64,000 nucleotides of DNA from Methanospirillum sp. (GTDB taxonomy: Archaea; Halobacteriota; Methanomicrobia; Methanomicrobiales; Methanospirillaceae), in contig JAAYEG010000040.1 of NCBI GenBank assembly GCA_012728895.1, forward strand, positions 1 through 64,000, in the 5' to 3' direction. Below are positions 1-64,000 of the stretch, piece by piece. The notes under the pieces were generated by a model, which was not told where the DNA came from, searched no databases, and was given only the letters and a program-made list of their open reading frames with translations. The translations under genes and the position numbers were made by a program. Each line of letters opens with the position of its first letter. Within the stretch, counting starts at the first letter, position 1.

Positions 1-73
1 CATGATCCCGCAGATAGGTTTCAGCGGCCTCTTCGTCACCGGTGTATCGACCTAAGTCGACGAGGGATACCAT
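1..73 (-). CDS. N-terminal fragment of a CDS running off the left edge (MVSLVDLGRYTGDEEAAETYLRDH...)
   Basis: Open frame on minus strand from ATG (complement of cat at 71-73) to the window edge, divergent from the 131 CDS; too short to identify. Confidence 0.4.
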   Translation of the reverse strand, partial: MVSLVDLGRYTGDEEAAETYLRDH

Positions 74-130
74 ACGTCCACCGTCTCATTCATCATATGA
101 AGGTGGCATTAATTAAAGAATCGCCTAAAA

Positions 131-952
131 ATGTTCATTGACGAGAGATTGGTCCGAAAAGGAGACCTTAATGAAAAGATGGAGGCGAAATTCAAAGTTT
201 CCGATTTGAAATCTCTATCTAAAGAACGAAACTTGCCTTCCACCGGAAAGAAGGCAGCTCTCATCGATCGATTGATACAATCAGATCGACTCGGTATGGA
301 ATCGTTGGTGTCTAATATTGAAATACTAACATGCACCGATGATGGAAGAGCTATCGCCGAGGAGTTTATCACGAGGGAGGAGGAGCTCAAGAGCAGGGTC
401 GAAAAGAAGACTGTTGGATTGTTGAAAGAAGGGAAGTACCGAGAAGCGATATCTGCGGTTGCAGATTATCGTGGACCCCCCAAGGAAATCAAAGACAGAT
501 CGGGAATGGTATTTGGAATGCAGAATCCTGAGAGGGACGAAGCACAATTGAAGACGATATTCTCGAAGACACCATCGACGTTACAATCTCTGAATGACGA
601 ACAACTAAATGCCCTCCGTATCGCCGCAGGAATGATGGTGATTTGGGGTTCCAATAACGGGAAAAAATGGTTGCCCGAAGACTTTTCGAATCCTTCAAAC
701 ATCTCTGTGGAAGCCGCGATGAGAACGTTACTTTCCCATGGAGTGTTCCTGGAAAATATACAGAGATACAAAAAAGCGGGTGTCAAATTTGTAAGAATAT
801 TATCTGCAGGAACCTTGTCCTGCGAATATTGCAGGAAACACGAAGGCAGAGTGTACCCAATTGATCAGGTAATCGCTTTACCCAACCCAGAATGTACGCA
901 TGAGATGGGTTGCCGCTGTTGTCTCGTCGCGGAAATTGAAATTCCAAAGTAA
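131..952 (+). CDS. SAP-domain protein with C-terminal phage minor-head (SPP1 gp7/MuF)-like cysteine motif
   Basis: 273 aa ORF; 'FKVSDLKSLSKERNLPSTGKKAALIDRLIQ' resembles a SAP helix-extension-helix; C-terminus 'LSCEYCRKHEGRVYPIDQVIALPNPECTHEMGCRCC' resembles the Cys/His tail of phage head morphogenesis proteins. Confidence 0.65.
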   Translation: MFIDERLVRKGDLNEKMEAKFKVSDLKSLSKERNLPSTGKKAALIDRLIQSDRLGMESLVSNIEILTCTDDGRAIAEEFITREEELKSRVEKKTVGLLKEGKYREAISAVADYRGPPKEIKDRSGMVFGMQNPERDEAQLKTIFSKTPSTLQSLNDEQLNALRIAAGMMVIWGSNNGKKWLPEDFSNPSNISVEAAMRTLLSHGVFLENIQRYKKAGVKFVRILSAGTLSCEYCRKHEGRVYPIDQVIALPNPECTHEMGCRCCLVAEIEIPK

Positions 953-1150
953 TCGATAAATAGTCACGGGTTTTCAGAGATACAATAACGGACGATATCG
1001 CAGATAGTAGCCCCGGGAGCCATACAGACGAATATAGCGGCCCGTGGCGCCCCGATCATCGCCGTGGTCGATGGTCCGGGCCGGCACGTCCGGAATCATG
1101 GCAGAAGGAAACCCCTCTCATTTTAAAGAAGGGGAGATTCCGTGGCACCG

Positions 1151-1522
1151 TCAGGCGCCGACGAGCGCGTACTTGACCTTGAGTTCGTCCCAGTACGGGT
1201 CGTTCATCAGGAGGTCGAGGCCCGCGTTCATCGTCGCGAGAAGGTTCGCGTCGTCTTTCCGGACCGCGATCCCGTACTCCTCCTTCGTGTCGATCTCGTG
1301 GATGATCTTCGCGTCCAGCTGGCTGATGATGTTGACCGTCGGAGGCGTGTCGTAGACGGTCGCGTCGACCTGCCTGTTCATCAGGGCCGAGATCGCGAGC
1401 GGGAAATTGCCGAACGATTTGAGGTTCGAGGCTGGCATCTTCCCGGTGGCGATCAGGTTGTCCTGGACCCACCACCACCCGGTCGTCCCAAACTGGGAGC
1501 CGATCACGATCCTGCCGGACAT
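1151..1522 (-). pseudogene. Remnant (C-terminal lobe) of a bacterial-type solute-binding protein family 3 / PBP2
   Basis: 123 aa 'GRIVIGSQFGTTGWWWVQDNL...MNRQVDATVYDTPPTVNII...YGIAVRKDDANLLATMNAGLDLLMNDPYWDELKVKY' matches the C-terminal half of SBP_bac_3 proteins; no signal peptide or N-lobe; in-frame stop at about 1535-1537. Confidence 0.65.
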
Positions 1523-1694
1523 CTCACAGGGTCGTCAGAAGGACGGGATCCGTCTGACCGACGTACCTCTCCAACGAGGCGAGCTCGACGGGGAGTTGGC
1601 GGTTTCCTCGCGACTGCCGGGGGGCACGGCGACGTCGAGCGGGGGTTCGATAGGACGGCCCGGCTCGATACCCGGGACGAAGAGGTTGCCCGGC

Positions 1695-3896
1695 TCAGCT
1701 GCACCCGCTCCAGCCGCAGTGCTTGCAGATCCCCTGGTTGCACCCCTCGCCGAAGTCCAGGGGGGCCCGGCACTCGGGGCAGAGCCGCTTCTCGTCGACC
1801 TTCCGGATCTCCCAATCCCTGAGGGTCGTGATGCTCTCGTTCCTCGCCGAGAGCTCGATGCAGCGCCCGACCACGTCGGCGCAGGAGTGCCCCTCGGCGG
1901 ACGGGTTCTTGATCGCGGAGATGCAGTAGACCTTCGCAAACTGCCGGACGAACTTGTGGTACGGGACGCCGTTCTGGAGCCCGGTGCTGATCGCCCGCCC
2001 AATCGCGTTGCTGTTCGCCTCGCATCCTCCCTGCCCGACCGTCCGGATGAAGACCTCGATCGGCTGGCCGTCAAGCAGGTTCACGGTGACGTAGAGCCGG
2101 CAGCACCCCGACTGGCAGAGGTACGTCCGGCCCGCGAGCTCCTTGGGCCGGTCGATCGGGAGCCGGGGGACCTGCTCGGGGAGGCTCCCGTTCGCGGCCG
2201 TCCCGGCGGCGACGGGCTCCGTCTCCTTGAGGGCGAGCACGACCGTCTCCCGGCTCCCGGTGCGGTAGATCGTGATCCCCTTGAGACCGAGCCGCCAGGC
2301 CATCAGGAGCGCCTCCTCGCAGTCCTCCCTGGTCGCCGAGGCGGGCATGTTGATGGTCTTGCTGATCGAGGCGTGGACGTGCTTCTGGAAGCTCGCCTGC
2401 ATCAGGACGTGGTCGCGCCACGAGATGTCGAGCGCGGTCCTGAAGAGTGCTCGGAACTCGTCCGGGAGCCAGGCGACGTCCTGGACCGTGCCGGTCTCGT
2501 GGACGTGGGCGATCGTCTCCTCGAGCCGCCTCGCCCGCTCCTCCTCGGGGAGGCCCAGGCCCGCGACGGCCCGGCCGAGCGCCTCCCGGAAGACCGGGTT
2601 CACGATCACGAAGGTCTTCCCGACCGTGTTCTTCCTGGTGTAGGCGAACGAGAAGACCGGCTCGATCCCGCTCGAGCAGCCGGCGAGCAGGGAGATCGTC
2701 CCGGTGGGGGCGACCGTCGTCACCGCGGCGTTCCGGACGGATACCTCTCTCCAGACGCTCCCCTCCCAGGCAGGGAACGGCCCCAGCGCCACCGCGCGCC
2801 GGTGCGATTCGTCGACCGCGGCATCGTTTATTAGCCGCATCACCCCCTCGCACCAGGCCCTCCCCTCGTCCGAGTCGTAGCGGAGGCCCAGCATCAGCAT
2901 CGCGTCGTGGACCCCCATCACGCCCAGGCCGATCTTCCGGGTCCGCTTCGTCGCCTCCTCGATCTCGGGGATCGGGTAGACGTTCCGTTCCACGACCAGG
3001 TCCAGGAACCGGGCGGCCATCCGGGCGGTCTCTTCGACCCCGTCCCTGTCGAGGGCGCCGTCACGGACGAAGGCGGCGAGGTTGATGCTCCCGAGCACGC
3101 AGCTCTCGTAGGGGAGGAGCGGCTGCTCGCCGCAGGGGTTCGTGATCTCGATGGGGCCGAGGTCCGGCGTCGGGTTGTGCCGGTTGATCTCGTCGTAGAA
3201 GAGCACCCCCGGCTCCCCGTTCCGCCAGATCCCGTCGACGATCCCCGTCCAGATCCGGCCCACCGTGACCTCCTCCCCGGTGACGGGGTGGACGATCCAG
3301 ACGGTCTCGAGCTCGCGTCCCGCGACCAGGTCCATGAACCGGTCGTTCACCATCACCGAGATGTTGAAGTTCGCGACCTCGCCCTCCTCGTGCTTCATCC
3401 CGATGAACGCCAGGATGTCGGGATGCCAGACGTTCAGGATCCCCATGTTCGCCCCCCGGCGGCGCCCGCCCTGCTTGATCACGTCGGTCGCGGCGTTGAA
3501 GACCCGGATGAACGAGATCGGTCCCGAGGCGACCCCGTCCGTTGACTGCACGCTCGAGCCCTCCGGCCGTATCTGCGAGAAGTTGTAGCCGGTCCCCCCG
3601 CCCGTCTTGTGGATGATAGCGCCGTGCTTCATAGCGTCGAAGATCCCGTCGATCGAGTCGGGGACCGGCAGGGTGAAGCAGGCCGAGAGCTGGCCGATCT
3701 CCGTCCCGGCGTTCATCAGGGTCGGGGAGTTCGGGAGGAACCGGAGGCTCCGCATCGCCTCGAAGAAGGCCGCCCGGTCCCGGTCGTCCTCCGCGACGGC
3801 ATCGGCGACGCGCCGGCAGATCTCCTCGAAGGTCGTTTCCCCTTTCCGCAGGTACCGCGCGGAGAGGATACTGTCGACAACAGGTGATGTGGTCAT
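1695..3896 (-). CDS. nrdJ: Adenosylcobalamin-dependent (class II) ribonucleoside-diphosphate reductase
   Basis: 733 aa; RNR motifs 'NSPTLMNAG', 'TGGGTGYNFSQIRPEGS', 'NPCGEQPLLPYESCVLGSINL', 'APTGTISLLAGCSSGIEPVFSFAYTR'; C-terminal Zn-ribbon 'CPECRAPLDFGEGCNQGICKHCGWSGC'. Confidence 0.95.
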   Translation of the reverse strand: MTTSPVVDSILSARYLRKGETTFEEICRRVADAVAEDDRDRAAFFEAMRSLRFLPNSPTLMNAGTEIGQLSACFTLPVPDSIDGIFDAMKHGAIIHKTGGGTGYNFSQIRPEGSSVQSTDGVASGPISFIRVFNAATDVIKQGGRRRGANMGILNVWHPDILAFIGMKHEEGEVANFNISVMVNDRFMDLVAGRELETVWIVHPVTGEEVTVGRIWTGIVDGIWRNGEPGVLFYDEINRHNPTPDLGPIEITNPCGEQPLLPYESCVLGSINLAAFVRDGALDRDGVEETARMAARFLDLVVERNVYPIPEIEEATKRTRKIGLGVMGVHDAMLMLGLRYDSDEGRAWCEGVMRLINDAAVDESHRRAVALGPFPAWEGSVWREVSVRNAAVTTVAPTGTISLLAGCSSGIEPVFSFAYTRKNTVGKTFVIVNPVFREALGRAVAGLGLPEEERARRLEETIAHVHETGTVQDVAWLPDEFRALFRTALDISWRDHVLMQASFQKHVHASISKTINMPASATREDCEEALLMAWRLGLKGITIYRTGSRETVVLALKETEPVAAGTAANGSLPEQVPRLPIDRPKELAGRTYLCQSGCCRLYVTVNLLDGQPIEVFIRTVGQGGCEANSNAIGRAISTGLQNGVPYHKFVRQFAKVYCISAIKNPSAEGHSCADVVGRCIELSARNESITTLRDWEIRKVDEKRLCPECRAPLDFGEGCNQGICKHCGWSGCS

Positions 3897-4282
3897 GGAA
3901 CCGTCGTGCCTCGCGCTGGTTGATCCGTACCGGGCCGACGGGAGGACCGTCCCCGTCCGCCGCCGCGGATGCCGGGGTGCCGCCGTGCGGCGGAGGATCC
4001 CGGCAGGATAGATCTAATTTCGTGCGGGGGTAGATAGTCGATGTGCCCGGGGCACCCCCTCGGCCCGGGCCTCCCGCGGGGCCGCGGAACCCGGGCCTGG
4101 CCCCCCGCCGGCCCCCCTCCTCCGGCGATGGGCCGTTTCACGCCCCCTGCCAGCCCGGAGCCCCCCAGGAGCCCGTGCCGGCGCCGCGCGCCAACCGCAG
4201 GACTGGCCCGTCGCCGGTTCCCACGGGCGCTCCCTGTTTGCCAGCGGGATGCCGGGAGACCGCGCCGTACCCGCGGGGTTCC

Positions 4283-4744
4283 TCAGGACCCGTGGATCAG
4301 CTCATCGACGATCCCGCGCCCTGCAGGGTCGTCCGCGAACGTGGCCTCGACGATCGCCCGCTCCTCGTCGCCGCCGATCGTCGAGAGCGCGGCCGCGGCC
4401 ATCCACCGGCAGCACTCGTTCTCGCTGCGGAGGTTCTCCATTAGCGTGGGAACCGCCCGCCGGTCGCCGATCCTCTCGAGGGCCCAGATCGCCGGGGCCC
4501 GCGTCGTCGTGTTTCCGTCGAGGGCCGCCACCATCAGGGCCTCGACCGCCGGCGGGCCGATCCGCTCGAGCGCGATCGCGCCCCTCCAGCGCATCTCGCG
4601 GTGGCTCGATCCCAGCAGGGGCGCGACGGCGAGGATCGCCGCCTCCCCCACGCAGCCGAGCTCCTCGGCCGCGTCGAGCATCTCCCAGGTGGTGCCCTGC
4701 ACCAGCCTCGAGACGAGGTTGTTGACCCGGTGTTGCTGCTCCAT
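4283..4744 (-). CDS. HEAT-repeat domain protein
   Basis: 153 aa from MEQQHRV; HEAT/PBS-lyase-like repeats 'WRGAIALERIGPPAVEALMVAALDG', 'PAIWALERIGDRRAVPTLMENLRSE'; a start at 5233 is unlikely. Confidence 0.8.
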   Translation of the reverse strand: MEQQHRVNNLVSRLVQGTTWEMLDAAEELGCVGEAAILAVAPLLGSSHREMRWRGAIALERIGPPAVEALMVAALDGNTTTRAPAIWALERIGDRRAVPTLMENLRSENECCRWMAAAALSTIGGDEERAIVEATFADDPAGRGIVDELIHGS

Positions 4745-4967
4745 CTCTCCTCTCCCCTCCTCAGTGCCGATTCGTATCGACATCCTCCCTGTCCACGCTG
4801 TGGATAATAGAGATTTGCCCCCCGACAATGCACGGCAATCCTGACGGGCAATCCGCGCCGGCGGATCCGCGGGGGGATTCGCCGGCGCGCCACGGACGGC
4901 GCGCGTTCCCGGGCCGGCGACCCTCCGTCGCTCCAGGGCCCCGGGCGGGTCGCCCCGGCATGACCGC

Positions 4968-5246
4968 TCAGAACGGGACGGGCAGGATCGCCTCGTCGAT
5001 TCGGATCGGCCGCCGCTCGGCGCGGAGCTGGCCGCCATCGACCACGAACCCGGCCCGGGCGAGGACCTCCTCGAGCCTCCCCTCGGCAGAGACGGCGTCC
5101 AGCCGCCGGCGAACGGCGGCCAGCGCTCCCTCTCGCGCGTCCTCGGGAGAGCCGCCGGTCGCTTCGCACCCGAACTCGGGGCAGACGGCCAGGAACCCGC
5201 CGCCGGAACGGTAGATGACGATGCTGACCGCAAGGTCCGCGATCAC
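4968..5246 (-). CDS. HicB-like (DUF1902/UPF0150) small protein
   Basis: GTG start; 'VIADLAVSIVIYRSGGGFLAVCPEFGCEATGGSPEDAREGALAAVRRRLDAV' typical HicB N-terminal fold; longer ORF upstream is low complexity. Confidence 0.6.
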   Translation of the reverse strand: MIADLAVSIVIYRSGGGFLAVCPEFGCEATGGSPEDAREGALAAVRRRLDAVSAEGRLEEVLARAGFVVDGGQLRAERRPIRIDEAILPVPF

Positions 5247-5488
5247 CGGTCCCTCCCCTCGCCCGCTGTCCGGCTCCCGGCGGGAACCGGGGCTTCCGCT
5301 CGCCGTTGGGCCCCTCTCCGTGTGGGATCGAGGGAGAGGTGCCCGGGATCGCCGGCATCTGCGGCCCCGGCATCGATCGATCCTGAACTCCCGCGCATCG
5401 TCCTCTTCCGGCAACCGGGCCGCGGCACGTGGCCGGGCGGTCCCCTCTCGCTCCCCCGCTCCCGCCTGCGCCCGGGGGCAGGCGTCCT

Positions 5489-5971
5489 TCAGGCGATCGG
5501 GACGTAGATCTCGGTCAGGATCTCACCCGGCTCGACCTCGTGCGGATCGTTCAGATAGGCCTCCCTGATCGGTCCAACGATCCGGAGGTCCCGTTCGGCG
5601 ATCCAGGCGAAGAGCCGCTCGTAGACGGGGGGCATCTCCTCGTACGGGCCGTGATGCACCGCCTTCGCGAACCGCCCGCCGGAAAGGTCGTAGTAGGCGA
5701 TCTCTCCCTCGGTCTTCACCCGGTTCGCCACCGGGAACGCGACCTCCAGCTCGAGCTCCCCGGGCTCCGTCGCCTGGCCGGCATCGCCGGCGAGGGTCTC
5801 CGGGTAGAGGGCGACGGGTGGCCCGATCGGGATGCCGCCTTTCTCCAGGATCAGGGTGCAGACCTCCCCCAGCATCGCGGGGATGAACATGGATATCTCC
5901 GAAAAATTCCCCCGGCGTTTGAGGCCTACCACTGTCTGGGCAGGCAGCTCGACGATCTCGATCTCGTCCAT
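5489..5971 (-). CDS. GyrI-like / AraC effector-binding domain protein
   Basis: 'MDEIEIVELPAQTVVGLKRRGNFSEI...GRFAKAVHHGPYEEMPPVYERLFAWIAERDLRIVGPIREAYLNDPHEVEPGEILTEIYVPI'; upstream ATG at 6004 also possible. Confidence 0.85.
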   Translation of the reverse strand: MDEIEIVELPAQTVVGLKRRGNFSEISMFIPAMLGEVCTLILEKGGIPIGPPVALYPETLAGDAGQATEPGELELEVAFPVANRVKTEGEIAYYDLSGGRFAKAVHHGPYEEMPPVYERLFAWIAERDLRIVGPIREAYLNDPHEVEPGEILTEIYVPIA

Positions 5972-6054
5972 GGCCAACCGGTGGGCGGCGGCAGAGATAA
6001 GCATGGCGGCACTGGCGGCGCCGGGAGGGGCGGCCCCTCGTCCCGCTCCCCCCG

Positions 6055-6621
6055 TCAGCGGAGGATCCGGGCGAGCTGGACCAGGTCGAGGTAGCCGTCG
6101 TCGGTCCGGAAGCCGGCCCGCCGGACCCCTTCTTGCTCGAACCCGCAACCGGCGAAGAGGTGCAGCGAGCGCTGGTTCCCGGCGACGACGAGCACCTCGA
6201 GGCGGACGAGCCCCCGGCGGGCCGCCTCGTCCACCATCGCCCTGATGCCCCGTCCCGCGAGCCCGCGACCCCACCAGGCCGAGTCCAGGTAGACGAAGAG
6301 CGAGGCGGTGTGGCCGAGCCGCGACGAGGGGTCGGCGGGGATCAGCCCGACCGAGCCCGCCACGGCCCCGTCGACCCGGAGGGCCCACCACGCCCCCTCC
6401 TGCTCCCGGATGTAACGGAGGAAGTCCAGGGTCCGGTCGAGCGGGACCGGCGGGGCCAGGTCGAGGAACCGGGCGACCTCGGGGTCGTTGACCAGCCGGT
6501 TCAGGGCACGGACGTCGTCCTCGGTGACGGGGCTGATCCGGAATCCCGCCGGCAGCCCCTCCCGTTCCCCCGGGTCCCCGTTCGAATCGTCTCCCTCCCG
6601 CGGCCTGGCGACCGGTATCAT
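6055..6621 (-). CDS. GNAT family N-acetyltransferase
   Basis: 'MIPVARPREG...FLFVYLDSAWWGRGLAGRGIRAMVDEAARRGLVRLEVLVVAGNQRSLHLFAGCGFEQEGVRR' GNAT motif A/B. Confidence 0.85.
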   Translation of the reverse strand: MIPVARPREGDDSNGDPGEREGLPAGFRISPVTEDDVRALNRLVNDPEVARFLDLAPPVPLDRTLDFLRYIREQEGAWWALRVDGAVAGSVGLIPADPSSRLGHTASLFVYLDSAWWGRGLAGRGIRAMVDEAARRGLVRLEVLVVAGNQRSLHLFAGCGFEQEGVRRAGFRTDDGYLDLVQLARILR

Positions 6622-8111
6622 CGGCTCTTTCCCAGCGATCCCAGGATGCCCCGGACGAGCTGGCGGCCGAGCTGCCCGCCGATCCCGCGCGCCGCGCTCT
6701 TGGCGAAGGTCCCGATCACCTCGCCCGCTTCCGCGTCGCCACGCCGTGTGCGCGGCGCCCTCTTCGGGACCGGCGCCTCTCCCGGAGGTTCGGGCTCGGG
6801 GACCCGTGCGGCGAGGGCTTCGTAGGCCGAGACCCGGTCGACGACCTTCTCGTAGAGGCCGGCGACCGGAGAGGCGCGGCGGACCGCGCTCCGCTCCTCG
6901 GGCGAGAGCGGGGCGAGCCGGCTCTGCGGCGGCAGGACGAAGGCGCGCTCGACCGGCGTCGGGACCCCGTCCCTGTCGAGCACCGAGACAAGCGCCTCGC
7001 CGACCCCGAGCTCGGTGATCGCGGTCACGGTGTCGACCCCCGGGTTCTGCCGGAGGGTCTCGGCCGCCGTCCGCACCGCGCGCTGGTCCTTGGGGGTGAA
7101 GGCGCGCAGGGCGTGCTGGACCCGGTTCCCGAGCTGGCCGAGCACGCTCTCGGGGATGTCGAGCGGGGACTGGGTCACGAACCAGACCCCGACCCCCTTC
7201 GACCGGATCAGCCGGACCACCTGCTCGATCCGGTCGAGCAGCACCTTCGGCGCGTCGTCGAAGAGGAGGTGGGCCTCGTCGAAGAAGACGACGATCCGCG
7301 GCCGCTCGGGGTCGCCGACCTCGGGCAGGTTCTCGTAGAGCTCCGAGAGGATGTAGAGGAGCAGGGTCGAGTAGAGGCGCGGGGCCTTCATCAGCTGGTC
7401 GGCCGCGAGGACGCTCACCGTGCCGCGCCCGTCGGGGGTCACGCGCATCAGGTCCTCGAGGCGGAGCGCGGGCTCGCCGAAGAGGGAGGCCCCGCCCTCC
7501 TGCTCGAGGGTGAGGAGCCCGCGCTGGATCGCCCCGATGCTGGAGGTCGCCAGGTTGCCGTACCGGGCCCGGTATCCAGAGGCGTTCTCGCTGACGTGGG
7601 CGAGGACCGCGCGGAGGTCCTTGAGGTCGAGCAGGAGCAGCCCCGCATCGTCCGCGATCGCGAAGACAGCCGCGAGGACGCCGGTCTGGACCTCGTTCAG
7701 GTCCAGGATCCTTGAGAAGAGAAGCGGCCCGATCTCCGAGACCGTGGTCCGGACGGGGTGGCCCTCGTTCCCGAAGACGTCCCAGAAGACCGCCGGGACG
7801 CCGTCGTACCGGAAGTCCTGGAGGTTGAGCCGGGCGATCCGCTCGATGACCTTCGGGGTCGGTTCGCCGGGCACGGCGAGCCCCGATAGGTCCCCCTTGA
7901 TGTCCGCGAGCAGAACCGGGATCCCGGCCCGCGAGAACTGCTCGGAGAGCACCCGGAGGGTGACGGTCTTGCCCGTTCCCGTGGCCCCGGTCACCAGGCC
8001 GTGCCGGTTCAGCATCCGGGGCAGCACGCCGATCTGCCGGTCGCCGACCGCGATCGCGAGGGGTTCCTGGGAGGATGGCATAGGCTGACAGACAGTATCG
8101 GCGGTCGCCAC
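6618..8111 (-). CDS. HerA/FtsK-like ATPase, DUF853 (YjgR) family
   Basis: Walker A 'VTGATGTGKTVTLR', 'VLLADIKGDLSGLA', Walker B 'RIVVFFDEAHLLFDDA', 'VGVWFVTQSPLDIPESVLGQLGNRVQHALRAFTPKDQ'; likely start at 8081 or 8111. Confidence 0.9.
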   Translation of the reverse strand: MATADTVCQPMPSSQEPLAIAVGDRQIGVLPRMLNRHGLVTGATGTGKTVTLRVLSEQFSRAGIPVLLADIKGDLSGLAVPGEPTPKVIERIARLNLQDFRYDGVPAVFWDVFGNEGHPVRTTVSEIGPLLFSRILDLNEVQTGVLAAVFAIADDAGLLLLDLKDLRAVLAHVSENASGYRARYGNLATSSIGAIQRGLLTLEQEGGASLFGEPALRLEDLMRVTPDGRGTVSVLAADQLMKAPRLYSTLLLYILSELYENLPEVGDPERPRIVVFFDEAHLLFDDAPKVLLDRIEQVVRLIRSKGVGVWFVTQSPLDIPESVLGQLGNRVQHALRAFTPKDQRAVRTAAETLRQNPGVDTVTAITELGVGEALVSVLDRDGVPTPVERAFVLPPQSRLAPLSPEERSAVRRASPVAGLYEKVVDRVSAYEALAARVPEPEPPGEAPVPKRAPRTRRGDAEAGEVIGTFAKSAARGIGGQLGRQLVRGILGSLGKSR

Positions 8112-8132
8112 GATAAAACCGGCCCCCCACCT

Positions 8133-8546
8133 TCAGGCGAAGGCGATCTGGACCGCGGTCGGGTAGCGCGCGACGAGCCCGAAGGCGATCGCCCGTCCGA
8201 TCCAGGCCTGCCCGTCCCGGAACTCGCGGAGGTGCGAGATCTCGCCGAGGGCCTGCAGGGCCTCGAACGCGGAGGGGTCCGTGAGGCTGCAGCTGTCGGG
8301 CACGTCCGCCCGGGCGAAGAGCAGGACCGGGAGCCTCAGACGGCGGGCGAGCCCGTGCGGCAGCCGGTCGTTGAGCGACCGGAGGACGGCGGGGTCGTAG
8401 CGGTACTCGTCGCCGCCCCGCGTGACCGAGACCGGCCGGTCGGCAGCGAGCAGGGCCGCGAGGGTCGGGCGCTCGGCCGCGACCCCGTCGTTCATGCGGT
8501 TGGCCTCGAGCCGGAGCCAGCGCCGGAGGACGCGGTCGTCGTACAT
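8133..8546 (-). CDS. UPF0216 / DUF61 family protein
   Basis: 'MYDDRVLRRWLRLEANRMNDGVAAERPTLAALLAADRPVSVTRGGDEYRYDPAVLRSL' conserved archaeal family. Confidence 0.8.
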   Translation of the reverse strand: MYDDRVLRRWLRLEANRMNDGVAAERPTLAALLAADRPVSVTRGGDEYRYDPAVLRSLNDRLPHGLARRLRLPVLLFARADVPDSCSLTDPSAFEALQALGEISHLREFRDGQAWIGRAIAFGLVARYPTAVQIAFA

Positions 8547-8622
8547 CCGTGGCAGGTGGTGGGTCCCGGCAGGCTTAATACCGGCGATAGCGTTTTAACC
8601 GGTTCCGTTGAACATACGGGCA

Positions 8623-9306
8623 ATGACGGAGAGTATCACCGGTGAGGCCGTGCGCCAGCGCGACGGGCGGACATTCGGGCTCACGGTCGGGGCCGCCGGG
8701 GGGGTCGTGACCCCGGAGGATCTCGAACGGATCGCCCGCACCGCCCGCGATTTCTCGATCCCGCTCGTCAAACTGACGACCGGCCAGCGTATCGCGCTGC
8801 TCGGGATCGCCGAGGACGACCTGCCCGGCGTCGCCCTGGCTCTCGGGCTCGGCGGGTTCGACTCGCCAGGGCCGTGCCTGAAGTACGTGACGGCCTGCCC
8901 CGGGACCTCGTCCTGCCGGTGGGGTATGCAGGACGCGCTCGCCCTGGCCGCCGCTCTCGAGGCGCGTTTCGCCGGCCGCTCCCTCCCCGGGAAGCTGAAG
9001 ATCGGGGTCTCGGGCTGCACCCGGAACTGCACCAGCTGCTTCTCCCGCGACCTCGGTCTCATCGGCACGGCCAGGGGCTGGACGGTCCTCTTCGGCGGCA
9101 ACGGCGGGCGGCGGCCCAGGAGCGCGGACCTCGCCGGAACGAACCTGGACGGGGCGCAGGCCCTCGACCTCGCCGACAGGCTGGTCGGGCACTACGCAGA
9201 GTACGCCCAAGCGGAGGAGCGGACGGCCCGCTTCGTCGAGCGCGTGGGGTTCGAGTCGATCCGGACCGATGTGCTCCGGTTCGCGCCGTACCTGCCGCTC
9301 GAATAG
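8623..9306 (+). CDS. Small nitrite/sulfite reductase-like (Dsr-LP type) FeS/siroheme protein
   Basis: 'GPCLKYVTACPGTSSCRWGMQD' and 'KIGVSGCTRNCTSCFSRDLGLIG' cysteine clusters of the NiR/SiR family; start ATG 8623 preferred over 8608. Confidence 0.85.
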   Translation: MTESITGEAVRQRDGRTFGLTVGAAGGVVTPEDLERIARTARDFSIPLVKLTTGQRIALLGIAEDDLPGVALALGLGGFDSPGPCLKYVTACPGTSSCRWGMQDALALAAALEARFAGRSLPGKLKIGVSGCTRNCTSCFSRDLGLIGTARGWTVLFGGNGGRRPRSADLAGTNLDGAQALDLADRLVGHYAEYAQAEERTARFVERVGFESIRTDVLRFAPYLPLE

Positions 9307-9372
9307 CCCGGGGGCCCCTTCCCAACCCCTGGCCGGGTAGGGATGTGCGGCTCCGGCCTCTTCGGCCGCTCC

Positions 9373-10221
9373 TCACCGGTCTCCGTACTCCAGCCGCAGC
9401 CCCACGCCGGTCTCCCGGAGGGGGGCGACCTCTCCCAGGGCGACCTTCGCCTGGAGGGCGGTGCAGTGGCAGGCATGGAGGGCACTCAGGCCGAGCCGGC
9501 CGAGGTAGTCGCGTGCCCCTTCGAGCTGGGGGCCGGGCTCGCGGAGATGGAGCCCGCCGATCAGGTCGAGAACGCGGCTCTCCCCGCAGACCTCCCGGGC
9601 GTGCTCGATCGTGTTGCAGCACCCCGCGTGGGCGCACCCCGTGATGACCACGAGCCCGTCGCGCCCGCGGTAGGCGAGGGCGGTGTCGTCGAGCAGCCGG
9701 TCCTCGTCCACGCGCCCGTCCGGCAGTACGATCCGGCGCGGGCCGGGCCGGACGGTCTCGAACGGGAACCGACGCCCGATCTCGCCCAGGTAGAAGAGGT
9801 CCGGCGCGAGGGCGACCGGATCTCTCGACAGGCGCACCGGCATGAACCGCTCCACCTCGCCGGCGGACAGGAGCGCCCCGATCTCGGGCAGCGGGGGTTT
9901 CGGGCGGGGCAGGAAGCAGCAGGGATGCGCGACGAGCGTGGGGACGCGGCAGGCAGTCCTCTCGATCTGCGCCTCGAGGTAGAGCCGGAGCAGGTGGTAG
10001 AGCCCCCCGGTGTGGTCCAGGTGCCCGTGGGAGAGGACGATGTAGTCGAGGTCGAGCAGGTCTATCCCCATCTTCTCCGCGTTCTGCAGGAGCGCGCCGG
10101 AGTAGCCCGTGTCGAAGAGCACCCGGCATCCCTGCGCCTCGACGAACACCGAGAACCCGTGCTCGGCCAGGAAGTAGCGGTCGAAGAGCGCGGTGTTGTC
10201 GACCAGGATCGTCGCCTTCAC
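9373..10221 (-). CDS. MBL-fold metallo-hydrolase (class II MBL-like)
   Basis: 'VLFDTGYSGALLQNAEKMGIDLLDLDYIVLSHGHLDHTGGLYHLL', 'GLVVITGCAHAGCCNTIEHA'. Confidence 0.88.
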   Translation of the reverse strand: MKATILVDNTALFDRYFLAEHGFSVFVEAQGCRVLFDTGYSGALLQNAEKMGIDLLDLDYIVLSHGHLDHTGGLYHLLRLYLEAQIERTACRVPTLVAHPCCFLPRPKPPLPEIGALLSAGEVERFMPVRLSRDPVALAPDLFYLGEIGRRFPFETVRPGPRRIVLPDGRVDEDRLLDDTALAYRGRDGLVVITGCAHAGCCNTIEHAREVCGESRVLDLIGGLHLREPGPQLEGARDYLGRLGLSALHACHCTALQAKVALGEVAPLRETGVGLRLEYGDR

Positions 10222-11177
10222 ATTCTCCCTCCGTCATCACTGGTCTGGTTCCGGCACGAATAAAACACCCCCCGCGGTCCCCGCCGCGACGTGACGAGGC
10301 CCGCCCGTTCGAGCGTGCCGAGGTGCTTGACCAGGCCGCCCGCGTTCATGCCGGTGGTGCGGACCAGGTCCTCGACCGTCGAGGGGCGGCGGCGGAGCGT
10401 GGCCAGGATCCCGGCCTGCGCCTCATCCTCGCCCACCGGAACCGGAGACGCGGGAGACCCCGGGCCGACGATGGGAATCCCCGGGCGCCCGAGCCTCTCC
10501 CGGATCCGTTCCATCTCGATCTCCGGGGCCGCCCGCACCCACCCCTCCGAGGGGGGGCGGTCGAGGGTATTGAGCTGGACCAGGTCCGGGCCGATGCGCT
10601 CGATCGCGCCGGCCAGGCCCGCGAGCTCGGTCTCGCTGTCGTTCTGGCCGGGAACGATGAAGATCTCGAGCCAGATCGTCCCGGGGTAGTCTCTTCGGAA
10701 CCGCTCCATCCCGGCGATGACCGCGTCGATCCCGAGCGACGGGTGGGGCCGGTGGATGCGGCGGAACGTGGACTCCGAGACGGACGTGAGGGTGGGTATG
10801 ACCCGGTCGGCACGGGCGAGGTCCTCCTGGACCCGTGACTCGCCGAGGAGGCTCCCGTTGGTGAGCACGCTCACGGTGTACCCGGGGAACTCGTCCTTCA
10901 GGAACCCGACGACCTCCCCGAGCGAGAGCGAGAGCGTCGGCTCGCCGGAACCGGCGAGCGTGATCGAGTCGAGGCGCGGACGCCGGGCGAGTACCGTCCG
11001 GAGCTCGGCCACCATCTCCCCGGGAGGGAAGAACTCCCGCCGCGTCACGGTCCGGGACGTGGTCGGGCCGCACTCGCAGTAGACGCAGTCGTAGGAACAG
11101 TGCTTGAAGGGCACCAGGTCGACGCCGAGCGAGCGCCCGAGCCGGCGGGAGGCGACCGGTCCGAAGACGTGGTTCAT
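10218..11177 (-). CDS. Radical SAM protein with C-terminal winged helix
   Basis: 'VPFKHCSYDCVYCECGPT' CxxxCxxC, 'LAGSGEPTLSLSLGEV'; C-term HTH 'ILATLRRRPSTVEDLVRTTGMNAGGLVKHLGTLERAGLV'; 4-nt overlap with the MBL gene. Confidence 0.9.
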   Translation of the reverse strand: MNHVFGPVASRRLGRSLGVDLVPFKHCSYDCVYCECGPTTSRTVTRREFFPPGEMVAELRTVLARRPRLDSITLAGSGEPTLSLSLGEVVGFLKDEFPGYTVSVLTNGSLLGESRVQEDLARADRVIPTLTSVSESTFRRIHRPHPSLGIDAVIAGMERFRRDYPGTIWLEIFIVPGQNDSETELAGLAGAIERIGPDLVQLNTLDRPPSEGWVRAAPEIEMERIRERLGRPGIPIVGPGSPASPVPVGEDEAQAGILATLRRRPSTVEDLVRTTGMNAGGLVKHLGTLERAGLVTSRRGPRGVFYSCRNQTSDDGGRM

Positions 11178-11259
11178 CTCGGTTTCACGGGTCCTGCGCG
11201 CCGGCCGCGCGACACGGGCGTGGGGGGGAACGGAACGCCGCGGTGCGGCGTCCCGGTCG

Positions 11260-12144
11260 TCATCGACGGCTGGCGAGGTCCGCCAGCTCGGTCCGGATCC
11301 GGAGAGCGAGTTCCTCGACGGCCCGGAGCGCGGAGGACGGGCCGGCGCGGGTGAGCGGGAGCCCCTCTCTCACCGACTCGATGACGGCCGGGTCGAAGGG
11401 CACCCTCCCGACCACGGGGATGCCCTCCCCGTCGCACCACTGCTCGATGGAGTCGGCGAGCGATTCGTCCAGGTCGTAGCGGTTGATCGCGACCAGGACC
11501 CGCGGGTGGAACTGCCGGGAGACCGCGACCACCCGCTCGAGGTCGTGGAGGCCCGAGACGCTCGGCTCGGTCACGACGAGCACCATCTCCACCCCGCTCA
11601 CCGTCGAGATGAGCGGACACCCGGTCCCGGGCGGTCCGTCGATCAGGAAGAGGTCGGCGTCGCCGTCGCGCTCCTCGGCCACCTTCTTCACGGCGTGGAC
11701 GAGCAGCCCGGAGTTGCCGGCCCCGGGCACGAGCCGGGCGTGGACCAGGTGTCCCCGGTCGGTCTCGGAGTACAGGATCTCGCCGGTCTGCCGGGGCTGC
11801 ATGGAGGCAGCGTCGGCGGGGCAGACCTGGACGCAGACGGCGCATCCCTCGCAGCGGAGGGCATCGACCTGGAAGGTATCCCCCCCGTGCCGGATCGCGT
11901 CGAACCGGCAGTGCGCCTCGCACTCCCCGCACTGGAGGCAGAGGTCGGGGTCGATGCACGCGGCCTTCATGCCCATGAACGGCTCCTTCCGGATCAGCGT
12001 CGGGCGGAGGAGGAGGGCGAGGTTTGCCGCGTCGACGTCGCAGTCCGCGATCACGAGCCGGCCGGGGAGGAGGTCGGCGAGCGCGGCCGTGACCATCGTC
12101 TTGCCGGTGCCCCCCTTCCCGCTGATTACCGCGAGCCGGATCAT
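11260..12144 (-). CDS. MinD/Mrp-like P-loop ATPase with inserted ferredoxin domain (copy 1)
   Basis: 'MIRLAVISGKGGTGKTMVTAALADLLP', 'CLQCGECEAHCRFDAI', 'CEGCAVCVQVCPADAA', 'LFLIDGPPGTGCPLIS'. Confidence 0.93.
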   Translation of the reverse strand: MIRLAVISGKGGTGKTMVTAALADLLPGRLVIADCDVDAANLALLLRPTLIRKEPFMGMKAACIDPDLCLQCGECEAHCRFDAIRHGGDTFQVDALRCEGCAVCVQVCPADAASMQPRQTGEILYSETDRGHLVHARLVPGAGNSGLLVHAVKKVAEERDGDADLFLIDGPPGTGCPLISTVSGVEMVLVVTEPSVSGLHDLERVVAVSRQFHPRVLVAINRYDLDESLADSIEQWCDGEGIPVVGRVPFDPAVIESVREGLPLTRAGPSSALRAVEELALRIRTELADLASRR

Positions 12145-12992
12145 CGCGCCACCCCCGCGAGCCTCCGGCACTCCTCGAAGAGCGTCGCGAAGGCCTCCTG
12201 CCACTCGGGCCGCTCCCGGCTGAGGATCCCGCCCCGGTTCTGGATCGCGGCGAAATCCCGGTCGAACGGGACGGTCAGGAGGACCTCAAGGCCGTGGGCG
12301 TCGCAGAACTCGTGCGTCTCCCGGTCGTTGCCGTCGCTCCGGTTGATGACGACGCCCGCGGGGATCCGGAGCCGCGCGGCCACGTCGGCGGCCAGCTCGA
12401 GGTCGTGGAGACCGAACGGCGTGGACTCGGTCACGAGGATGCAGGCGTCGCTCCCCTCGAGCGTCTCGACCACCGGGCAGGCGGTGCCCGGCGAGGAGTC
12501 GCAGATCACCAGCGGGTCGCGCCGGGCCTGCTCCCGGGCAGCCCTGATGATGGGTACTGCCAGTGGACTCCCGGTGTCGAGCGTGCCGGTGATCAGCTTC
12601 AGCCCTGGCAGGGGCGTCGAGGTCGCGATGGTCCCGATCCGCTCCGGCACCTCGCGGATGGCGGCCTGCGGGCAGACCAGGGTGCATCCGCCGCAGGAAT
12701 GGCAGAGCTCGGAAAAGAAGAGGACACTGTCTGCGAGGACGCTCAGCGCCCCGAACTGGCAGAACTCCCCGCACCTGCCGCAGAGGTCGCAGGCGTCCGT
12801 GTCGATCGCGGGGACGGGCCTGGTCACGTCCCGGATCTCGGCCTCCCCCGGGAGGAAGAGGTGGAGGTTCGGTTCCTCGACATCACAGTCGACCAGAGTG
12901 ACCTGCCCGGCCTGTGAGAGCGTGAAAGCGAGGTTGACGGCCACCATGCTCTTGCCGGTGCCCCCCTTGCCGCTCGCGACCGCCAGTCTCAT
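12141..12992 (-). CDS. MinD/Mrp-like P-loop ATPase with inserted ferredoxin domain (copy 2)
   Basis: 'MRLAVASGKGGTGKSMVAVNLAFTL', 'CDLCGRCGEFCQFGALS', 'CHSCGGCTLVCPQAAI', 'VICDSSPGTACPVVE'. Confidence 0.93.
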   Translation of the reverse strand: MRLAVASGKGGTGKSMVAVNLAFTLSQAGQVTLVDCDVEEPNLHLFLPGEAEIRDVTRPVPAIDTDACDLCGRCGEFCQFGALSVLADSVLFFSELCHSCGGCTLVCPQAAIREVPERIGTIATSTPLPGLKLITGTLDTGSPLAVPIIRAAREQARRDPLVICDSSPGTACPVVETLEGSDACILVTESTPFGLHDLELAADVAARLRIPAGVVINRSDGNDRETHEFCDAHGLEVLLTVPFDRDFAAIQNRGGILSRERPEWQEAFATLFEECRRLAGVAR

Positions 12993-13055
12993 CGTCCGTC
13001 CCGCCGGGCTCCGCTGCCCGGCATACCGCCATCGTACATGCAGTCCCGGGCCCGC

Positions 13056-13391
13056 CTAGCCCGTGCGGGTGAGGGCGTCGTTCCGGAACTTCTCGAGCGC
13101 GTCGGCGACCGTCCCACCATCGCCGTAGGTGTACATCGCGATCCCCGCGGTGAGCAGCGCCTCGCGCGCATTCCCGCCCACCTGCCCGCTGACCATCGCC
13201 CCCGCGCCGTGGGAGGTGAGGAGCTGGGCGGCCCTGGGACCGACGCCCCCGGCCCCGTCGGCGAACGGGTTCTGGACGGCCTCGACGGAGCCCGTGTCGG
13301 TGTCGACGAAGATGAAGTACGGAGCCCGTCCGAACCGCTCCTCGGCCGGGGAGTCGAGGGTTGTGCCTTTCGAGGTAATGCAGACTTTCAT
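13056..13391 (-). CDS. NifX/NifB-type dinitrogenase iron-molybdenum cofactor-binding domain protein
   Basis: 'MKVCITSKGTTLDSPAEERFGRAPYFIFVDTDTGSVEAVQNPF...GVGPRAAQLLTSHGAGAMVSGQVGGNAREALLTAGIAMY'. Confidence 0.92.
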   Translation of the reverse strand: MKVCITSKGTTLDSPAEERFGRAPYFIFVDTDTGSVEAVQNPFADGAGGVGPRAAQLLTSHGAGAMVSGQVGGNAREALLTAGIAMYTYGDGGTVADALEKFRNDALTRTG

Positions 13392-13484
13392 GAATCTCTC
13401 CTTGATTGATACTCATATGGGCATAATTGGCAAAAAGGTATGGATGCCTGCAGGGGTCTTCCGGGCGCCCCGCGCAGGTCCGGC

Positions 13485-14228
13485 TCAGCCGATCGTGGCG
13501 CCGTCCACGGAGAGCACGGCGCCGGTGATGTAGCTCGCCATCCCGCTCGCGAGGAAGAGGAACGCGTTCGCCACCTCCTCCGGCCGGCCGACCCGCCCGA
13601 GGGGGATACGGGCCACGACCGGCGCGAGCAGGGTCTCGGGGACGCCGGCCATCATCTCGGTGTCGATGACGCCGGGCGCGACGGCGTTGACGCGGATGCC
13701 GTCCCTCCCGAGCTCGCGGGCGAGGGACTTCGTCAGGCCGTTGACCGCAAACTTCGAGGCCGGGTAACCGCACCCGGTGGACTGGCCGTAGAGGCCGGCC
13801 ATCGAGCTGGTGTTCAGGATGACCCCGCCGCCCTGCTCCTTCATGAGCCGCGCCGCCGCCTGCGAGCAGGTGAACACCGAGGTCACGTTCAGGTCCATGA
13901 TCCGGGCGAAGTCTTCGGGCCTGTAGGAGTAGATCGAGTCCATCGCGGCGATCCCGGCGTTGTTCACCAGGACGTCCAGGCGCCCGTACCGACCCCTGAC
14001 CGTCCCGAAGGCCCGGGCCACCTCCGCCGCGTCCGAGAGGTTCGGCCAGAGACCGTCGACCTGGTACCCGGGGTCTTCGGCCCTGAGCTTCGCGACGGCG
14101 ACCCCGACGCTCTCCTCCCCGGAGCCGAGCAGGAAGACCGATGCGCCGTTCTCCAGGAACCTCTTCACGGTCGCGAACCCGATCCCGCGCGTGCCGCCGG
14201 TCACGACGGCCACCTTTCCGTCCAGCAT
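13485..14228 (-). CDS. Short-chain dehydrogenase/reductase (3-oxoacyl-ACP reductase-like)
   Basis: 'VAVVTGGTRGIGFATV', 'DVLVNNAGIAAM', 'YPASKFAVNGLTKSLARELGRDGIRVNAVAPGVIDTEM'. Confidence 0.93.
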   Translation of the reverse strand: MLDGKVAVVTGGTRGIGFATVKRFLENGASVFLLGSGEESVGVAVAKLRAEDPGYQVDGLWPNLSDAAEVARAFGTVRGRYGRLDVLVNNAGIAAMDSIYSYRPEDFARIMDLNVTSVFTCSQAAARLMKEQGGGVILNTSSMAGLYGQSTGCGYPASKFAVNGLTKSLARELGRDGIRVNAVAPGVIDTEMMAGVPETLLAPVVARIPLGRVGRPEEVANAFLFLASGMASYITGAVLSVDGATIG

Positions 14229-14395
14229 GGTGCCCCACCCTCAGGTTGCTGGCACAGCTCCGACGCGCGGGGGGTTAAACGTAGTGTACCGGGGGCATCG
14301 CCTCGCCCCCGGGCCGGCAGAGGACCGGGAGGAGGCTGCCTCACGGGAGGCGGGAAGAGAGAGAGTACGGCCGGGGGACCGGGTCCCCGCCACGA

Positions 14396-14466
14396 TGCGA
14401 TAGCCGGGATTCGAACCCGGGTTAGAGGCTTGGGAAGCCCCTGTCCTGCCACTAGACTACTATCGC
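14396..14466 (-). tRNA. tRNA-Gly (anticodon CCC)
   Basis: Reverse complement GCGATAGTAGTCTAGTGGCAGGACAGGGGCTTCCCAAGCCTCTAACCCGGGTTCGAATCCCGGCTATCGCA folds as a cloverleaf; anticodon loop TT-CCC-AA; T-loop GGTTCGAATCC. Confidence 0.92.
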
Positions 14467-14520
14467 CCTGGTGCCCAGTAACCTTGGAATGAAAAAGATA
14501 TCAACCTTGCCAGGGAAATC

Positions 14521-14670
14521 TTAGAGCTTCCCTTCGTAGACCTCGGGGTTCGCGTCGAACGCCCTCTTGCAGCCCGGGGCGCAGAAGTAGACCTTCCTGC
14601 CCCTGTAATCGCTCGTCCACTTCGCCGTCGCCTCGTCGACGTCCATGTCGCAGACCGGGTCCCGTGCCAT
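14521..14670 (-). CDS. YHS domain protein (49 aa), below the ORF-track cutoff
   Basis: Translation MARDPVCDMDVDEATAKWTSDYRGRKVYFCAPGCKRAFDANPEVYEGKL*: 'DPVCxMxV' and 'YFCxxGCxxxFxxxP' are YHS signatures. Confidence 0.9.
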   Translation of the reverse strand: MARDPVCDMDVDEATAKWTSDYRGRKVYFCAPGCKRAFDANPEVYEGKL

Positions 14671-14726
14671 GCCCCATTCCCCGCGGCGGGTGCCGCAGGG
14701 AGAGATGCGGCTCTGAAAATAAAAAG

Positions 14727-14731
14727 GTGCG
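14727..14731 (-). terminator. Oligo-T stretch downstream of the glycosyltransferase gene
   Basis: Minus-strand TTTTT just after the stop at 14735. Confidence 0.35.
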
Positions 14732-14734
14732 GGT

Positions 14735-15505
14735 CTACGCGCCGCTGAACCGGCGGACCATCGCGAGCGCGTCGGCCAGGAGGGGGGACGAGAACAGGAG
14801 CATCCCCGTCACGACGAGGCCGGTTCCGATCACCAGACCCTCGAGGTAGAGGAGGGCGGTCGCGTTGAATGACGCGAGCGACCAGACCGCCGTGACGATC
14901 CCGACCAGGACGAAGACCGCGCCGTACGCGGCCGATGCGGCCCTTGGCTCCGAGAACGTGGCCAGGCCCCGCAGTTCAGACGGCAGGCCCGCCGGGCGGG
15001 CGGCCACCGTCCCGGTCTCCTCGGGGATGCGGAGGGTCCGGATCCGGAGCCCGTCCTCGCGCGCGCGTTCCACGAGTGCCCTGAACCCCGTGAGCGCCGT
15101 TCCCAGGGCGTCCGCCCGTTCGACCGCCCTCGCGTTCAGCACGACCAGCCCGGTCCTCCCGTCCCCGTTCCTGCCGATCACCAGGTCGGTCGACCCGTTC
15201 CGGACGGGCTCGGTGATGCGGTCGATGCACTCCTGGCGGCAGACCTGGTCGTCGAAAAGGACCGCGAGGAGGGTCACCCGGTTCCTCGCAGCGTGGGCGA
15301 CGGCCTCGCGGACGCCGGCCCCCTCGCCGTCCGAGGGGGCCAGCCGGACCAGGGTGGCGCCGGCGCGGGCGACGACCTCGGCCGTGCGGTCGGTCGAACC
15401 CTCGTCGATCACCAGGACCGAGTCGGCGGCCTGTCGGGCGCGCATGATCATCGAGCCGATGACGAGCTCGGCGTTCCGGCAGGGGAGTGCGATCAACCCG
15501 CTCAT
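14735..15505 (-). CDS. Family 2 glycosyltransferase with C-terminal transmembrane helices
   Basis: 'GLIALPCRNAELVIGSMIMRARQAADSVLVIDEGSTDRTAEVVARAGA'; C-terminal hydrophobic helices. Confidence 0.85.
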   Translation of the reverse strand: MSGLIALPCRNAELVIGSMIMRARQAADSVLVIDEGSTDRTAEVVARAGATLVRLAPSDGEGAGVREAVAHAARNRVTLLAVLFDDQVCRQECIDRITEPVRNGSTDLVIGRNGDGRTGLVVLNARAVERADALGTALTGFRALVERAREDGLRIRTLRIPEETGTVAARPAGLPSELRGLATFSEPRAASAAYGAVFVLVGIVTAVWSLASFNATALLYLEGLVIGTGLVVTGMLLFSSPLLADALAMVRRFSGA

Positions 15506-15742
15506 ATTGAACGCACCAGCCCCTCACCGGTCCCTGCCGCGGGCGACGGGATCGAGACTCCTTGACGACATACGCGTGGGTATCCGAATCCGGCGATGGC
15601 CGGGCAGGACCGCCCAGAGGAGAGACGCGACAATCAGAACCACTTCCTGCATCGGCCGGACCGGCCCGATGCACTTACGTTCAGTGATCGTTCGCTGTTC
15701 CTGCATAAGAGCCTGTGTCTTTGAATCGGTGAATGGATAGGT

Positions 15743-15749
15743 AAAAAAA
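15743..15749 (-). terminator. Oligo-T terminator downstream of the Cu-ATPase gene
   Basis: A7 on plus strand (T7 on minus) about 100 nt past the stop at 15846, in AT-rich spacer. Confidence 0.4.
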
Positions 15750-15845
15750 CAAGGAATTCTCGGGGAATCTTGAGAATCGGGCGAATTTTTGCGCTCCATC
15801 CCGTCACGGTCGCCCGTCCCGACCCGGGGAGGGCCCTGCGGCGGG

Positions 15846-18272
15846 TCACCCCGGGACCCGGGCGCGGGGCGTCCAGGCCCGGAGGAGAAGCGAGAGCGAG
15901 ACGACCGTGACCGACGAGAAAGCCATCGCGGCGGCGGCCCACTCGGGGCGGAAGACGACCCCGGTGAACGGGTACAGGACACCCGCGGCGGCGGGTATCA
16001 GGGCCGAGTTGTAGAAGAGGGCCCAGAAGATGTTCTGCCGAATCCGCCCCATCACCTTCCTTCCGAGCTCGAGCGCTGCGACCGCGTCGAGGGGTTCCGA
16101 GCGGATCAGCACGACGTCGCCGGACTCGATCGCGACGTCGGTCCCCGACCCGATCGCGATCCCGAGATCGGCCGTCGCGAGCGCCGGGGCGTCGTTGATC
16201 CCGTCCCCGACGTACGCGACCCGCTCGCCGCCGTCCTGGAACCCCCGGACGGCCGCGGCCTTCTCGCCCGGCAGCACCCCGGCGAGGACGCGGTCGATCC
16301 CGATGGTCCGGGCGATCGCCTCCGCGGTCCGCCGGTTGTCGCCGGTGATCATGGCCACGCGAAGCCCCATCTCCCGGATCGCCGCGATCGCCGCCTCGGT
16401 GGTCTCCTTGACCGGGTCTGCGACGGCGAGCACCCCTCCGACCTCGCCGTCGACCGCGACGAAGACCGCGGTCTTCCCCGCCTCCTCGAGCCGGCGCGCC
16501 TCCCGGTCGATCCCGTCCGGAAGCGCGACGGACCGCTCCCCGAGCAGGCCACGCGAGCCGACCAGCACCGGGCGCCCGTCGACGCGGGCCCCGACGCCCT
16601 TCCCCGCGTAGGTGTCGAACCCCTCCGCCGTCCCGAACGGGACCCCCTCGGCGCCGGCGGCCTCCACGACGGCGCGTGCGAGCGGGTGCTGCGAGTTCGC
16701 CTCGACCGCGGCGGCGAGCGAGAGGAGCGTCCCCCGGTCGAGCCCGGCGAGGAGGGTCCCGGTCACGGCCGGAGCGCCCCGGGTGAGCGTCCCGGTCTTG
16801 TCGAACGCGACCAGCGTGACCGTCTCGGCCGCCTCGAGCGCCTCGCCGCTCCTGACGAGAAGGCCGAGCTCGGCCCCCCGCCCGACGCCGACCGTGACCG
16901 CGGTGGGCGTCGCGAGCCCGAGGGCGCAGGGGCATGCGACCACCAGGACCGAGATCAGGCAGGTGAGGGCGAAGAGGAGGTCGGCGCCGAGGAGAAAGAA
17001 CCACGCCGCGAACGCCCCGATTGCGACCGCGAGCACGACCGGGATGAACCAGGCCACCGCGCGATCGGCCACCCGCTGGACGGGCGGGCGCGACCCCTGG
17101 GCCTGTTCGACGAGCGCGATGATCCGGGCGAGGACGGTCTCGCGCCCGACCCGCTCTGCCCGGAAGCGGAGGACCGAGTTCTGGTTTATGGTCCCCCCGA
17201 CCACCCCGTCGCCGGCGCGCTTGCCGACCGGCACCGGCTCCCCCGTGATCATCGACTCGTCGACGAAGCTCTCCCCCTCCACCACCGTGCCGTCGACCGG
17301 GACCCGCTCGCCCGGCCGGACCAGGACCAGGTCGCCGGGGACCACGTCCCGGACGGGGACCTGGACCTCCGCTCCGTCCCGGAGCACGGTCGCCGCCCTG
17401 GGGGCCAGGTCGATGAGCGCCCGGATCGCCTGCCCGGTCCTGCCCTTCGCCCGCGCCTCGAGGTACCGGCCCAGGGTCAGGAACGCGGCCAGCATCACGG
17501 AGGTCTCGTAGAACATGTAGTCGTGGGAGAGCACGATCCCGAAGGTGCCCATCAGGGAGGCCCCGAACGCCACCCCGATGCCCAGGGCGTACATCGAGTC
17601 CATGTTCAGCGTCCGGTTCCTCAGGCCGAGCCACGCCGCGCGGAAGATCGGGGCAGCGAGGTAGAGGAAGGCCGGGGTCGCGACCGCGAGGTGGATCCAG
17701 GAGAGGACGTGCATCGGGATCCCGAGCGGGAGCCACATCGAGAGCATCAGCGGGATCGAGACCCCGAAGCCGACCAGGATCCGCAGGCGCTTGTCGGCGA
17801 GGTCCGCCTCGAGCGCCTCCTCCACGGCCTCGATGGAGGCCTCGCCCTCGAGCCCCAGGTACCGGTACCCCGCCTCCTCGATCGCGCCGGCCATCCCCCG
17901 GGGGTCGACGAGCGAGGGGTTGTAGGTGACGTGCGCCTGCTCTGTGGCGAGGTTGACCCGGACGTCCACGACCCCCGGGAGGGCGCGGAGCGCCTCCTCT
18001 ATCGCCTGGACGCACATCGCGCAGACCATGCCCCCGACGCGGAGGACGGCCTCGCGGTTCACGACGCCGTACCCGGCATCCTCGACCGCCCGCCCGAGCT
18101 GGGCGAGGTCGGTCCGGGCCGGGTCGAAGGTGACCCGGGCGCTCCCGGTCGCGAGGTTCACCCGTGCCTCGCTCACGCCGGGCTCCCGCTTCAGCGCATC
18201 CTCGACCGCGAGCGAGCAGGTGGCGCAGTGCAGCCCCGTGACCGCGAGCTCGGCCTCTGTCGGTCCCGACAT
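15846..18272 (-). CDS. copA: Copper-type heavy-metal translocating P-type ATPase with two N-terminal HMA domains
   Basis: '[15 protein letters not shown]', '[15 protein letters not shown]', '[15 protein letters not shown]', '[10 protein letters not shown]', '[14 protein letters not shown]'. Confidence 0.95.
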
Positions 18273-18716
18273 CACGGCATGGGTATCATCGGGAGAGAGA
18301 AAAAGGTGCCCATGCCGGCGGCCCCGCGCCCATCTCCGGGGGACGGCCTGCGACAGCCCCTCTCGACTTCGAGCCCGATCCCCCGGCGAGTACCCATGGT
18401 GGAGCGAGCGCCGCGAGGCCTGCGGAAGGTCCGTCTTTCGTTCCTCCTGATGGGTATCCTTTTCCCGGCCTCGCCGGGGTCCGGACGGGCCACGGGACCT
18501 CGCGGTCCGACCCGGTGTCGAACGCCGACCCGCGAGCTCGAGGGGTCGGGGACCGGGCCCGCCGCCGTCGACCGGATCGTCCGCCGCCACTGCGGACGTA
18601 CCCGGGCCGGGTCGGCGCCGGGCGAGGGCCCGGCCTCTCTCTTCACCCTCCCCGCCGCCTGAACCGCGCGGACGGCCGGGACCTCTCCCACGGCCCGGGC
18701 TGGTCCCATCTCCGCG

Positions 18717-20063
18717 CTAGGAGCGGCCGTACGCGTCCTCGAACCTGACGATGTCGTCCTCCTCGAGGTACTCGCCGATCTGGACCTCGATCACCTCGAG
18801 CGGGATCATGCCCGGGTTCCCCAGCCGGTGGCGCTGACCGGTCTTGACGAAGGTCGACTCGCCCTGAGCGAGCAGGCGGACCTCGCCCTCGAGCTCCACC
18901 TCGGCCGTCCCCGAGACCACGATCCAGTGCTCGGACCGGTGGTGGTGGAGCTGGAGGGAGAGGCGGCGGCCCGGCCGCACCGTGACGCGCTTGATCTTGA
19001 ACGCGCCGTTCGCCTCGAGCACCTTGTAGGTGCCCCAGGGGCGGTGCTCCTCGCGGTGGTGGACCACGACCGGGTCGTTCTCCGCCTTCATCCGGGCCAC
19101 GAGGTCGCGGACCCGCCCGGTCTCGCTCTTTTTCGCGACAAGCAGGGCGTCGTCGGTGTCGACCACGACCAGCCCTTCGACCCCGATCAGCCCGACCCGC
19201 TTCTGCCCCGCCCGGACGAAGGTGTCGCGGCAGTCGAGGCAGAGCGCCCCCCCGGCGTTCCCGTCCGCGTCGGCCGGCTCTGCCGCAGCGAGCGCGGCGA
19301 AGTCGCCGAGGTCGGACCAGTCGGCCCGGAGCGGGACGACCGCGACCCGGTCCGAGTGTTCGAGGAGCCCGTAGTCGATTGAGACCGAGGGCATCGATGC
19401 GTAGTCGGGTGGGAGCGTTTCGACCCCGGCGGCGATCTCGGGCTGAAGGCGGGCGAGCTCCTGGAAGAAGACCCGGGGCGAGATGAGGAACATCCCCGAG
19501 TTCCAGAGGTAGCCGTCGCGGACGTACTCCTCTGCCGTGGCGGCGCCGGGTTTCTCGACGAACGCCCCGACCTCGAAACCCCCCGGCAGGAGGGGGCCCG
19601 GCCGGATGTAGCCGTACCCGGTGTGCGGCGCGGTGGGGGTCACCCCGAACGTGACCAGCCGCTCCTCCGCGAGCGCCGCCGCTCCCCGGATCACGTCGAG
19701 CGCGGCGTCCTCGAGCAGGTGGTCGCTCGGGAGGACGGCGGCGACACCCTCGCCCCCGGACTCGCGGATCTCCGCCATGGCCCAGGCGATCGCCGGGAGG
19801 GTGTTCCGTCCCGCGGGCTCGGCGAGGAGGCTGGTCTCGTCGCACCTCCCGCCCAGGGCCTCGACCTGGTCGCGGATCAGGTAGCGGTGGGCCGTGTTCG
19901 TCACCACCCAGACCCCGTCCTCCCCGGCGAGCGCCCGGGCGCGCAGCCAGGTGCGCTGGAAGAGAGAGCGGTCCCCGACCGGGAGGAACTGCTTCGGGTA
20001 CTGCTCCCGCGAGAGCGGCCAGAGCCGGGTCCCCGAACCCCCCGCGAGGATGATGCACTGCAT
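18717..20063 (-). CDS. manC: Mannose-1-phosphate guanylyltransferase / mannose-6-phosphate isomerase
   Basis: 'IILAGGSGTRLWPLSREQYPKQFL', 'RPWGTYKVLEANGAFKIKRVTVRPGRRLSLQLHHHRSEHWIVVSGTAEV'. Confidence 0.95.
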   Translation of the reverse strand: MQCIILAGGSGTRLWPLSREQYPKQFLPVGDRSLFQRTWLRARALAGEDGVWVVTNTAHRYLIRDQVEALGGRCDETSLLAEPAGRNTLPAIAWAMAEIRESGGEGVAAVLPSDHLLEDAALDVIRGAAALAEERLVTFGVTPTAPHTGYGYIRPGPLLPGGFEVGAFVEKPGAATAEEYVRDGYLWNSGMFLISPRVFFQELARLQPEIAAGVETLPPDYASMPSVSIDYGLLEHSDRVAVVPLRADWSDLGDFAALAAAEPADADGNAGGALCLDCRDTFVRAGQKRVGLIGVEGLVVVDTDDALLVAKKSETGRVRDLVARMKAENDPVVVHHREEHRPWGTYKVLEANGAFKIKRVTVRPGRRLSLQLHHHRSEHWIVVSGTAEVELEGEVRLLAQGESTFVKTGQRHRLGNPGMIPLEVIEVQIGEYLEEDDIVRFEDAYGRS

Positions 20064-20089
20064 GGATCACCGTTGCGTGCGCCCGGGGG

Positions 20090-21127
20090 TTAAGGTTCGC
20101 GGACCGCGCCGCGCCGCGAGGCCTCGCGGCGGACGATCGCGACCCCCGCGCCGAGCCCGAGCACGATGTTGAGGTGGTAGACGATGAGGCGCCAGAGCAG
20201 GATCAGGAGCCCGAGCGACGAGGATGGAACGAAGAGCCCGTAGAGCGAGGCGGCCGAGGCCTCGGCGAGCCCGGCCCCGCCCGGGGTCAGCGGGATGAGG
20301 GCGATCACGTTGACCAGGATCTGGCAGAGGACGGAGAGGACCCAGTCCGCGGGCAGGCCGAGCGCGAGCAGCACCAGGGAGGCGACCGAGAACTCGAGGA
20401 GCCAGTACCCGGCCGAGAAGAGGAGCCCGCCCACGAGGTGCCCCCGGCCCCGCCCGGCGAACCGGCCGAAGGCGGCCCGGAAGTGGCCGGCCTCCCGTTC
20501 GACCCGGGCGGCCGTCCCGGCGAGCCGCCCGGCGGCCCCGCCGGGGAGCACCCTTCCGAGCGCGCCCGCCCCGGCGAAGAGGACGCGGCGGAGGGCGCCC
20601 GGGGAGACCAGGGCGAGCAGGAAGAGGCCGGCCACCGCGAGGACGACGACCCCGATCGCCTCCAGGAGGAGGCCGCCCTCGACCCCGAGCACCGCCATCT
20701 GCCGGCCCAGGAAGCGGATCGCCAGCAGGACCGCGGCCAGCAGCAGGAAGAAGTCGAGGAGCCGCTCGACCGCGACGACCGCGGTCGCGTCCCCTGCCCG
20801 CACCCCCGCCCGGTAGAGCTCGTGGGCCCGCACCGGCTCCCCCCCCGCCGACGACGGCGTGATGGCGGCAGCGAGCACGTTCGCCAGGACGAGCGGGACG
20901 CAGGCCCGGAACGGGACGTCGTAGCCGAGCCCCGCCGAGAGGACCCGGACCCGCCCCGCCCAGCAGAGGAGGGCCGCGCCGTGCGAGAGGACCGCGACCG
21001 CGATCCAGCGCCAGTCCAGGTGCCCGAGCGCGGCGACGGTCGCGCCGTCCACGGTGAGCGCGAGCACCAGGCCGAGCACGCCGGCCGAGATGAGGACCGA
21101 GACGAAGAGCCAGCCGCGCCGCCGCAT
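20090..21127 (-). CDS. Flippase-like / lysylphosphatidylglycerol synthase TM-domain protein (UPF0104)
   Basis: 'ITPSSAGGEPVRAHELYRAGV', 'ALIPLTPGGAGLAEASAASLYGLF'; multiple TM helices. Confidence 0.88.
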   Translation of the reverse strand: MRRRGWLFVSVLISAGVLGLVLALTVDGATVAALGHLDWRWIAVAVLSHGAALLCWAGRVRVLSAGLGYDVPFRACVPLVLANVLAAAITPSSAGGEPVRAHELYRAGVRAGDATAVVAVERLLDFFLLLAAVLLAIRFLGRQMAVLGVEGGLLLEAIGVVVLAVAGLFLLALVSPGALRRVLFAGAGALGRVLPGGAAGRLAGTAARVEREAGHFRAAFGRFAGRGRGHLVGGLLFSAGYWLLEFSVASLVLLALGLPADWVLSVLCQILVNVIALIPLTPGGAGLAEASAASLYGLFVPSSSLGLLILLWRLIVYHLNIVLGLGAGVAIVRREASRRGAVREP

Positions 21128-21128
21128 C

Positions 21129-21695
21129 CTACACCGCGAAGAGGGAGCGGTCCCCGCCGACCGCGAGCAACCCGGACCTGACCCCCGCGTCGAGCCAGCC
21201 GTGCGCGTAGGAGCTGACCTGGACCGAGGCCTCGCAGTCGCCGCCGGCGAGGAGGGCGGCGGCCGCCCCGTGGAAGGCCCGGGCCACCGCGACGACGGTC
21301 AGCGCGGCCGCGTGCGCCGGGCTCGCGGGGTCCGGGGCCGGGCCGGCGCTCAGGGCGGCGGACCCGAGCATCGCGGCGTACCGCCGGGCCTTTTCCCCGA
21401 GCCGGGCCGCGTGCCGGCCCGGGACCGTGCCGCGGAGAAGGCCTGCGCCCGTCTCCGTGCCGTCGAGGAGGCCGAGCACCAGCGCGGCGTCGAGCCAGCC
21501 GCAGGCGTAGGCCAGGGCGGCGAGGGCGTTCACCGGGTCGTCACGCGCGGCGAAGACTGCCGCGTCCGTCCGGTACGCCCGGACCATCTCCAGGCAGTCC
21601 GAGGCGGCCGGGGCAAGGAGGGCGTCCTCCCGCACCCCCGGCCGGGCGCGGGCGAGGCAGGCGTCCAGGCGGTCGAGCGATGCGGCGACGGTCAT
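21129..21695 (-). CDS. DUF357 family protein
   Basis: 'CLEMVRAYRTDAAVFAARDDPVNALAALAYACGWLDAALVLGLL' and a second 'AALLAGGDCEASVQVSSYAHGWLDAGVRSGLL' copy. Confidence 0.82.
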   Translation of the reverse strand: MTVAASLDRLDACLARARPGVREDALLAPAASDCLEMVRAYRTDAAVFAARDDPVNALAALAYACGWLDAALVLGLLDGTETGAGLLRGTVPGRHAARLGEKARRYAAMLGSAALSAGPAPDPASPAHAAALTVVAVARAFHGAAAALLAGGDCEASVQVSSYAHGWLDAGVRSGLLAVGGDRSLFAV

Positions 21696-22441
21696 AGGCC
21701 CGCGAAGGCCTCCAGGTGTTCGCGCTCCATCACGTGGAGGTCGCCGGGCACGATCAGGACGTGCAGGGGGCCGCCGAACTCGACGGCGCGGAGACGGGCG
21801 GCGTCACCGGCCGCGACGACCGGGTCGGGCGACCCGACCCGGGAGCAGCCGACGTAGAGCGGGATCTCCTGGCCGAGCGAGGCCGCCGTCGTTCCGAGCA
21901 GGTCGAGCGCATCCGGGATCAGCATGAACCGGCCGGGCTGGATGTCGAGGTAGACCAGGGTGTGGAGCCCCCGGGAGAGGTTCTCGCCGATCACCGCGAC
22001 CGGCGAGGTCGGCCTCCAGTTCCCGTGCGGGAAGGGGAGCGAGGTCGCCGGGCCGAACCGGTAGTTCTGGAGCCCGGCGAGCCCGGCCGCAGCGGTGGCG
22101 ATCGAGGCCCCGTGCACGATCCGGGTCTCGATCCCGAGCCGGCTCGCCCGGAGCCGGAGGTCGACGTGGGTGGTCGAGACCATCGGGTCGCCCGGGACGA
22201 GGAGCACCGCGGTCCCCTCCCTGGCAGCAGCGAGCACCTCGTCGGGGCGGTTCTCGACCCCGGCGCGCGAGAGGACCGTGACCGGCTTCTTCCAGGCCGC
22301 CTCCATCTCGGCGACGCTCGCGCCGACGAGACGGGAGGTGTAGCCCTCGAGAAAGACCCGGTCCGCCTCCGCGATCGCTCGCCTGCCGCGGAGCGATACG
22401 TCCTCGAGGTCCCAGAGCCCGAGGCCGACGAAGACGAGCAG
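21692..22441 (-). CDS. dphB: Diphthine synthase; full-length frame requires a CTG start
   Basis: Minus-strand translation from 22441: (CTG)LVFVGLGLWDLEDVSLRGRRAIAEADRVFLEGYTSRLVGASVAEMEAAWKKP...VLLVPGDPMVSTTHVDL...; N-terminus matches conserved 'MLxFVGLGLWDxxDxS'; TAG immediately upstream at 22442-22444. Confidence 0.85.
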   Translation of the reverse strand: MLVFVGLGLWDLEDVSLRGRRAIAEADRVFLEGYTSRLVGASVAEMEAAWKKPVTVLSRAGVENRPDEVLAAAREGTAVLLVPGDPMVSTTHVDLRLRASRLGIETRIVHGASIATAAAGLAGLQNYRFGPATSLPFPHGNWRPTSPVAVIGENLSRGLHTLVYLDIQPGRFMLIPDALDLLGTTAASLGQEIPLYVGCSRVGSPDPVVAAGDAARLRAVEFGGPLHVLIVPGDLHVMEREHLEAFAGL

Positions 22442-22535
22442 CTAGGCCCCCCCCTGCAGGGGGCCCGCGGGCCGGGAACGGGACATGATCGGCGTAGCTG
22501 TCGCGCGGAGCCGGGATAAGCGCTTTGGTGGCCGC

Positions 22536-24389
22536 TCAGCCGAACGCGAAGTTGAAGAGCGCGCCGAAGAAGAGCCCGAGCAGGAGCGTGTAGACCGTGA
22601 TCAGGCCCGCGATCCGGGTGCCGATCTCCTGCCGCAGGACCGCGATCGTGGAGATGCACGGCACGAAGAGGGTCGAGACGAGCGCGAAGACGTAGAGCTG
22701 GAGCCCTGTCATCACGGTGTCGAGCCGGGCAGTCCCGGCGAGGACGACCAGGGTCTCGAAGGCCATCTCCTTCCGGAGGATGCCGAAGAGGAGCGCGGTC
22801 GAGGCGTACGCCGGCAGCCCCAGGACCCCCTCCGAGATCGGGGCGAAGGCCTCCTGGAACGCGGCGATCACCCCGAAGTACCCGAGCAGGCCGAGCACGA
22901 TGCTGCTGACGAGCAGGAGGGGCATCGCGATGTACAGGAACTCCTTGATCCGGAGCCAGGCCTTGAGCAGGACCAGGTCCGGACGCGGGCGGCGGAGCGG
23001 GGGCATCTCCAGGACCATCCCGAACTGGGGGCCGGGCGTGACCCGGCTCAGCACGACCCCCGTCGCCAGGATCAGCCCGAGCACGATCAGGTAGATCGAG
23101 AACGCGGCCCAGAGCGAGACGAACGAGGCGACGATCCCCGAGATGACGACCGTCCGGGCCGAGCAGGGGACCATCGTGATCAAAAAGGCGGCGATGACGC
23201 GCTCGCGCCGGGTCGAGAGAAGGCGGGTCCCCATCACGGCCGGGACGTTGCACCCGAACCCGAGCACGAGCGGGATGATCGCCTCGCCGTGGAGACCCAT
23301 CCGGTGCATGGTCCGGTCGGCCAGGAACGCGGCCCGGGACATGTACCCCGAGTCCTCGATCACCGCGAGGAGCACGTAGAACGTGAAGATGTACGGGAAG
23401 GCGATCCCGAACCCCGACTGGAGCGCGAGGCCGACGGAGACGAGCACTTCGCGGACGAGGGGGTCCAGGTCGAGCGCCGCGATGGGGTCGAGGAGCAGGA
23501 AGTCGAAGGCCTCGACGATGTACTCCTCGAGGACCCCGCCGACGATGAAGACCGCGAGCAGCATCGCGCCCAGGACGCCGACCAGGATCGGGACCCCCGG
23601 GAACGTCCGGGTCAGGAGCCGGTCGATCCCGGCGTCGGCCTCGCCGGCCGACGAGACCACCTGGTCCGCGATCGCCCGCGCCAGGTTGTGCCGGTTGGTC
23701 GCGATGATCTGGGCGGCCGACATCCGGTGGCGGCGGCCGATCTCCTTGCTCACGTCGTCGGCCGACTCCAGGAGATCGGGGTCGTCGCCGAGCCCCTGGA
23801 GGGCCTGGAGGGCGGTGCGGCGGTCGATCCCGAAGGACCGCCCGAGCGAGTGGACGGCGGCCTCGACGTGGTTGTCGTACGGGACCTCGACCGAGGCGGG
23901 CCGGGCCTCCAGGAGGGCGGAGGGGAGGATCCGGTCGATCCCCTGCCCGGTCGCCGCCGATGTCGCGACCACGGGGATCCCGAGCAGCTCCCCGAGCCGC
24001 GCGGTGTCGACCGAGATCCCGCGGCGGACCGCCTCGTCGGTCATGTTCACGACCGCCAGCATGGGCCGGCCGTACTCGGCGACCTGGAGGAGGAGGTAGA
24101 GGGTCCGCTCGAGCCGGGTCGCGTCGAGCACGGCCACGAGCGTCGTCATCTCGTCGTCCTCGACGATCCGCCGGATCAGGGTGTCGGTCTCGGCCCCGTC
24201 CTCGAGCGAGTAGACGCCGGGCAGGTCCACGACCTCGACCCGCTCGCGCTGCCAGCAGGAGGAGCCCGAGAAGAGGTCGACCGACGAGCCGGGGTAGTTG
24301 CCGACCTCGACCCCGACCCCGGTCAGCTGGCTGAAGATCAGCGACTTGCCGACCCCGGGGTTGCCGACGAGCGCGACCTTCAGCGGCAT
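22536..24389 (-). CDS. feoB: Ferrous iron transport protein B
   Basis: 'MPLKVALVGNPGVGKSLIFSQLTG', 'VEVVDLPGVYSL', 'VLGFGCNVPAVMGTRLLSTRRERVIAAFLITMVPCSARTVV'. Confidence 0.95.
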   Translation of the reverse strand: MPLKVALVGNPGVGKSLIFSQLTGVGVEVGNYPGSSVDLFSGSSCWQRERVEVVDLPGVYSLEDGAETDTLIRRIVEDDEMTTLVAVLDATRLERTLYLLLQVAEYGRPMLAVVNMTDEAVRRGISVDTARLGELLGIPVVATSAATGQGIDRILPSALLEARPASVEVPYDNHVEAAVHSLGRSFGIDRRTALQALQGLGDDPDLLESADDVSKEIGRRHRMSAAQIIATNRHNLARAIADQVVSSAGEADAGIDRLLTRTFPGVPILVGVLGAMLLAVFIVGGVLEEYIVEAFDFLLLDPIAALDLDPLVREVLVSVGLALQSGFGIAFPYIFTFYVLLAVIEDSGYMSRAAFLADRTMHRMGLHGEAIIPLVLGFGCNVPAVMGTRLLSTRRERVIAAFLITMVPCSARTVVISGIVASFVSLWAAFSIYLIVLGLILATGVVLSRVTPGPQFGMVLEMPPLRRPRPDLVLLKAWLRIKEFLYIAMPLLLVSSIVLGLLGYFGVIAAFQEAFAPISEGVLGLPAYASTALLFGILRKEMAFETLVVLAGTARLDTVMTGLQLYVFALVSTLFVPCISTIAVLRQEIGTRIAGLITVYTLLLGLFFGALFNFAFG

Positions 24390-25006
24390 GGGGACGCGAG
24401 CACCGTCTCTGCACACTCGGGCGAGAGCCCGATCTCGCAGCCCTTGACCTCGATCACCACGGCCCGGTTCGAGAGCCGGCGCCGGACCACGACCTCCTCG
24501 CCCGGCACGACCCCCATGTCCATGAGCCGCCTGAACCTCCCGCACGGCCGGACGTACGTGATCCGGACCCGTTCGCCCTCGAGGAAGTCGAGCAGGGGCT
24601 GCCCCTCGCCCGCCGGGACCGTGCACGGGCGCTCGAAGGGCCTCGGGCAGCGGAGGTGGCCGGCGATCCGCGCGATCGCCTCGTCCGAGACCCCGTGCTC
24701 GAGCGTGCAGGCCTCGCGGTCCGCGGCCTCCCGCTCCATCCCGATCTGCTCAAAAAAGCAGGCGAGGGTCCGGTGCCGGCGGGCGATCCGGCGCGCGACC
24801 CGCCTGCCCTCGTGATTGAGCCCGTACCGCCCGCCGGGGCCGGGTTCCAGCCGTCCGTTCGTGACCGCTCTCTGGAGGAGCCTCTCGAACGCGTCCGCGT
24901 CGAGCCCGAGCCGGGCCGCCAGCGCCGCGTCGTCGGGACGGGGCTCCTCGAGCAGGGCCTCGAGCAGGTCCTCCTCGTGGTCCCGTGACTCCTCCGTCAT
25001 CGTCAT
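24380..25006 (-). CDS. DtxR-type metal-dependent regulator with C-terminal FeoA/SH3-like domain
   Basis: 'RRVARRIARRHRTLACFFEQIGMEREAADREACTLEHGVSDEAIARI'; 'RFRRLMDMGVVPGEEVVVRRRLSNRAVVIEVKGCEIGLSPECAETVLA'; overlaps the feoB start. Confidence 0.88.
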   Translation of the reverse strand: MTMTEESRDHEEDLLEALLEEPRPDDAALAARLGLDADAFERLLQRAVTNGRLEPGPGGRYGLNHEGRRVARRIARRHRTLACFFEQIGMEREAADREACTLEHGVSDEAIARIAGHLRCPRPFERPCTVPAGEGQPLLDFLEGERVRITYVRPCGRFRRLMDMGVVPGEEVVVRRRLSNRAVVIEVKGCEIGLSPECAETVLASPCR

Positions 25007-25095
25007 GCAGGTTCTCTGTCTCGACGGTTATGGGTTGTGGACGCCGTCGCATAGACTGATATGGTGGCAGGACATCGTACACTCGGGAGAAGAGC

Positions 25096-26784
25096 GTGGC
25101 GTGCACGAACCGTCAGGTCGCAAAGACCCTCCGGCTGATCGGGCAGCTCCACGAGCTCCGGGGTGACGGCCCGTTCCGGGTCAGGGCGTTCATGGCCGGG
25201 GCGGACCTGGTCGAGCGGCTGGAGCGGCCGGTGGCCGGTATGGACGAGGACGAGCTGGTCGGGCTCCCCGGGGTCGGGGAGCGGATCGCCTCCGTGGTGC
25301 GCGAGGTCTGCGAGACGGGGACGAGCACCGAGCTCGAGTCGCTCCAGGCCGAGCTCCCCCCCTCGCTCCCCGAGCTGCTCTCGGTCGAGGGGATCGGGCC
25401 GAAGACCGCCGGCCGGCTCTGGCGCGAGCTCGGGGTCACCTCGGTGGCCGGGCTCATCGAGGCGGCGAAGCATGGCCGGATCCGGCGACTGAAGGGCTTC
25501 GGGCCGAAGCGCGAGGCCGAGCTCCGGCGGGGGGCCGAGCGGTATGCCGGGGCCGGGCATCGGATGAACCGCGCGACGGCCGGGGAGCTGCTGGCCGGGA
25601 TCGTCGCCGTCCTCGCGCCCGGGCAGTGGGCGGTGGCCGGGTCGTACCGGCGCGGCGCGGCGACGGTCGGCGATCTCGATCTCGTCAGCTGCCAGGACCC
25701 CCGCGAGGTGAACCCGCGCCTCCGGGAGATCGCCGACGAGGTGATCGAGGAGGGCGACCGCCGGACCTCGATCCGGTTCCGGGGCGAGCGGGTCGATCTC
25801 CGGTTCACGACCCCGGACGCCCTGGGCCCGATGCTCGTCTACCTGACCGGCTCGAAGACCTTCAACATCCGGCTCCGGGACCGGGCCCTGCTCGCGGGGC
25901 TCCGGATCAACGAGTACGGGATCGCGGACCGGTCCGGCGCCGGGCTCGCGACCTATCCCTCCGAGGCGGCGATGTTCGCCGCGCTCGACCTGCAGTACAT
26001 CCCACCGGAGCTCCGGGAGGGCTCCGGGGAGATCGAGGCCGCCGAGCGGAACGCCATCCCCGCGCTCGTCGCCGGCGAGGGGCTCCGGGGCGACCTCCAC
26101 GTCCACTCGAACTGGTCGGACGGCAGCCTCTCGCTCGCCGAACTGGCGGCCGAGGGTGAGCGGCGGGGTTACGAGTACCTGGCCGTGACGGACCACTCGG
26201 AGACGCTCGGGATCGCCCACGGCCTCTCCGAGCGCGACCTGGCCGAGCAGCGGCGAACGATCGAGGCGGTCAACCGGACCTCGGGCTGCTACCTGGTCAC
26301 AGGGGTGGAGGTCGACATCCTCTCGGACGGCACGCTCGGCCTGCCCGACCGGGCCCTGGCCGACCTGGAGCTGGTGGTCGCGAGCCTCCACTCGGGCCTT
26401 CGGCAGGACCGCGACAGGGTGACCCGCAGGGTGGTCGCCGCGTGCGAGAACGAGCACGTCGACGTCATCGGCCACCCGACCGGGCGGCTGATCGGGCGGC
26501 GCGAGCCGGCCGCGGTCGACCTCCCTCGGCTGATCGAGGCGGCCGCCTCGACCGGCACCGCGCTCGAGATCAACGCCTCGCCGTACCGGCTCGACCTCGA
26601 GGACGTCGCGGTCCGGGCCGCCCGCGACCGCGGGGTCGTGCTCTCGATCGGGACCGACGCGCACCGCCCCGGGGAGCTGAACCACCTCCGGCACGGGCTC
26701 GCGACCGCGCGACGGGGGTGGTGCACGCCGGCCGACGTGCTGAACACCCGCCCGCTCGCCGCGCTGCTGGAGGGAACCCGGTGA
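25096..26784 (+). CDS. polX: DNA polymerase/3'-5' exonuclease PolX (Pol X + PHP domain)
   Basis: HhH 'LVGLPGVGERIASVV', 'AVAGSYRRGAATVGDLDLVSCQ', PHP 'GDLHVHSNWSDGSLSLAELAAEG', 'SIGTDAHRPGELNHLRHGLATARRGW'; GTG start. Confidence 0.93.
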   Translation: MACTNRQVAKTLRLIGQLHELRGDGPFRVRAFMAGADLVERLERPVAGMDEDELVGLPGVGERIASVVREVCETGTSTELESLQAELPPSLPELLSVEGIGPKTAGRLWRELGVTSVAGLIEAAKHGRIRRLKGFGPKREAELRRGAERYAGAGHRMNRATAGELLAGIVAVLAPGQWAVAGSYRRGAATVGDLDLVSCQDPREVNPRLREIADEVIEEGDRRTSIRFRGERVDLRFTTPDALGPMLVYLTGSKTFNIRLRDRALLAGLRINEYGIADRSGAGLATYPSEAAMFAALDLQYIPPELREGSGEIEAAERNAIPALVAGEGLRGDLHVHSNWSDGSLSLAELAAEGERRGYEYLAVTDHSETLGIAHGLSERDLAEQRRTIEAVNRTSGCYLVTGVEVDILSDGTLGLPDRALADLELVVASLHSGLRQDRDRVTRRVVAACENEHVDVIGHPTGRLIGRREPAAVDLPRLIEAAASTGTALEINASPYRLDLEDVAVRAARDRGVVLSIGTDAHRPGELNHLRHGLATARRGWCTPADVLNTRPLAALLEGTR

Positions 26785-27371
26785 TCCGCCGGCTGTACGA
26801 GCGGCACCTGGCGCGCAACCTCGTCGAGCTCCCGGAGAGGATCTGCGTGCTGCTCTCGGACAGGGACCTGGCCGCCGCGCCGGACAAGATCCTGGAGTGC
26901 ATCGAGTGGTGCCGCGAGGCGGGGCTCACGGGGGTGATCTTCCACATCTCGACCGACGACCCGGCTGGGCTCGAGCCGTGCCTTTCCGGGCTGCGCCGGA
27001 TCGCCCGGGTGGCCCGCCTCACCCTCCACTGGAAAGAGACGACCGAGACCGCGGGCGAGGGGATGGAGGTGACGGTCGCGATCGGGAAGAGCGGGCGCGA
27101 CGAGATCGCCGGCTGCATCCGGCGGATGGCCGAGGACGGGGTGGACCCGGACGCGGTGGACGAACGCACGTTCGAGGAGTACCTGACCTTCCCCTACGCG
27201 CCCGACCTGGTGATCAAGACCGGGGGGGACCACCTGACCGACTTTTTGATCTGGCAGTCGGTCTACAGCGAGCTCTTCTTCTCGGACGTGAACTGGCCCC
27301 TCTTCCGGCGGCTCGACCTGCTCCGGGCGCTGCGCGACTACCAGTCCCGGGCCCGCCGGTTCGGAAAGTGA
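26781..27371 (+). CDS. Short cis-prenyltransferase (UppS)-like protein
   Basis: GTG start overlapping the polX stop; C-terminal 'PDLVIKTGGDHLTDFLIWQSVYSELFFSDVNWPLFRRLDLLRALRDYQSRARRFG' as in undecaprenyl diphosphate synthases; lacks the 'DGNRR' N-terminal signature. Confidence 0.78.
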   Translation: MIRRLYERHLARNLVELPERICVLLSDRDLAAAPDKILECIEWCREAGLTGVIFHISTDDPAGLEPCLSGLRRIARVARLTLHWKETTETAGEGMEVTVAIGKSGRDEIAGCIRRMAEDGVDPDAVDERTFEEYLTFPYAPDLVIKTGGDHLTDFLIWQSVYSELFFSDVNWPLFRRLDLLRALRDYQSRARRFGK

Positions 27372-27381
27372 AAAGGGTGGG

Positions 27382-28716
27382 TCAGAGGGCGACCGAGAGG
27401 GCGACGATCCCGGCAGGCTGGGTCGTGACCCCGCGCCTGACCAGGACCCCGTCGCGCTCGACCCGGACCTCGAGGGGGGCCGTCGTCTGGTCGAGCTTCT
27501 GGATGTTGGCCGTGACCATCGTGGCCGGGCCGGTGATCGTCCTGACCTCCGTCCCGGTCCCGACAACCTGGGTCTCGGTGTAGGTCCCGGCCTGCTGGCC
27601 GATGGTCCCGGACCAGCCGCCGTCCGAGGAGATGACGACCCGGATCCCGGTCCCGCCGGCCGCCGTGGACGGGGGCGTCGTTCCTGCCGGGGAGGCCGTC
27701 TCCGGTGCCCCGAAGGTCGGCGGGAAGAGCCCCGGGATGCCCTGCCCCGCCGTGGGGGAGACCGAAGCGGCGGGCGTCGGCCGAGCGGGGGTCGCGATCG
27801 TGTGGACCGGGATCCCCGTGTAGGTGTTGACCCCGTCGGGGGTGGTGCCGGCGCTCTCGCCGCCTCCGGGCGGGAAGAACGCGAAGAGGATCAGGGTGAG
27901 CAGGATCACCCCCGCGATCGCCAGGATCCAGGTGGGCCTGATCGAGCGGCCGAGCGCGGCGGGGTCGAAGAGCGGCCCCCGTGCCCGGGGGCTCTTCTTC
28001 CGCCGCCCCTTCCGCTGGCGCGCCGCGTTCTCGTCGTAGTCGCGGGGCACGATGATCGGCCCCTCCTCGGTCTTCGCCTCGAGCGACGGGGGGACCGGCC
28101 GCTCGGGCTCCGCCGGCACGACCGGCGGTTCCAGCCAGGGGATGATCGCGTCCTCCCCGTCCCCGTCCTTTCGCGAGGGCTCCGGCCGTGACGGGGGGGG
28201 CGTCTCGCCGGGCATGGGCCCGGCCGCCCCGCCGGCCGCCGCGGGCGCCGGGGCGGACGGCCCCGGCCACTCATCCCGGACCCGCGCCCGCTCGACCGGG
28301 GCGGGCCGGTTCTCGGCCGACCATTCCTCTCTCGGCGGGACCATCCGGCGGAGCGCGGCCTCGGCCCGCGTGGCCGCCCCGGCCCCGTCGGCCGGGGGTT
28401 CCGCCCCCAGTTCCTCGATCCCGGGGCTCTCGGCCGGCGGGGCCGCTCCGGGCTCCCGCCCGGCCGGGGCCTCGCCCGTCTCGCGCCTGCGGCGCTGCCT
28501 GAGCTCGGTGAGCGGGAGCTGGATCCGTTCCCGCCTCCCCTCTGGCCACGGGGTGACCGGTCCCCGGACAGGCTCCGGGGGAGCGTCCGCAGGGGGCGAC
28601 CCGGGCCCGGGAGCGACCGCCTCCGCGCTCTCGCCCCGGCGGAGCTGCGCGCCGCAGCGGGTGCAGAACCGATCGTCCGGGCCGCCGATCGCCGCGCCGC
28701 ACTGATGGCAGAACAT
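27382..28716 (-). CDS. Double zinc-ribbon, Pro/Arg-rich linker, single-TM protein with extracellular beta domain
   Basis: 'MFCHQCGAAIGGPDDRFCTRCGAQL'; TM 'IRPTWILAIAGVILLTLILFAFFPP'; C-term 'IRVVISSDGGWSGTIGQQAGTYTETQVVGTGT'. Confidence 0.8.
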   Translation of the reverse strand: MFCHQCGAAIGGPDDRFCTRCGAQLRRGESAEAVAPGPGSPPADAPPEPVRGPVTPWPEGRRERIQLPLTELRQRRRRETGEAPAGREPGAAPPAESPGIEELGAEPPADGAGAATRAEAALRRMVPPREEWSAENRPAPVERARVRDEWPGPSAPAPAAAGGAAGPMPGETPPPSRPEPSRKDGDGEDAIIPWLEPPVVPAEPERPVPPSLEAKTEEGPIIVPRDYDENAARQRKGRRKKSPRARGPLFDPAALGRSIRPTWILAIAGVILLTLILFAFFPPGGGESAGTTPDGVNTYTGIPVHTIATPARPTPAASVSPTAGQGIPGLFPPTFGAPETASPAGTTPPSTAAGGTGIRVVISSDGGWSGTIGQQAGTYTETQVVGTGTEVRTITGPATMVTANIQKLDQTTAPLEVRVERDGVLVRRGVTTQPAGIVALSVAL

Positions 28717-28776
28717 GCTTCTGTACTACAGTAGTGCCCCGACACCCTATTAACCGTGCCGAATCCGACCGGCTGT

Positions 28777-29538
28777 TCAGGCCGCTTCGACCCGCTGGCG
28801 GTAGATGCGGACGGCCCGGAGGAGATCGATCCGCCGGAACTGGGGCCAGTACGGTGCGCAGAAATAGACGGCGCACTCGTTCCCGTTCGCCTGCCAGGGT
28901 AAAAAGTTCGAGGTCCGGTACTCGTTGCCGGTCCTGATGATCAGGTCCACCGGGGGGAGCGGGGAACCCTCGCCCAGGTTCTCGTCGACGAGCGCCGGCG
29001 TGATCTCGTCGGGCCGGACACGCCCGGCGGCGACCTCTCCGAGGATCCGGCGGGCGGCGCTTACGATCTCGTTCCGCCCGCCGTAGGCGAGCGCGACGTT
29101 GAGGTGGAAGCGCGAGTACCCGGCCGTCGAGGCCTCCGCCGACTCGATGGCCGCGCGGAGGTCGGGCGGGAGGAGGGCGCGGTCGCCGACGACGCGGACC
29201 CGGATCCGGTTCCGGTGCACCCGCTCGTCGGTGATGACGGCGAGCAGCTTCTCGCGGAAGAGCCGGAAGAGCTCGTCGAGCTCGTCCGGGCCGCGGCTGA
29301 AGTTCTCGGTCGAGAAGGCGTAGAGCGTGATGTGCTCGATCCCGAGGTCGCAGGCCCACTCCAGGAGCCGCTCGGTCGTGTCCGCCCCGGCGCGGTGGCC
29401 GAGCGCGGTGCCGGCGCCCCGGGCGCGCGCGTACCGGCGGTTGCCGTCCTGGATGATCGCGATGTGCCGCGGCACGACCGCGCACTCGCGCTCGAGCATC
29501 CGCTCGTAGACCGGCTCGAGCAGGGACCGGAGGCTCAC
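28777..29538 (-). CDS. uppS: Di-trans,poly-cis-decaprenylcistransferase / undecaprenyl diphosphate synthase
   Basis: 'VPRHIAIIQDGNRRYARARG', 'LTLYAFSTENFSR'-type motif 'ITLYAFSTENFSRGPDEL', 'VDLIIRTGNEYRTSNFLPWQ'; GTG start at 29538. Confidence 0.93.
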   Translation of the reverse strand: MSLRSLLEPVYERMLERECAVVPRHIAIIQDGNRRYARARGAGTALGHRAGADTTERLLEWACDLGIEHITLYAFSTENFSRGPDELDELFRLFREKLLAVITDERVHRNRIRVRVVGDRALLPPDLRAAIESAEASTAGYSRFHLNVALAYGGRNEIVSAARRILGEVAAGRVRPDEITPALVDENLGEGSPLPPVDLIIRTGNEYRTSNFLPWQANGNECAVYFCAPYWPQFRRIDLLRAVRIYRQRVEAA

Positions 29539-30536
29539 AGCGGGGTCACCTCCACGATCATGCCCCGGTTGGGGTAGCGCTCGACGACCGCCATGGCCCC
29601 GGAGACCGCGCCCCGCCCCGCGGCCAGGCGGTCCCAGGCGAGCTCGACCGCCCCGTCGACGACCGCGTACTCCTCCCCGGAGAGCCCGAGGGCGGCGACG
29701 GCCTCGTCGACCCCGCCGTCGGGCCGGATCAGGCCGTAGACCACGGTCCCGTCCTCCGAGACCTCGTCGAACGGCCGGGCCGTGTTGACCGCGATCCTGA
29801 GCATCCGTCTCCGGAGCTGGACCGCGTCCTTGAACGCCGAGGAGCAGAACCGGACCTTCTCGTGGCCCAGGAGGGGGCGCGCCCAGGCCTCCGCCCCGGC
29901 GACCGCGTTCCCGGCGGGGTCGGCGAGTTCCAGCCCCCGCGCCCTCATCCCGTCGGCGCAGGTGTCCCCCCACTCGAGCTCGTTGATATTGAGGAAGTCG
30001 ACGAGCGGGAGGAGAGCGGCGAGCGCCTCGATCCCGGGGAGGGACGGGACCTCGATTCCGACCGCGAACCCGAGCGAGCGGGCGGCCCGGACCGCGCCCG
30101 GGTACGGCGTCTCCAGGATCCGGCCCCAGTCGGCGTGGGGCGGGTGGAGCCGGAGCTCGTCGACGAGCCCGACGAGGGGACGGAGGTCGTCCGCGGTCGG
30201 CGCCTGTCCGGTGTAGAGGTGGACCTGGTGGGCGGGGCCGAAGGCCTCCTTGAGGACCCGACAGCAGTGCGCCACCCGCTCCGGGACCAGGAGCGGGTCC
30301 CCCCCGGTCACGCCGGTCCCGAGCGCCGACATGGCCCGGGCCTCGGCCAGGAGGTCGTCGTCGGAAGAGACCTCGCGGTCGTTCGCCCAGACCCGGTCGA
30401 CGCCCTTCCGGTCGGCCGAGAGGGGGCAGTACCAGCAGCCCCGTTCGCAGCGCCCGGTCACGAAGAGGACGAGTTTCGCCCCCTCGCGGCAGAGCAGGCA
30501 GCCCGGCGCGATGTAACGGTCACCGGTCCCCCGCAT
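29535..30536 (-). CDS. Radical SAM protein
   Basis: 'LVLFVTGRCERGCWYCPLSADRKG' CxxxCxxC; 'GTGVTGGDPLLVPERV'. Confidence 0.88.
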   Translation of the reverse strand: MRGTGDRYIAPGCLLCREGAKLVLFVTGRCERGCWYCPLSADRKGVDRVWANDREVSSDDDLLAEARAMSALGTGVTGGDPLLVPERVAHCCRVLKEAFGPAHQVHLYTGQAPTADDLRPLVGLVDELRLHPPHADWGRILETPYPGAVRAARSLGFAVGIEVPSLPGIEALAALLPLVDFLNINELEWGDTCADGMRARGLELADPAGNAVAGAEAWARPLLGHEKVRFCSSAFKDAVQLRRRMLRIAVNTARPFDEVSEDGTVVYGLIRPDGGVDEAVAALGLSGEEYAVVDGAVELAWDRLAAGRGAVSGAMAVVERYPNRGMIVEVTPL

Positions 30537-30624
30537 GACCGTAGTGATCGACGCCGGGGATAATCAGGATATGCGTCCCGTACCGACAGCGTGATTAGCG
30601 AGCCCCCCCAACCTCTCGGGATAG

Positions 30625-32475
30625 ATGGCTGTCGCGGACAGGGGGCAGCGCCCCCGGTTTCTCTCGCTCTCGGACGACGAGCAACCGCGGCTCTCGCCGA
30701 CGGCCGTCGCGTTCCTCGTGGTCTTCCTGGTGGTGGTCGGCGCCGCGATCGGCGCGGTCCTGCTCTACCTCGGGGTCTTCGCCGGCCAGGGCCCCCCGCT
30801 CGAGATCGAGGTCGGCTACGACGGCGAGACCCTCCGGGTCCACCACGCGGGCGGCGTCGACCTGGCCCCGGGAGACTTCCGGCTCCTGGTCGACGGGGAG
30901 GATCGGACACGGGACGCCCGCCTGGAGTCGGGGACCGGGAACTTCTCGGCCGGGAGGACCCTGGTCCTCCCGGCCCCCTCGCCGGTCCAGGGGGTCGTGG
31001 TCCGGTACGAGGGGGACGAAGGTCCGCGCGGCCCGATCGCCCGGCGCTACGCCGAGGCGTTCGTGCCGACGGGTGCCGACGACCCCTGGGCGATGCCCTT
31101 CCCCCCGGAGCCCCGCTCGACCCCGAGGGCGGCGGAGGTCCCGCCGCCGGAGTACGCGTTCCCGCCCGCGCCGGCCCCCCTCCCGCTCCCCGGGGAGCCC
31201 CGCGACGGGCTCGTCTTCGTGGCCGCGGCCGACTCGCCGGCGATTCCGCCCGGGACGGTCCTGTACTGCGACGGGAGCAGCGACGAGGAGGAGATCAACG
31301 GGGCGCTCGTCCGGGCCGGGACGGTCGTGCTCCTCGAGGGGACGTTCCACCTCTCGCGCCGCGTCTCCGTCCCGTCCAACACGACCCTGATGGGGCTGGG
31401 AAAAGCCCGGACCGTGCTCGCCTTCGAGAACGCGGCCGACCCGTACCAGCCGATCCAGGTCGCGGCGCCGCACGTCACGATCCGGGACCTGCAGCTCCAG
31501 GGGCAGGGGTTCATCCGCGTCTCCGCGAGCCACGTCCGGGTCCGGGACGTGCTGGCCACGAGCCGGATGCCGGACGGGCGCCGCCTCCCCTCGGGCGGGA
31601 ACGGGATGTTCTTCGTCTGGGCCGACCGGGACGATATCGAGGACGTCGAGTTCTACGGGTGCACGGCCTACGACTGCTCGACCCACGGGTTCAACATGAA
31701 CCAGGACTTCACGGACAGGGTGCCGCGGACGGTCCGGGGGGCCCGGTTCGTGAACTGCTACGCGGCCCTCTGCGGGCACGGCGTGGCCGGGGGCTCGCGC
31801 TCGGAGTGGACCACCGGGTTCGACCTCCAGGAGGGGCAGGACCTGGTCGACTGCCGGGTGGTCAACTGCATCGCCGAGTCGAACTGGGAGTCCGGGTTCC
31901 ACGCGGAGCCCGGATCCCGCGTCGACGCGTCCGGCCGGGAGATCGGGCCGCGCACCGTGTGCGAGGGGCTCGTCCTCGAGAACTGCATCTCGAAGAACAA
32001 CGGCTGGCGGAACACGGCGCCCGGCCGGTTCTTCATGTCGGGGTTCTACGTCCACCGCAACGCGAACCTGACGGGCTGCCAGTCGTTCCACAACCGGAAC
32101 GCCGGGTTCTACGTCCAGGGCGGCGAGGACCTGCTCTTCGAGGACTGCACGGACCGGGGCTCGACCTACGGCTGGCTGATCGTCAAGGCGAGCCGGGAGA
32201 TCACGCTCCGGAACTGCACCTCGGACCGGGCGGGGGTCTGGGCGCTCTGGGCTGCCTACGCGAGCCGTCTCTCGATCGAGGACTTCACCCAGACCGGCGC
32301 GGGGTCGGCCCGGGGGGTCCAGTCCATGCTCGGCTGGTACAAGGACGACCCCCGGTACAGCCGGGCGGTCACGGACTCCGTCTTCAGGATCGCGGCCTCG
32401 GGGCCGGCCGGCACGGTCCCGATCACCCGCGAGGGGAGGGGGAACCGCTACGAGATCGAAGCGCCCGGCGGGTAG
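30625..32475 (+). CDS. Membrane-anchored right-handed parallel beta-helix surface protein (paralogue of the 44277 protein)
   Basis: N-terminal TM 'AVAFLVVFLVVVGAAIGAVLLYLG'; pilin-domain-like 'LRVHHAGGVDLAPGDFRLLVDG'; helix-rung repeats; extended colinear similarity to 44277-46136. Confidence 0.85.
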   Translation: MAVADRGQRPRFLSLSDDEQPRLSPTAVAFLVVFLVVVGAAIGAVLLYLGVFAGQGPPLEIEVGYDGETLRVHHAGGVDLAPGDFRLLVDGEDRTRDARLESGTGNFSAGRTLVLPAPSPVQGVVVRYEGDEGPRGPIARRYAEAFVPTGADDPWAMPFPPEPRSTPRAAEVPPPEYAFPPAPAPLPLPGEPRDGLVFVAAADSPAIPPGTVLYCDGSSDEEEINGALVRAGTVVLLEGTFHLSRRVSVPSNTTLMGLGKARTVLAFENAADPYQPIQVAAPHVTIRDLQLQGQGFIRVSASHVRVRDVLATSRMPDGRRLPSGGNGMFFVWADRDDIEDVEFYGCTAYDCSTHGFNMNQDFTDRVPRTVRGARFVNCYAALCGHGVAGGSRSEWTTGFDLQEGQDLVDCRVVNCIAESNWESGFHAEPGSRVDASGREIGPRTVCEGLVLENCISKNNGWRNTAPGRFFMSGFYVHRNANLTGCQSFHNRNAGFYVQGGEDLLFEDCTDRGSTYGWLIVKASREITLRNCTSDRAGVWALWAAYASRLSIEDFTQTGAGSARGVQSMLGWYKDDPRYSRAVTDSVFRIAASGPAGTVPITREGRGNRYEIEAPGG

Positions 32476-32508
32476 TTTGATGTTTCGGGAGCCCGTACCA
32501 CTCAGCTG

Positions 32509-33987
32509 ATGATGCCTCCGGAGAGTCGGGAGAGACGCGCCTGTTTCATCTTCGATCTCCACGTGGGCCTCCCGCTCCGTCCGGCGCCGCTCCCCCGGGC
32601 CGGGCGGGGCTCCGCCGTCGCCTCCTATCTCGAGACCGACCTCGGGGGACCGGTCAGCGAGCTCGCGGCCCGCGCGATCCTCCCGGCCTCGGACGTCCTC
32701 GCCGCCGCCCTCGACCGGGGGTTCTCGTGCGCCCTCTCGGTCTCGGGGACGACCGTCGACCTGCTCGAGGCGCACGCCCCGGACGCGCTCGCCGCCCTGG
32801 CCCGCGTGGCGGGCCACCCGAGGGCGGAGGTGCTCGCCGCCCCGTACCACCACGGCATCGCCGGCCTCATCCCCGACCGGGCCGAGTTCGTCGACGAGGT
32901 GGTCCGCCACCGTGAGCGGATGCGCGAGGTCTTCGGGGCGTCCCCGGCGGTCTTCACGCCGCCGGAGCTCTGCGCGACCGGGACGATGGCCGACGCGCTC
33001 CCGGAGACGGGGTGCACGGCCATCCTGACCGAGCCGCGCTGGTGCCTGCCCCGGGACCTGGACCCGGCCCTGGTCTACCGCGCGGGGTCGGCACGGGTCC
33101 TGCTCCGGCACTGCGCCCTCTCGGACGACCTCGCCGCGCGGTTCTTCTCTCCGGGGTGGGACTGCTCCCCGCTCTCGCCCGCAACCTACGCGGGCTGGGT
33201 CGCCGGGACCCCGGGCGAGTGCGTCACGGTCGGGCTCGACCTGGACCTGCTCGGCGACGGCGGGCTCCTGGAGTTCTGGGAGGCGCTCCCGGAGGAGCTG
33301 GCGGCGCTCGGGGTCGAGACCGCGACCCCGTCCGCGGTCCTGGCCGACCGCCCGGCCGACCTTTTGGGCCCGGAGCGGGAGGTCTCCTGGAGCGCGCCCG
33401 ACGGGGGCGAGTCCTGGCTCGAGACCATCTTCCAGCACTCGGCCGCGGAGGCGCTCGCCCGGGCGGGGGCCTGGCTCCCCGGGCGGGAGGTCTGGCGCCA
33501 CCTCTCCTCGACCGACCACTTCCGGGCGATGGCGATGCGGGCCGGCGGGTGCGGTCGCCGCGAGGTTACGGTCGACCACGGGGCGACGGTCGAGGCCTTC
33601 GCCCGGTTCATGCGGGCGCTCTCCGCGCTCGAGGCCCGGTCCGCCGTCCGGACCCGTTCCCGGCGGGCCGCGATGGCCCTGCGCGCCCTGCCGCCCGAGG
33701 CGGCGTTCGTCTTCTCCCGCGGCGGCTGCGGGGCGGGATACGCGGCGCACAGCCTGGCCGAGTGCCTCGAGCAGCTCGCGTTCACAGACGAACAGGTCGT
33801 CGCCGACCACCTCGCGCGGGGCGACTTCTCCCGCTGGTGCGAGGACGTGCTCGGGGACCGGGTCCTCGCAGTGCAGGTGAGAGAATGCCGGAATCGAGAG
33901 GAGTTGCAGCAGACGATGCAGGGGCGGGCAGACGAACTGGTCCGCAGAAGATCGCGTTCTTCTGCTGGGAGTCCCTCCACGCGGTGA
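32509..33987 (+). CDS. GH57-type alpha-amylase family protein
   Basis: 'ACFIFDLHVGLPLRP', 'EVLAAPYHHGIAGLIPDRAEFVDEVVRHRERMREVFGASPAVFTPPELCAT', 'LVEVGLDLDLLG'-like segment; polysaccharide-deacetylase-like barrel. Confidence 0.8.
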   Translation: MMPPESRERRACFIFDLHVGLPLRPAPLPRAGRGSAVASYLETDLGGPVSELAARAILPASDVLAAALDRGFSCALSVSGTTVDLLEAHAPDALAALARVAGHPRAEVLAAPYHHGIAGLIPDRAEFVDEVVRHRERMREVFGASPAVFTPPELCATGTMADALPETGCTAILTEPRWCLPRDLDPALVYRAGSARVLLRHCALSDDLAARFFSPGWDCSPLSPATYAGWVAGTPGECVTVGLDLDLLGDGGLLEFWEALPEELAALGVETATPSAVLADRPADLLGPEREVSWSAPDGGESWLETIFQHSAAEALARAGAWLPGREVWRHLSSTDHFRAMAMRAGGCGRREVTVDHGATVEAFARFMRALSALEARSAVRTRSRRAAMALRALPPEAAFVFSRGGCGAGYAAHSLAECLEQLAFTDEQVVADHLARGDFSRWCEDVLGDRVLAVQVRECRNREELQQTMQGRADELVRRRSRSSAGSPSTR

Positions 33988-35099
33988 GGGTCGGCGGGCT
34001 CGCGCCCGCGGCGACCGAGCTCGCCGAGAGCCTGGCATCCCGGGGCCTCGAGGTCCACTTCTTCACCCGGGCGGGCAGCGAGACCCGGGGCGACCGGGCG
34101 GTGATCGAAGGCGTCACCTACCACTTCTGCCGTCCCGAGGGCCCCAACATCGTCGACTACTGCCGGTCGATGTCGGCCCGGATGGTCGAGGCCTTCCGCC
34201 GGGAGGACGACCCCCCGTTCGACGTGCTCCACTTCCACGACTGGCACGCGGTGGACGCGCTCCACGAGCTCCGGGACCGGGTCACGGTCTTCTCGTTCCA
34301 CTCGACCGAGTACGGCAGGAACGGGGGCTCTTTCGGGGGCTGGTGGGAGTTCGACGAGATCTCGGGCAAGGAGTGGTACGCCGGCTTCGTCTCGACCCTG
34401 GTGATGACCGTCTCGCACCACACGCGGACCGAGGTGATGTGGCTCTACGGGGTGCCGGGGTGGAAGTGCGCGGTGGTCCCGAACGGGGTCCGGCCCGAGC
34501 GGTTCTGGAGGCCCGTCGACCCCGGGTCCGTCAAGAAGCGCTACGGGATCCACCCGCTGGCCCCGCTCGTCCTGTTCGTCGGCCGGCTCGCGTTCCAGAA
34601 GGGGCCGGACCTCCTGCTCGAGGCGGTCCCCCACGTGCTCCGGAAGCGCTGGGACGTCCAGTTCATCGTCGCGGGGACCGGGCAGATGGCGGAGGACCTC
34701 CGGGAGCGGGCGCGGGGCCTCCCCGTCCAGTTCCCCGGGTACGTCTCGGGCGAGGACCACCTGGACCTCCTGAACGCCGCGGACGTCGTGGTGATCCCGA
34801 GCCGGAACGAGCCGTTCGGCCTGGTCCTGACCGAGGCCTGGTCCGCGGAGCGGTGCGTGGTCGCGACGGACGTCGGCGGGCTCTCGGAGAACATCGAGCC
34901 GTTCGTCGACGCGATCCGGGTGCCGGTCCACCCCGAGTCGATCGCCTGGGGGATCAACTACGTGATCGACAACCCGCAGTACATCCGGTCGCTCGGGCGG
35001 GCGGGCCGGAAGAAGGTCGTGGAGCGGTTCGACTGGGACCTGGTGACCGGGGAGGCCCTCGAGGTCTACGCGCGCGCGCAGGCCCTACGGGCCCGTTAG
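33885..35099 (+). CDS. Glycosyltransferase (GT4/glycogen-synthase-like)
   Basis: 'IAFFCWESLHAVRVGGLAPAATELAESLASRGLEVHFFTR', 'VLFVGRLAFQKGPDLLLEAVPHVLRK', 'VVIPSRNEPFGLVLTEAWSAERCVVATDVGGLSE'. Confidence 0.9.
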   Translation: MPESRGVAADDAGAGRRTGPQKIAFFCWESLHAVRVGGLAPAATELAESLASRGLEVHFFTRAGSETRGDRAVIEGVTYHFCRPEGPNIVDYCRSMSARMVEAFRREDDPPFDVLHFHDWHAVDALHELRDRVTVFSFHSTEYGRNGGSFGGWWEFDEISGKEWYAGFVSTLVMTVSHHTRTEVMWLYGVPGWKCAVVPNGVRPERFWRPVDPGSVKKRYGIHPLAPLVLFVGRLAFQKGPDLLLEAVPHVLRKRWDVQFIVAGTGQMAEDLRERARGLPVQFPGYVSGEDHLDLLNAADVVVIPSRNEPFGLVLTEAWSAERCVVATDVGGLSENIEPFVDAIRVPVHPESIAWGINYVIDNPQYIRSLGRAGRKKVVERFDWDLVTGEALEVYARAQALRAR

Positions 35100-35112
35100 G
35101 GGGGAGCCTGGC

Positions 35113-37032
35113 ATGACGGACGCGGTCCTCCCCCTCGCGCCGCTCTCGGAGTTCGACCGGCACCTCTTCCGCGAGGGGACCCATTTCTCGCTCGCGTCGG
35201 TGCTCGGGGCCCACCCCGGCGCCCTGGACGGCGAGCGCGGGACCGCGTTCCGTGTCTGGGCCCCGAACGCGGCCCGCGTCTCGCTCCTCGGCGACTTCAA
35301 CGGCTGGCACCCCGACGCCCATCCGCTCCATCCGGCCGGGGACGGGACGGGGCTCTTCTCGGGCTTCGTCCCGGGTCTCGGTCCGGGCGAGCGCTACAAG
35401 TACCGCGTCGCGTCGCGCCACGCCGGGTTCGTCTCGGACCGGGCCGACCCGGTCGCGTTCGCGGCCGAGCACCCGCCCGGGACGGCGTCCCGGGTCGCGG
35501 ACCTCTCGTACACCTGGTCGGACGGGAGTTGGCTCGCGGAGCGGGGGTCCCGGCAGTCCCGCGAGGCACCTGTCTCGTGCTACGAGGTCCACGCCGGCTC
35601 CTGGCGGCGGGACCCGTCCGAGCCGGGCCGCCCGCTCTCGTGGGGCGAGCTGGCCGACCCCCTGGTCGACCACGTCGCCGACCTGGGGTTCACCCACGTC
35701 GAGCTGATGCCGGTGATGGAGCACCCGTTCTACCCCTCCTGGGGCTACCAGTGCCTGGGCTACTTCGCCCCGACCGCGCGGCACGGGGCGCCGCAGGACC
35801 TGATGCGCTTTATCGACCGGCTCCACCAGGCAGGGATCGGGGTGATCCTGGACTGGGTCCCGAGCCACTTCCCGACCGACGGGCACGGGCTCGCCTTCTT
35901 CGACGGGACGCACCTCTACGAGCACGCCCACCCGCTCCAGCGGCTCCACCCCGAGTGGGGGTCGGCCGTCTTCAACCTGGGGCGCAACGAAGTCCGGGCG
36001 TTCCTGGGCTCCTCGGCCCGTTTCTGGGTCGAGCGCTACCACGCGGACGGCCTCCGGGTCGATGCGGTCGCGTCGATGCTCTACCTCGACTACGGGCGGA
36101 GGCCCGGGGAGTGGGTCCCGAACGTCCACGGCGGGCGGGAATCGCTCGAGGCGGTCTCGTTCCTCCGGGAACTGAACCACGCGGTCCTGGCCGCGCACCC
36201 CGGGACGCTGATGTGCGCCGAGGAATCGACGGCCTGGCCGCTCGTGACCCGCCCGCCGTACACGGGCGGGCTCGGCTTCTCGCTCAAGTGGAACATGGGC
36301 TGGATGCACGACTCGCTCGCCTACTTCGCGCGGGACCCGGTCTTCCGGCGGTACCACCACGGCGAGATGACCTTCTCGACCGCCTACGCCTGGAGCGAGG
36401 ACTACGTGCTCCCGCTCTCGCACGACGAGGTGGTCCACATGAAGGGCTCGCTCCTCGACCGGATGCCGGGCGACGACTGGCAGCGGCGGGCGAACCTCCG
36501 CCTCCTGCTCGGGCACCTCTTCACGCACCCGGGCAAGAAGCTCCTCTTCATGGGCGGCGAGTTCGGGCAGGAGGCGGAGTGGAACTTTGACGCCTCGCTC
36601 GACTGGCACCTGCTCGCCGACGAGCGGCACGCCGGGATCCTCCGGTTCACCCGGGACGCCGCGCGGCTCTACCGGGACCTGCCCGCCCTCCACGAGCGCG
36701 ACCACGACCCGGGCGGCTTCGCCTGGGTGGTGGGCGGGGACGCGGACCAGTCGGTCTTCGTTCACCTCCGTCGGGGGGCCGCGCCCGGCGCGGCGGCGCT
36801 CGTGGTCCTGAACGCGACCCCGGTGACCCGGCACCCCTACCGGGTCGGGGTGCCGTGCCCGGGCCGGTGGCGGGAGGTGCTGAACAGCGACGCCGCGGAG
36901 TACGGCGGGTCCGGGGCCGGGAACCTGGGCGGGGTTCCGGCCGAGCCGGTCCCGTCCCACGGCTACCCGCAGTCGCTCGTGCTGGTGCTGCCCCCGCTCG
37001 CCTGCCTGGTGCTGGTCCCGGAGGGGGCGTGA
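35113..37032 (+). CDS. glgB: 1,4-alpha-glucan branching enzyme
   Basis: 'FRVWAPNAARVSLLGDFNGWH', 'HVELMPVMEHPFYPSWGYQCLGYFAPTARHGAP', 'DGLRVDAVASMLYLDY', 'LPLSHDEVVHMKGSLLDRMPGDDW'. Confidence 0.95.
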   Translation: MTDAVLPLAPLSEFDRHLFREGTHFSLASVLGAHPGALDGERGTAFRVWAPNAARVSLLGDFNGWHPDAHPLHPAGDGTGLFSGFVPGLGPGERYKYRVASRHAGFVSDRADPVAFAAEHPPGTASRVADLSYTWSDGSWLAERGSRQSREAPVSCYEVHAGSWRRDPSEPGRPLSWGELADPLVDHVADLGFTHVELMPVMEHPFYPSWGYQCLGYFAPTARHGAPQDLMRFIDRLHQAGIGVILDWVPSHFPTDGHGLAFFDGTHLYEHAHPLQRLHPEWGSAVFNLGRNEVRAFLGSSARFWVERYHADGLRVDAVASMLYLDYGRRPGEWVPNVHGGRESLEAVSFLRELNHAVLAAHPGTLMCAEESTAWPLVTRPPYTGGLGFSLKWNMGWMHDSLAYFARDPVFRRYHHGEMTFSTAYAWSEDYVLPLSHDEVVHMKGSLLDRMPGDDWQRRANLRLLLGHLFTHPGKKLLFMGGEFGQEAEWNFDASLDWHLLADERHAGILRFTRDAARLYRDLPALHERDHDPGGFAWVVGGDADQSVFVHLRRGAAPGAAALVVLNATPVTRHPYRVGVPCPGRWREVLNSDAAEYGGSGAGNLGGVPAEPVPSHGYPQSLVLVLPPLACLVLVPEGA

Positions 37033-39407
37033 CCGACCGAGCGGTCTGCGTCCACGGCCACTTCTACCAGCCGCCGCGCGAGGACCCCTGGCTCGAGGAG
37101 GTGGACCTCCAGCCCTCGGCCGCCCCGTTCCCGGACTGGAACGAGCGGGTCACGGCCGAGTGCTACCGGCCCTTCACGGCGGCGCGGGTGCTCGCGCCCG
37201 ACGGTCGGATCTCGTCGATCGTCAACCTCTTCTCGCGCTGCTCGTTCAACGTCGGCCCGACCCTGCTCACCTGGCTCGAACGGAGGGCTCCCGACGTCTA
37301 CGCCGCGGTCCTGGAGGCCGACCGCGAGGCCCTCGCGCGGTACGGCCACGGGGCCGCGCTGGCCCAGGGCTACCACCACGCGATCCTGCCGCTCGCGGAC
37401 CCGCGCGACCGCGTCACCGAGGTGGCCTGGGGGGTCCGCGACTTCGAGCGCCGGTTCGACCGCCCCCCCGAGGGGTTCTGGCTCCCCGAGCTCGCGGTCG
37501 ACGTCCCGACCCTGGAGGCGCTCGCGGCCCACGGGATCCGGTTCACGCTCCTGGCGCCCCACCAGGCGGCGCGGGTCCGGGTCCCCGGGGGCGCCTGGCG
37601 GGAGGTGGACCGGCTCTCGCTCGACCTCTCCCGCCCGTACCGGTGCCCGCTTCCCTCCGGTGACTCGATCGCGGTCTTCTTCTACGACGGGGCGACGGCC
37701 GACGCGCTCGCGTTCGGGGACCTGCTCTCGAACGGCTCCCGGTTCTCGGACCGCCTGGCCCGGGGGCTCTCGGGCGAGGACCGGGCCCAGCTGGTCTCGG
37801 TCGCGGTCGACGGCGAGACCTTCGGCCACCACAGGAAGTTCGGGGAGATGGCGCTCGCCCGGGCCCTCGCGGAGCTGGAGGGGCGCCACCGGCTCCGGGT
37901 GACGGTCTACGGCGAGTTCCTCGAGGCCCACCCGCCGGAGCGGGAGGTCCAGGTGCGGGAGCTGACCTCCTGGTCGTGCGCGCACGGGGTCGAGCGCTGG
38001 CGGGCGGACTGCGGCTGCGCGACCGGGACCCACCCGGGCTGGTCGCAGGCCTGGCGCCCGGTCCTCCGCCGGGCCCTCCAGGACCTGCGCGACCGGCTCC
38101 GGCCGGCGTTCGAGGCGGGGGCCGGCCCCCTCCTGTCCGACCCCTGGAGGGCCCGGGACGCCTACATCGACCTGGTCCGCGATCCGTCCGGCCCCGCCCG
38201 GGAGGCGTTCTTCGCGGCGCACGCCGCCCGCCCCCTCTCCCCGGGCGAGGAGCACCTGGTCCTCGCGCACCTGGAGCTCCAGCGCCACCTGCTGATGTGC
38301 TTCACCTCGTGCGGCTGGTTCTTCGACGACATCGCGGGGATCGAGCCGGTCCAGGTCCTCCGGTACGCGGCCCGGGCCTGCCAGCTCGCCCGCCACCTCT
38401 CCCTGCCCGACCCCGCCCCGGCCCTGGTCGAGGCGCTCCGGGGGGCGCGAGGCAACACGCCGGCCGCCCCGGACGGGGCCGCGGTCTGGGCGCGGCAGGT
38501 CGCGCCGGCCGAGCTCGACTGGCCGCGGCTCGCGGCCCACCTCGCCGTGAAGGCGCTCTGGGCCGACGCGCCCTGCGCGTTCCGGGAGGGGCCGTACGCG
38601 GTCGCGTGCGAGGCCTGCGACCGCTCGGCGGACGGCGACCGCCTCTTCGCGGCCGGCGCCCTCGGAGTCGAGGCCTCGCGGACCCTGGAGTGCCGGGCTT
38701 TCTCGTTCGGGGTCCTCGTCGGTCCGGACGGGGCGGCCAGGGTCGGCATCGGCCCGCCGGGGTCCCCCGTCTGCCCGGGCCCGGACCGGCTTGCGGAGTC
38801 CTTCCCCGACCACCTCTACGGGCCGGAGGCGCTCGGGCTCCGGGCGCGGCGGGACCTCTACGAGCGGCTGATGCGCCGGGCGGCCGACGAGACCACGGTG
38901 ACCTGCGCCCCGCTCGCGGCCGGCCGCCGGCCGCTCCTCGCCGCCCTCGCCCCGCTCGGGCTCGTCCCGCCCCCCTCGTTCGCGGCGCCGGTCGCGCTCG
39001 CCCTCGAGGGGGAGGTCCTCGCGCTCCTCGGCTCCGCGCCCTGCGATACGGCCCGGCTCGCCCCGGCCGCCGCCGGGCTCGCCCCCCTCGCCGGGCTGTA
39101 CGACGCCCCGCGGCTCCGCCGGGCGCTCGAGGAGGCCCTCCGCGGGGCGCTGGAGCGGGCCGCTGCCGGGTTCCCGGACCCGTCGCCGCTCGCGGAGTTC
39201 TCGCGGATCGTCGCCGCCGCGGGGCCGCTCGCGCTCCAGCCCGATCTCTGGTCCCTTCAGAACCTATACATGGCGACCGCGCAGAAGTACTATTCACCCA
39301 TGGCAGCAGACGGGCGACGGGGAGGGGACCTGCCGGGCCCCCGCGAACGGGCGTGGGAGGCCCGGTTCGCCCGGCTCGCCGGGTTCCTCGGGGTGCGCCT
39401 CCCGTGA
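37029..39407 (+). CDS. GH57 / DUF3536 family glycoside hydrolase
   Basis: GTG start overlapping glgB stop; 'CVHGHFYQPPREDPWLEEV', 'SFNVGPTLLTWLE', 'PEGFWLPELAVDVPTLEALAAHGIRFTLLAPHQA', 'VAVDGETFGHHRKFGEMALARAL'. Confidence 0.9.
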   Translation: MTDRAVCVHGHFYQPPREDPWLEEVDLQPSAAPFPDWNERVTAECYRPFTAARVLAPDGRISSIVNLFSRCSFNVGPTLLTWLERRAPDVYAAVLEADREALARYGHGAALAQGYHHAILPLADPRDRVTEVAWGVRDFERRFDRPPEGFWLPELAVDVPTLEALAAHGIRFTLLAPHQAARVRVPGGAWREVDRLSLDLSRPYRCPLPSGDSIAVFFYDGATADALAFGDLLSNGSRFSDRLARGLSGEDRAQLVSVAVDGETFGHHRKFGEMALARALAELEGRHRLRVTVYGEFLEAHPPEREVQVRELTSWSCAHGVERWRADCGCATGTHPGWSQAWRPVLRRALQDLRDRLRPAFEAGAGPLLSDPWRARDAYIDLVRDPSGPAREAFFAAHAARPLSPGEEHLVLAHLELQRHLLMCFTSCGWFFDDIAGIEPVQVLRYAARACQLARHLSLPDPAPALVEALRGARGNTPAAPDGAAVWARQVAPAELDWPRLAAHLAVKALWADAPCAFREGPYAVACEACDRSADGDRLFAAGALGVEASRTLECRAFSFGVLVGPDGAARVGIGPPGSPVCPGPDRLAESFPDHLYGPEALGLRARRDLYERLMRRAADETTVTCAPLAAGRRPLLAALAPLGLVPPPSFAAPVALALEGEVLALLGSAPCDTARLAPAAAGLAPLAGLYDAPRLRRALEEALRGALERAAAGFPDPSPLAEFSRIVAAAGPLALQPDLWSLQNLYMATAQKYYSPMAADGRRGGDLPGPRERAWEARFARLAGFLGVRLP

Positions 39408-40933
39408 GCGGCGCCGTCCTTTCCCGGCGCACGAGCGGGGTGCTCTGCCACGTCACCTCGCTCCCCTCGCGGTTCGGGTGCGGCGACCTGGGGCCGGCGG
39501 CCCACCGGTTCGCCGACCTGCTGGCCGACGGAGCGCAGTCCCTCTGGCAGGTCCTCCCGCTCGCCCCAACAGGGCCGGGCAACTCGCCGTACGCGAGCCC
39601 CTCGGTCTTCGCGGGGAACACGCTCCTCGTGTCTCCCGAGTCTCTCGCGGCGGACGGCTACCTGGACCCGGGGGAGCTCGCCTCCCCGCCGGCCTTCCCC
39701 GGGGGCCGGGTCGACTACGGAACCGTCGCCGCCTGGAAAAACCCGCTCCTCGCCCGGGCTGCCCGGCGGCTGCTCGAGAACCCGCCGCCCGGTTTCGAAA
39801 CGTTCCTGGCCCGCGAGGCCGGCTGGCTCGAGGACCACTGCCTCTTCGTGGCCTGCCGCGAGAGGTACGGCGGCGTCCCCTGGCCCGACTGGCCCGCCGG
39901 GCTCGCGGTCCGCGAGCCCGGCGCCCTCGAGGCGGCCAGCGAAAGCCTCCGGGAGCGGTGCGAGGTCGAGCAGGCGCTCCAGTTCCTCTTCGACGGGCAG
40001 TGGCGGCGGCTCCGGGAGCACTGCGCAGCCCGCGGCATCGGCCTTGTCGGGGACCTTCCGATCTACGTCACCTGGGACTCTGCCGACGTCTGGGCCCGGC
40101 CCGGGCACTTCCGGCTCGACGCCGCCCTCCGACCCGAGGCGGTCGCGGGCGTGCCCCCGGACTACTTCTCGGCCGACGGCCAGCGGTGGGGCAACCCGCT
40201 CTACCGCTGGGAGGTTCACCGCGACGGGGGCTACGCCTGGTGGACGGCCCGGCTGGCCCGCGCGGCCGCCCTCTTCGACGTCGTCCGGCTCGACCACTTC
40301 GTGGGCTTCGCCGAGTACTGGGAGGTCCCGGCCGGCGAGCCGACCGCCCGGAACGGGGCCTGGCGGCCCGGCCCGGGGAGAGATCTCTTCCGGCCCGTCC
40401 TCGACGCCCTCCCCTCGCTCGCCCTGGTGGCCGAGGACCTGGGGCACGTCACCCCCGGCGTCACCGCCCTGCGGGAGGCGCTCGGGGTCCCCGGGATGCG
40501 CGTCCTCCTCCTCGGGCTCGGGACGGGGATGGCCGCGAGCCCGCACGCGCCCCACCACCACGAGCGGGAGACGGTCCTCTATTCCGGGACCCACGACAGC
40601 CCGACCGCCGCCGGCTGGTGGGAGGAGGCCTCCCCCGAGGACCGGGCCGCCCTCGACCGCTACCTCGGGCGGACGGTGGGGCGCGCGGAGGTCGCCGACG
40701 CGCTGATCCGGCTCTGCATGCAGTCGGTCGCGGCGACGCTCATCGTCCCGCTCCAGGACCTGCTCGGGCTCGGCTCCGGCGCCCGGATGAACACCCCGGG
40801 GACGGCCTTTGGGAACTGGGAGTGGCGCTGCCCGGAGGGCGCGCTCACCCCCGCCCTGGCGGCCCGCCTCGCCGACCTGGCGGCGACCTACGACCGGGCG
40901 CCGCGCCCCCCCTCCGAACCCCCACGGACGTGA
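39404..40933 (+). CDS. malQ: 4-alpha-glucanotransferase
   Basis: 'RTSGVLCHVTSLPSRFGCGDLGPAAHRFADLLADGAQSLWQVLPLAPTGPGNSPY', 'VRLDHFVGFAEYWEVPAGEPTA', 'ALVAEDLGHVTPGV', 'YSGTHDSPTAAGWW'. Confidence 0.95.
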   Translation: MSGAVLSRRTSGVLCHVTSLPSRFGCGDLGPAAHRFADLLADGAQSLWQVLPLAPTGPGNSPYASPSVFAGNTLLVSPESLAADGYLDPGELASPPAFPGGRVDYGTVAAWKNPLLARAARRLLENPPPGFETFLAREAGWLEDHCLFVACRERYGGVPWPDWPAGLAVREPGALEAASESLRERCEVEQALQFLFDGQWRRLREHCAARGIGLVGDLPIYVTWDSADVWARPGHFRLDAALRPEAVAGVPPDYFSADGQRWGNPLYRWEVHRDGGYAWWTARLARAAALFDVVRLDHFVGFAEYWEVPAGEPTARNGAWRPGPGRDLFRPVLDALPSLALVAEDLGHVTPGVTALREALGVPGMRVLLLGLGTGMAASPHAPHHHERETVLYSGTHDSPTAAGWWEEASPEDRAALDRYLGRTVGRAEVADALIRLCMQSVAATLIVPLQDLLGLGSGARMNTPGTAFGNWEWRCPEGALTPALAARLADLAATYDRAPRPPSEPPRT

Positions 40934-40938
40934 TCTCC

Positions 40939-43140
40939 ATGGAACGATACCCCGACTTCCCCCAGATCCCCGAGCGGCTCTCGGGGCTCGTCGACCTCGC
41001 CTACAACCTCTGGTGGTCCTGGCACCCCGAGGCCCGCCTGCTCTTCAAGCAGCTCTCGCACCCGCTCTGGAAGGAGTGCGTCCACAACCCGATCCGGCTC
41101 ATGCACCACCTCCCGGCGGACGTCTTCGACGAGGCGGCCACGGACCCGGACTACCTCCTCCGCTACGACATCGTGATGCACCGGTTCCGCCGGTACATGG
41201 ACGAGCGGAACGGGTGGTTCCAGGAGGCCTACGGCGAGGGGGGGAACGGGATGCGGATCGCCTACTTCTCGGCCGAGTTCGGGCTCCACCACTCGCTCCC
41301 GTTCTACGCCGGCGGTCTCGGGTTCCTGGCGGGGGACCACCTCAAGGAGTGCTCCGACCTCCACGTCCCGGTGGTCGGGGTCGGGTTCATGTACGCGGAC
41401 GGCTACCTCCACCAGAGGCTCACCCCCGACGGCTGGCAGGAGGACATCGTCGAGACCCTGGACCGGGCGGCCGCGCCGATCACGCAGGTCGCCGGCCCGG
41501 ACGGGAAGCCGCTGGAGGTGACCGTCCCCCTGATGGACCCGGACCTCCTGGCCTACGTCTGGCGGGTCGACGTGGGCCGGGTCCCGCTCTATCTCCTGGA
41601 CACGGACCACCCCGCGAACCCCCCGGAGTACCGCTCGATCTCGAGCCGGCTCTACACCGGGGACCGCGAGCTCCGGCTCCGGCAGGAGATCGTGCTCGGG
41701 GTCGGCGGGCGGCGGATGCTCGCGGCCCTGGGGGTCGAGTTCTCGGCGGTCCACCTCAACGAGGGCCACCCGGCCTTCGCCCTGCTCGAGCTCCTCCGCG
41801 AGCGGGTCGAGGAGGGGACCCCGTTCGACCAGGCGGTCCGCGAGGTGCGCGGGACCTCGATCTTCACGACACACACCCCGGTCCCGGCCGGGTTCGACGT
41901 CTTCTCCGACGACCTGATCACGAAGGCGTTCAACTCCTACCCCGCGTCGCTCGGGCTCTCGACCGAGGAGTTCCTCTCGCTCGGGCGCGACCCCGCCTCC
42001 CCCGGCTCGGGGTTCAACATGGCGATGCTCGCGCTCCGGCTCTGCGGGCACGCGAACGCGGTCTCGGAGCGGCACGGCCAGGTCTCGCGCGAGCTCTTCG
42101 GCGGGCTCTGGCCGGGCCGGCCGATTGACCAGGTCCCGGTCGGCTCGATCACGAACGGGGTCCACCTCCCGACCTGGCTCAACTCCCGGATGGCCGCGCT
42201 CTTCGACCGCCACTTCTTCGAGACCAGCCCGAACTGGCTCGAGGAGCACGACGTTTCGGCGATCTGGAAGCTGGTCGACGCGATCCCGGACGGCGAGCTC
42301 TGGAACCTCCACATCGCGCTCAAGGCGAAGCTCCTGAACCGGATGCGCGAGCGGCGCCGGCGGGTCTTCGCGGGCGGGAACGAGGACCCGGGCCGGTTCG
42401 TGGCCGAGGGGGTGATGATGGACCCGTCGGTCCTGACGATCGGGTTCGCCCGCCGGTTCTCGACCTACAAGCGGGCCGACCTGGTCTTCCGGGACCCCGA
42501 GCGGCTCCGGCGGATCCTGACCCACAAGAAGCGGCCGGTCCAGCTGATCTTCGCGGGGAAGGCGCACCCGAGCGACGAGGAGGGGAAGCGGATGCTCCAG
42601 CGGATCTACGGGTTCGCCCGCCGGCCCGAGTTCGAGGGGCGGATCGCGTTCCTGGAGGACTACGGCGAGCAGACCGCGCAGTACCTGGTCCACGGCGTCG
42701 ACGTCTGGCTCAACAACCCGCTTCCGCCGATGGAGGCCTCGGGGACGAGCGGGATGAAGGCCGCGATGAACGGGGTCGTGAACTGCTCGATCCTGGACGG
42801 CTGGTGGCTGGAGGGCTTCAACGGCGTGAACGGCTGGGCCTTCGGGGGCGAGGCGCAGGGCGGGGACCGGTCGAACTCCGACGCGGAGGCGATCTACCGC
42901 CTGCTCGAGGAGGAGATCACCCCGCTCTACTACCGGAAGGGGCTCGACGGGGTGCCGCACGACTGGGTCCGGCTGATGAAGGCCTCGATCCGGTGCTGCG
43001 CCCCCCGCTTCTCGGCCCGCCGGATGGTCAAGGAGTACGTCGGGCACTACTACCCGCACCTGCTCAGCTGCGCGGCCTCGGGGTTCGAGGTCTGCCCGGT
43101 CGACCCCCCTGAACTCTCTCTCGCCGGCCGGGAGGGATAG
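40939..43140 (+). CDS. glgP: Alpha-glucan phosphorylase
   Basis: 'VDLAYNLWWSWHPEARLLF', 'AYFSAEFGLHHSLPFYAGGLGFLAGDHLKECSDL', 'HLNEGHPAFALLELLRER', 'NPLPPMEASGTSGMKAAMNGVVNCSILDGWWLEG'. Confidence 0.95.
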   Translation: MERYPDFPQIPERLSGLVDLAYNLWWSWHPEARLLFKQLSHPLWKECVHNPIRLMHHLPADVFDEAATDPDYLLRYDIVMHRFRRYMDERNGWFQEAYGEGGNGMRIAYFSAEFGLHHSLPFYAGGLGFLAGDHLKECSDLHVPVVGVGFMYADGYLHQRLTPDGWQEDIVETLDRAAAPITQVAGPDGKPLEVTVPLMDPDLLAYVWRVDVGRVPLYLLDTDHPANPPEYRSISSRLYTGDRELRLRQEIVLGVGGRRMLAALGVEFSAVHLNEGHPAFALLELLRERVEEGTPFDQAVREVRGTSIFTTHTPVPAGFDVFSDDLITKAFNSYPASLGLSTEEFLSLGRDPASPGSGFNMAMLALRLCGHANAVSERHGQVSRELFGGLWPGRPIDQVPVGSITNGVHLPTWLNSRMAALFDRHFFETSPNWLEEHDVSAIWKLVDAIPDGELWNLHIALKAKLLNRMRERRRRVFAGGNEDPGRFVAEGVMMDPSVLTIGFARRFSTYKRADLVFRDPERLRRILTHKKRPVQLIFAGKAHPSDEEGKRMLQRIYGFARRPEFEGRIAFLEDYGEQTAQYLVHGVDVWLNNPLPPMEASGTSGMKAAMNGVVNCSILDGWWLEGFNGVNGWAFGGEAQGGDRSNSDAEAIYRLLEEEITPLYYRKGLDGVPHDWVRLMKASIRCCAPRFSARRMVKEYVGHYYPHLLSCAASGFEVCPVDPPELSLAGREG

Positions 43141-43230
43141 GCCCCGCCCCTCGCCGGGAACCGCCGGCCCGGGGCAGGGAAGCCGGCGATTTATCCCCCC
43201 CCGCGGCCCCGGTCCAGGACGAGAGAAAAG

Positions 43231-43245
43231 CAACATTTATGATAA
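43231..43245 (+). promoter_or_regulatory. Candidate archaeal BRE/TATA element upstream of the surface-protein locus
   Basis: 'aaaagcaacatttatgataac' about 27-35 nt upstream of ATG 43268, AT-rich in a GC-rich context. Confidence 0.45.
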
Positions 43246-43267
43246 CTTTCTGCATATAGTTCCCGTA

Positions 43268-44287
43268 ATGGCTGCGCCGGGGAGGGTGCGGAGCGAGGAC
43301 GCGCTGTCGGAGATCGTCGGGTTCGTGCTGGTCCTGGCGCTGGTGGTCGTGGCCTCGACCCTCTACCTGATGTACGTGGTGCCGGCCGAGGGCCGGGAGG
43401 ACGAGATCACCCAGATGAACGAGGTCCAGGACCGGTTCGTCAGCTACAAGACGAGCGTGGACGGGCTCTGGATGCGCTCGCTGGCCGACCTCTCCGTGGC
43501 CGGGACGCGCGGCGTCTCGCTCTCCACCTCGTTCGACCTGGGGACGGGCGGGGGCAACACCCAGTCGAGCGGGCTCTTCCTCTCGTTCATGCGGCCGATC
43601 GGGACGGCCGCGAATATGCGGACGCAGATAGGCACGGAACCGACCGATACCATAGAGGATCGAATCGGTCTGCGGCTGAACGAAGATGAATACTATTTTG
43701 CGAACGATGCGGAATTCAACGAGGTGCCCGTCGGATCCCTGAGCTACCACACGGACAATTACTACTGGATCCAGCAGAACTACATCTACAAGCTCGGCGG
43801 GGTGTTCCTGGAGCAGCCCGGCGAGGGCGTCTCGGTCAAGGTTGCGCCGCCCATCGCCATCTACCAGGTGAAGAACGCGTTGAACGACCCGCCCAGCGAT
43901 GCGGTGAAGGTCAGCCTCTCGCTCGTCAACATCACGAGCCCAAGTTCGACCGTCGGCGGTACCGGGCCCCTGCGCGTCGAGACGCGCCTCCGAGAGTCGG
44001 TGGTCGCATCCTACCGGAACGAACCTTTGAAGGAAGTCGTGTTTTGGGTCTACGCAAAAGATGAGTTCTGGGCGGATGCCTGGTTGCAGGTCTTTCACGA
44101 TCTAAAAAGGAAGTGCCCGGTCTCTAATCCAGACGAGTGGATCGATATCGAACAGGATAATTCCGATCCACGGATGGTCACGCTACACGTCTCTCATAAA
44201 CCGGGCGGGGTCCCGTCCCCGACGAGCGACGTGTTCCTCGACCTTTCCGAAGCGACGCTCCAGGTGACGTTCGAGTATGACGAGTAG
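43268..44287 (+). CDS. Pilin-like N-terminus membrane-anchored surface protein, short partner A1
   Basis: 'RSEDALSEIVGFVLVLALVVVASTLYLMYVVPAEGREDEI'; shares 'NYYWIQQNYIYKLGGVFLEQ...PPIAIY' with the 46248 protein. Confidence 0.85.
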   Translation: MAAPGRVRSEDALSEIVGFVLVLALVVVASTLYLMYVVPAEGREDEITQMNEVQDRFVSYKTSVDGLWMRSLADLSVAGTRGVSLSTSFDLGTGGGNTQSSGLFLSFMRPIGTAANMRTQIGTEPTDTIEDRIGLRLNEDEYYFANDAEFNEVPVGSLSYHTDNYYWIQQNYIYKLGGVFLEQPGEGVSVKVAPPIAIYQVKNALNDPPSDAVKVSLSLVNITSPSSTVGGTGPLRVETRLRESVVASYRNEPLKEVVFWVYAKDEFWADAWLQVFHDLKRKCPVSNPDEWIDIEQDNSDPRMVTLHVSHKPGGVPSPTSDVFLDLSEATLQVTFEYDE

Positions 44288-46136
44288 GGAGGACGCTGTC
44301 TCGGAGGCCATCGGGGGCGTCCTGCTCATTGCACTCGTGGTCATCGGCGCGGCCATCGTGGGCACGTACGTGGCATCGCAGCCCCTGCCCGAGAAGATCC
44401 CCAAGGTGCAGTTCGGCGTCAAAGAGTATCAGAAGAATATCTACCTCGAGCACGAGGGCGGAGAGAGCCTTATCAATGGATCTTTTTCTGTCGTGGTCGA
44501 CGGTCAGCGTATCCCCCCTGGCAAGTGGGAGATCGTATCCGGTGATGACACGTGGAACCTTGGGGATAGGATCAAGATTGATGAAGAGTATGAAGGAGCC
44601 AAATCGGTCGGCCTCGTCTACAGCGGGGGTTCGGGCGAGACGCTGCTGCGTTCTTCCAGCTCACCGTGGGGATTTGAGTACTCGCCCCCGTTCCCGGATC
44701 CGTTCGAGGTCATCGAGGATCCCTACGAGGTTCGCGATATCCCAGATTGGCCGGGGAACTTCACCAACCTGTCCTACGACTGGCCCGTCACCGCTGAGCC
44801 GCAACCGACCTTTACGCCGGCGAACTCCAAGCACGTGTACGTCGCCGCGAAAGACTCGACGATCACGCCCCCCGAACCTCCGCTCTTCATCTGCGACGGG
44901 GTCGACGACGAGCGCGAGATCAACGACGCGATCGCCATTGCACAGGGAGGAGTCGTGGAGCTGCTCGACGGCACCTTCCGCTGCCACGGGCGGATCATCC
45001 TCCGCGACGACACCTCGCTCTACGGCCAGGGGTCACTGGATACCGCGGTCGAGATAACGGCGAAGAACGGCGGCTCGGGGTACCTGCCGGTGACCATCAA
45101 CGCGAACAACGTGAACGTCGGGTATTTTTCGCTCCACGGGAACGGCTTCGTCATGGTCACGAAGAGCCACGTCCGGGTCCACGACATCACCGCGACCAGC
45201 ATCGACCTGGACGGCAAATGGCACAAGGCCTCGGGGAACGGGATGTTCTTCGTCTGGGTCGCCCCGCCCGAGATCCAGGTCGATGACGTCGAGTTCTACC
45301 TCTGTCGGGCGGTCCGGTGCCACACCCACGGGTTCAACATGAACCAGTACTATGATGACCGGGTGGTGCGGGCCACCACGAACATCCGGTTCGTCGGATG
45401 CCATGCGGTCAAGTGCGGCTACGGTGTCGCCGGCGAACCGGGCATCCCGGCATCGGTCACGTCCACGAACGAGTCCCGCTCGGAGTGGATCACCGGTTTC
45501 GACTTCCACGAGTGGCAGGACCTCGTCAACTGCGAGGTCGTGGAGTGCGTCGCCGCCGACAACTGGGAGTCCGGGTTCCACCTCGAGCCCGGCGCCCGGT
45601 ACACGGAGCCGCCGGGCCCGTGGACCGTCTCGAAGAACATCGTCTTCCGGGACTGTGCGAGCATCGACAACGGACAGCGGAACACCTACAAGAACCACTT
45701 CTTCATGTCGGGCTACTACCTCTCGCGGGACACCGACCTACACAACTGCTACTCAGAGAACAACCGGAACTGCGGCTACTACGTCCACAGCGGGAAGGAC
45801 AGCTCGTTCACGGATTGTAGGGACGTCGGGAGCACCTACGGGTGGAAGGTCTGCAAGGCGAGCGAGGATATATCGATCGCGGACTGCACCAGTGAGAACA
45901 ACCCCCGCTGGGCCCTCTGGCTCTCGTTCTCGAAGCGCATCTCCGTGACCAACTTCGTCCAGAGTAACGTCGCCGGGGACCGGGGATACCAGAACATCCT
46001 GGGGTGGTACAAGGACGAGGCGAAGTACCAGCTGCCGGTCACGGACTCGAAATTCGTCATCACGGCCTATGGAAACACCATGCCGATCATCAACAGGGCA
46101 GGGAACGGCAATACCTATGACCTCTCTTACGGGTGA
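44277..46136 (+). CDS. Type IV pilin-like N-terminus fused to right-handed beta-helix passenger (B1)
   Basis: 'REDAVSEAIGGVLLIALVVIGAAIVGTYVASQP', 'IYLEHEGGESLINGSFSVVVDG' (archaeal pilin domain), then pectate-lyase/NosD-like repeats; overlaps the A1 stop. Confidence 0.88.
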   Translation: MTSREDAVSEAIGGVLLIALVVIGAAIVGTYVASQPLPEKIPKVQFGVKEYQKNIYLEHEGGESLINGSFSVVVDGQRIPPGKWEIVSGDDTWNLGDRIKIDEEYEGAKSVGLVYSGGSGETLLRSSSSPWGFEYSPPFPDPFEVIEDPYEVRDIPDWPGNFTNLSYDWPVTAEPQPTFTPANSKHVYVAAKDSTITPPEPPLFICDGVDDEREINDAIAIAQGGVVELLDGTFRCHGRIILRDDTSLYGQGSLDTAVEITAKNGGSGYLPVTINANNVNVGYFSLHGNGFVMVTKSHVRVHDITATSIDLDGKWHKASGNGMFFVWVAPPEIQVDDVEFYLCRAVRCHTHGFNMNQYYDDRVVRATTNIRFVGCHAVKCGYGVAGEPGIPASVTSTNESRSEWITGFDFHEWQDLVNCEVVECVAADNWESGFHLEPGARYTEPPGPWTVSKNIVFRDCASIDNGQRNTYKNHFFMSGYYLSRDTDLHNCYSENNRNCGYYVHSGKDSSFTDCRDVGSTYGWKVCKASEDISIADCTSENNPRWALWLSFSKRISVTNFVQSNVAGDRGYQNILGWYKDEAKYQLPVTDSKFVITAYGNTMPIINRAGNGNTYDLSYG

Positions 46137-46145
46137 GCCGTACGG

Positions 46146-46169
46146 CCTGCCTGGCTCAGGACAGGCAGG
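46146..46169 (+). terminator. Perfect 8-bp hairpin between module 1 and module 2
   Basis: CCTGCCTG-gctcagga-CAGGCAGG 10 nt after the stop at 46136; terminator versus mRNA processing or stability element unresolved. Confidence 0.4.
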
Positions 46170-46247
46170 ATTGCCCTGCTCTGTGTTCAAAACGGCGCCT
46201 GCCGGCCTGTCTTCACGTCGGGTCAACGTTTCAAAAGGTTAAAGTAG

Positions 46248-47336
46248 GTGAACCATAGAATGGAGAGTCGGAGCACCAGGGGACGGAGGTCTCACGAGGA
46301 CGGTATCTCGGAGGTCGTCGGCTTCGTGGTCATCCTCGCGGTCGTGGTGGGTGTGCTGTCGCTCTACCTCACCTACGCGATCCCGGTCCAGGGGAGAGAG
46401 GAGGAGATCAGGGTGATGGACGGTGTGCGTTCCTGGTTCGTCGACTACAAGACCGGGCTGGACCAGCTCTGGCTGAACAGCCCCGTCGTCAATAACAGCA
46501 CTACCCCCTATGTCCCGCGGGACACCATCTTCCCCGAAGACAGGAATGCTCTGTACAGCATCACCACCGGCCAGGTCACGCTCCGGCGTGTCATCAGCCC
46601 GGGAACCAGCCGGGAGTCCGGCTTCATCCGCCGGTACCTGCCGCTGCTCGCCCCGATACCGTCCTCGGCAGAAGTCTCTGTCAGGAACGAGGACACGTTC
46701 AGGATATCGGGGTGGAGAAACGGCACGGAAGTCCTCAAGTGGGAAGGGACGGTTCCCTCGCTCGTCTATACCTCGCACAACTACTACTGGCTCCAGCAGG
46801 AGTACTCGTACCAGCTCGGCGGAGTCTTTCTCCGCCAGTGGGACCTGGCGGGAGCAGAACCGAGGAGGATGACCGTGGTGGCGTCGCCCCCGCTCTCTCT
46901 TTACACCCCCGAGGGGGGGACAACCTACCAGACGAAGGCCGAGATCGTCGTCGTGAACCTGAGTGCAGAGACAGGGGGTTTCGGGGTTACGTCTCCGGTC
47001 AGGGTCGAGACCAACCTCTCGGCGGACCCGCTGGATCTCGAGCCCAGCGACGGACGGCCATCGGCGGAATTCTCGGCCGTCACCCTGACTTTCGAGGGTG
47101 CGAGCCACGAATCGGCGGTGGCGTGGTCCACGATCTTCGAGGGAGCCGCGATGCGGAATACCCTCAATTCCGACTATTACAATCTAACGAAACCGAACGC
47201 ATCGACGCCCACGATAGCCGCGATCGACATCATCGGGTACGAACCCTCGGATCCATACATCCATGATGTCCAGTTCGAGGCGCTTATCGCGAACTACGCC
47301 ATGAGGATGCAGAATGTGCCGACAATGATCGAATAG
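46248..47336 (+). CDS. Pilin-like N-terminus membrane-anchored surface protein, short partner A2
   Basis: 'HEDGISEVVGFVVILAVVVGVLSLYLTYAIPVQGREEEI', 'NYYWLQQEYSYQLGGVFLRQ...ASPPLSLY'; start GTG 46248 or ATG 46260. Confidence 0.85.
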   Translation: MNHRMESRSTRGRRSHEDGISEVVGFVVILAVVVGVLSLYLTYAIPVQGREEEIRVMDGVRSWFVDYKTGLDQLWLNSPVVNNSTTPYVPRDTIFPEDRNALYSITTGQVTLRRVISPGTSRESGFIRRYLPLLAPIPSSAEVSVRNEDTFRISGWRNGTEVLKWEGTVPSLVYTSHNYYWLQQEYSYQLGGVFLRQWDLAGAEPRRMTVVASPPLSLYTPEGGTTYQTKAEIVVVNLSAETGGFGVTSPVRVETNLSADPLDLEPSDGRPSAEFSAVTLTFEGASHESAVAWSTIFEGAAMRNTLNSDYYNLTKPNASTPTIAAIDIIGYEPSDPYIHDVQFEALIANYAMRMQNVPTMIE

Positions 47337-49373
47337 GTGAGAGCAATGGATGCAACAAGGGAAAGGGAAACGGGTGCCTCTGAGGTGATCGGCGCCGTGC
47401 TGCTGGTCAGCCTGGTCGTGATCGGAGGGGCAGTGGTGGCGGCCTTTGCCTTCGGGCAGCAGACCCCGAAGGAGGTTCCGCACGTGATGTTCGGGGTCTC
47501 GCTGGACAGCGAGAACGAGCTGCTGACGCTCCATCATACCGGGGGCGAAACCCTCCATCCGGGGGAGTACGGTGTCACCTGGTATGACACGAATGGCACG
47601 CTTTACTATGCTCCAGAAGAAAACATTAGTGTTACATGGGCGCCCGACGGGGATCTCCAGATCAGCGAAGTCGACAAGCGGGTTGGCGACGTTGTCCTGT
47701 CGTACAAGGATGGCGCAGGCGGCGAGACGGTCCTTCGCCGCGTACCTTTCGAGGACTTCAACCCGGCCCCCGTTGCCATACCGTCAGGCCCATGGACGAT
47801 TTCTGGATACAAGCGGAACGTCACCTCGAGCGGCCAGCTGATCGGTCCGCTGAAAGATGTCACCATCCGCCTGACGAAAACACAGGGTGAGATCGACTTC
47901 CCGGCGGACGGGATGGTCGATGTTACCGACGATGACGGATACTTCTCATTCTCCGTCCCGGAGCACCAGGCCACATACAGACTTGCTGAAGAGGAGATCA
48001 ACCTGACCCTGTGGAAGCCGTACAGCCCGGCCAGCGGCCAGTATGACTCGATCACGCTCACCCACCACCAGACCAGCGTGGTCAGGAACTTCTCGAACGA
48101 GCGCCTGCCGCCGCCGCCGTGGAAGATCTCGGGACACAAGTGGAACGTGACCTGGAAGGGCGAGAATCCGGAACCTCTCGAAGGAATCACCATCAACCTG
48201 ACGCTGGTGAGCGGTGACGCACCCGGTTTCCCGCCCCAGGGCAGGACGGCGACGACGAATGAGTACGGGTACTACGAGTTTGAGGTTCCCGGGTACTGGG
48301 AGTTCGAGGTGCCGGCCACTCTGCCGACCTATCGCCTCACCGAGGAGATCGACCGGGATATCTGGAGACCGTACGCCCCCGCGTCCGGTGTCAGGGAAGT
48401 GACATTGAGCGCATCTCCCGGCGCGACTGACGAGGACTTCAGCAACTGGAAGATCCCGCCGAACAAGAAGATCTACGGGTACAAGACTGGATACAGCCCG
48501 ACAGGCTGGTACCTGGGGCCGGTCGAAGGCATCCGGATCGACCTGACGCATACGAGCGGTGAATTCCCCGACGCCCAGATCGGCAGGACGATTACCAACT
48601 ATACTGACGAGAATGGATACTACGAGTTCGTCGTCTCGGGGTTCCCTGCAGAATACACGGTGAAGGAGACGGACCTCCCGGAGTACTGGACCCCCTGGGA
48701 TCCGGAGTCGGGATCTTTCGAGAACGTGCCGCCCGGTGCGAGACGGGACTTCAAGAACATGAGGGTCCCGATGGGAGGGAAGGTTATCCGCCTCGAGAAG
48801 ACGGAGCAGATCAATACCGCCACCGAGGGGTACCTCGTTGGCGGTTCCTACTTCCAGGTCGATACAACAGGTAAAGATCACGTGACGATAAACGGATCCA
48901 CCTATAAGTTCAAGAACAACGATGAGGTCCGGTTCGTCATCAACGGCGACCAGAACCGGGGCCGGATGACCGTTACGAAGGGCGGGACCGACCTGGTCGA
49001 ATTCTCGTTCAACGTCACGATGCAGAAGAGGGTTGGTGGCAACTGGGTAGACGTCGAGGGCGCCTCGGGCCTGATCAGCGACATCAGCATCACGAACATC
49101 AACAAGAACGGGATCGTGACGGAGTCCACCCTGACGTACAGGCACCCGTCCTACGAATCCTGGACGATGCTCCGGCTCGACGGGGAGACCGTGATCCCGA
49201 GCGTGGTCGACCAGACGCCGTTCGAATTCACGAACCTGCACATCGTCCACGACAATTCGCAACACGAGGGCAATAACATCATGTGGATCTGGCTCGAGCC
49301 GGGCAACAACAGCCTGCTCGTCGAGGGCGATTACGTGAATTACCCTGAAATCTCCCCATCTTCCGATCCATGA
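47337..49373 (+). CDS. Type IV pilin-like N-terminus fused to Cna-B/SdrD-like beta-sandwich repeats (B2)
   Basis: 'ETGASEVIGAVLLVSLVVIGGAVVAAFAFGQQ', 'LLTLHHTGGETLHPGEYGV'; three repeats 'ISGYKRNVTSSGQLIGPLKDVTIRLT', 'ISGHKWNVTWKGENPEPLEGITINLT', 'IYGYKTGYSPTGWYLGPVEGIRIDLT', each ending 'DDGYFSF/EYGYYEF/ENGYYEF'; start may be 47346. Confidence 0.88.
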   Translation: MRAMDATRERETGASEVIGAVLLVSLVVIGGAVVAAFAFGQQTPKEVPHVMFGVSLDSENELLTLHHTGGETLHPGEYGVTWYDTNGTLYYAPEENISVTWAPDGDLQISEVDKRVGDVVLSYKDGAGGETVLRRVPFEDFNPAPVAIPSGPWTISGYKRNVTSSGQLIGPLKDVTIRLTKTQGEIDFPADGMVDVTDDDGYFSFSVPEHQATYRLAEEEINLTLWKPYSPASGQYDSITLTHHQTSVVRNFSNERLPPPPWKISGHKWNVTWKGENPEPLEGITINLTLVSGDAPGFPPQGRTATTNEYGYYEFEVPGYWEFEVPATLPTYRLTEEIDRDIWRPYAPASGVREVTLSASPGATDEDFSNWKIPPNKKIYGYKTGYSPTGWYLGPVEGIRIDLTHTSGEFPDAQIGRTITNYTDENGYYEFVVSGFPAEYTVKETDLPEYWTPWDPESGSFENVPPGARRDFKNMRVPMGGKVIRLEKTEQINTATEGYLVGGSYFQVDTTGKDHVTINGSTYKFKNNDEVRFVINGDQNRGRMTVTKGGTDLVEFSFNVTMQKRVGGNWVDVEGASGLISDISITNINKNGIVTESTLTYRHPSYESWTMLRLDGETVIPSVVDQTPFEFTNLHIVHDNSQHEGNNIMWIWLEPGNNSLLVEGDYVNYPEISPSSDP

Positions 49374-52300
49374 CCCTCCGAGGACGGCATGACGAGGACG
49401 CCAACGCCGAGATCCTCGGCGTCGTGATACTGATCGGCATCTTCGCCGTCACGGCCGGCATCATCTCCGCGACGGTCCTCGCGACACCCGAGGCCGAGAA
49501 GGTCCCGGCAGCCTCGATTGAGATCACGCAGCCTTCGCCGGATGCGCTCCGGATCGTCCACCTCGGGGGAGATCCCCTGCCGCTGGACCGGATCGCTGTC
49601 CGCGGAATGAAATCCGACGGAGTTAAGGTGCCGAAAGAGGGACTCGAAACGCTCAGGGTCTGGCTGAACCTCGACGGGACGGTCCTGAGCAACGGGTTCA
49701 ACGAAGTGGTGAATGCTACGGATTGGGTCAGTGCGGTCCTCGTCTGGAAAGGAACCGGGGGGGAATCGATACTTTCAAGCTGGAGCCAGTCGAGCATCTA
49801 CGGGCCGCTCGGCCCCGCCGGACTGGCTGGCGATACCTCCGACCTGGTCGAGAATCCGCCGCGGACGCAACCGACGATCACGCCCCTTCCCCTCGTCTGG
49901 TCTCCAGGCGACGAGGTGATAGCAAATTTCCTCCCCCTCGACAACACCACCATCCCCGCCGGTGACCCGCTCGGGTTCGAAGATCGATCGACCGGCTACA
50001 TCACTGCATGGTCGTGGAACTTCGGCGACGGACATACGCTCGAGACTACTGTTCCCGGCGTGATCTTCGACCATACCTTCGAGCACCAGGGCGACTATTA
50101 CGTAACGCTCACCGTCTCAAACAATACCACCGGAGCGCACGACACCGTCAAGCACACCGTCCATGTGACACCGCCCGGGCAACCCAGTCCCCTGGATTTC
50201 ACGATCTCACCCCGGGACAGCGGGAACCACGAGCTCACCGTCACATGCCTCGCCTCCCTGGATCCCGACCACCCTCTCACCATCACGGCCTGGCAATGGG
50301 ATGCCCTCGACGCGCAGACCGGGACCTTGAAACAGTATGGCCCGTACTACGGTGACGTCTTCCATCATCCGGATTTAACGAGTATAGACTTGAAGTTCGA
50401 GAACCACGACGGCCTCACCAACAATATCTGCACGATCATGCTCACCGGCTGGTCGCCGTATCTCGAGTATCCCATCACCGTCACGAAGACGGTCACCGTG
50501 GGTCCCGAGCTCCGGGCCCGTTTCACGCCGAACGCCACCTCTGCCATCGCCGGGTACCCGATCAGCTTCCTCGATGAATCAACCGGGGTCGTCGACACCT
50601 GGCACTGGGACTTCGGGGACGGCTCGACAAACGAGACACAGCACCCTGAACACGTCTACGCCAACCCGGGCGAGTACACCGTCACCCTCACAGTCACAGG
50701 TTACGATGAGACCATCCCGGGGGACCACATCGTGACGGATCAGGCGACGGCAACGATCCACGTCGAGGAGCCGGTCATCGCTGCCTTCACCTCCAACTTG
50801 ACCTCCGGAGAGGCCCCGCTCACGGTCGCGTTCGTCGATCAGTCCACCGGCGGCCCGACCAACTGGACCTGGTCGTTCGGCGACAACACAATCTCGCATG
50901 AGCAGAGCCCTGTTCATACGTACGCGACGGACGGAAAATTCAAGGTCTCACTGGCCGCCGAGAAGTACGACCCGGACTCGTATAGTGTTGAGGTCAAGGA
51001 GATCTACATCTGGGTGGGTTCCCCGGTCATCGCCGACTTCACCGCGGATGTGCGAAACGGCCCCGCGCCGCTCGAGGTCCATTTCACCGACACCTCCACC
51101 TCCACGAGCGCCGACCCCATCACCATATGGGAATGGGACTTCGATAACGATGGCACGGTCGACTCGACCGAGCAGAACCCGAGTTATATTTACACGAGCG
51201 CCGGAACCTACTCCGTCTCCCTCCGGGTGGAGAATTCCAACCGGTTCGACACGGAAACCAAGGGCGCCTTCGTGACGGTGTACGAGAACGTCACTGCCTC
51301 GTTCACCGCGGACCGCACGATCGGGCTGTATCCCCTCACGGTCAGGTTCACGGACACCTCGTCCGGCAACCCGACGTTTTGGCGCTGGGACTTCGGTGAC
51401 GGGTACATCTCGATGGAACGGGATCCCGTCCACGTCTTCAACGGGACGGGCACGTATACCGTGACGCTGAAAGCCAGCCATTCCTTCGACTCGGACGAGA
51501 TCACGAAGGTGAACTACATCGAGGTGGTCGATAAGCCCATCGAGGCCCGCTTCTCCGCGGTCCAGACGGCGGGCCCGCACAGCCTCACCGTCGCGTTCAC
51601 CGATACCTCGGATGGAGACCCGGAGGAATGGTACTGGGAGTTCGGCGACGGTCAGAATTCTACGGAGCAAAACCCCGTCCATACCTACTCCAGCAAGGGG
51701 ACCTATCCCGTGATACTGACAACCAAGATCGACGGGACCGAGTACGTATCCAAGCCAGTGACCATCACGGTATACGATCCCATCGAAGCCCGGATGTCGG
51801 TCTTCAACAGAGAGGGCCCTGTCCCGCTCGCCGTTTCGTTCAGGGACATATCGACAGGCGACAGGGACCGCCGGTTATGGAATTTCGGTGACAATTCAAC
51901 ATCGACGGAGCTGAACCCGACACACACGTACGTGGCAGGGGGTACCTACAACGCGACCCTGACCGTCTGGAACAGTCTCCGCCCCGACCTGACGTACGAG
52001 GCGTCGACAACCGTGACAGCCTTCGACGTCGCGAACGCGAGCTTCACGGCAAACGTGACCTCGGGGGTGGCGCCGCTCGCGGTCCAGTTCACAGACACCT
52101 CGACCGGGCACCCGACCTGGCGGATCTGGGACTTCGACAACGACGGGTCGATCGACTCGACCGAACAGGCACCGACGCACGTATTCACGCGTGGCGGCGT
52201 GTACCTCGTCAGTCTCCGCATTGGAAACCCGGCAGGAGAGGATCTCACGCCGGCGACCATGACGATCGTGGTCAGCGAGGTTCTTCGAGCCTCCTTCAGG

Positions 52301-53041
52301 GCCAACGTCACCGGGGGCGATGCACCGCTGGCGGTCGCGTTCACAGACGAATCGACCGGCGACGATATCCTGAGCAGGACGTGGGACTTCGGAGACGGAG
52401 GGCACTCGTCCGAACGGAACCCGGTCTACGTGTATGGTACGCCCGGCACCTATACCGTGGGTCTGACGGTTACGAACGCCACCGGCTCGGATTCTGAGAC
52501 CAAGGACGATTACATCACCGTCACCGTTCCGCCTCCGTCGCTCAAGGCCGAATTCACCGCGAATACCACCCTGGGCGGCACACCGCTTGACGTCGCGTTT
52601 ACGGATCTCTCGACCGGCGACCCGACGGGGTGGATATGGGATTTCAATAATGACGGCAAAGTTGATTCGATCGACCCGAACCCGGTCTGTCTCTTCGAAT
52701 GGGCCGGAACTTACACCGTGAACCTGACGGTCACGAAAGACGACCGTTCGGACTCCGAGGTCAAGACCGGTTACATACAAGTGTACGATCCTCCCGTGGC
52801 CGACTTCTCAGGAACACCGACTACTGTTTCTAGGAATCAGCCGGTCCAGTTCACCGACCTCTCGACGAACTCTCCAACGGCCTGGGCGTGGGACTTCAAC
52901 AACGATGGCCTGAGCGAGAGCACCGTACAGAACCCGTCACATTCGTACAGTGTGAAGGGAACGTATGCCGTCAGGCTTTCTGTCTCGAACGCCGGCGGAT
53001 CGGACACCCTGACGAGGGACAGCTACATCACGGTGAAATAG
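49370..53041 (+). CDS. Type IV pilin-like N-terminus fused to a PKD-repeat array (B3)
   Basis: 'DEDANAEILGVVILIGIFAVTAGIISATVLA', 'LRIVHLGGDPLPLDRIAV'; about 11 PKD repeats ('WxWDFGDG...HxYxxxGTYTVTLTV') plus one degenerate; ATGA overlap with previous gene. Confidence 0.92.
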   Translation: MTLRGRHDEDANAEILGVVILIGIFAVTAGIISATVLATPEAEKVPAASIEITQPSPDALRIVHLGGDPLPLDRIAVRGMKSDGVKVPKEGLETLRVWLNLDGTVLSNGFNEVVNATDWVSAVLVWKGTGGESILSSWSQSSIYGPLGPAGLAGDTSDLVENPPRTQPTITPLPLVWSPGDEVIANFLPLDNTTIPAGDPLGFEDRSTGYITAWSWNFGDGHTLETTVPGVIFDHTFEHQGDYYVTLTVSNNTTGAHDTVKHTVHVTPPGQPSPLDFTISPRDSGNHELTVTCLASLDPDHPLTITAWQWDALDAQTGTLKQYGPYYGDVFHHPDLTSIDLKFENHDGLTNNICTIMLTGWSPYLEYPITVTKTVTVGPELRARFTPNATSAIAGYPISFLDESTGVVDTWHWDFGDGSTNETQHPEHVYANPGEYTVTLTVTGYDETIPGDHIVTDQATATIHVEEPVIAAFTSNLTSGEAPLTVAFVDQSTGGPTNWTWSFGDNTISHEQSPVHTYATDGKFKVSLAAEKYDPDSYSVEVKEIYIWVGSPVIADFTADVRNGPAPLEVHFTDTSTSTSADPITIWEWDFDNDGTVDSTEQNPSYIYTSAGTYSVSLRVENSNRFDTETKGAFVTVYENVTASFTADRTIGLYPLTVRFTDTSSGNPTFWRWDFGDGYISMERDPVHVFNGTGTYTVTLKASHSFDSDEITKVNYIEVVDKPIEARFSAVQTAGPHSLTVAFTDTSDGDPEEWYWEFGDGQNSTEQNPVHTYSSKGTYPVILTTKIDGTEYVSKPVTITVYDPIEARMSVFNREGPVPLAVSFRDISTGDRDRRLWNFGDNSTSTELNPTHTYVAGGTYNATLTVWNSLRPDLTYEASTTVTAFDVANASFTANVTSGVAPLAVQFTDTSTGHPTWRIWDFDNDGSIDSTEQAPTHVFTRGGVYLVSLRIGNPAGEDLTPATMTIVVSEVLRASFRANVTGGDAPLAVAFTDESTGDDILSRTWDFGDGGHSSERNPVYVYGTPGTYTVGLTVTNATGSDSETKDDYITVTVPPPSLKAEFTANTTLGGTPLDVAFTDLSTGDPTGWIWDFNNDGKVDSIDPNPVCLFEWAGTYTVNLTVTKDDRSDSEVKTGYIQVYDPPVADFSGTPTTVSRNQPVQFTDLSTNSPTAWAWDFNNDGLSESTVQNPSHSYSVKGTYAVRLSVSNAGGSDTLTRDSYITVK

Positions 53042-53075
53042 GCAGTCGGTGCGTTGAGACAGCGACCGGCTCCCC

Positions 53076-53085
53076 TTTTTTTGTT
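53076..53085 (+). terminator. Oligo-T terminator after the surface-protein locus
   Basis: 'ccggctccccTTTTTTTgTTT' about 35 nt after the stop at 53041. Confidence 0.5.
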
Positions 53086-54167
53086 TCCTGTCACTCTTCC
53101 CTTCGATTGCCGGGGCATTTGGGGCTGCGTTCGAGTGCGTGCCACTCATCCGGTCACCTCTGTGCGTACCCGACGATTCGTTCTGCGGGCAATCGTTGGA
53201 CTAAAACCGTCCCGGACTCTTGTTCGTCTCGACTGGAACGAGGCGTGAGCCATTTACGACAGCCGGTGCTGTCGTCCCTGGCCAGTGGAGGTGCGATCAC
53301 CCTGTCATCCTCTCCGAAAACGCACCTGTTATTCCCGTTCTCCTGCGGATGGTTCCATCCGGCCATGATGCGCCCGGTTGTCTCAGCACGCCCGCTCAAC
53401 AGTTCACCGATCAGCAATCCATCTTTCCTCGTTATAGAGCCGAACCCCTGGCGCAGTGATCGCCCCGCGACAAGTACGGCCACCGCGAGAATCGCTACGA
53501 AAGGGTGGCGTGGCCGTTGGTGAATGGTCTGGATAGAGAACACCGCCTGCGCTGGCAAGGGGCTGTCCTCGATCCGCAATCGCGACCTGGCAACTCCCCT
53601 CTCGTCCCCCCGAGCGGCTTTCCAGAGTTCGAATTCAATGGGATTCACACAGGTCCCTCTCATTTGACATCACACCGTCGGAACGTACCCGAAAATTCTG
53701 AGATGACGAGTACAACCAGGCTTCGCGTTTCCAGTTATCGATTCCTGTAACGGCACGATGCCCAGGAAGCCCGTGCAGTCCCCTGTGCCCGGACACCGGG
53801 TTTCCACGCGAACCTCCACTCCTGGCGACGACCCTGGGCCCTTTCCGGAAGATCCGCGGGGTGTGCATAAAGTTTGCACCACGTTAAAGGCCGGGAGTCG
53901 TGCGGCAGGCCCGAAGAAACCCGGAGAAACCCGGAGCGTCAGGGGAGGACGAAATGGATGGGCGAGGAACGGGATGGGTTCATGTCGAGATGCCGGCACC
54001 GGTTTGAAGAGTGAGCCACTGCTCGTTCTCTTGACGTTTTTTTCATGCGAGGCAATCGGCTTACAGTCACAACAAACTGTCCGGTACCTCGTCCGAAAAG
54101 GTACCGATTGCCCCCCGCCACGCATGTCCCCGCGGGCCACAGGGGCCGAGTTCCCATTCGTCCCCTC

Positions 54168-55319
54168 TCAGAGCTGGGTGAAGAGCCAGGTGACATCCGC
54201 GAAGTCGATCCGCCCGTTCTGGTTGTAATCGAAACACATCGCCGGTTGATACCCGGTGATCCAGGACATCTGGCTGAAGTAGAGCACGATGTCGGCAAAG
54301 TCGGCCCGTCCATTGCCGTTCACGTCCTCGTACCGGCCGTCACCGTCGAGATCATTCGGGGGCGATGAAATTCCGGGCATGCTCGAGACCACCGGTTTTG
54401 GGGTTTCGGCCGGCGAAAATTTCTGGACTCGATGGTTGTTCCTATCTACCACGTACACATCGCCCTTCCCGTCCACCGCGATCCCCCTCGGGAGGTTGAA
54501 CTCCCCTTCATCCGTGCCGAAATCACCCCATCTTGCCAGGGGTGTACCCGTCAGCGTGAACTTCCGGACCGAGTTGTTGCCCTCGTCGGTCAGGAGAATC
54601 CCTCCACAGGGAGCAACGGCGACACCCGAGAGTATATCGAACTCCCCCCCGGATGTTCCCGACGCCGCCCACTCCCGGATGAAGTCGCCGGCAGCGGTGA
54701 ACACCACGACCCGGTGGTTGTTTCGATCGGCCACGAACACACGGTCACCCGTGTCCACCGCGATGCCGTACGGCGCATCGAACTCTGCGTCTCCCGTGCC
54801 GGGACTCCCCCACTTCATGAGAAAGGTGCCCGTGGAGGTGAATTTCTGGACCCGGTTGTTGAGCGCGTCCGCCACGTACACGTGTCCGCTGCCGTCCGTT
54901 GCAATCCCCCAGAGGGACCTGAACTGGCTGTCTCCGGTGCCGTAACTCCCCCACTGCGTCAGGTACGTGCCGTTCGAGTCAAACTTCTGGATACGCATGG
55001 TCTGGTCGCCGACGTAGACGTTGCCAGCAGTATCCACCGCGATACTGCATATGCTGACGAACTGCCCGGGAGCGATGCCGAAGATTCCCCACGTATCCAC
55101 GAACTCCCCCGACGACGTGAACTTCTGGACCCGGTTGTTGGCCGAGTCGGCCACGTAGACGTATCCCGCCGTGTCCACTGCAACTCCCGCCGGGTAGTAG
55201 AACTGCCCGTCTCCCTGTCCAATGCCCCCCCATCCGTCAGCGTACTCATAGGTCTCTGCCGTTGCAACAGGGATCCAGAGGATAACCAGAAATATGCTCA
55301 ATATATAGATTGATTTCAT
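54168..55319 (-). CDS. Secreted NHL-repeat beta-propeller protein with C-terminal dockerin type I domain
   Basis: Signal peptide 'MKSIYILSIFLVILWIPVATA'; about six 'GIAVDxxGxVYVADxxNNRVQKF' blades; C-term 'DLDGDGRYEDVNGNGRADFADIVLYFSQM...FDYNQNGRIDFADVTWLFTQL' = duplicated dockerin Ca-loops. Confidence 0.9.
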   Translation of the reverse strand: MKSIYILSIFLVILWIPVATAETYEYADGWGGIGQGDGQFYYPAGVAVDTAGYVYVADSANNRVQKFTSSGEFVDTWGIFGIAPGQFVSICSIAVDTAGNVYVGDQTMRIQKFDSNGTYLTQWGSYGTGDSQFRSLWGIATDGSGHVYVADALNNRVQKFTSTGTFLMKWGSPGTGDAEFDAPYGIAVDTGDRVFVADRNNHRVVVFTAAGDFIREWAASGTSGGEFDILSGVAVAPCGGILLTDEGNNSVRKFTLTGTPLARWGDFGTDEGEFNLPRGIAVDGKGDVYVVDRNNHRVQKFSPAETPKPVVSSMPGISSPPNDLDGDGRYEDVNGNGRADFADIVLYFSQMSWITGYQPAMCFDYNQNGRIDFADVTWLFTQL

Positions 55320-55353
55320 GGCATTCTCATTATTTGGCTTCTTTAATTTACAA

Positions 55354-55368
55354 AGATTTAAATATTGT
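55354..55368 (-). promoter_or_regulatory. Candidate TATA element for the NHL-dockerin gene
   Basis: Minus-strand 'CAATATTTAAATCTTTG' about 35-50 nt upstream of ATG 55319. Confidence 0.4.
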
Positions 55369-55616
55369 CAATCTCATCCCCCTCCCCTATCGCGGAGAGA
55401 GCGATGAAAAAGTGGGTGGATGCGATGACGTCCCGGGTGGGAGGGCTCTCGTATTCGTATCATCGCCCGAACCGTTGACGATGCCACGAGGACGATGCGG
55501 AAACAATACACCCGATCAATCGAAAAGATGATCCACGCGACGATCGTCAGGGAGGTACGACCTCCGGCGAGATTCTCACCATGTCCTGATTTGTGTCGTT
55601 CGCGGGATAGACTGCC

Positions 55617-56087
55617 ATGCCCTTCCACTGCCTCCGGTGCGGCGAGTGCTGCTCGGCCATGGGCGAGGTGCACGCCCTCGAGGGCGACCCCGCCTCCGGC
55701 CGTTGCGTCGTCGTGAACCGCTACACCGGGGAGCGGACGCCGGTCAGGGTCGACCCCGGCAGAGGAGGCCTCCTCTCCGGGCCACCGCTCCCCGGGGCCT
55801 GCCCGCTCTTCCGGCGCGACGCCGCCGGCCTCGGCATCTGCCCCGTGCACGGCACCTGGCCGAGGGTCTGCGCCGAGTACGCCTGCTGGCGCATCCTGGT
55901 CCTGGCCCCGAACGGCGGGCGGGCCGCGCGGGTCATGGGAACGCGCCACATCGCGGTCGACGACCCGGCCCTCGAGCCGGTGCTCGCGCCGCACCGCGGG
56001 TTCCTCGCCGGGATCGAGGAGGACGCGGCGTGGGACGCCGCTCTCTCAGTTATTCTCGAGCGGGCCGGCTACCGCGTCGAGGAGTGA
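55617..56087 (+). CDS. YkgJ/CxxCxxCC zinc- or iron-chelating family protein
   Basis: 'MPFHCLRCGECCSAMGEV', 'GACPLFRRDAAGLGICPVHGTWPRVCAEYACWR'. Confidence 0.88.
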   Translation: MPFHCLRCGECCSAMGEVHALEGDPASGRCVVVNRYTGERTPVRVDPGRGGLLSGPPLPGACPLFRRDAAGLGICPVHGTWPRVCAEYACWRILVLAPNGGRAARVMGTRHIAVDDPALEPVLAPHRGFLAGIEEDAAWDAALSVILERAGYRVEE

Positions 56088-56444
56088 GAGGAAAGAGGGA
56101 GGGATCCGGAACCGGATCCGGTAGTGGCGAGCCCGTAACGCAGACTCCCGGGATCGACGCGGTGCGCGTTCCGGGGACGGACGGTCTCGGCGCGATAAAT
56201 CACGGGTATTCCCGGACCGGCGAACGGCTCCTTGGAGGGCCCCGCGAGTCACGGAGAACAGCGTCTTCGCGCGCCTACCGGCAGTAGGAGATTCCCCGGG
56301 ATACGGCAGGTCCCGGTGCGGCGTTGGCCGATGCCGGACCGGTTCGTATCCGTGTATCCCTGTTCACATCGCTGAATGCCGAAAATAGCAGTATATTCCC
56401 CCTTAAAAAGAATAATATCGGAAATCATCGAGAAATAAAAAAAC

Positions 56445-56460
56445 CAAAGTTTATGATTAA
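56445..56460 (+). promoter_or_regulatory. Candidate BRE/TATA element upstream of the 56479 CDS
   Basis: 'aaaccaaagtttatgattaa', similar to 'caacatttatgataac' at 43231. Confidence 0.45.
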
Positions 56461-56478
56461 TAAGACTGAAATATCTCG

Positions 56479-58617
56479 TTGAAACGCTCTGCAGGTCTGC
56501 ATGTCGGCATGGGATCGCGGGGCCGATCGAAGAAAATGGTTGATGCAATGATGATACAGGGCATCTCACACAGGACAGGATCGCTCGTGGCCACAGTCGT
56601 GGCGCTCTCGGCTCTCCTGATCGTCCTCGCGGCGCCCGTGAGCGCCACGGTTGTCGCCGGGATCACCGGGAACCAGATAACAATCCTCGATACAGAGGGA
56701 GGGACCGCTGATTTTGGCCAGGTACTAATACCCCCTGCCGGTTATGCGTTCAAAACCCCTCCCTCCGATGTCGCGCTGAACGATGCAGGGGACTGGGCGG
56801 CAGTCGTGGCGGGAGTCACAAGCGACTCTCGCACGGTGAAAGGGTATCTCTACCTCTTCACGAGGACCGGCGGCTCTTGGGTACCTTCCGAATTTTCATT
56901 GGGATCCGATGCTTTCACTCCACAGCAGGTTACGTTCAGTCCTGACGGCACGCAGGTCGCCGTCGGGAATTATGGCGGCAGCCGAATCAAGATCGTTGAG
57001 ATCGCCTGTTCTTCGATAACGACAAAAGACATTCGCACTACGTATTCGCCCGACTATAAACCGAGGGCTGTCGGTTACACCAGGGACGGATTCCTGGTCG
57101 TCGGGGTTGACGGAACCGTCACTGAAGATTACGTGGTATACTATGGTAACTACGGTGCCGATCCGGGCCCGACATTTCTGATCAGTGCGGGGCTGCCCGA
57201 TTGCCTCGCCACCGATCCGAACACCCGGACCGTCGTGATCTCCTCGAGGGGGAGCAACCAGATCTCGATTGTTGACCCGGACAGTTCATTCCCGTCCGTC
57301 TCTACTGCCTTGGTTGCACCGGGCGAGCCGGACATAACGGCCGACGGGAGATACGCGCTCGTCCCGAACACCAACTCGAATACGGTCACGATCATCGATC
57401 TCGAGAACCCGACGACCCCTGTCGCCATGATACCCGTCGCAACGGGCTCCTGGGGGATTGGATATGCCAGGAGTGTCGCGGTCATTAACGAGGACGAGGC
57501 GCTCGTCGCCGGAAGCGGGGGCGTGGCCAGAATCACCGGCCTCAGCTCCCTCCCCGGCACCTCGCAGGTCCAGGTCGCGCAGGTCTCCGGCGGAGCGATC
57601 GATCACATCGCCGTGGCCCCCTGGGCCGCGCCGTACATTCCTGTCGTCAACCAGCCACCGGCGATCGACTCCATCCCGGACGTCGCCGTGGAGGAGGGCG
57701 AGCCGGTCACGATCCCCGTCTCGGGCTCCGACCCCGACAGCGACCCCCTGACGTACGCGGTTTCCACTCTCCCTGACGGCGCGTCCTTCGATGCGCAGAA
57801 CGGGGTATTCACCTGGACCCCTGCTCCCGGCCAGGCGGGTACCTACGAGGTGACTTTCACCGTCACCGACGACGAGGGCGCGAGCGCCAGCACCACGGTC
57901 ACGATCACCGTCACCCCGGCCCCCGTCACCGACGACCAGGCCCCGATCGTCACCTCCACCGGCCCCAACCCGGTCGCGGTCGGCACCCCAATAATCATCA
58001 CGGCGCAGGCAAGTGACGAAGCCACGGGCGGGTCGGCCCTCGCGTCGGCCGCGTACTCGCTCGACGACTGGGCCAGCGGAGTCGGGATCAGCGATATCTC
58101 GATCGACGGGCCCCGGGCGACCCTCTCCTTCCAGCTCTCGGGTCTCGCAGCCGGCGTCTACCGCGTCCAGATCTCCGCGACCGACGAGCACGGCAACGTC
58201 GGCTACCTCGCCGAGCCGCTGATCGTCGTCGTCTACGACCCGAGCGCCGGGTTCGTGACCGGCGGAGGCTGGACCGACTCGACGCAGGGCAAGGCGACCT
58301 TCGGGTTCGTGGCGAAGTACCAGAAGGGGACGACCGTCCCGAAGGGTGAGACCACCCTCAACGTCAACGGGGCCGGGATCGCGTTCAGGTCCGACTCCTA
58401 CCAGTACCTCGTCGTGAACGGGGCCACGGCCGAGATCCGGGGGACGGGGAGCGTCAACGGCGAGCCCGGGTACGCCATGACCCTCAGGGTCGTCGATGGC
58501 GGGAAGAGCGACGCCGTCTCGTTCAGGCTCGTCGCCCCCGGCGGCGAGGTCGTCTTCGAGACGGGAGAACCGGCCCCGCTCGGCGGCGGCTCGATCGTGA
58601 TCCACGGCTCGAAGTGA
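56479..58617 (+). CDS. Secreted surface protein: beta-propeller + Ig/cadherin-like + post-COAP-1-like C-terminus
   Basis: Signal peptide 'ATVVALSALLIVLAAPVSA'; 'FSPDGTQVAVGNYGGSRIKIVE', 'RYALVPNTNSNTVTIIDL'; 'NQPPAIDSIPDVAVEEGEPVTIPVSGSDPDSDPLTYAVSTLPDGASFDAQNGVFTWTPAPGQAGTYEVTFTVTD'; 'GFVTGGGWTDSTQGKATFGFVAKY'; probable start nearer 56551. Confidence 0.85.
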   Translation: MKRSAGLHVGMGSRGRSKKMVDAMMIQGISHRTGSLVATVVALSALLIVLAAPVSATVVAGITGNQITILDTEGGTADFGQVLIPPAGYAFKTPPSDVALNDAGDWAAVVAGVTSDSRTVKGYLYLFTRTGGSWVPSEFSLGSDAFTPQQVTFSPDGTQVAVGNYGGSRIKIVEIACSSITTKDIRTTYSPDYKPRAVGYTRDGFLVVGVDGTVTEDYVVYYGNYGADPGPTFLISAGLPDCLATDPNTRTVVISSRGSNQISIVDPDSSFPSVSTALVAPGEPDITADGRYALVPNTNSNTVTIIDLENPTTPVAMIPVATGSWGIGYARSVAVINEDEALVAGSGGVARITGLSSLPGTSQVQVAQVSGGAIDHIAVAPWAAPYIPVVNQPPAIDSIPDVAVEEGEPVTIPVSGSDPDSDPLTYAVSTLPDGASFDAQNGVFTWTPAPGQAGTYEVTFTVTDDEGASASTTVTITVTPAPVTDDQAPIVTSTGPNPVAVGTPIIITAQASDEATGGSALASAAYSLDDWASGVGISDISIDGPRATLSFQLSGLAAGVYRVQISATDEHGNVGYLAEPLIVVVYDPSAGFVTGGGWTDSTQGKATFGFVAKYQKGTTVPKGETTLNVNGAGIAFRSDSYQYLVVNGATAEIRGTGSVNGEPGYAMTLRVVDGGKSDAVSFRLVAPGGEVVFETGEPAPLGGGSIVIHGSK

Positions 58618-58928
58618 CGGGCCGACCCCTCTCCTTTTCTCTGCCGCGGGAGTAGAAGCCCGCCGGCGCGGCCCCCTGCGGCCCGGTCGCCGTCCCCGAG
58701 AGAACCGTGCTCCGCGCCCGGCTGCGAAAAGGCCGGTCCGGGGGCAGGCTTCGCCCGCCAAGGTACCGCGGCCGGCGCGGGTTCGGAGCGTGCTCCGGGC
58801 AGCGAGGTCGCCGGCCACGCGCCTCTCCCCCCCCCCCGTCCCCTCGTTGCCGCCGCCGGAATCCTTATCCCCTAGCGCCCGCACCACTCACCCATGCGGC
58901 CCGAGACCGCCAGGGGGCCCGGCTGACC

Positions 58929-59471
58929 ATGGCCTTCGGGATCGACGCCGAGGACGTGGCCGCGCTCTGCATCCTCGCGGCCGACGGGGACCTCTCGATC
59001 TCCTGCGCCGACGTGGCCGACCTCCTCGAGGCCACCGAGCGGCGCGCCCGTGCGAGCTTCGGCCCCGTTCCAGGCGACATCCGCCGGGCCCTCGCGGGGC
59101 TCGTCCTCGAGTCCGGGCTCGCCTATCCCGAGGAGCTCCGCAGAGGGACGATCGACGACGTCCTGGCCCGGCTCCGGCTCCGGAACCTCCTGGGCCCGAT
59201 CCTCTCCCGGGACCGGCTCTGGTTCGACGCCGGCGGCGGCGTCCACTGGACCTCGGTCGCGCCGGCCGAGCTCGCCGCCCCGGGCGGGCGGGCCCGGACC
59301 GAACTGCTCGTCGAGCTCGCCGTGGTTGCGCCGGGGCCGGTGGAGGTGCTCGCGGCCCTCGCCGCGCTCGGGTGGAGCCGGTCCTTCGTCAAAACCCTCC
59401 TCGAGCGCGCCCCACGGCTCGACGACGACGAGGTCCGCCGGCAGGTCGCCTTCGAGGACTGGTACGAGTAG
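58929..59471 (+). CDS. Conserved hypothetical protein
   Basis: 181 aa with non-repetitive composition, 'MAFGIDAEDVAALCILAADGDLSISCADVADLLEATERRARASFG...FEDWYE'; upstream extension is low complexity. Confidence 0.6.
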   Translation: MAFGIDAEDVAALCILAADGDLSISCADVADLLEATERRARASFGPVPGDIRRALAGLVLESGLAYPEELRRGTIDDVLARLRLRNLLGPILSRDRLWFDAGGGVHWTSVAPAELAAPGGRARTELLVELAVVAPGPVEVLAALAALGWSRSFVKTLLERAPRLDDDEVRRQVAFEDWYE

Positions 59472-59615
59472 GCGGGCCCCCCGGGGTTACCGGGAGGCGC
59501 CCCCCGCCCCCGGGGGCCTGCACGGGGGATTCCCCCGGGCGGCACGGGCGCCCCGGCGAGGCCCGCGCTTCACGCACCGGAGGGTATTTCCGGCGGCAGG
59601 ACCCCTGGAGTCGTG

Positions 59616-60083
59616 ATGAACCGACTGGGCGGATGCGCGGTCCTCGCGCTCGCGCTCGTCGCCGCGGGCTGCGCCGCCCTGCCGGCCGGCCCCGGGGGCC
59701 CGGGGGCTGACGACCTCGCCGGGACCTGGCGGATCGCGTCGTACCTGGGCGCGGACGACCGGGCGGTCGCGCCCCTGGCCGGGACCGGCCCGTTCCTCTC
59801 CTTCGGGACCGACGGGCGGCTCGGCGGCACCGCCGGCTGCAACTCTTTCGGGGCCGACTACCGGGCGGGCAACGGCCGGCTCTCGGTCGGCCCCGTCGTC
59901 ACGACCCTCATGTACTGCGAGGCGCCGGGGGTCATGGACCAGGAGGCGCGCGTCCTCTCCCTCCTTTCGCTCGCGGAGGAATTCCGGCTCGACGGGGACG
60001 CCCTGGTCCTGCTCGACGCCGGGGGGAGGGCGGTCATGACGCTCGCGCGGGCCCCCGCGCCCCCGCCCACCGGGAGCGCGTGA
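59616..60083 (+). CDS. META (HslJ-like) domain lipoprotein
   Basis: Lipobox 'ALALVAAGCAA'; 'LAGTWRIASYLG', 'LSFGTDGRLGGTAGCNSFGADYRAGNGRLSVGPVVTTLMYCEAPGVMDQEARVLSLLS'. Confidence 0.87.
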   Translation: MNRLGGCAVLALALVAAGCAALPAGPGGPGADDLAGTWRIASYLGADDRAVAPLAGTGPFLSFGTDGRLGGTAGCNSFGADYRAGNGRLSVGPVVTTLMYCEAPGVMDQEARVLSLLSLAEEFRLDGDALVLLDAGGRAVMTLARAPAPPPTGSA

Positions 60084-60095
60084 CGCCGCCCCGCG

Positions 60096-61049
60096 TCATC
60101 CGCCGTCCATGACCTTGGCGAACGGGACGTTCCCGGCCCCGATCTCGGTCCTGACCGGGATACCGAGCTCCCGGCAGTACCCGCCCATGTTCATCCCCGA
60201 GAAGGCCACGATCGAGAGCCGGAACGGGTCCGGCGGCACGTTGAAGACCGAGGACCCGATCGTGACCGGGAAGGCGAAGCCGGCCCGCTGCATCGACCCG
60301 ATCAGGTCCATCACCCGCGGCCCGGCCGTCTCCGGGACGCGCCGGATGTTGGCGAGCGCGATCCCGCTCCCGGTCTCGATCAGGGACCTGAGCGAGGTCA
60401 GGCCCGACGAGATGAAGAGCTCGAGCGGGTCGATCGTGGTCCCGCGGTAGCCGATCAGGTGGACGAACTCCGTCGACGTCCCGTAGCCGTTGACCCGGAG
60501 CGTGCCGCCGTACGCGACCTGGACCGGGATCCCGTGGTGCTGGAAGACCCCGTCCATCGTGATCGAGCAGACCGTCATCAGCCCGACCGAGCCCGGGGGC
60601 ACCCCCTGGTGGCGGTCGACGACCCGGTAGTGCGGGAAGAAGCCGCACCCGGCCCCGATCACCGCGTCGAACGCCTCCCGGACCTCGTCGAGCCGCTCCT
60701 CGGGCACGACGGTCAGGTTGTAGGCCACGTCCCCGGTCGTGGTCTCGGGGTCGAACGTCGACCGGAACGCGAGCCGCTCGAGCTTTGAGATGATGTAGCC
60801 GGTCCTGTCCTCCACGAGCGCCTTCTCGGTCTCGCTCCGGCCCAGCTCGGTCAGGACCCGCCCGTGGTTCCCGATCTTGTACGTGAACCCCGACTCGTCG
60901 AGGTACCGGAGGTAGTACTGGACCGCGCGGTCGGAGAGGACGAACCCCCGCTCGGCCATCAGCTCCGAGAGCCGCTTCGCCCCGACCGGCTCCTCCTGCC
61001 CCTTGAGGATCCTGAGGAGCTCGACGACCTTCCGCTCGGTCTTGATCAT
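60096..61049 (-). CDS. NrpR-type regulator (winged helix + one NrpR/DUF128 domain)
   Basis: HTH 'VVELLRILKGQEEPVGAKRLSELMAERGFVLSDRAVQYYLRYLDESGFT'; DUF128 'GVPPGSVGLMTVCSITMDGVFQHHGIPVQVAYGGTLRV...GSGIALANIRRVPE'. Confidence 0.9.
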   Translation of the reverse strand: MIKTERKVVELLRILKGQEEPVGAKRLSELMAERGFVLSDRAVQYYLRYLDESGFTYKIGNHGRVLTELGRSETEKALVEDRTGYIISKLERLAFRSTFDPETTTGDVAYNLTVVPEERLDEVREAFDAVIGAGCGFFPHYRVVDRHQGVPPGSVGLMTVCSITMDGVFQHHGIPVQVAYGGTLRVNGYGTSTEFVHLIGYRGTTIDPLELFISSGLTSLRSLIETGSGIALANIRRVPETAGPRVMDLIGSMQRAGFAFPVTIGSSVFNVPPDPFRLSIVAFSGMNMGGYCRELGIPVRTEIGAGNVPFAKVMDGG

Positions 61050-61489
61050 CTCTCCCTGGCCCCGACAGCGCCCCGGCTCTCCTGGTAGCGCCCCTGGTAC
61101 CCCTCGTCGTTCGCCATCACCTCGGAGAAGACGATCTGGACGACCCGGTCCCCCTCGGCGATCCGGACCTGGTCCGGGCCCAGGTTAGAGAGGGCCAGGG
61201 TCAGCTGCCCGCGGAACCCGGGGTCGACGAACCCCCCGCCGAGCAGCACCCCCTTCCGGCCCAGCGACGAGCGGCAGCGCAGGGTCGCCGAGAGCCCCAG
61301 CGGGACCTCGACCCACTCCGTGGACGGGACGAGCCGGCACTCGCCCCGCGGGATCACGGTCTCTTCCCCGGCGCGCAGGTCGTACGAGGCGACCTGGAGC
61401 GACTCCCTCGCGAAGGGGCGGATCGTGAGCCGTTCGCCCGGTTCGAGCGTGCGGAGGCGGCGGACGATCTCGTTCCCGGACAGTATCAT
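61046..61489 (-). CDS. dcd: dCTP deaminase family protein
   Basis: 'MILSGNEIVRRL', 'QVASYDLRAGEE', 'TLRCRSSLGRKGVLLGGGFVDPGFRGQLTLALSNLG'. Confidence 0.9.
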   Translation of the reverse strand: MILSGNEIVRRLRTLEPGERLTIRPFARESLQVASYDLRAGEETVIPRGECRLVPSTEWVEVPLGLSATLRCRSSLGRKGVLLGGGFVDPGFRGQLTLALSNLGPDQVRIAEGDRVVQIVFSEVMANDEGYQGRYQESRGAVGARER

Positions 61490-61543
61490 AGGAATATCAG
61501 GAGCTTCCGAATACTTAATAGTCATCGCTGCGAACCATCTCCC

Positions 61544-61615
61544 GGATCTATGGGGTAGAGGATATCCTCTTGGGCTTCGAACCCAAGGACCCGGGTTCGA
61601 TTCCCGGTGGATCCG
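61544..61615 (+). tRNA. tRNA-Arg (anticodon TCG)
   Basis: GGATCTATGGGGTAGAGGATATCCTCTTGGGCTTCGAACCCAAGGACCCGGGTTCGATTCCCGGTGGATCCG: acceptor GGATCTA/TGGATCC, anticodon arm TTGGG-CTTCGAA-CCCAA, T-arm CCGGG-TTCGATT-CCCGG. Confidence 0.93.
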
Positions 61616-61898
61616 TCGTCTCCGTGCCGGCGTGCGAAATTTTTAAGACCTCCTGTGCCGTGTAGATAATACAACATCTCCCGCAGGGCCCGGATCGGCA
61701 CCGGGCCCGTGCGCGGCCGCACCTCTCCTGACATCTGGGCGGCCGGATGCTGGTACGGGTGGTCGAACATGAGGCACGTCTCGATGAATAGCGGCCCTGC
61801 AACGGGGTCCGTCCATGTTCTGTTCTCCTGTTCTTCCCCGGCAGCGCCGGCCCCGTCGAAGGGGCGCGGATCGAGCAGAGGGCGAGGATGGGTTGAGC

Positions 61899-62759
61899 AT
61901 GCTGAATGAACTGATTGATAAGAGAAAGACTATCCTGGCCGAGTCCGAGCAGCACAAGGAGCGGCGGAACGAGCTGAACGCCACCGCGAGCAAGTTCGCC
62001 AGGGAGCGGAACGCGCTGAACGCGAAGACCCGCGAGTTCGTCGAGGAAGCGCAGCGGAACAAGGAGCTGCGCGACCAGGCGAACAAGGACGTCCAGGCCG
62101 CGAAAGAGGAGCGCAACGGGCTCAACGAGCAGGCGAACGTCCTCTTCGAGGAGCTCGAGGCCTTCAAGAAAGAGCACGGCTCGCTCAGGAACCGGGGGAT
62201 CAAGGAGCTCCAGAAGCAGATCGAGCACATGGAGTTCCGCCAGCAGACCGAGGTCTTCTCGGTCGACAAGGAGCGGGAGCTGATCGAGAAGATCAAGGCG
62301 CTCAAGATCGAGATCCGGGACCAGGAGGCCGAGCTCGAGCAGAACAAGGAGATGCGGACCAAGCTCACCGACGCCCGCGAGTTCCGTCGCCAGGCCTCCG
62401 AGGTCCACGCCCGCGTCACCGAGCTGGCCGAGCTGGCCCAGCGGCACCACGACCTGATGGTCGAGAACTACCGGAACGCCGACAGGTCGCGGGAGACCGC
62501 CGACGAGTCCCACAAGCAGTTCGTCGAGGCCCAGGAGGCCGCTGACGCCGAGCACAAGGCCTTCCTCGGCTGCCAGAAGGAGCTGCGCGACTACGACAAG
62601 GTGATCGGCGGGATCCGGAAGAAGACCAAGGCGACCCGGGTGACCAAGGAGCAGAAGGCGGTCCGCCAGGAGGCGGAGCGGATCTTCACCTCCTTCCGCA
62701 GCGGCGAGAAGCTCACGACCGACGACCTGCTGCTGCTCCAGCGGTCGAAAATGGTCTGA
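61899..62759 (+). CDS. Archaeal coiled-coil protein
   Basis: 287 aa highly charged heptad-rich 'MLNELIDKRKTILAESEQHKERRNELNATASKFARERNALNAKTREFVEEAQRNKELRDQANKD...'. Confidence 0.8.
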   Translation: MLNELIDKRKTILAESEQHKERRNELNATASKFARERNALNAKTREFVEEAQRNKELRDQANKDVQAAKEERNGLNEQANVLFEELEAFKKEHGSLRNRGIKELQKQIEHMEFRQQTEVFSVDKERELIEKIKALKIEIRDQEAELEQNKEMRTKLTDAREFRRQASEVHARVTELAELAQRHHDLMVENYRNADRSRETADESHKQFVEAQEAADAEHKAFLGCQKELRDYDKVIGGIRKKTKATRVTKEQKAVRQEAERIFTSFRSGEKLTTDDLLLLQRSKMV

Positions 62760-62766
62760 TTATCTC

Positions 62767-62772
62767 TTTTTT
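62767..62772 (+). terminator. Oligo-T terminator after the coiled-coil gene
   Basis: 'tatctcTTTTTTccc' 8 nt past the stop. Confidence 0.4.
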
Positions 62773-62828
62773 CCCTGATCCCGGCACGTGAACAAGAATT
62801 TATTAGATCCCGTGCCACACTCCTGATC

Positions 62829-63959
62829 ATGGCGGACCGGCGGACTCTCGTGCTCTCGGTGGACCGGGACGACGACCTGGGGTTCAAGGCCTGCCTCGAG
62901 GGGCCGGTGGTCGGGCGCGAGGCCTGCCTGGCCGCCGCCAACGCGCTCGCGCTCGTCGACCCCGAGGACTCCGACGTCAATGCGATCTTCCAGGCCGTCA
63001 AGGTCGCGGACGGGCTGGCCGCGAAGAGCGAGGAGGTCGAGGTCGCGATCGTCGCCGGCGACCACCTGCACATGGTCGAGGGGGACCGGAAGATCGCCCG
63101 CGACCTGGAGAGGGTGATCGCCCGGATCGGCGCGACCGAGTGCATCCTGGTCACCGACGGCGCCGAGGACGACTTCGTCCTCCCGATCATCCAGTCCCGG
63201 ATCGCGGTCTCGTCGGTGCGGCGGGTCGTGGTCACGCAGATGGTGAACCTCGAGGGGACCTACTACATCCTCAAGAAGCTGATCGACGACCCCAAGATCT
63301 CGCGCCCGCTCCTTGTCCCCGTCGGGCTCGCGATGCTCCTCTTCGCGGGCGCGTCCCTGCTCGGGTACCCCGACATGGCGACGATCGCCGTGGTCGGGGT
63401 CATCGGGGTCTACCTCCTCTTCCGCGGGCTCGGGTACGAGGACATCTTCGGGTCGTCGTACCGGGCGCTCGTCACCTCCCTCTCGCACGGGCGGTTCACG
63501 CTGGTGACGAACCTGGCCGCGCTCCTGCTCGTCGTCATCGGGGCGATCACCGGCGTCACCGCGACGGTCGTCCACTACATGGGCGGCGACCAGGCGAACG
63601 GGGTCTTCATGGTCCTCGCCTTCGCCTACGGCGCGGTCCCCTGGTGGGTGGTGGCCGCCCTCGTCTCCCAGTCTGGCCGGATCATCGATCTCTGGCTCGG
63701 GGAGCGCGGCGACTTCCGGCGGATCCTCCTCCTGCCGTTCCTGACCCTGGCGGCCGGGCTCCTCGTCTACGGCGCGGCGATCTACGTGCTCGCGGTGAAC
63801 CGGGCCCCGGAGTTCCCGATCCTGGCCGAGGCCGGGCTCCAGTACCTGATCGCGCTCTCGCTGGCCGCCCTCGTCAGCTTCGCGGTCGGGCTCTGGATCC
63901 AGCGCTCGGCCCGGCGCGCGGAGCAGGCCGAGGACCTGGTCCGCGTCCCGGCCGAGTGA
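62829..63959 (+). CDS. DUF373 family membrane protein
   Basis: 'RRTLVLSVDRDDDLGFKACLEGPVVGREACLAAANALALVDPEDSDVNAIFQAVKVAD', 'ECILVTDGAEDDFVLPIIQSRI'; C-terminal TM helices. Confidence 0.9.
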   Translation: MADRRTLVLSVDRDDDLGFKACLEGPVVGREACLAAANALALVDPEDSDVNAIFQAVKVADGLAAKSEEVEVAIVAGDHLHMVEGDRKIARDLERVIARIGATECILVTDGAEDDFVLPIIQSRIAVSSVRRVVVTQMVNLEGTYYILKKLIDDPKISRPLLVPVGLAMLLFAGASLLGYPDMATIAVVGVIGVYLLFRGLGYEDIFGSSYRALVTSLSHGRFTLVTNLAALLLVVIGAITGVTATVVHYMGGDQANGVFMVLAFAYGAVPWWVVAALVSQSGRIIDLWLGERGDFRRILLLPFLTLAAGLLVYGAAIYVLAVNRAPEFPILAEAGLQYLIALSLAALVSFAVGLWIQRSARRAEQAEDLVRVPAE

Positions 63960-63964
63960 GCCGC

Positions 63965-64000
63965 CTAGAGGGTGTCCAGGCTGATCGCGTTGAACTCCTG
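63965..64000 (-). CDS. C-terminal end of a CDS running off the right edge (...QEFNAISLDTL*)
   Basis: Minus-strand frame ends TAG at 63965-63967; convergent with the DUF373 gene; identity not determinable. Confidence 0.35.
   Translation of the reverse strand, partial: QEFNAISLDTL

Follow-up and report, generated by a model that had tools for sequence, protein, structure and literature searches.

A probable CTG start codon behind a genus-conserved leader ORF in the diphthine synthase gene of a Methanospirillum sp.

Start codons that deviate from the canonical set and start codons that abut a stop codon have both been described in archaea. The LeuA-type paralogue HVO_1510 of Haloferax volcanii and its orthologues combine a conserved N-terminus with start-codon problems; an in-frame CTG start has been proposed, a relative carries upstream in-frame stops, and an out-of-frame ATG with slippage is an alternative (PMC8305020). 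Both Haloferax and E. coli provide documented cases of termination–reinitiation at nearby starts (PMC6728339, PMC10666635); for one E. coli gene pair, reinitiation needs no more of the upstream gene than its final 15 nt (PMC10666635). Such coupled pairs overlap or abut within −8 to +6 nt and carry a Shine–Dalgarno (SD)-like tract within the upstream ORF (PMC6728339, PMC10666635). Further, Ribo-seq of Methanosarcina mazei yielded uORFs and leaderless sORFs of a methanogen, including small ORFs in 5′ UTRs, and 5% of the unannotated sORFs start with CTG (PMC11456600). Switches of a start codon to CUG are rare, with 1 of 5,080 from GUG and 2 of 61,358 from AUG (PMC5622118).

The dph5 (dphB) gene of Methanospirillum sp., located in a contig stretch of 64,000 nt that was analysed as a whole (the window), shares traits with each of these systems. 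Like HVO_1510, it has a conserved N-terminus that reaches upstream of any canonical start, a CTG in frame, and an upstream stop. In contrast, peptides were found upstream of the first alternative start of HVO_1510, whereas dph5 and its leader ORF in the window are known from sequence alone, and the single ATG upstream of dph5 is in frame rather than out of frame. The leader–dph5 pair falls into the distance range of coupled genes (about −8 to +6 nt) and has a G8 tract, putatively SD-like, inside the upstream ORF, but differs from known pairs in its upstream ORF of 9–14 codons in the genus, its distance of 0 instead of the common −4/−1, and its CTG start. The leader also resembles the small 5′ UTR ORFs of M. 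mazei; the main text of that study mentions no diphthamide gene (PMC11456600).

The product read from CTG, LLVFVGLGLWDLEDVSL, matches the TIGR00522 equivalog model with 253.8 bits (cut-off 114.3) over model positions 1–256 of 258, and the solved archaeal diphthine synthases (PDB 2p5c, 1vhv, 1wng) align with it from residue 1 or 2 through residue 248. Compared with these, homology is full length and the start codon is the sole difference; by homology, the protein would be a diphthine synthase acting on aEF2. The source genome, a draft metagenome-assembled genome (MAG) of 80 contigs and about 95% completeness, holds this single dph5. The frame is open throughout, with neither a frameshift nor a stray stop, and the gene is not broken. 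Moreover, the pathway partner Dph2 is present and intact in the genome, which counts in favour of an intact dph5.

Table 1. Positions of the features at and around the dph5 start in the window.
Feature	Positions	Strand	Remarks
dph5/dphB, diphthine synthase	21692..22441	−	249 codons from CTG 22441–22439 plus stop; TIGR00522, PF00590
CTG at conserved start position	22439..22441	−	GTG in L002 and L111, ATG in L003–L005
TAG, leader ORF stop	22442..22444	−	TAG or TGA in relatives
Leader ORF ATG...TAG, MSRSRPAGPLQGGA	22442..22486	−	abuts dph5 start; a corresponding ORF in each of the 6 dph5-carrying genus members
G8 tract, SD-like	22447..22454	−	5 nt before CTG; role putative
Promoter-like block CCACCAAAGCGCTTAT	22516..22531	−	alignment and motif scan; promoter role putative
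First canonical in-frame ATG, chosen by mechanical ORF calling	22304..22306	−	would lose 45 conserved codons
feoB, upstream gene	22536..24626	−	TIGR00437, 431 bits; start as mechanically listed
DUF357 gene	21129..21695	−	PF04010; overlaps dph5 stop by 4 nt (ATGA)

Around the start, the minus-strand codons are ...GGG GGG GCC TAG CTG CTC GTC TTC GTC GGC CTC GGG CTC TGG. The original prediction had placed the conserved N-terminus in frame at this CTG, with TAG immediately before it, and had noted that no in-frame ATG, GTG, or TTG precedes ATG 22306, so that the supplied ORF track truncates the protein. The codons can be read directly as described, the ATG lies 45 codons downstream of CTG, and the mechanical list indeed begins there and gives only 204 aa. 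The first 44 codons are 77–86% identical to those of relatives and display dN values of 0.10–0.17 against dS values of 0.30–0.64; they are constrained as much as, or more than, the rest of dph5. This purifying selection shows at the sequence level that the first 44 codons are translated.

Comparing the dphB start codons of close relatives, a check suggested with the original prediction, locates the anomaly. Among seven genomes sampled from the genus, six carry dph5 (window included). The window reads TAG CTG, its nearest relative TAG GTG (G005, locus L002), and three others TGA ATG (G003, G004, and G006), while the fifth relative reads TGA A GTG (G001, locus L111 on contig C14). A stop codon thus abuts the start in four of the five relatives, with a stop-to-start distance of 0 in five genus members and of +1 nt in L111, where leader and dph5 consequently differ in frame, unlike in the rest of the genus; G001 is a fragmented MAG, and its out-of-frame leader is taken with some caution. 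From these start sites, the stop codon is a feature of the genus, and what sets the window apart is confined to the initial base of the start codon. By alignment, the anomaly comes down to C22441 alone, a position occupied by G or A in the relatives.

The stop belongs to a short leader ORF. Between the feoB stop (22537) and CTG, the sole ATG, GTG, or TTG is the ATG at 22486–22484, which shares the frame of dph5, with TAG alone between them. In all six genus members with dph5, an ATG opens an ORF of 9–14 codons; in 5/6 its end touches the start of dph5, and in L111 it falls a single base short. Since TAG terminates this genus-conserved ORF, it is not damage. The leader stop is kept in the genus despite the alternation between TAG and TGA, and the leaders of the window and its nearest relative differ in length by 15 nt, a multiple of three that keeps the frame. 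The encoded peptides (MSRSRPAGPLQGGA in the window, MSLSPRGAV, MSLSPQGAI, MNTNRIALCPAGGA, MNTNRTGLDPAPEA, and MNTNRVCPETTEGA) diverge and are conserved in close pairs only, which we count against the preferred explanation. We likewise count against it that the pattern in the genus goes back to a single ancestral event and does not represent six independent ones.

The original prediction had noted a C8 run (G8 on the coding strand) at about 22446–22453; the run exists, one base further along and inside the leader (Table 1). Relatives are G-rich or have GGAG where the window has G8, so every genus member has a G-tract at the spacing of an SD. Strict 4-mers of GGAGGTGATC near the start are confined to L004 and L005 within the genus, the window having G8 instead. 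Pairing between CCCCC and GGGGG is predicted around the dph5 start. Nevertheless, overall folding there is not stronger than in shuffled sequences (z = +1.26), which speaks against the preferred explanation and led us to reject an SD-sequestering hairpin.

Upstream of the leader, the short spacer between feoB and dph5 contains a block, CCaCCaAAGCsCTTAT, conserved in 6/6 members. It ends 27–29 nt ahead of the leader ATG: 29 nt in the window and 27 nt in L003–L005. Archaeal TATA elements are centred about 26 nt before the transcription start. Given this spacing and the position of the block, transcription would start at, or only a few nucleotides from, the leader ATG. A motif scan of ORF starts returned only a small excess at −30, tRNA upstream regions being uninformative as promoter controls. 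The block at 22516–22531 (minus strand) holds the conserved sequence CCACCAAAGCSCTTAT, and a second conserved block, AGCTTCGGCG, lies right before the leader ATG.

Taken together, dph5 probably starts at CTG, just after a leader ORF that the genus conserves: the CTG occupies the homologous position, no canonical alternative exists, and the N-terminus is conserved. The explanation we favour, with confidence somewhat above even, is that dph5 is intact and translated from a weak CTG start behind the leader ORF, by leader coupling and/or the G-tract; the CTG would be a derived start, one substitution away from the GTG or ATG of relatives. The leader would be translated, and its ribosome would stop with the dph5 start as the next codon and the G-rich, SD-like tract just behind. 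This ribosome could then reinitiate at CTG; alternatively, it might melt local structure so that another ribosome binds. A leader-delivered ribosome with G8 behind it offers a plausible route to using a weak CTG. We infer all four elements of this scheme, namely the promoter, leader translation, reinitiation, and decoding of the CTG by initiator tRNA. CTG initiation had been the core of the original prediction and, backed by the relatives' starts and N-terminal selection, stands as the best reading, while the role of TAG as a leader stop had been missed. Against the explanation we favour, expression from CUG in E. coli reaches just 0.86% of that from AUG (PMC11497404), and a Sulfolobus gene pair that meets at UGAGUG and contains an internal SD was uncoupled in vitro (PMC6728339).

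The latter pair also lends weight to a variant that shares the CTG start and differs on coupling alone: the leader ORF may be a by-product, with the G-rich tract, which every genus member has at an SD-like spacing, recruiting ribosomes straight to CTG and the stop and ATG having no role. We regard this as possible but on the unlikely side. Speaking against it are the retention of the leader stop, the frame-preserving length change and, across the wider order, a surplus of short ORFs at dph5 that is limited to one frame. We compiled 85 non-redundant dph5 loci (representatives) from Methanomicrobiales outside the genus and compared them with 500 rounds of Markov resampling. Elsewhere in the order, just 2 of 101 unique loci have a stop codon that immediately precedes dph5. 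ATGs 30–50 nt upstream whose frame ends at the TGA within ATGCTGA number 29 against 14.1 expected, and those with an open frame at −50 to −30 number 25 against 8.4 ± 3.1; none of the 500 resamplings reached either value. The remaining two frames hold 10 and 12 ATGs in this interval, with 4 open in each. Of the 25 open ORFs, 14 have an SD-type 4-mer at a proper upstream distance, versus a background of 26%. A +1-frame short ORF overlaps the dph5 start in 23/85 loci (about a quarter), three times chance. Since the loci are related, this excess is support rather than proof. The dph2 control (1 upstream ATG in 31) is weak because the dph2 start adjoins the end of the upstream gene in most species. 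The short +1-frame ORFs lie about 35–47 nt upstream of dph5, often with an SD, and run into ATGCTGA, and their peptides are not conserved (L010–L012, L061, L065, L082, L085, L086, L090, L100, L106, L110, and others).

The leader ORFs at dph5 suggest, from sequence comparison, a translational control of diphthamide synthesis, an idea that is testable. A broader scenario, which we consider speculative and rather unlikely, is that Methanomicrobiales keep a short leader ORF free of sequence constraint, with its stop abutting or overlapping the dph5 start. Output of this EF2-modifying enzyme would then hinge on leader translation and in that way sense how the translation machinery is doing, and coupling would have let the window start decay to CTG.

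The main rival to a CTG start is a wrong base call. If C22441 were a base-call or assembly error and the true codon GTG or ATG, start and protein would be ordinary and the leader ORF would still be real; we rate this as unlikely, though not negligibly so. A single substitution gives back GTG, the start codon of the nearest relative; other window genes with a clearly aligned start use ATG. Besides the draft state of the genome, the sequence context is difficult, with G8 and the inverted repeat GGCCCCCTGCAGGGGGGGGCC shortly before the base. Conversely, consensus errors are rare in assembled contigs, and around the base, dph5 contains neither a frameshift nor a stray stop. The original prediction had warned of a sequencing error at the homopolymer. 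As the G8 run is located 5′ of both TAG and CTG, they are immune to an indel within it, which would alter only the frame in which the leader is read; a homopolymer indel is thereby ruled out as the cause, and the warning holds only in the form of a substitution error. Only a substitution at C22441 would give a normal start. A second genome of the species was sought among the genus genomes and was not found, and a search of viral contigs for a second record of the species gave no match.

Readthrough of TAG from ATG 22486 would yield a 264-residue protein, MSRSRPAGPLQGGA-X-LLVFVGLG..., made conceivable by the shared frame with TAG alone intervening. We consider it very improbable, because TGA occurs beside TAG among the relatives, the G001 leader and dph5 are in different frames and could not be joined, and no PylS was found: a search of the genome (about 95% complete) gave only aaRS-like matches below the curated cut-off. 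Pyrrolysine readthrough was rejected on these grounds. The lack of conservation in the leader peptides points the same way. Even less credible is initiation at ATG 22306, by which the protein would be 45 residues shorter at its N-terminus. Although this is the first canonical start codon, the 44 codons ahead of it are under purifying selection, the solved structures align from residue 1 or 2, and the N-terminal strand and GLGLWD motif, found in all relatives and solved structures, would be lost. An out-of-frame start with slippage, as considered for HVO_1510, is not available, since the sole upstream ATG, GTG, or TTG is already in frame 0 and a single slip from it loses the dph5 frame.

In practical terms, gene callers would cut 45 residues off this dph5. 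If the CTG is real, the locus represents a natural, evolutionarily traceable switch from GTG or ATG to CTG in an archaeon, beside a stop codon, and lends itself to a clean test: do ribosomes that reinitiate accept starts that de novo initiation rejects?

At the other end of the gene, the dph5 stop and the DUF357 start overlap as ATGA (21692–21695), and through this overlap the next operon junction also has a coupling geometry. On the upstream side, feoB, whose true start is probably further in than listed, also neighbours dph5 in L111, L113, and L114. Further upstream of feoB and dph5, at 24380–25006 (minus strand), an iron-dependent-repressor C domain is fused with FeoA, and the order repressor-C/FeoA fusion, feoB, dph5 is common to the genus.
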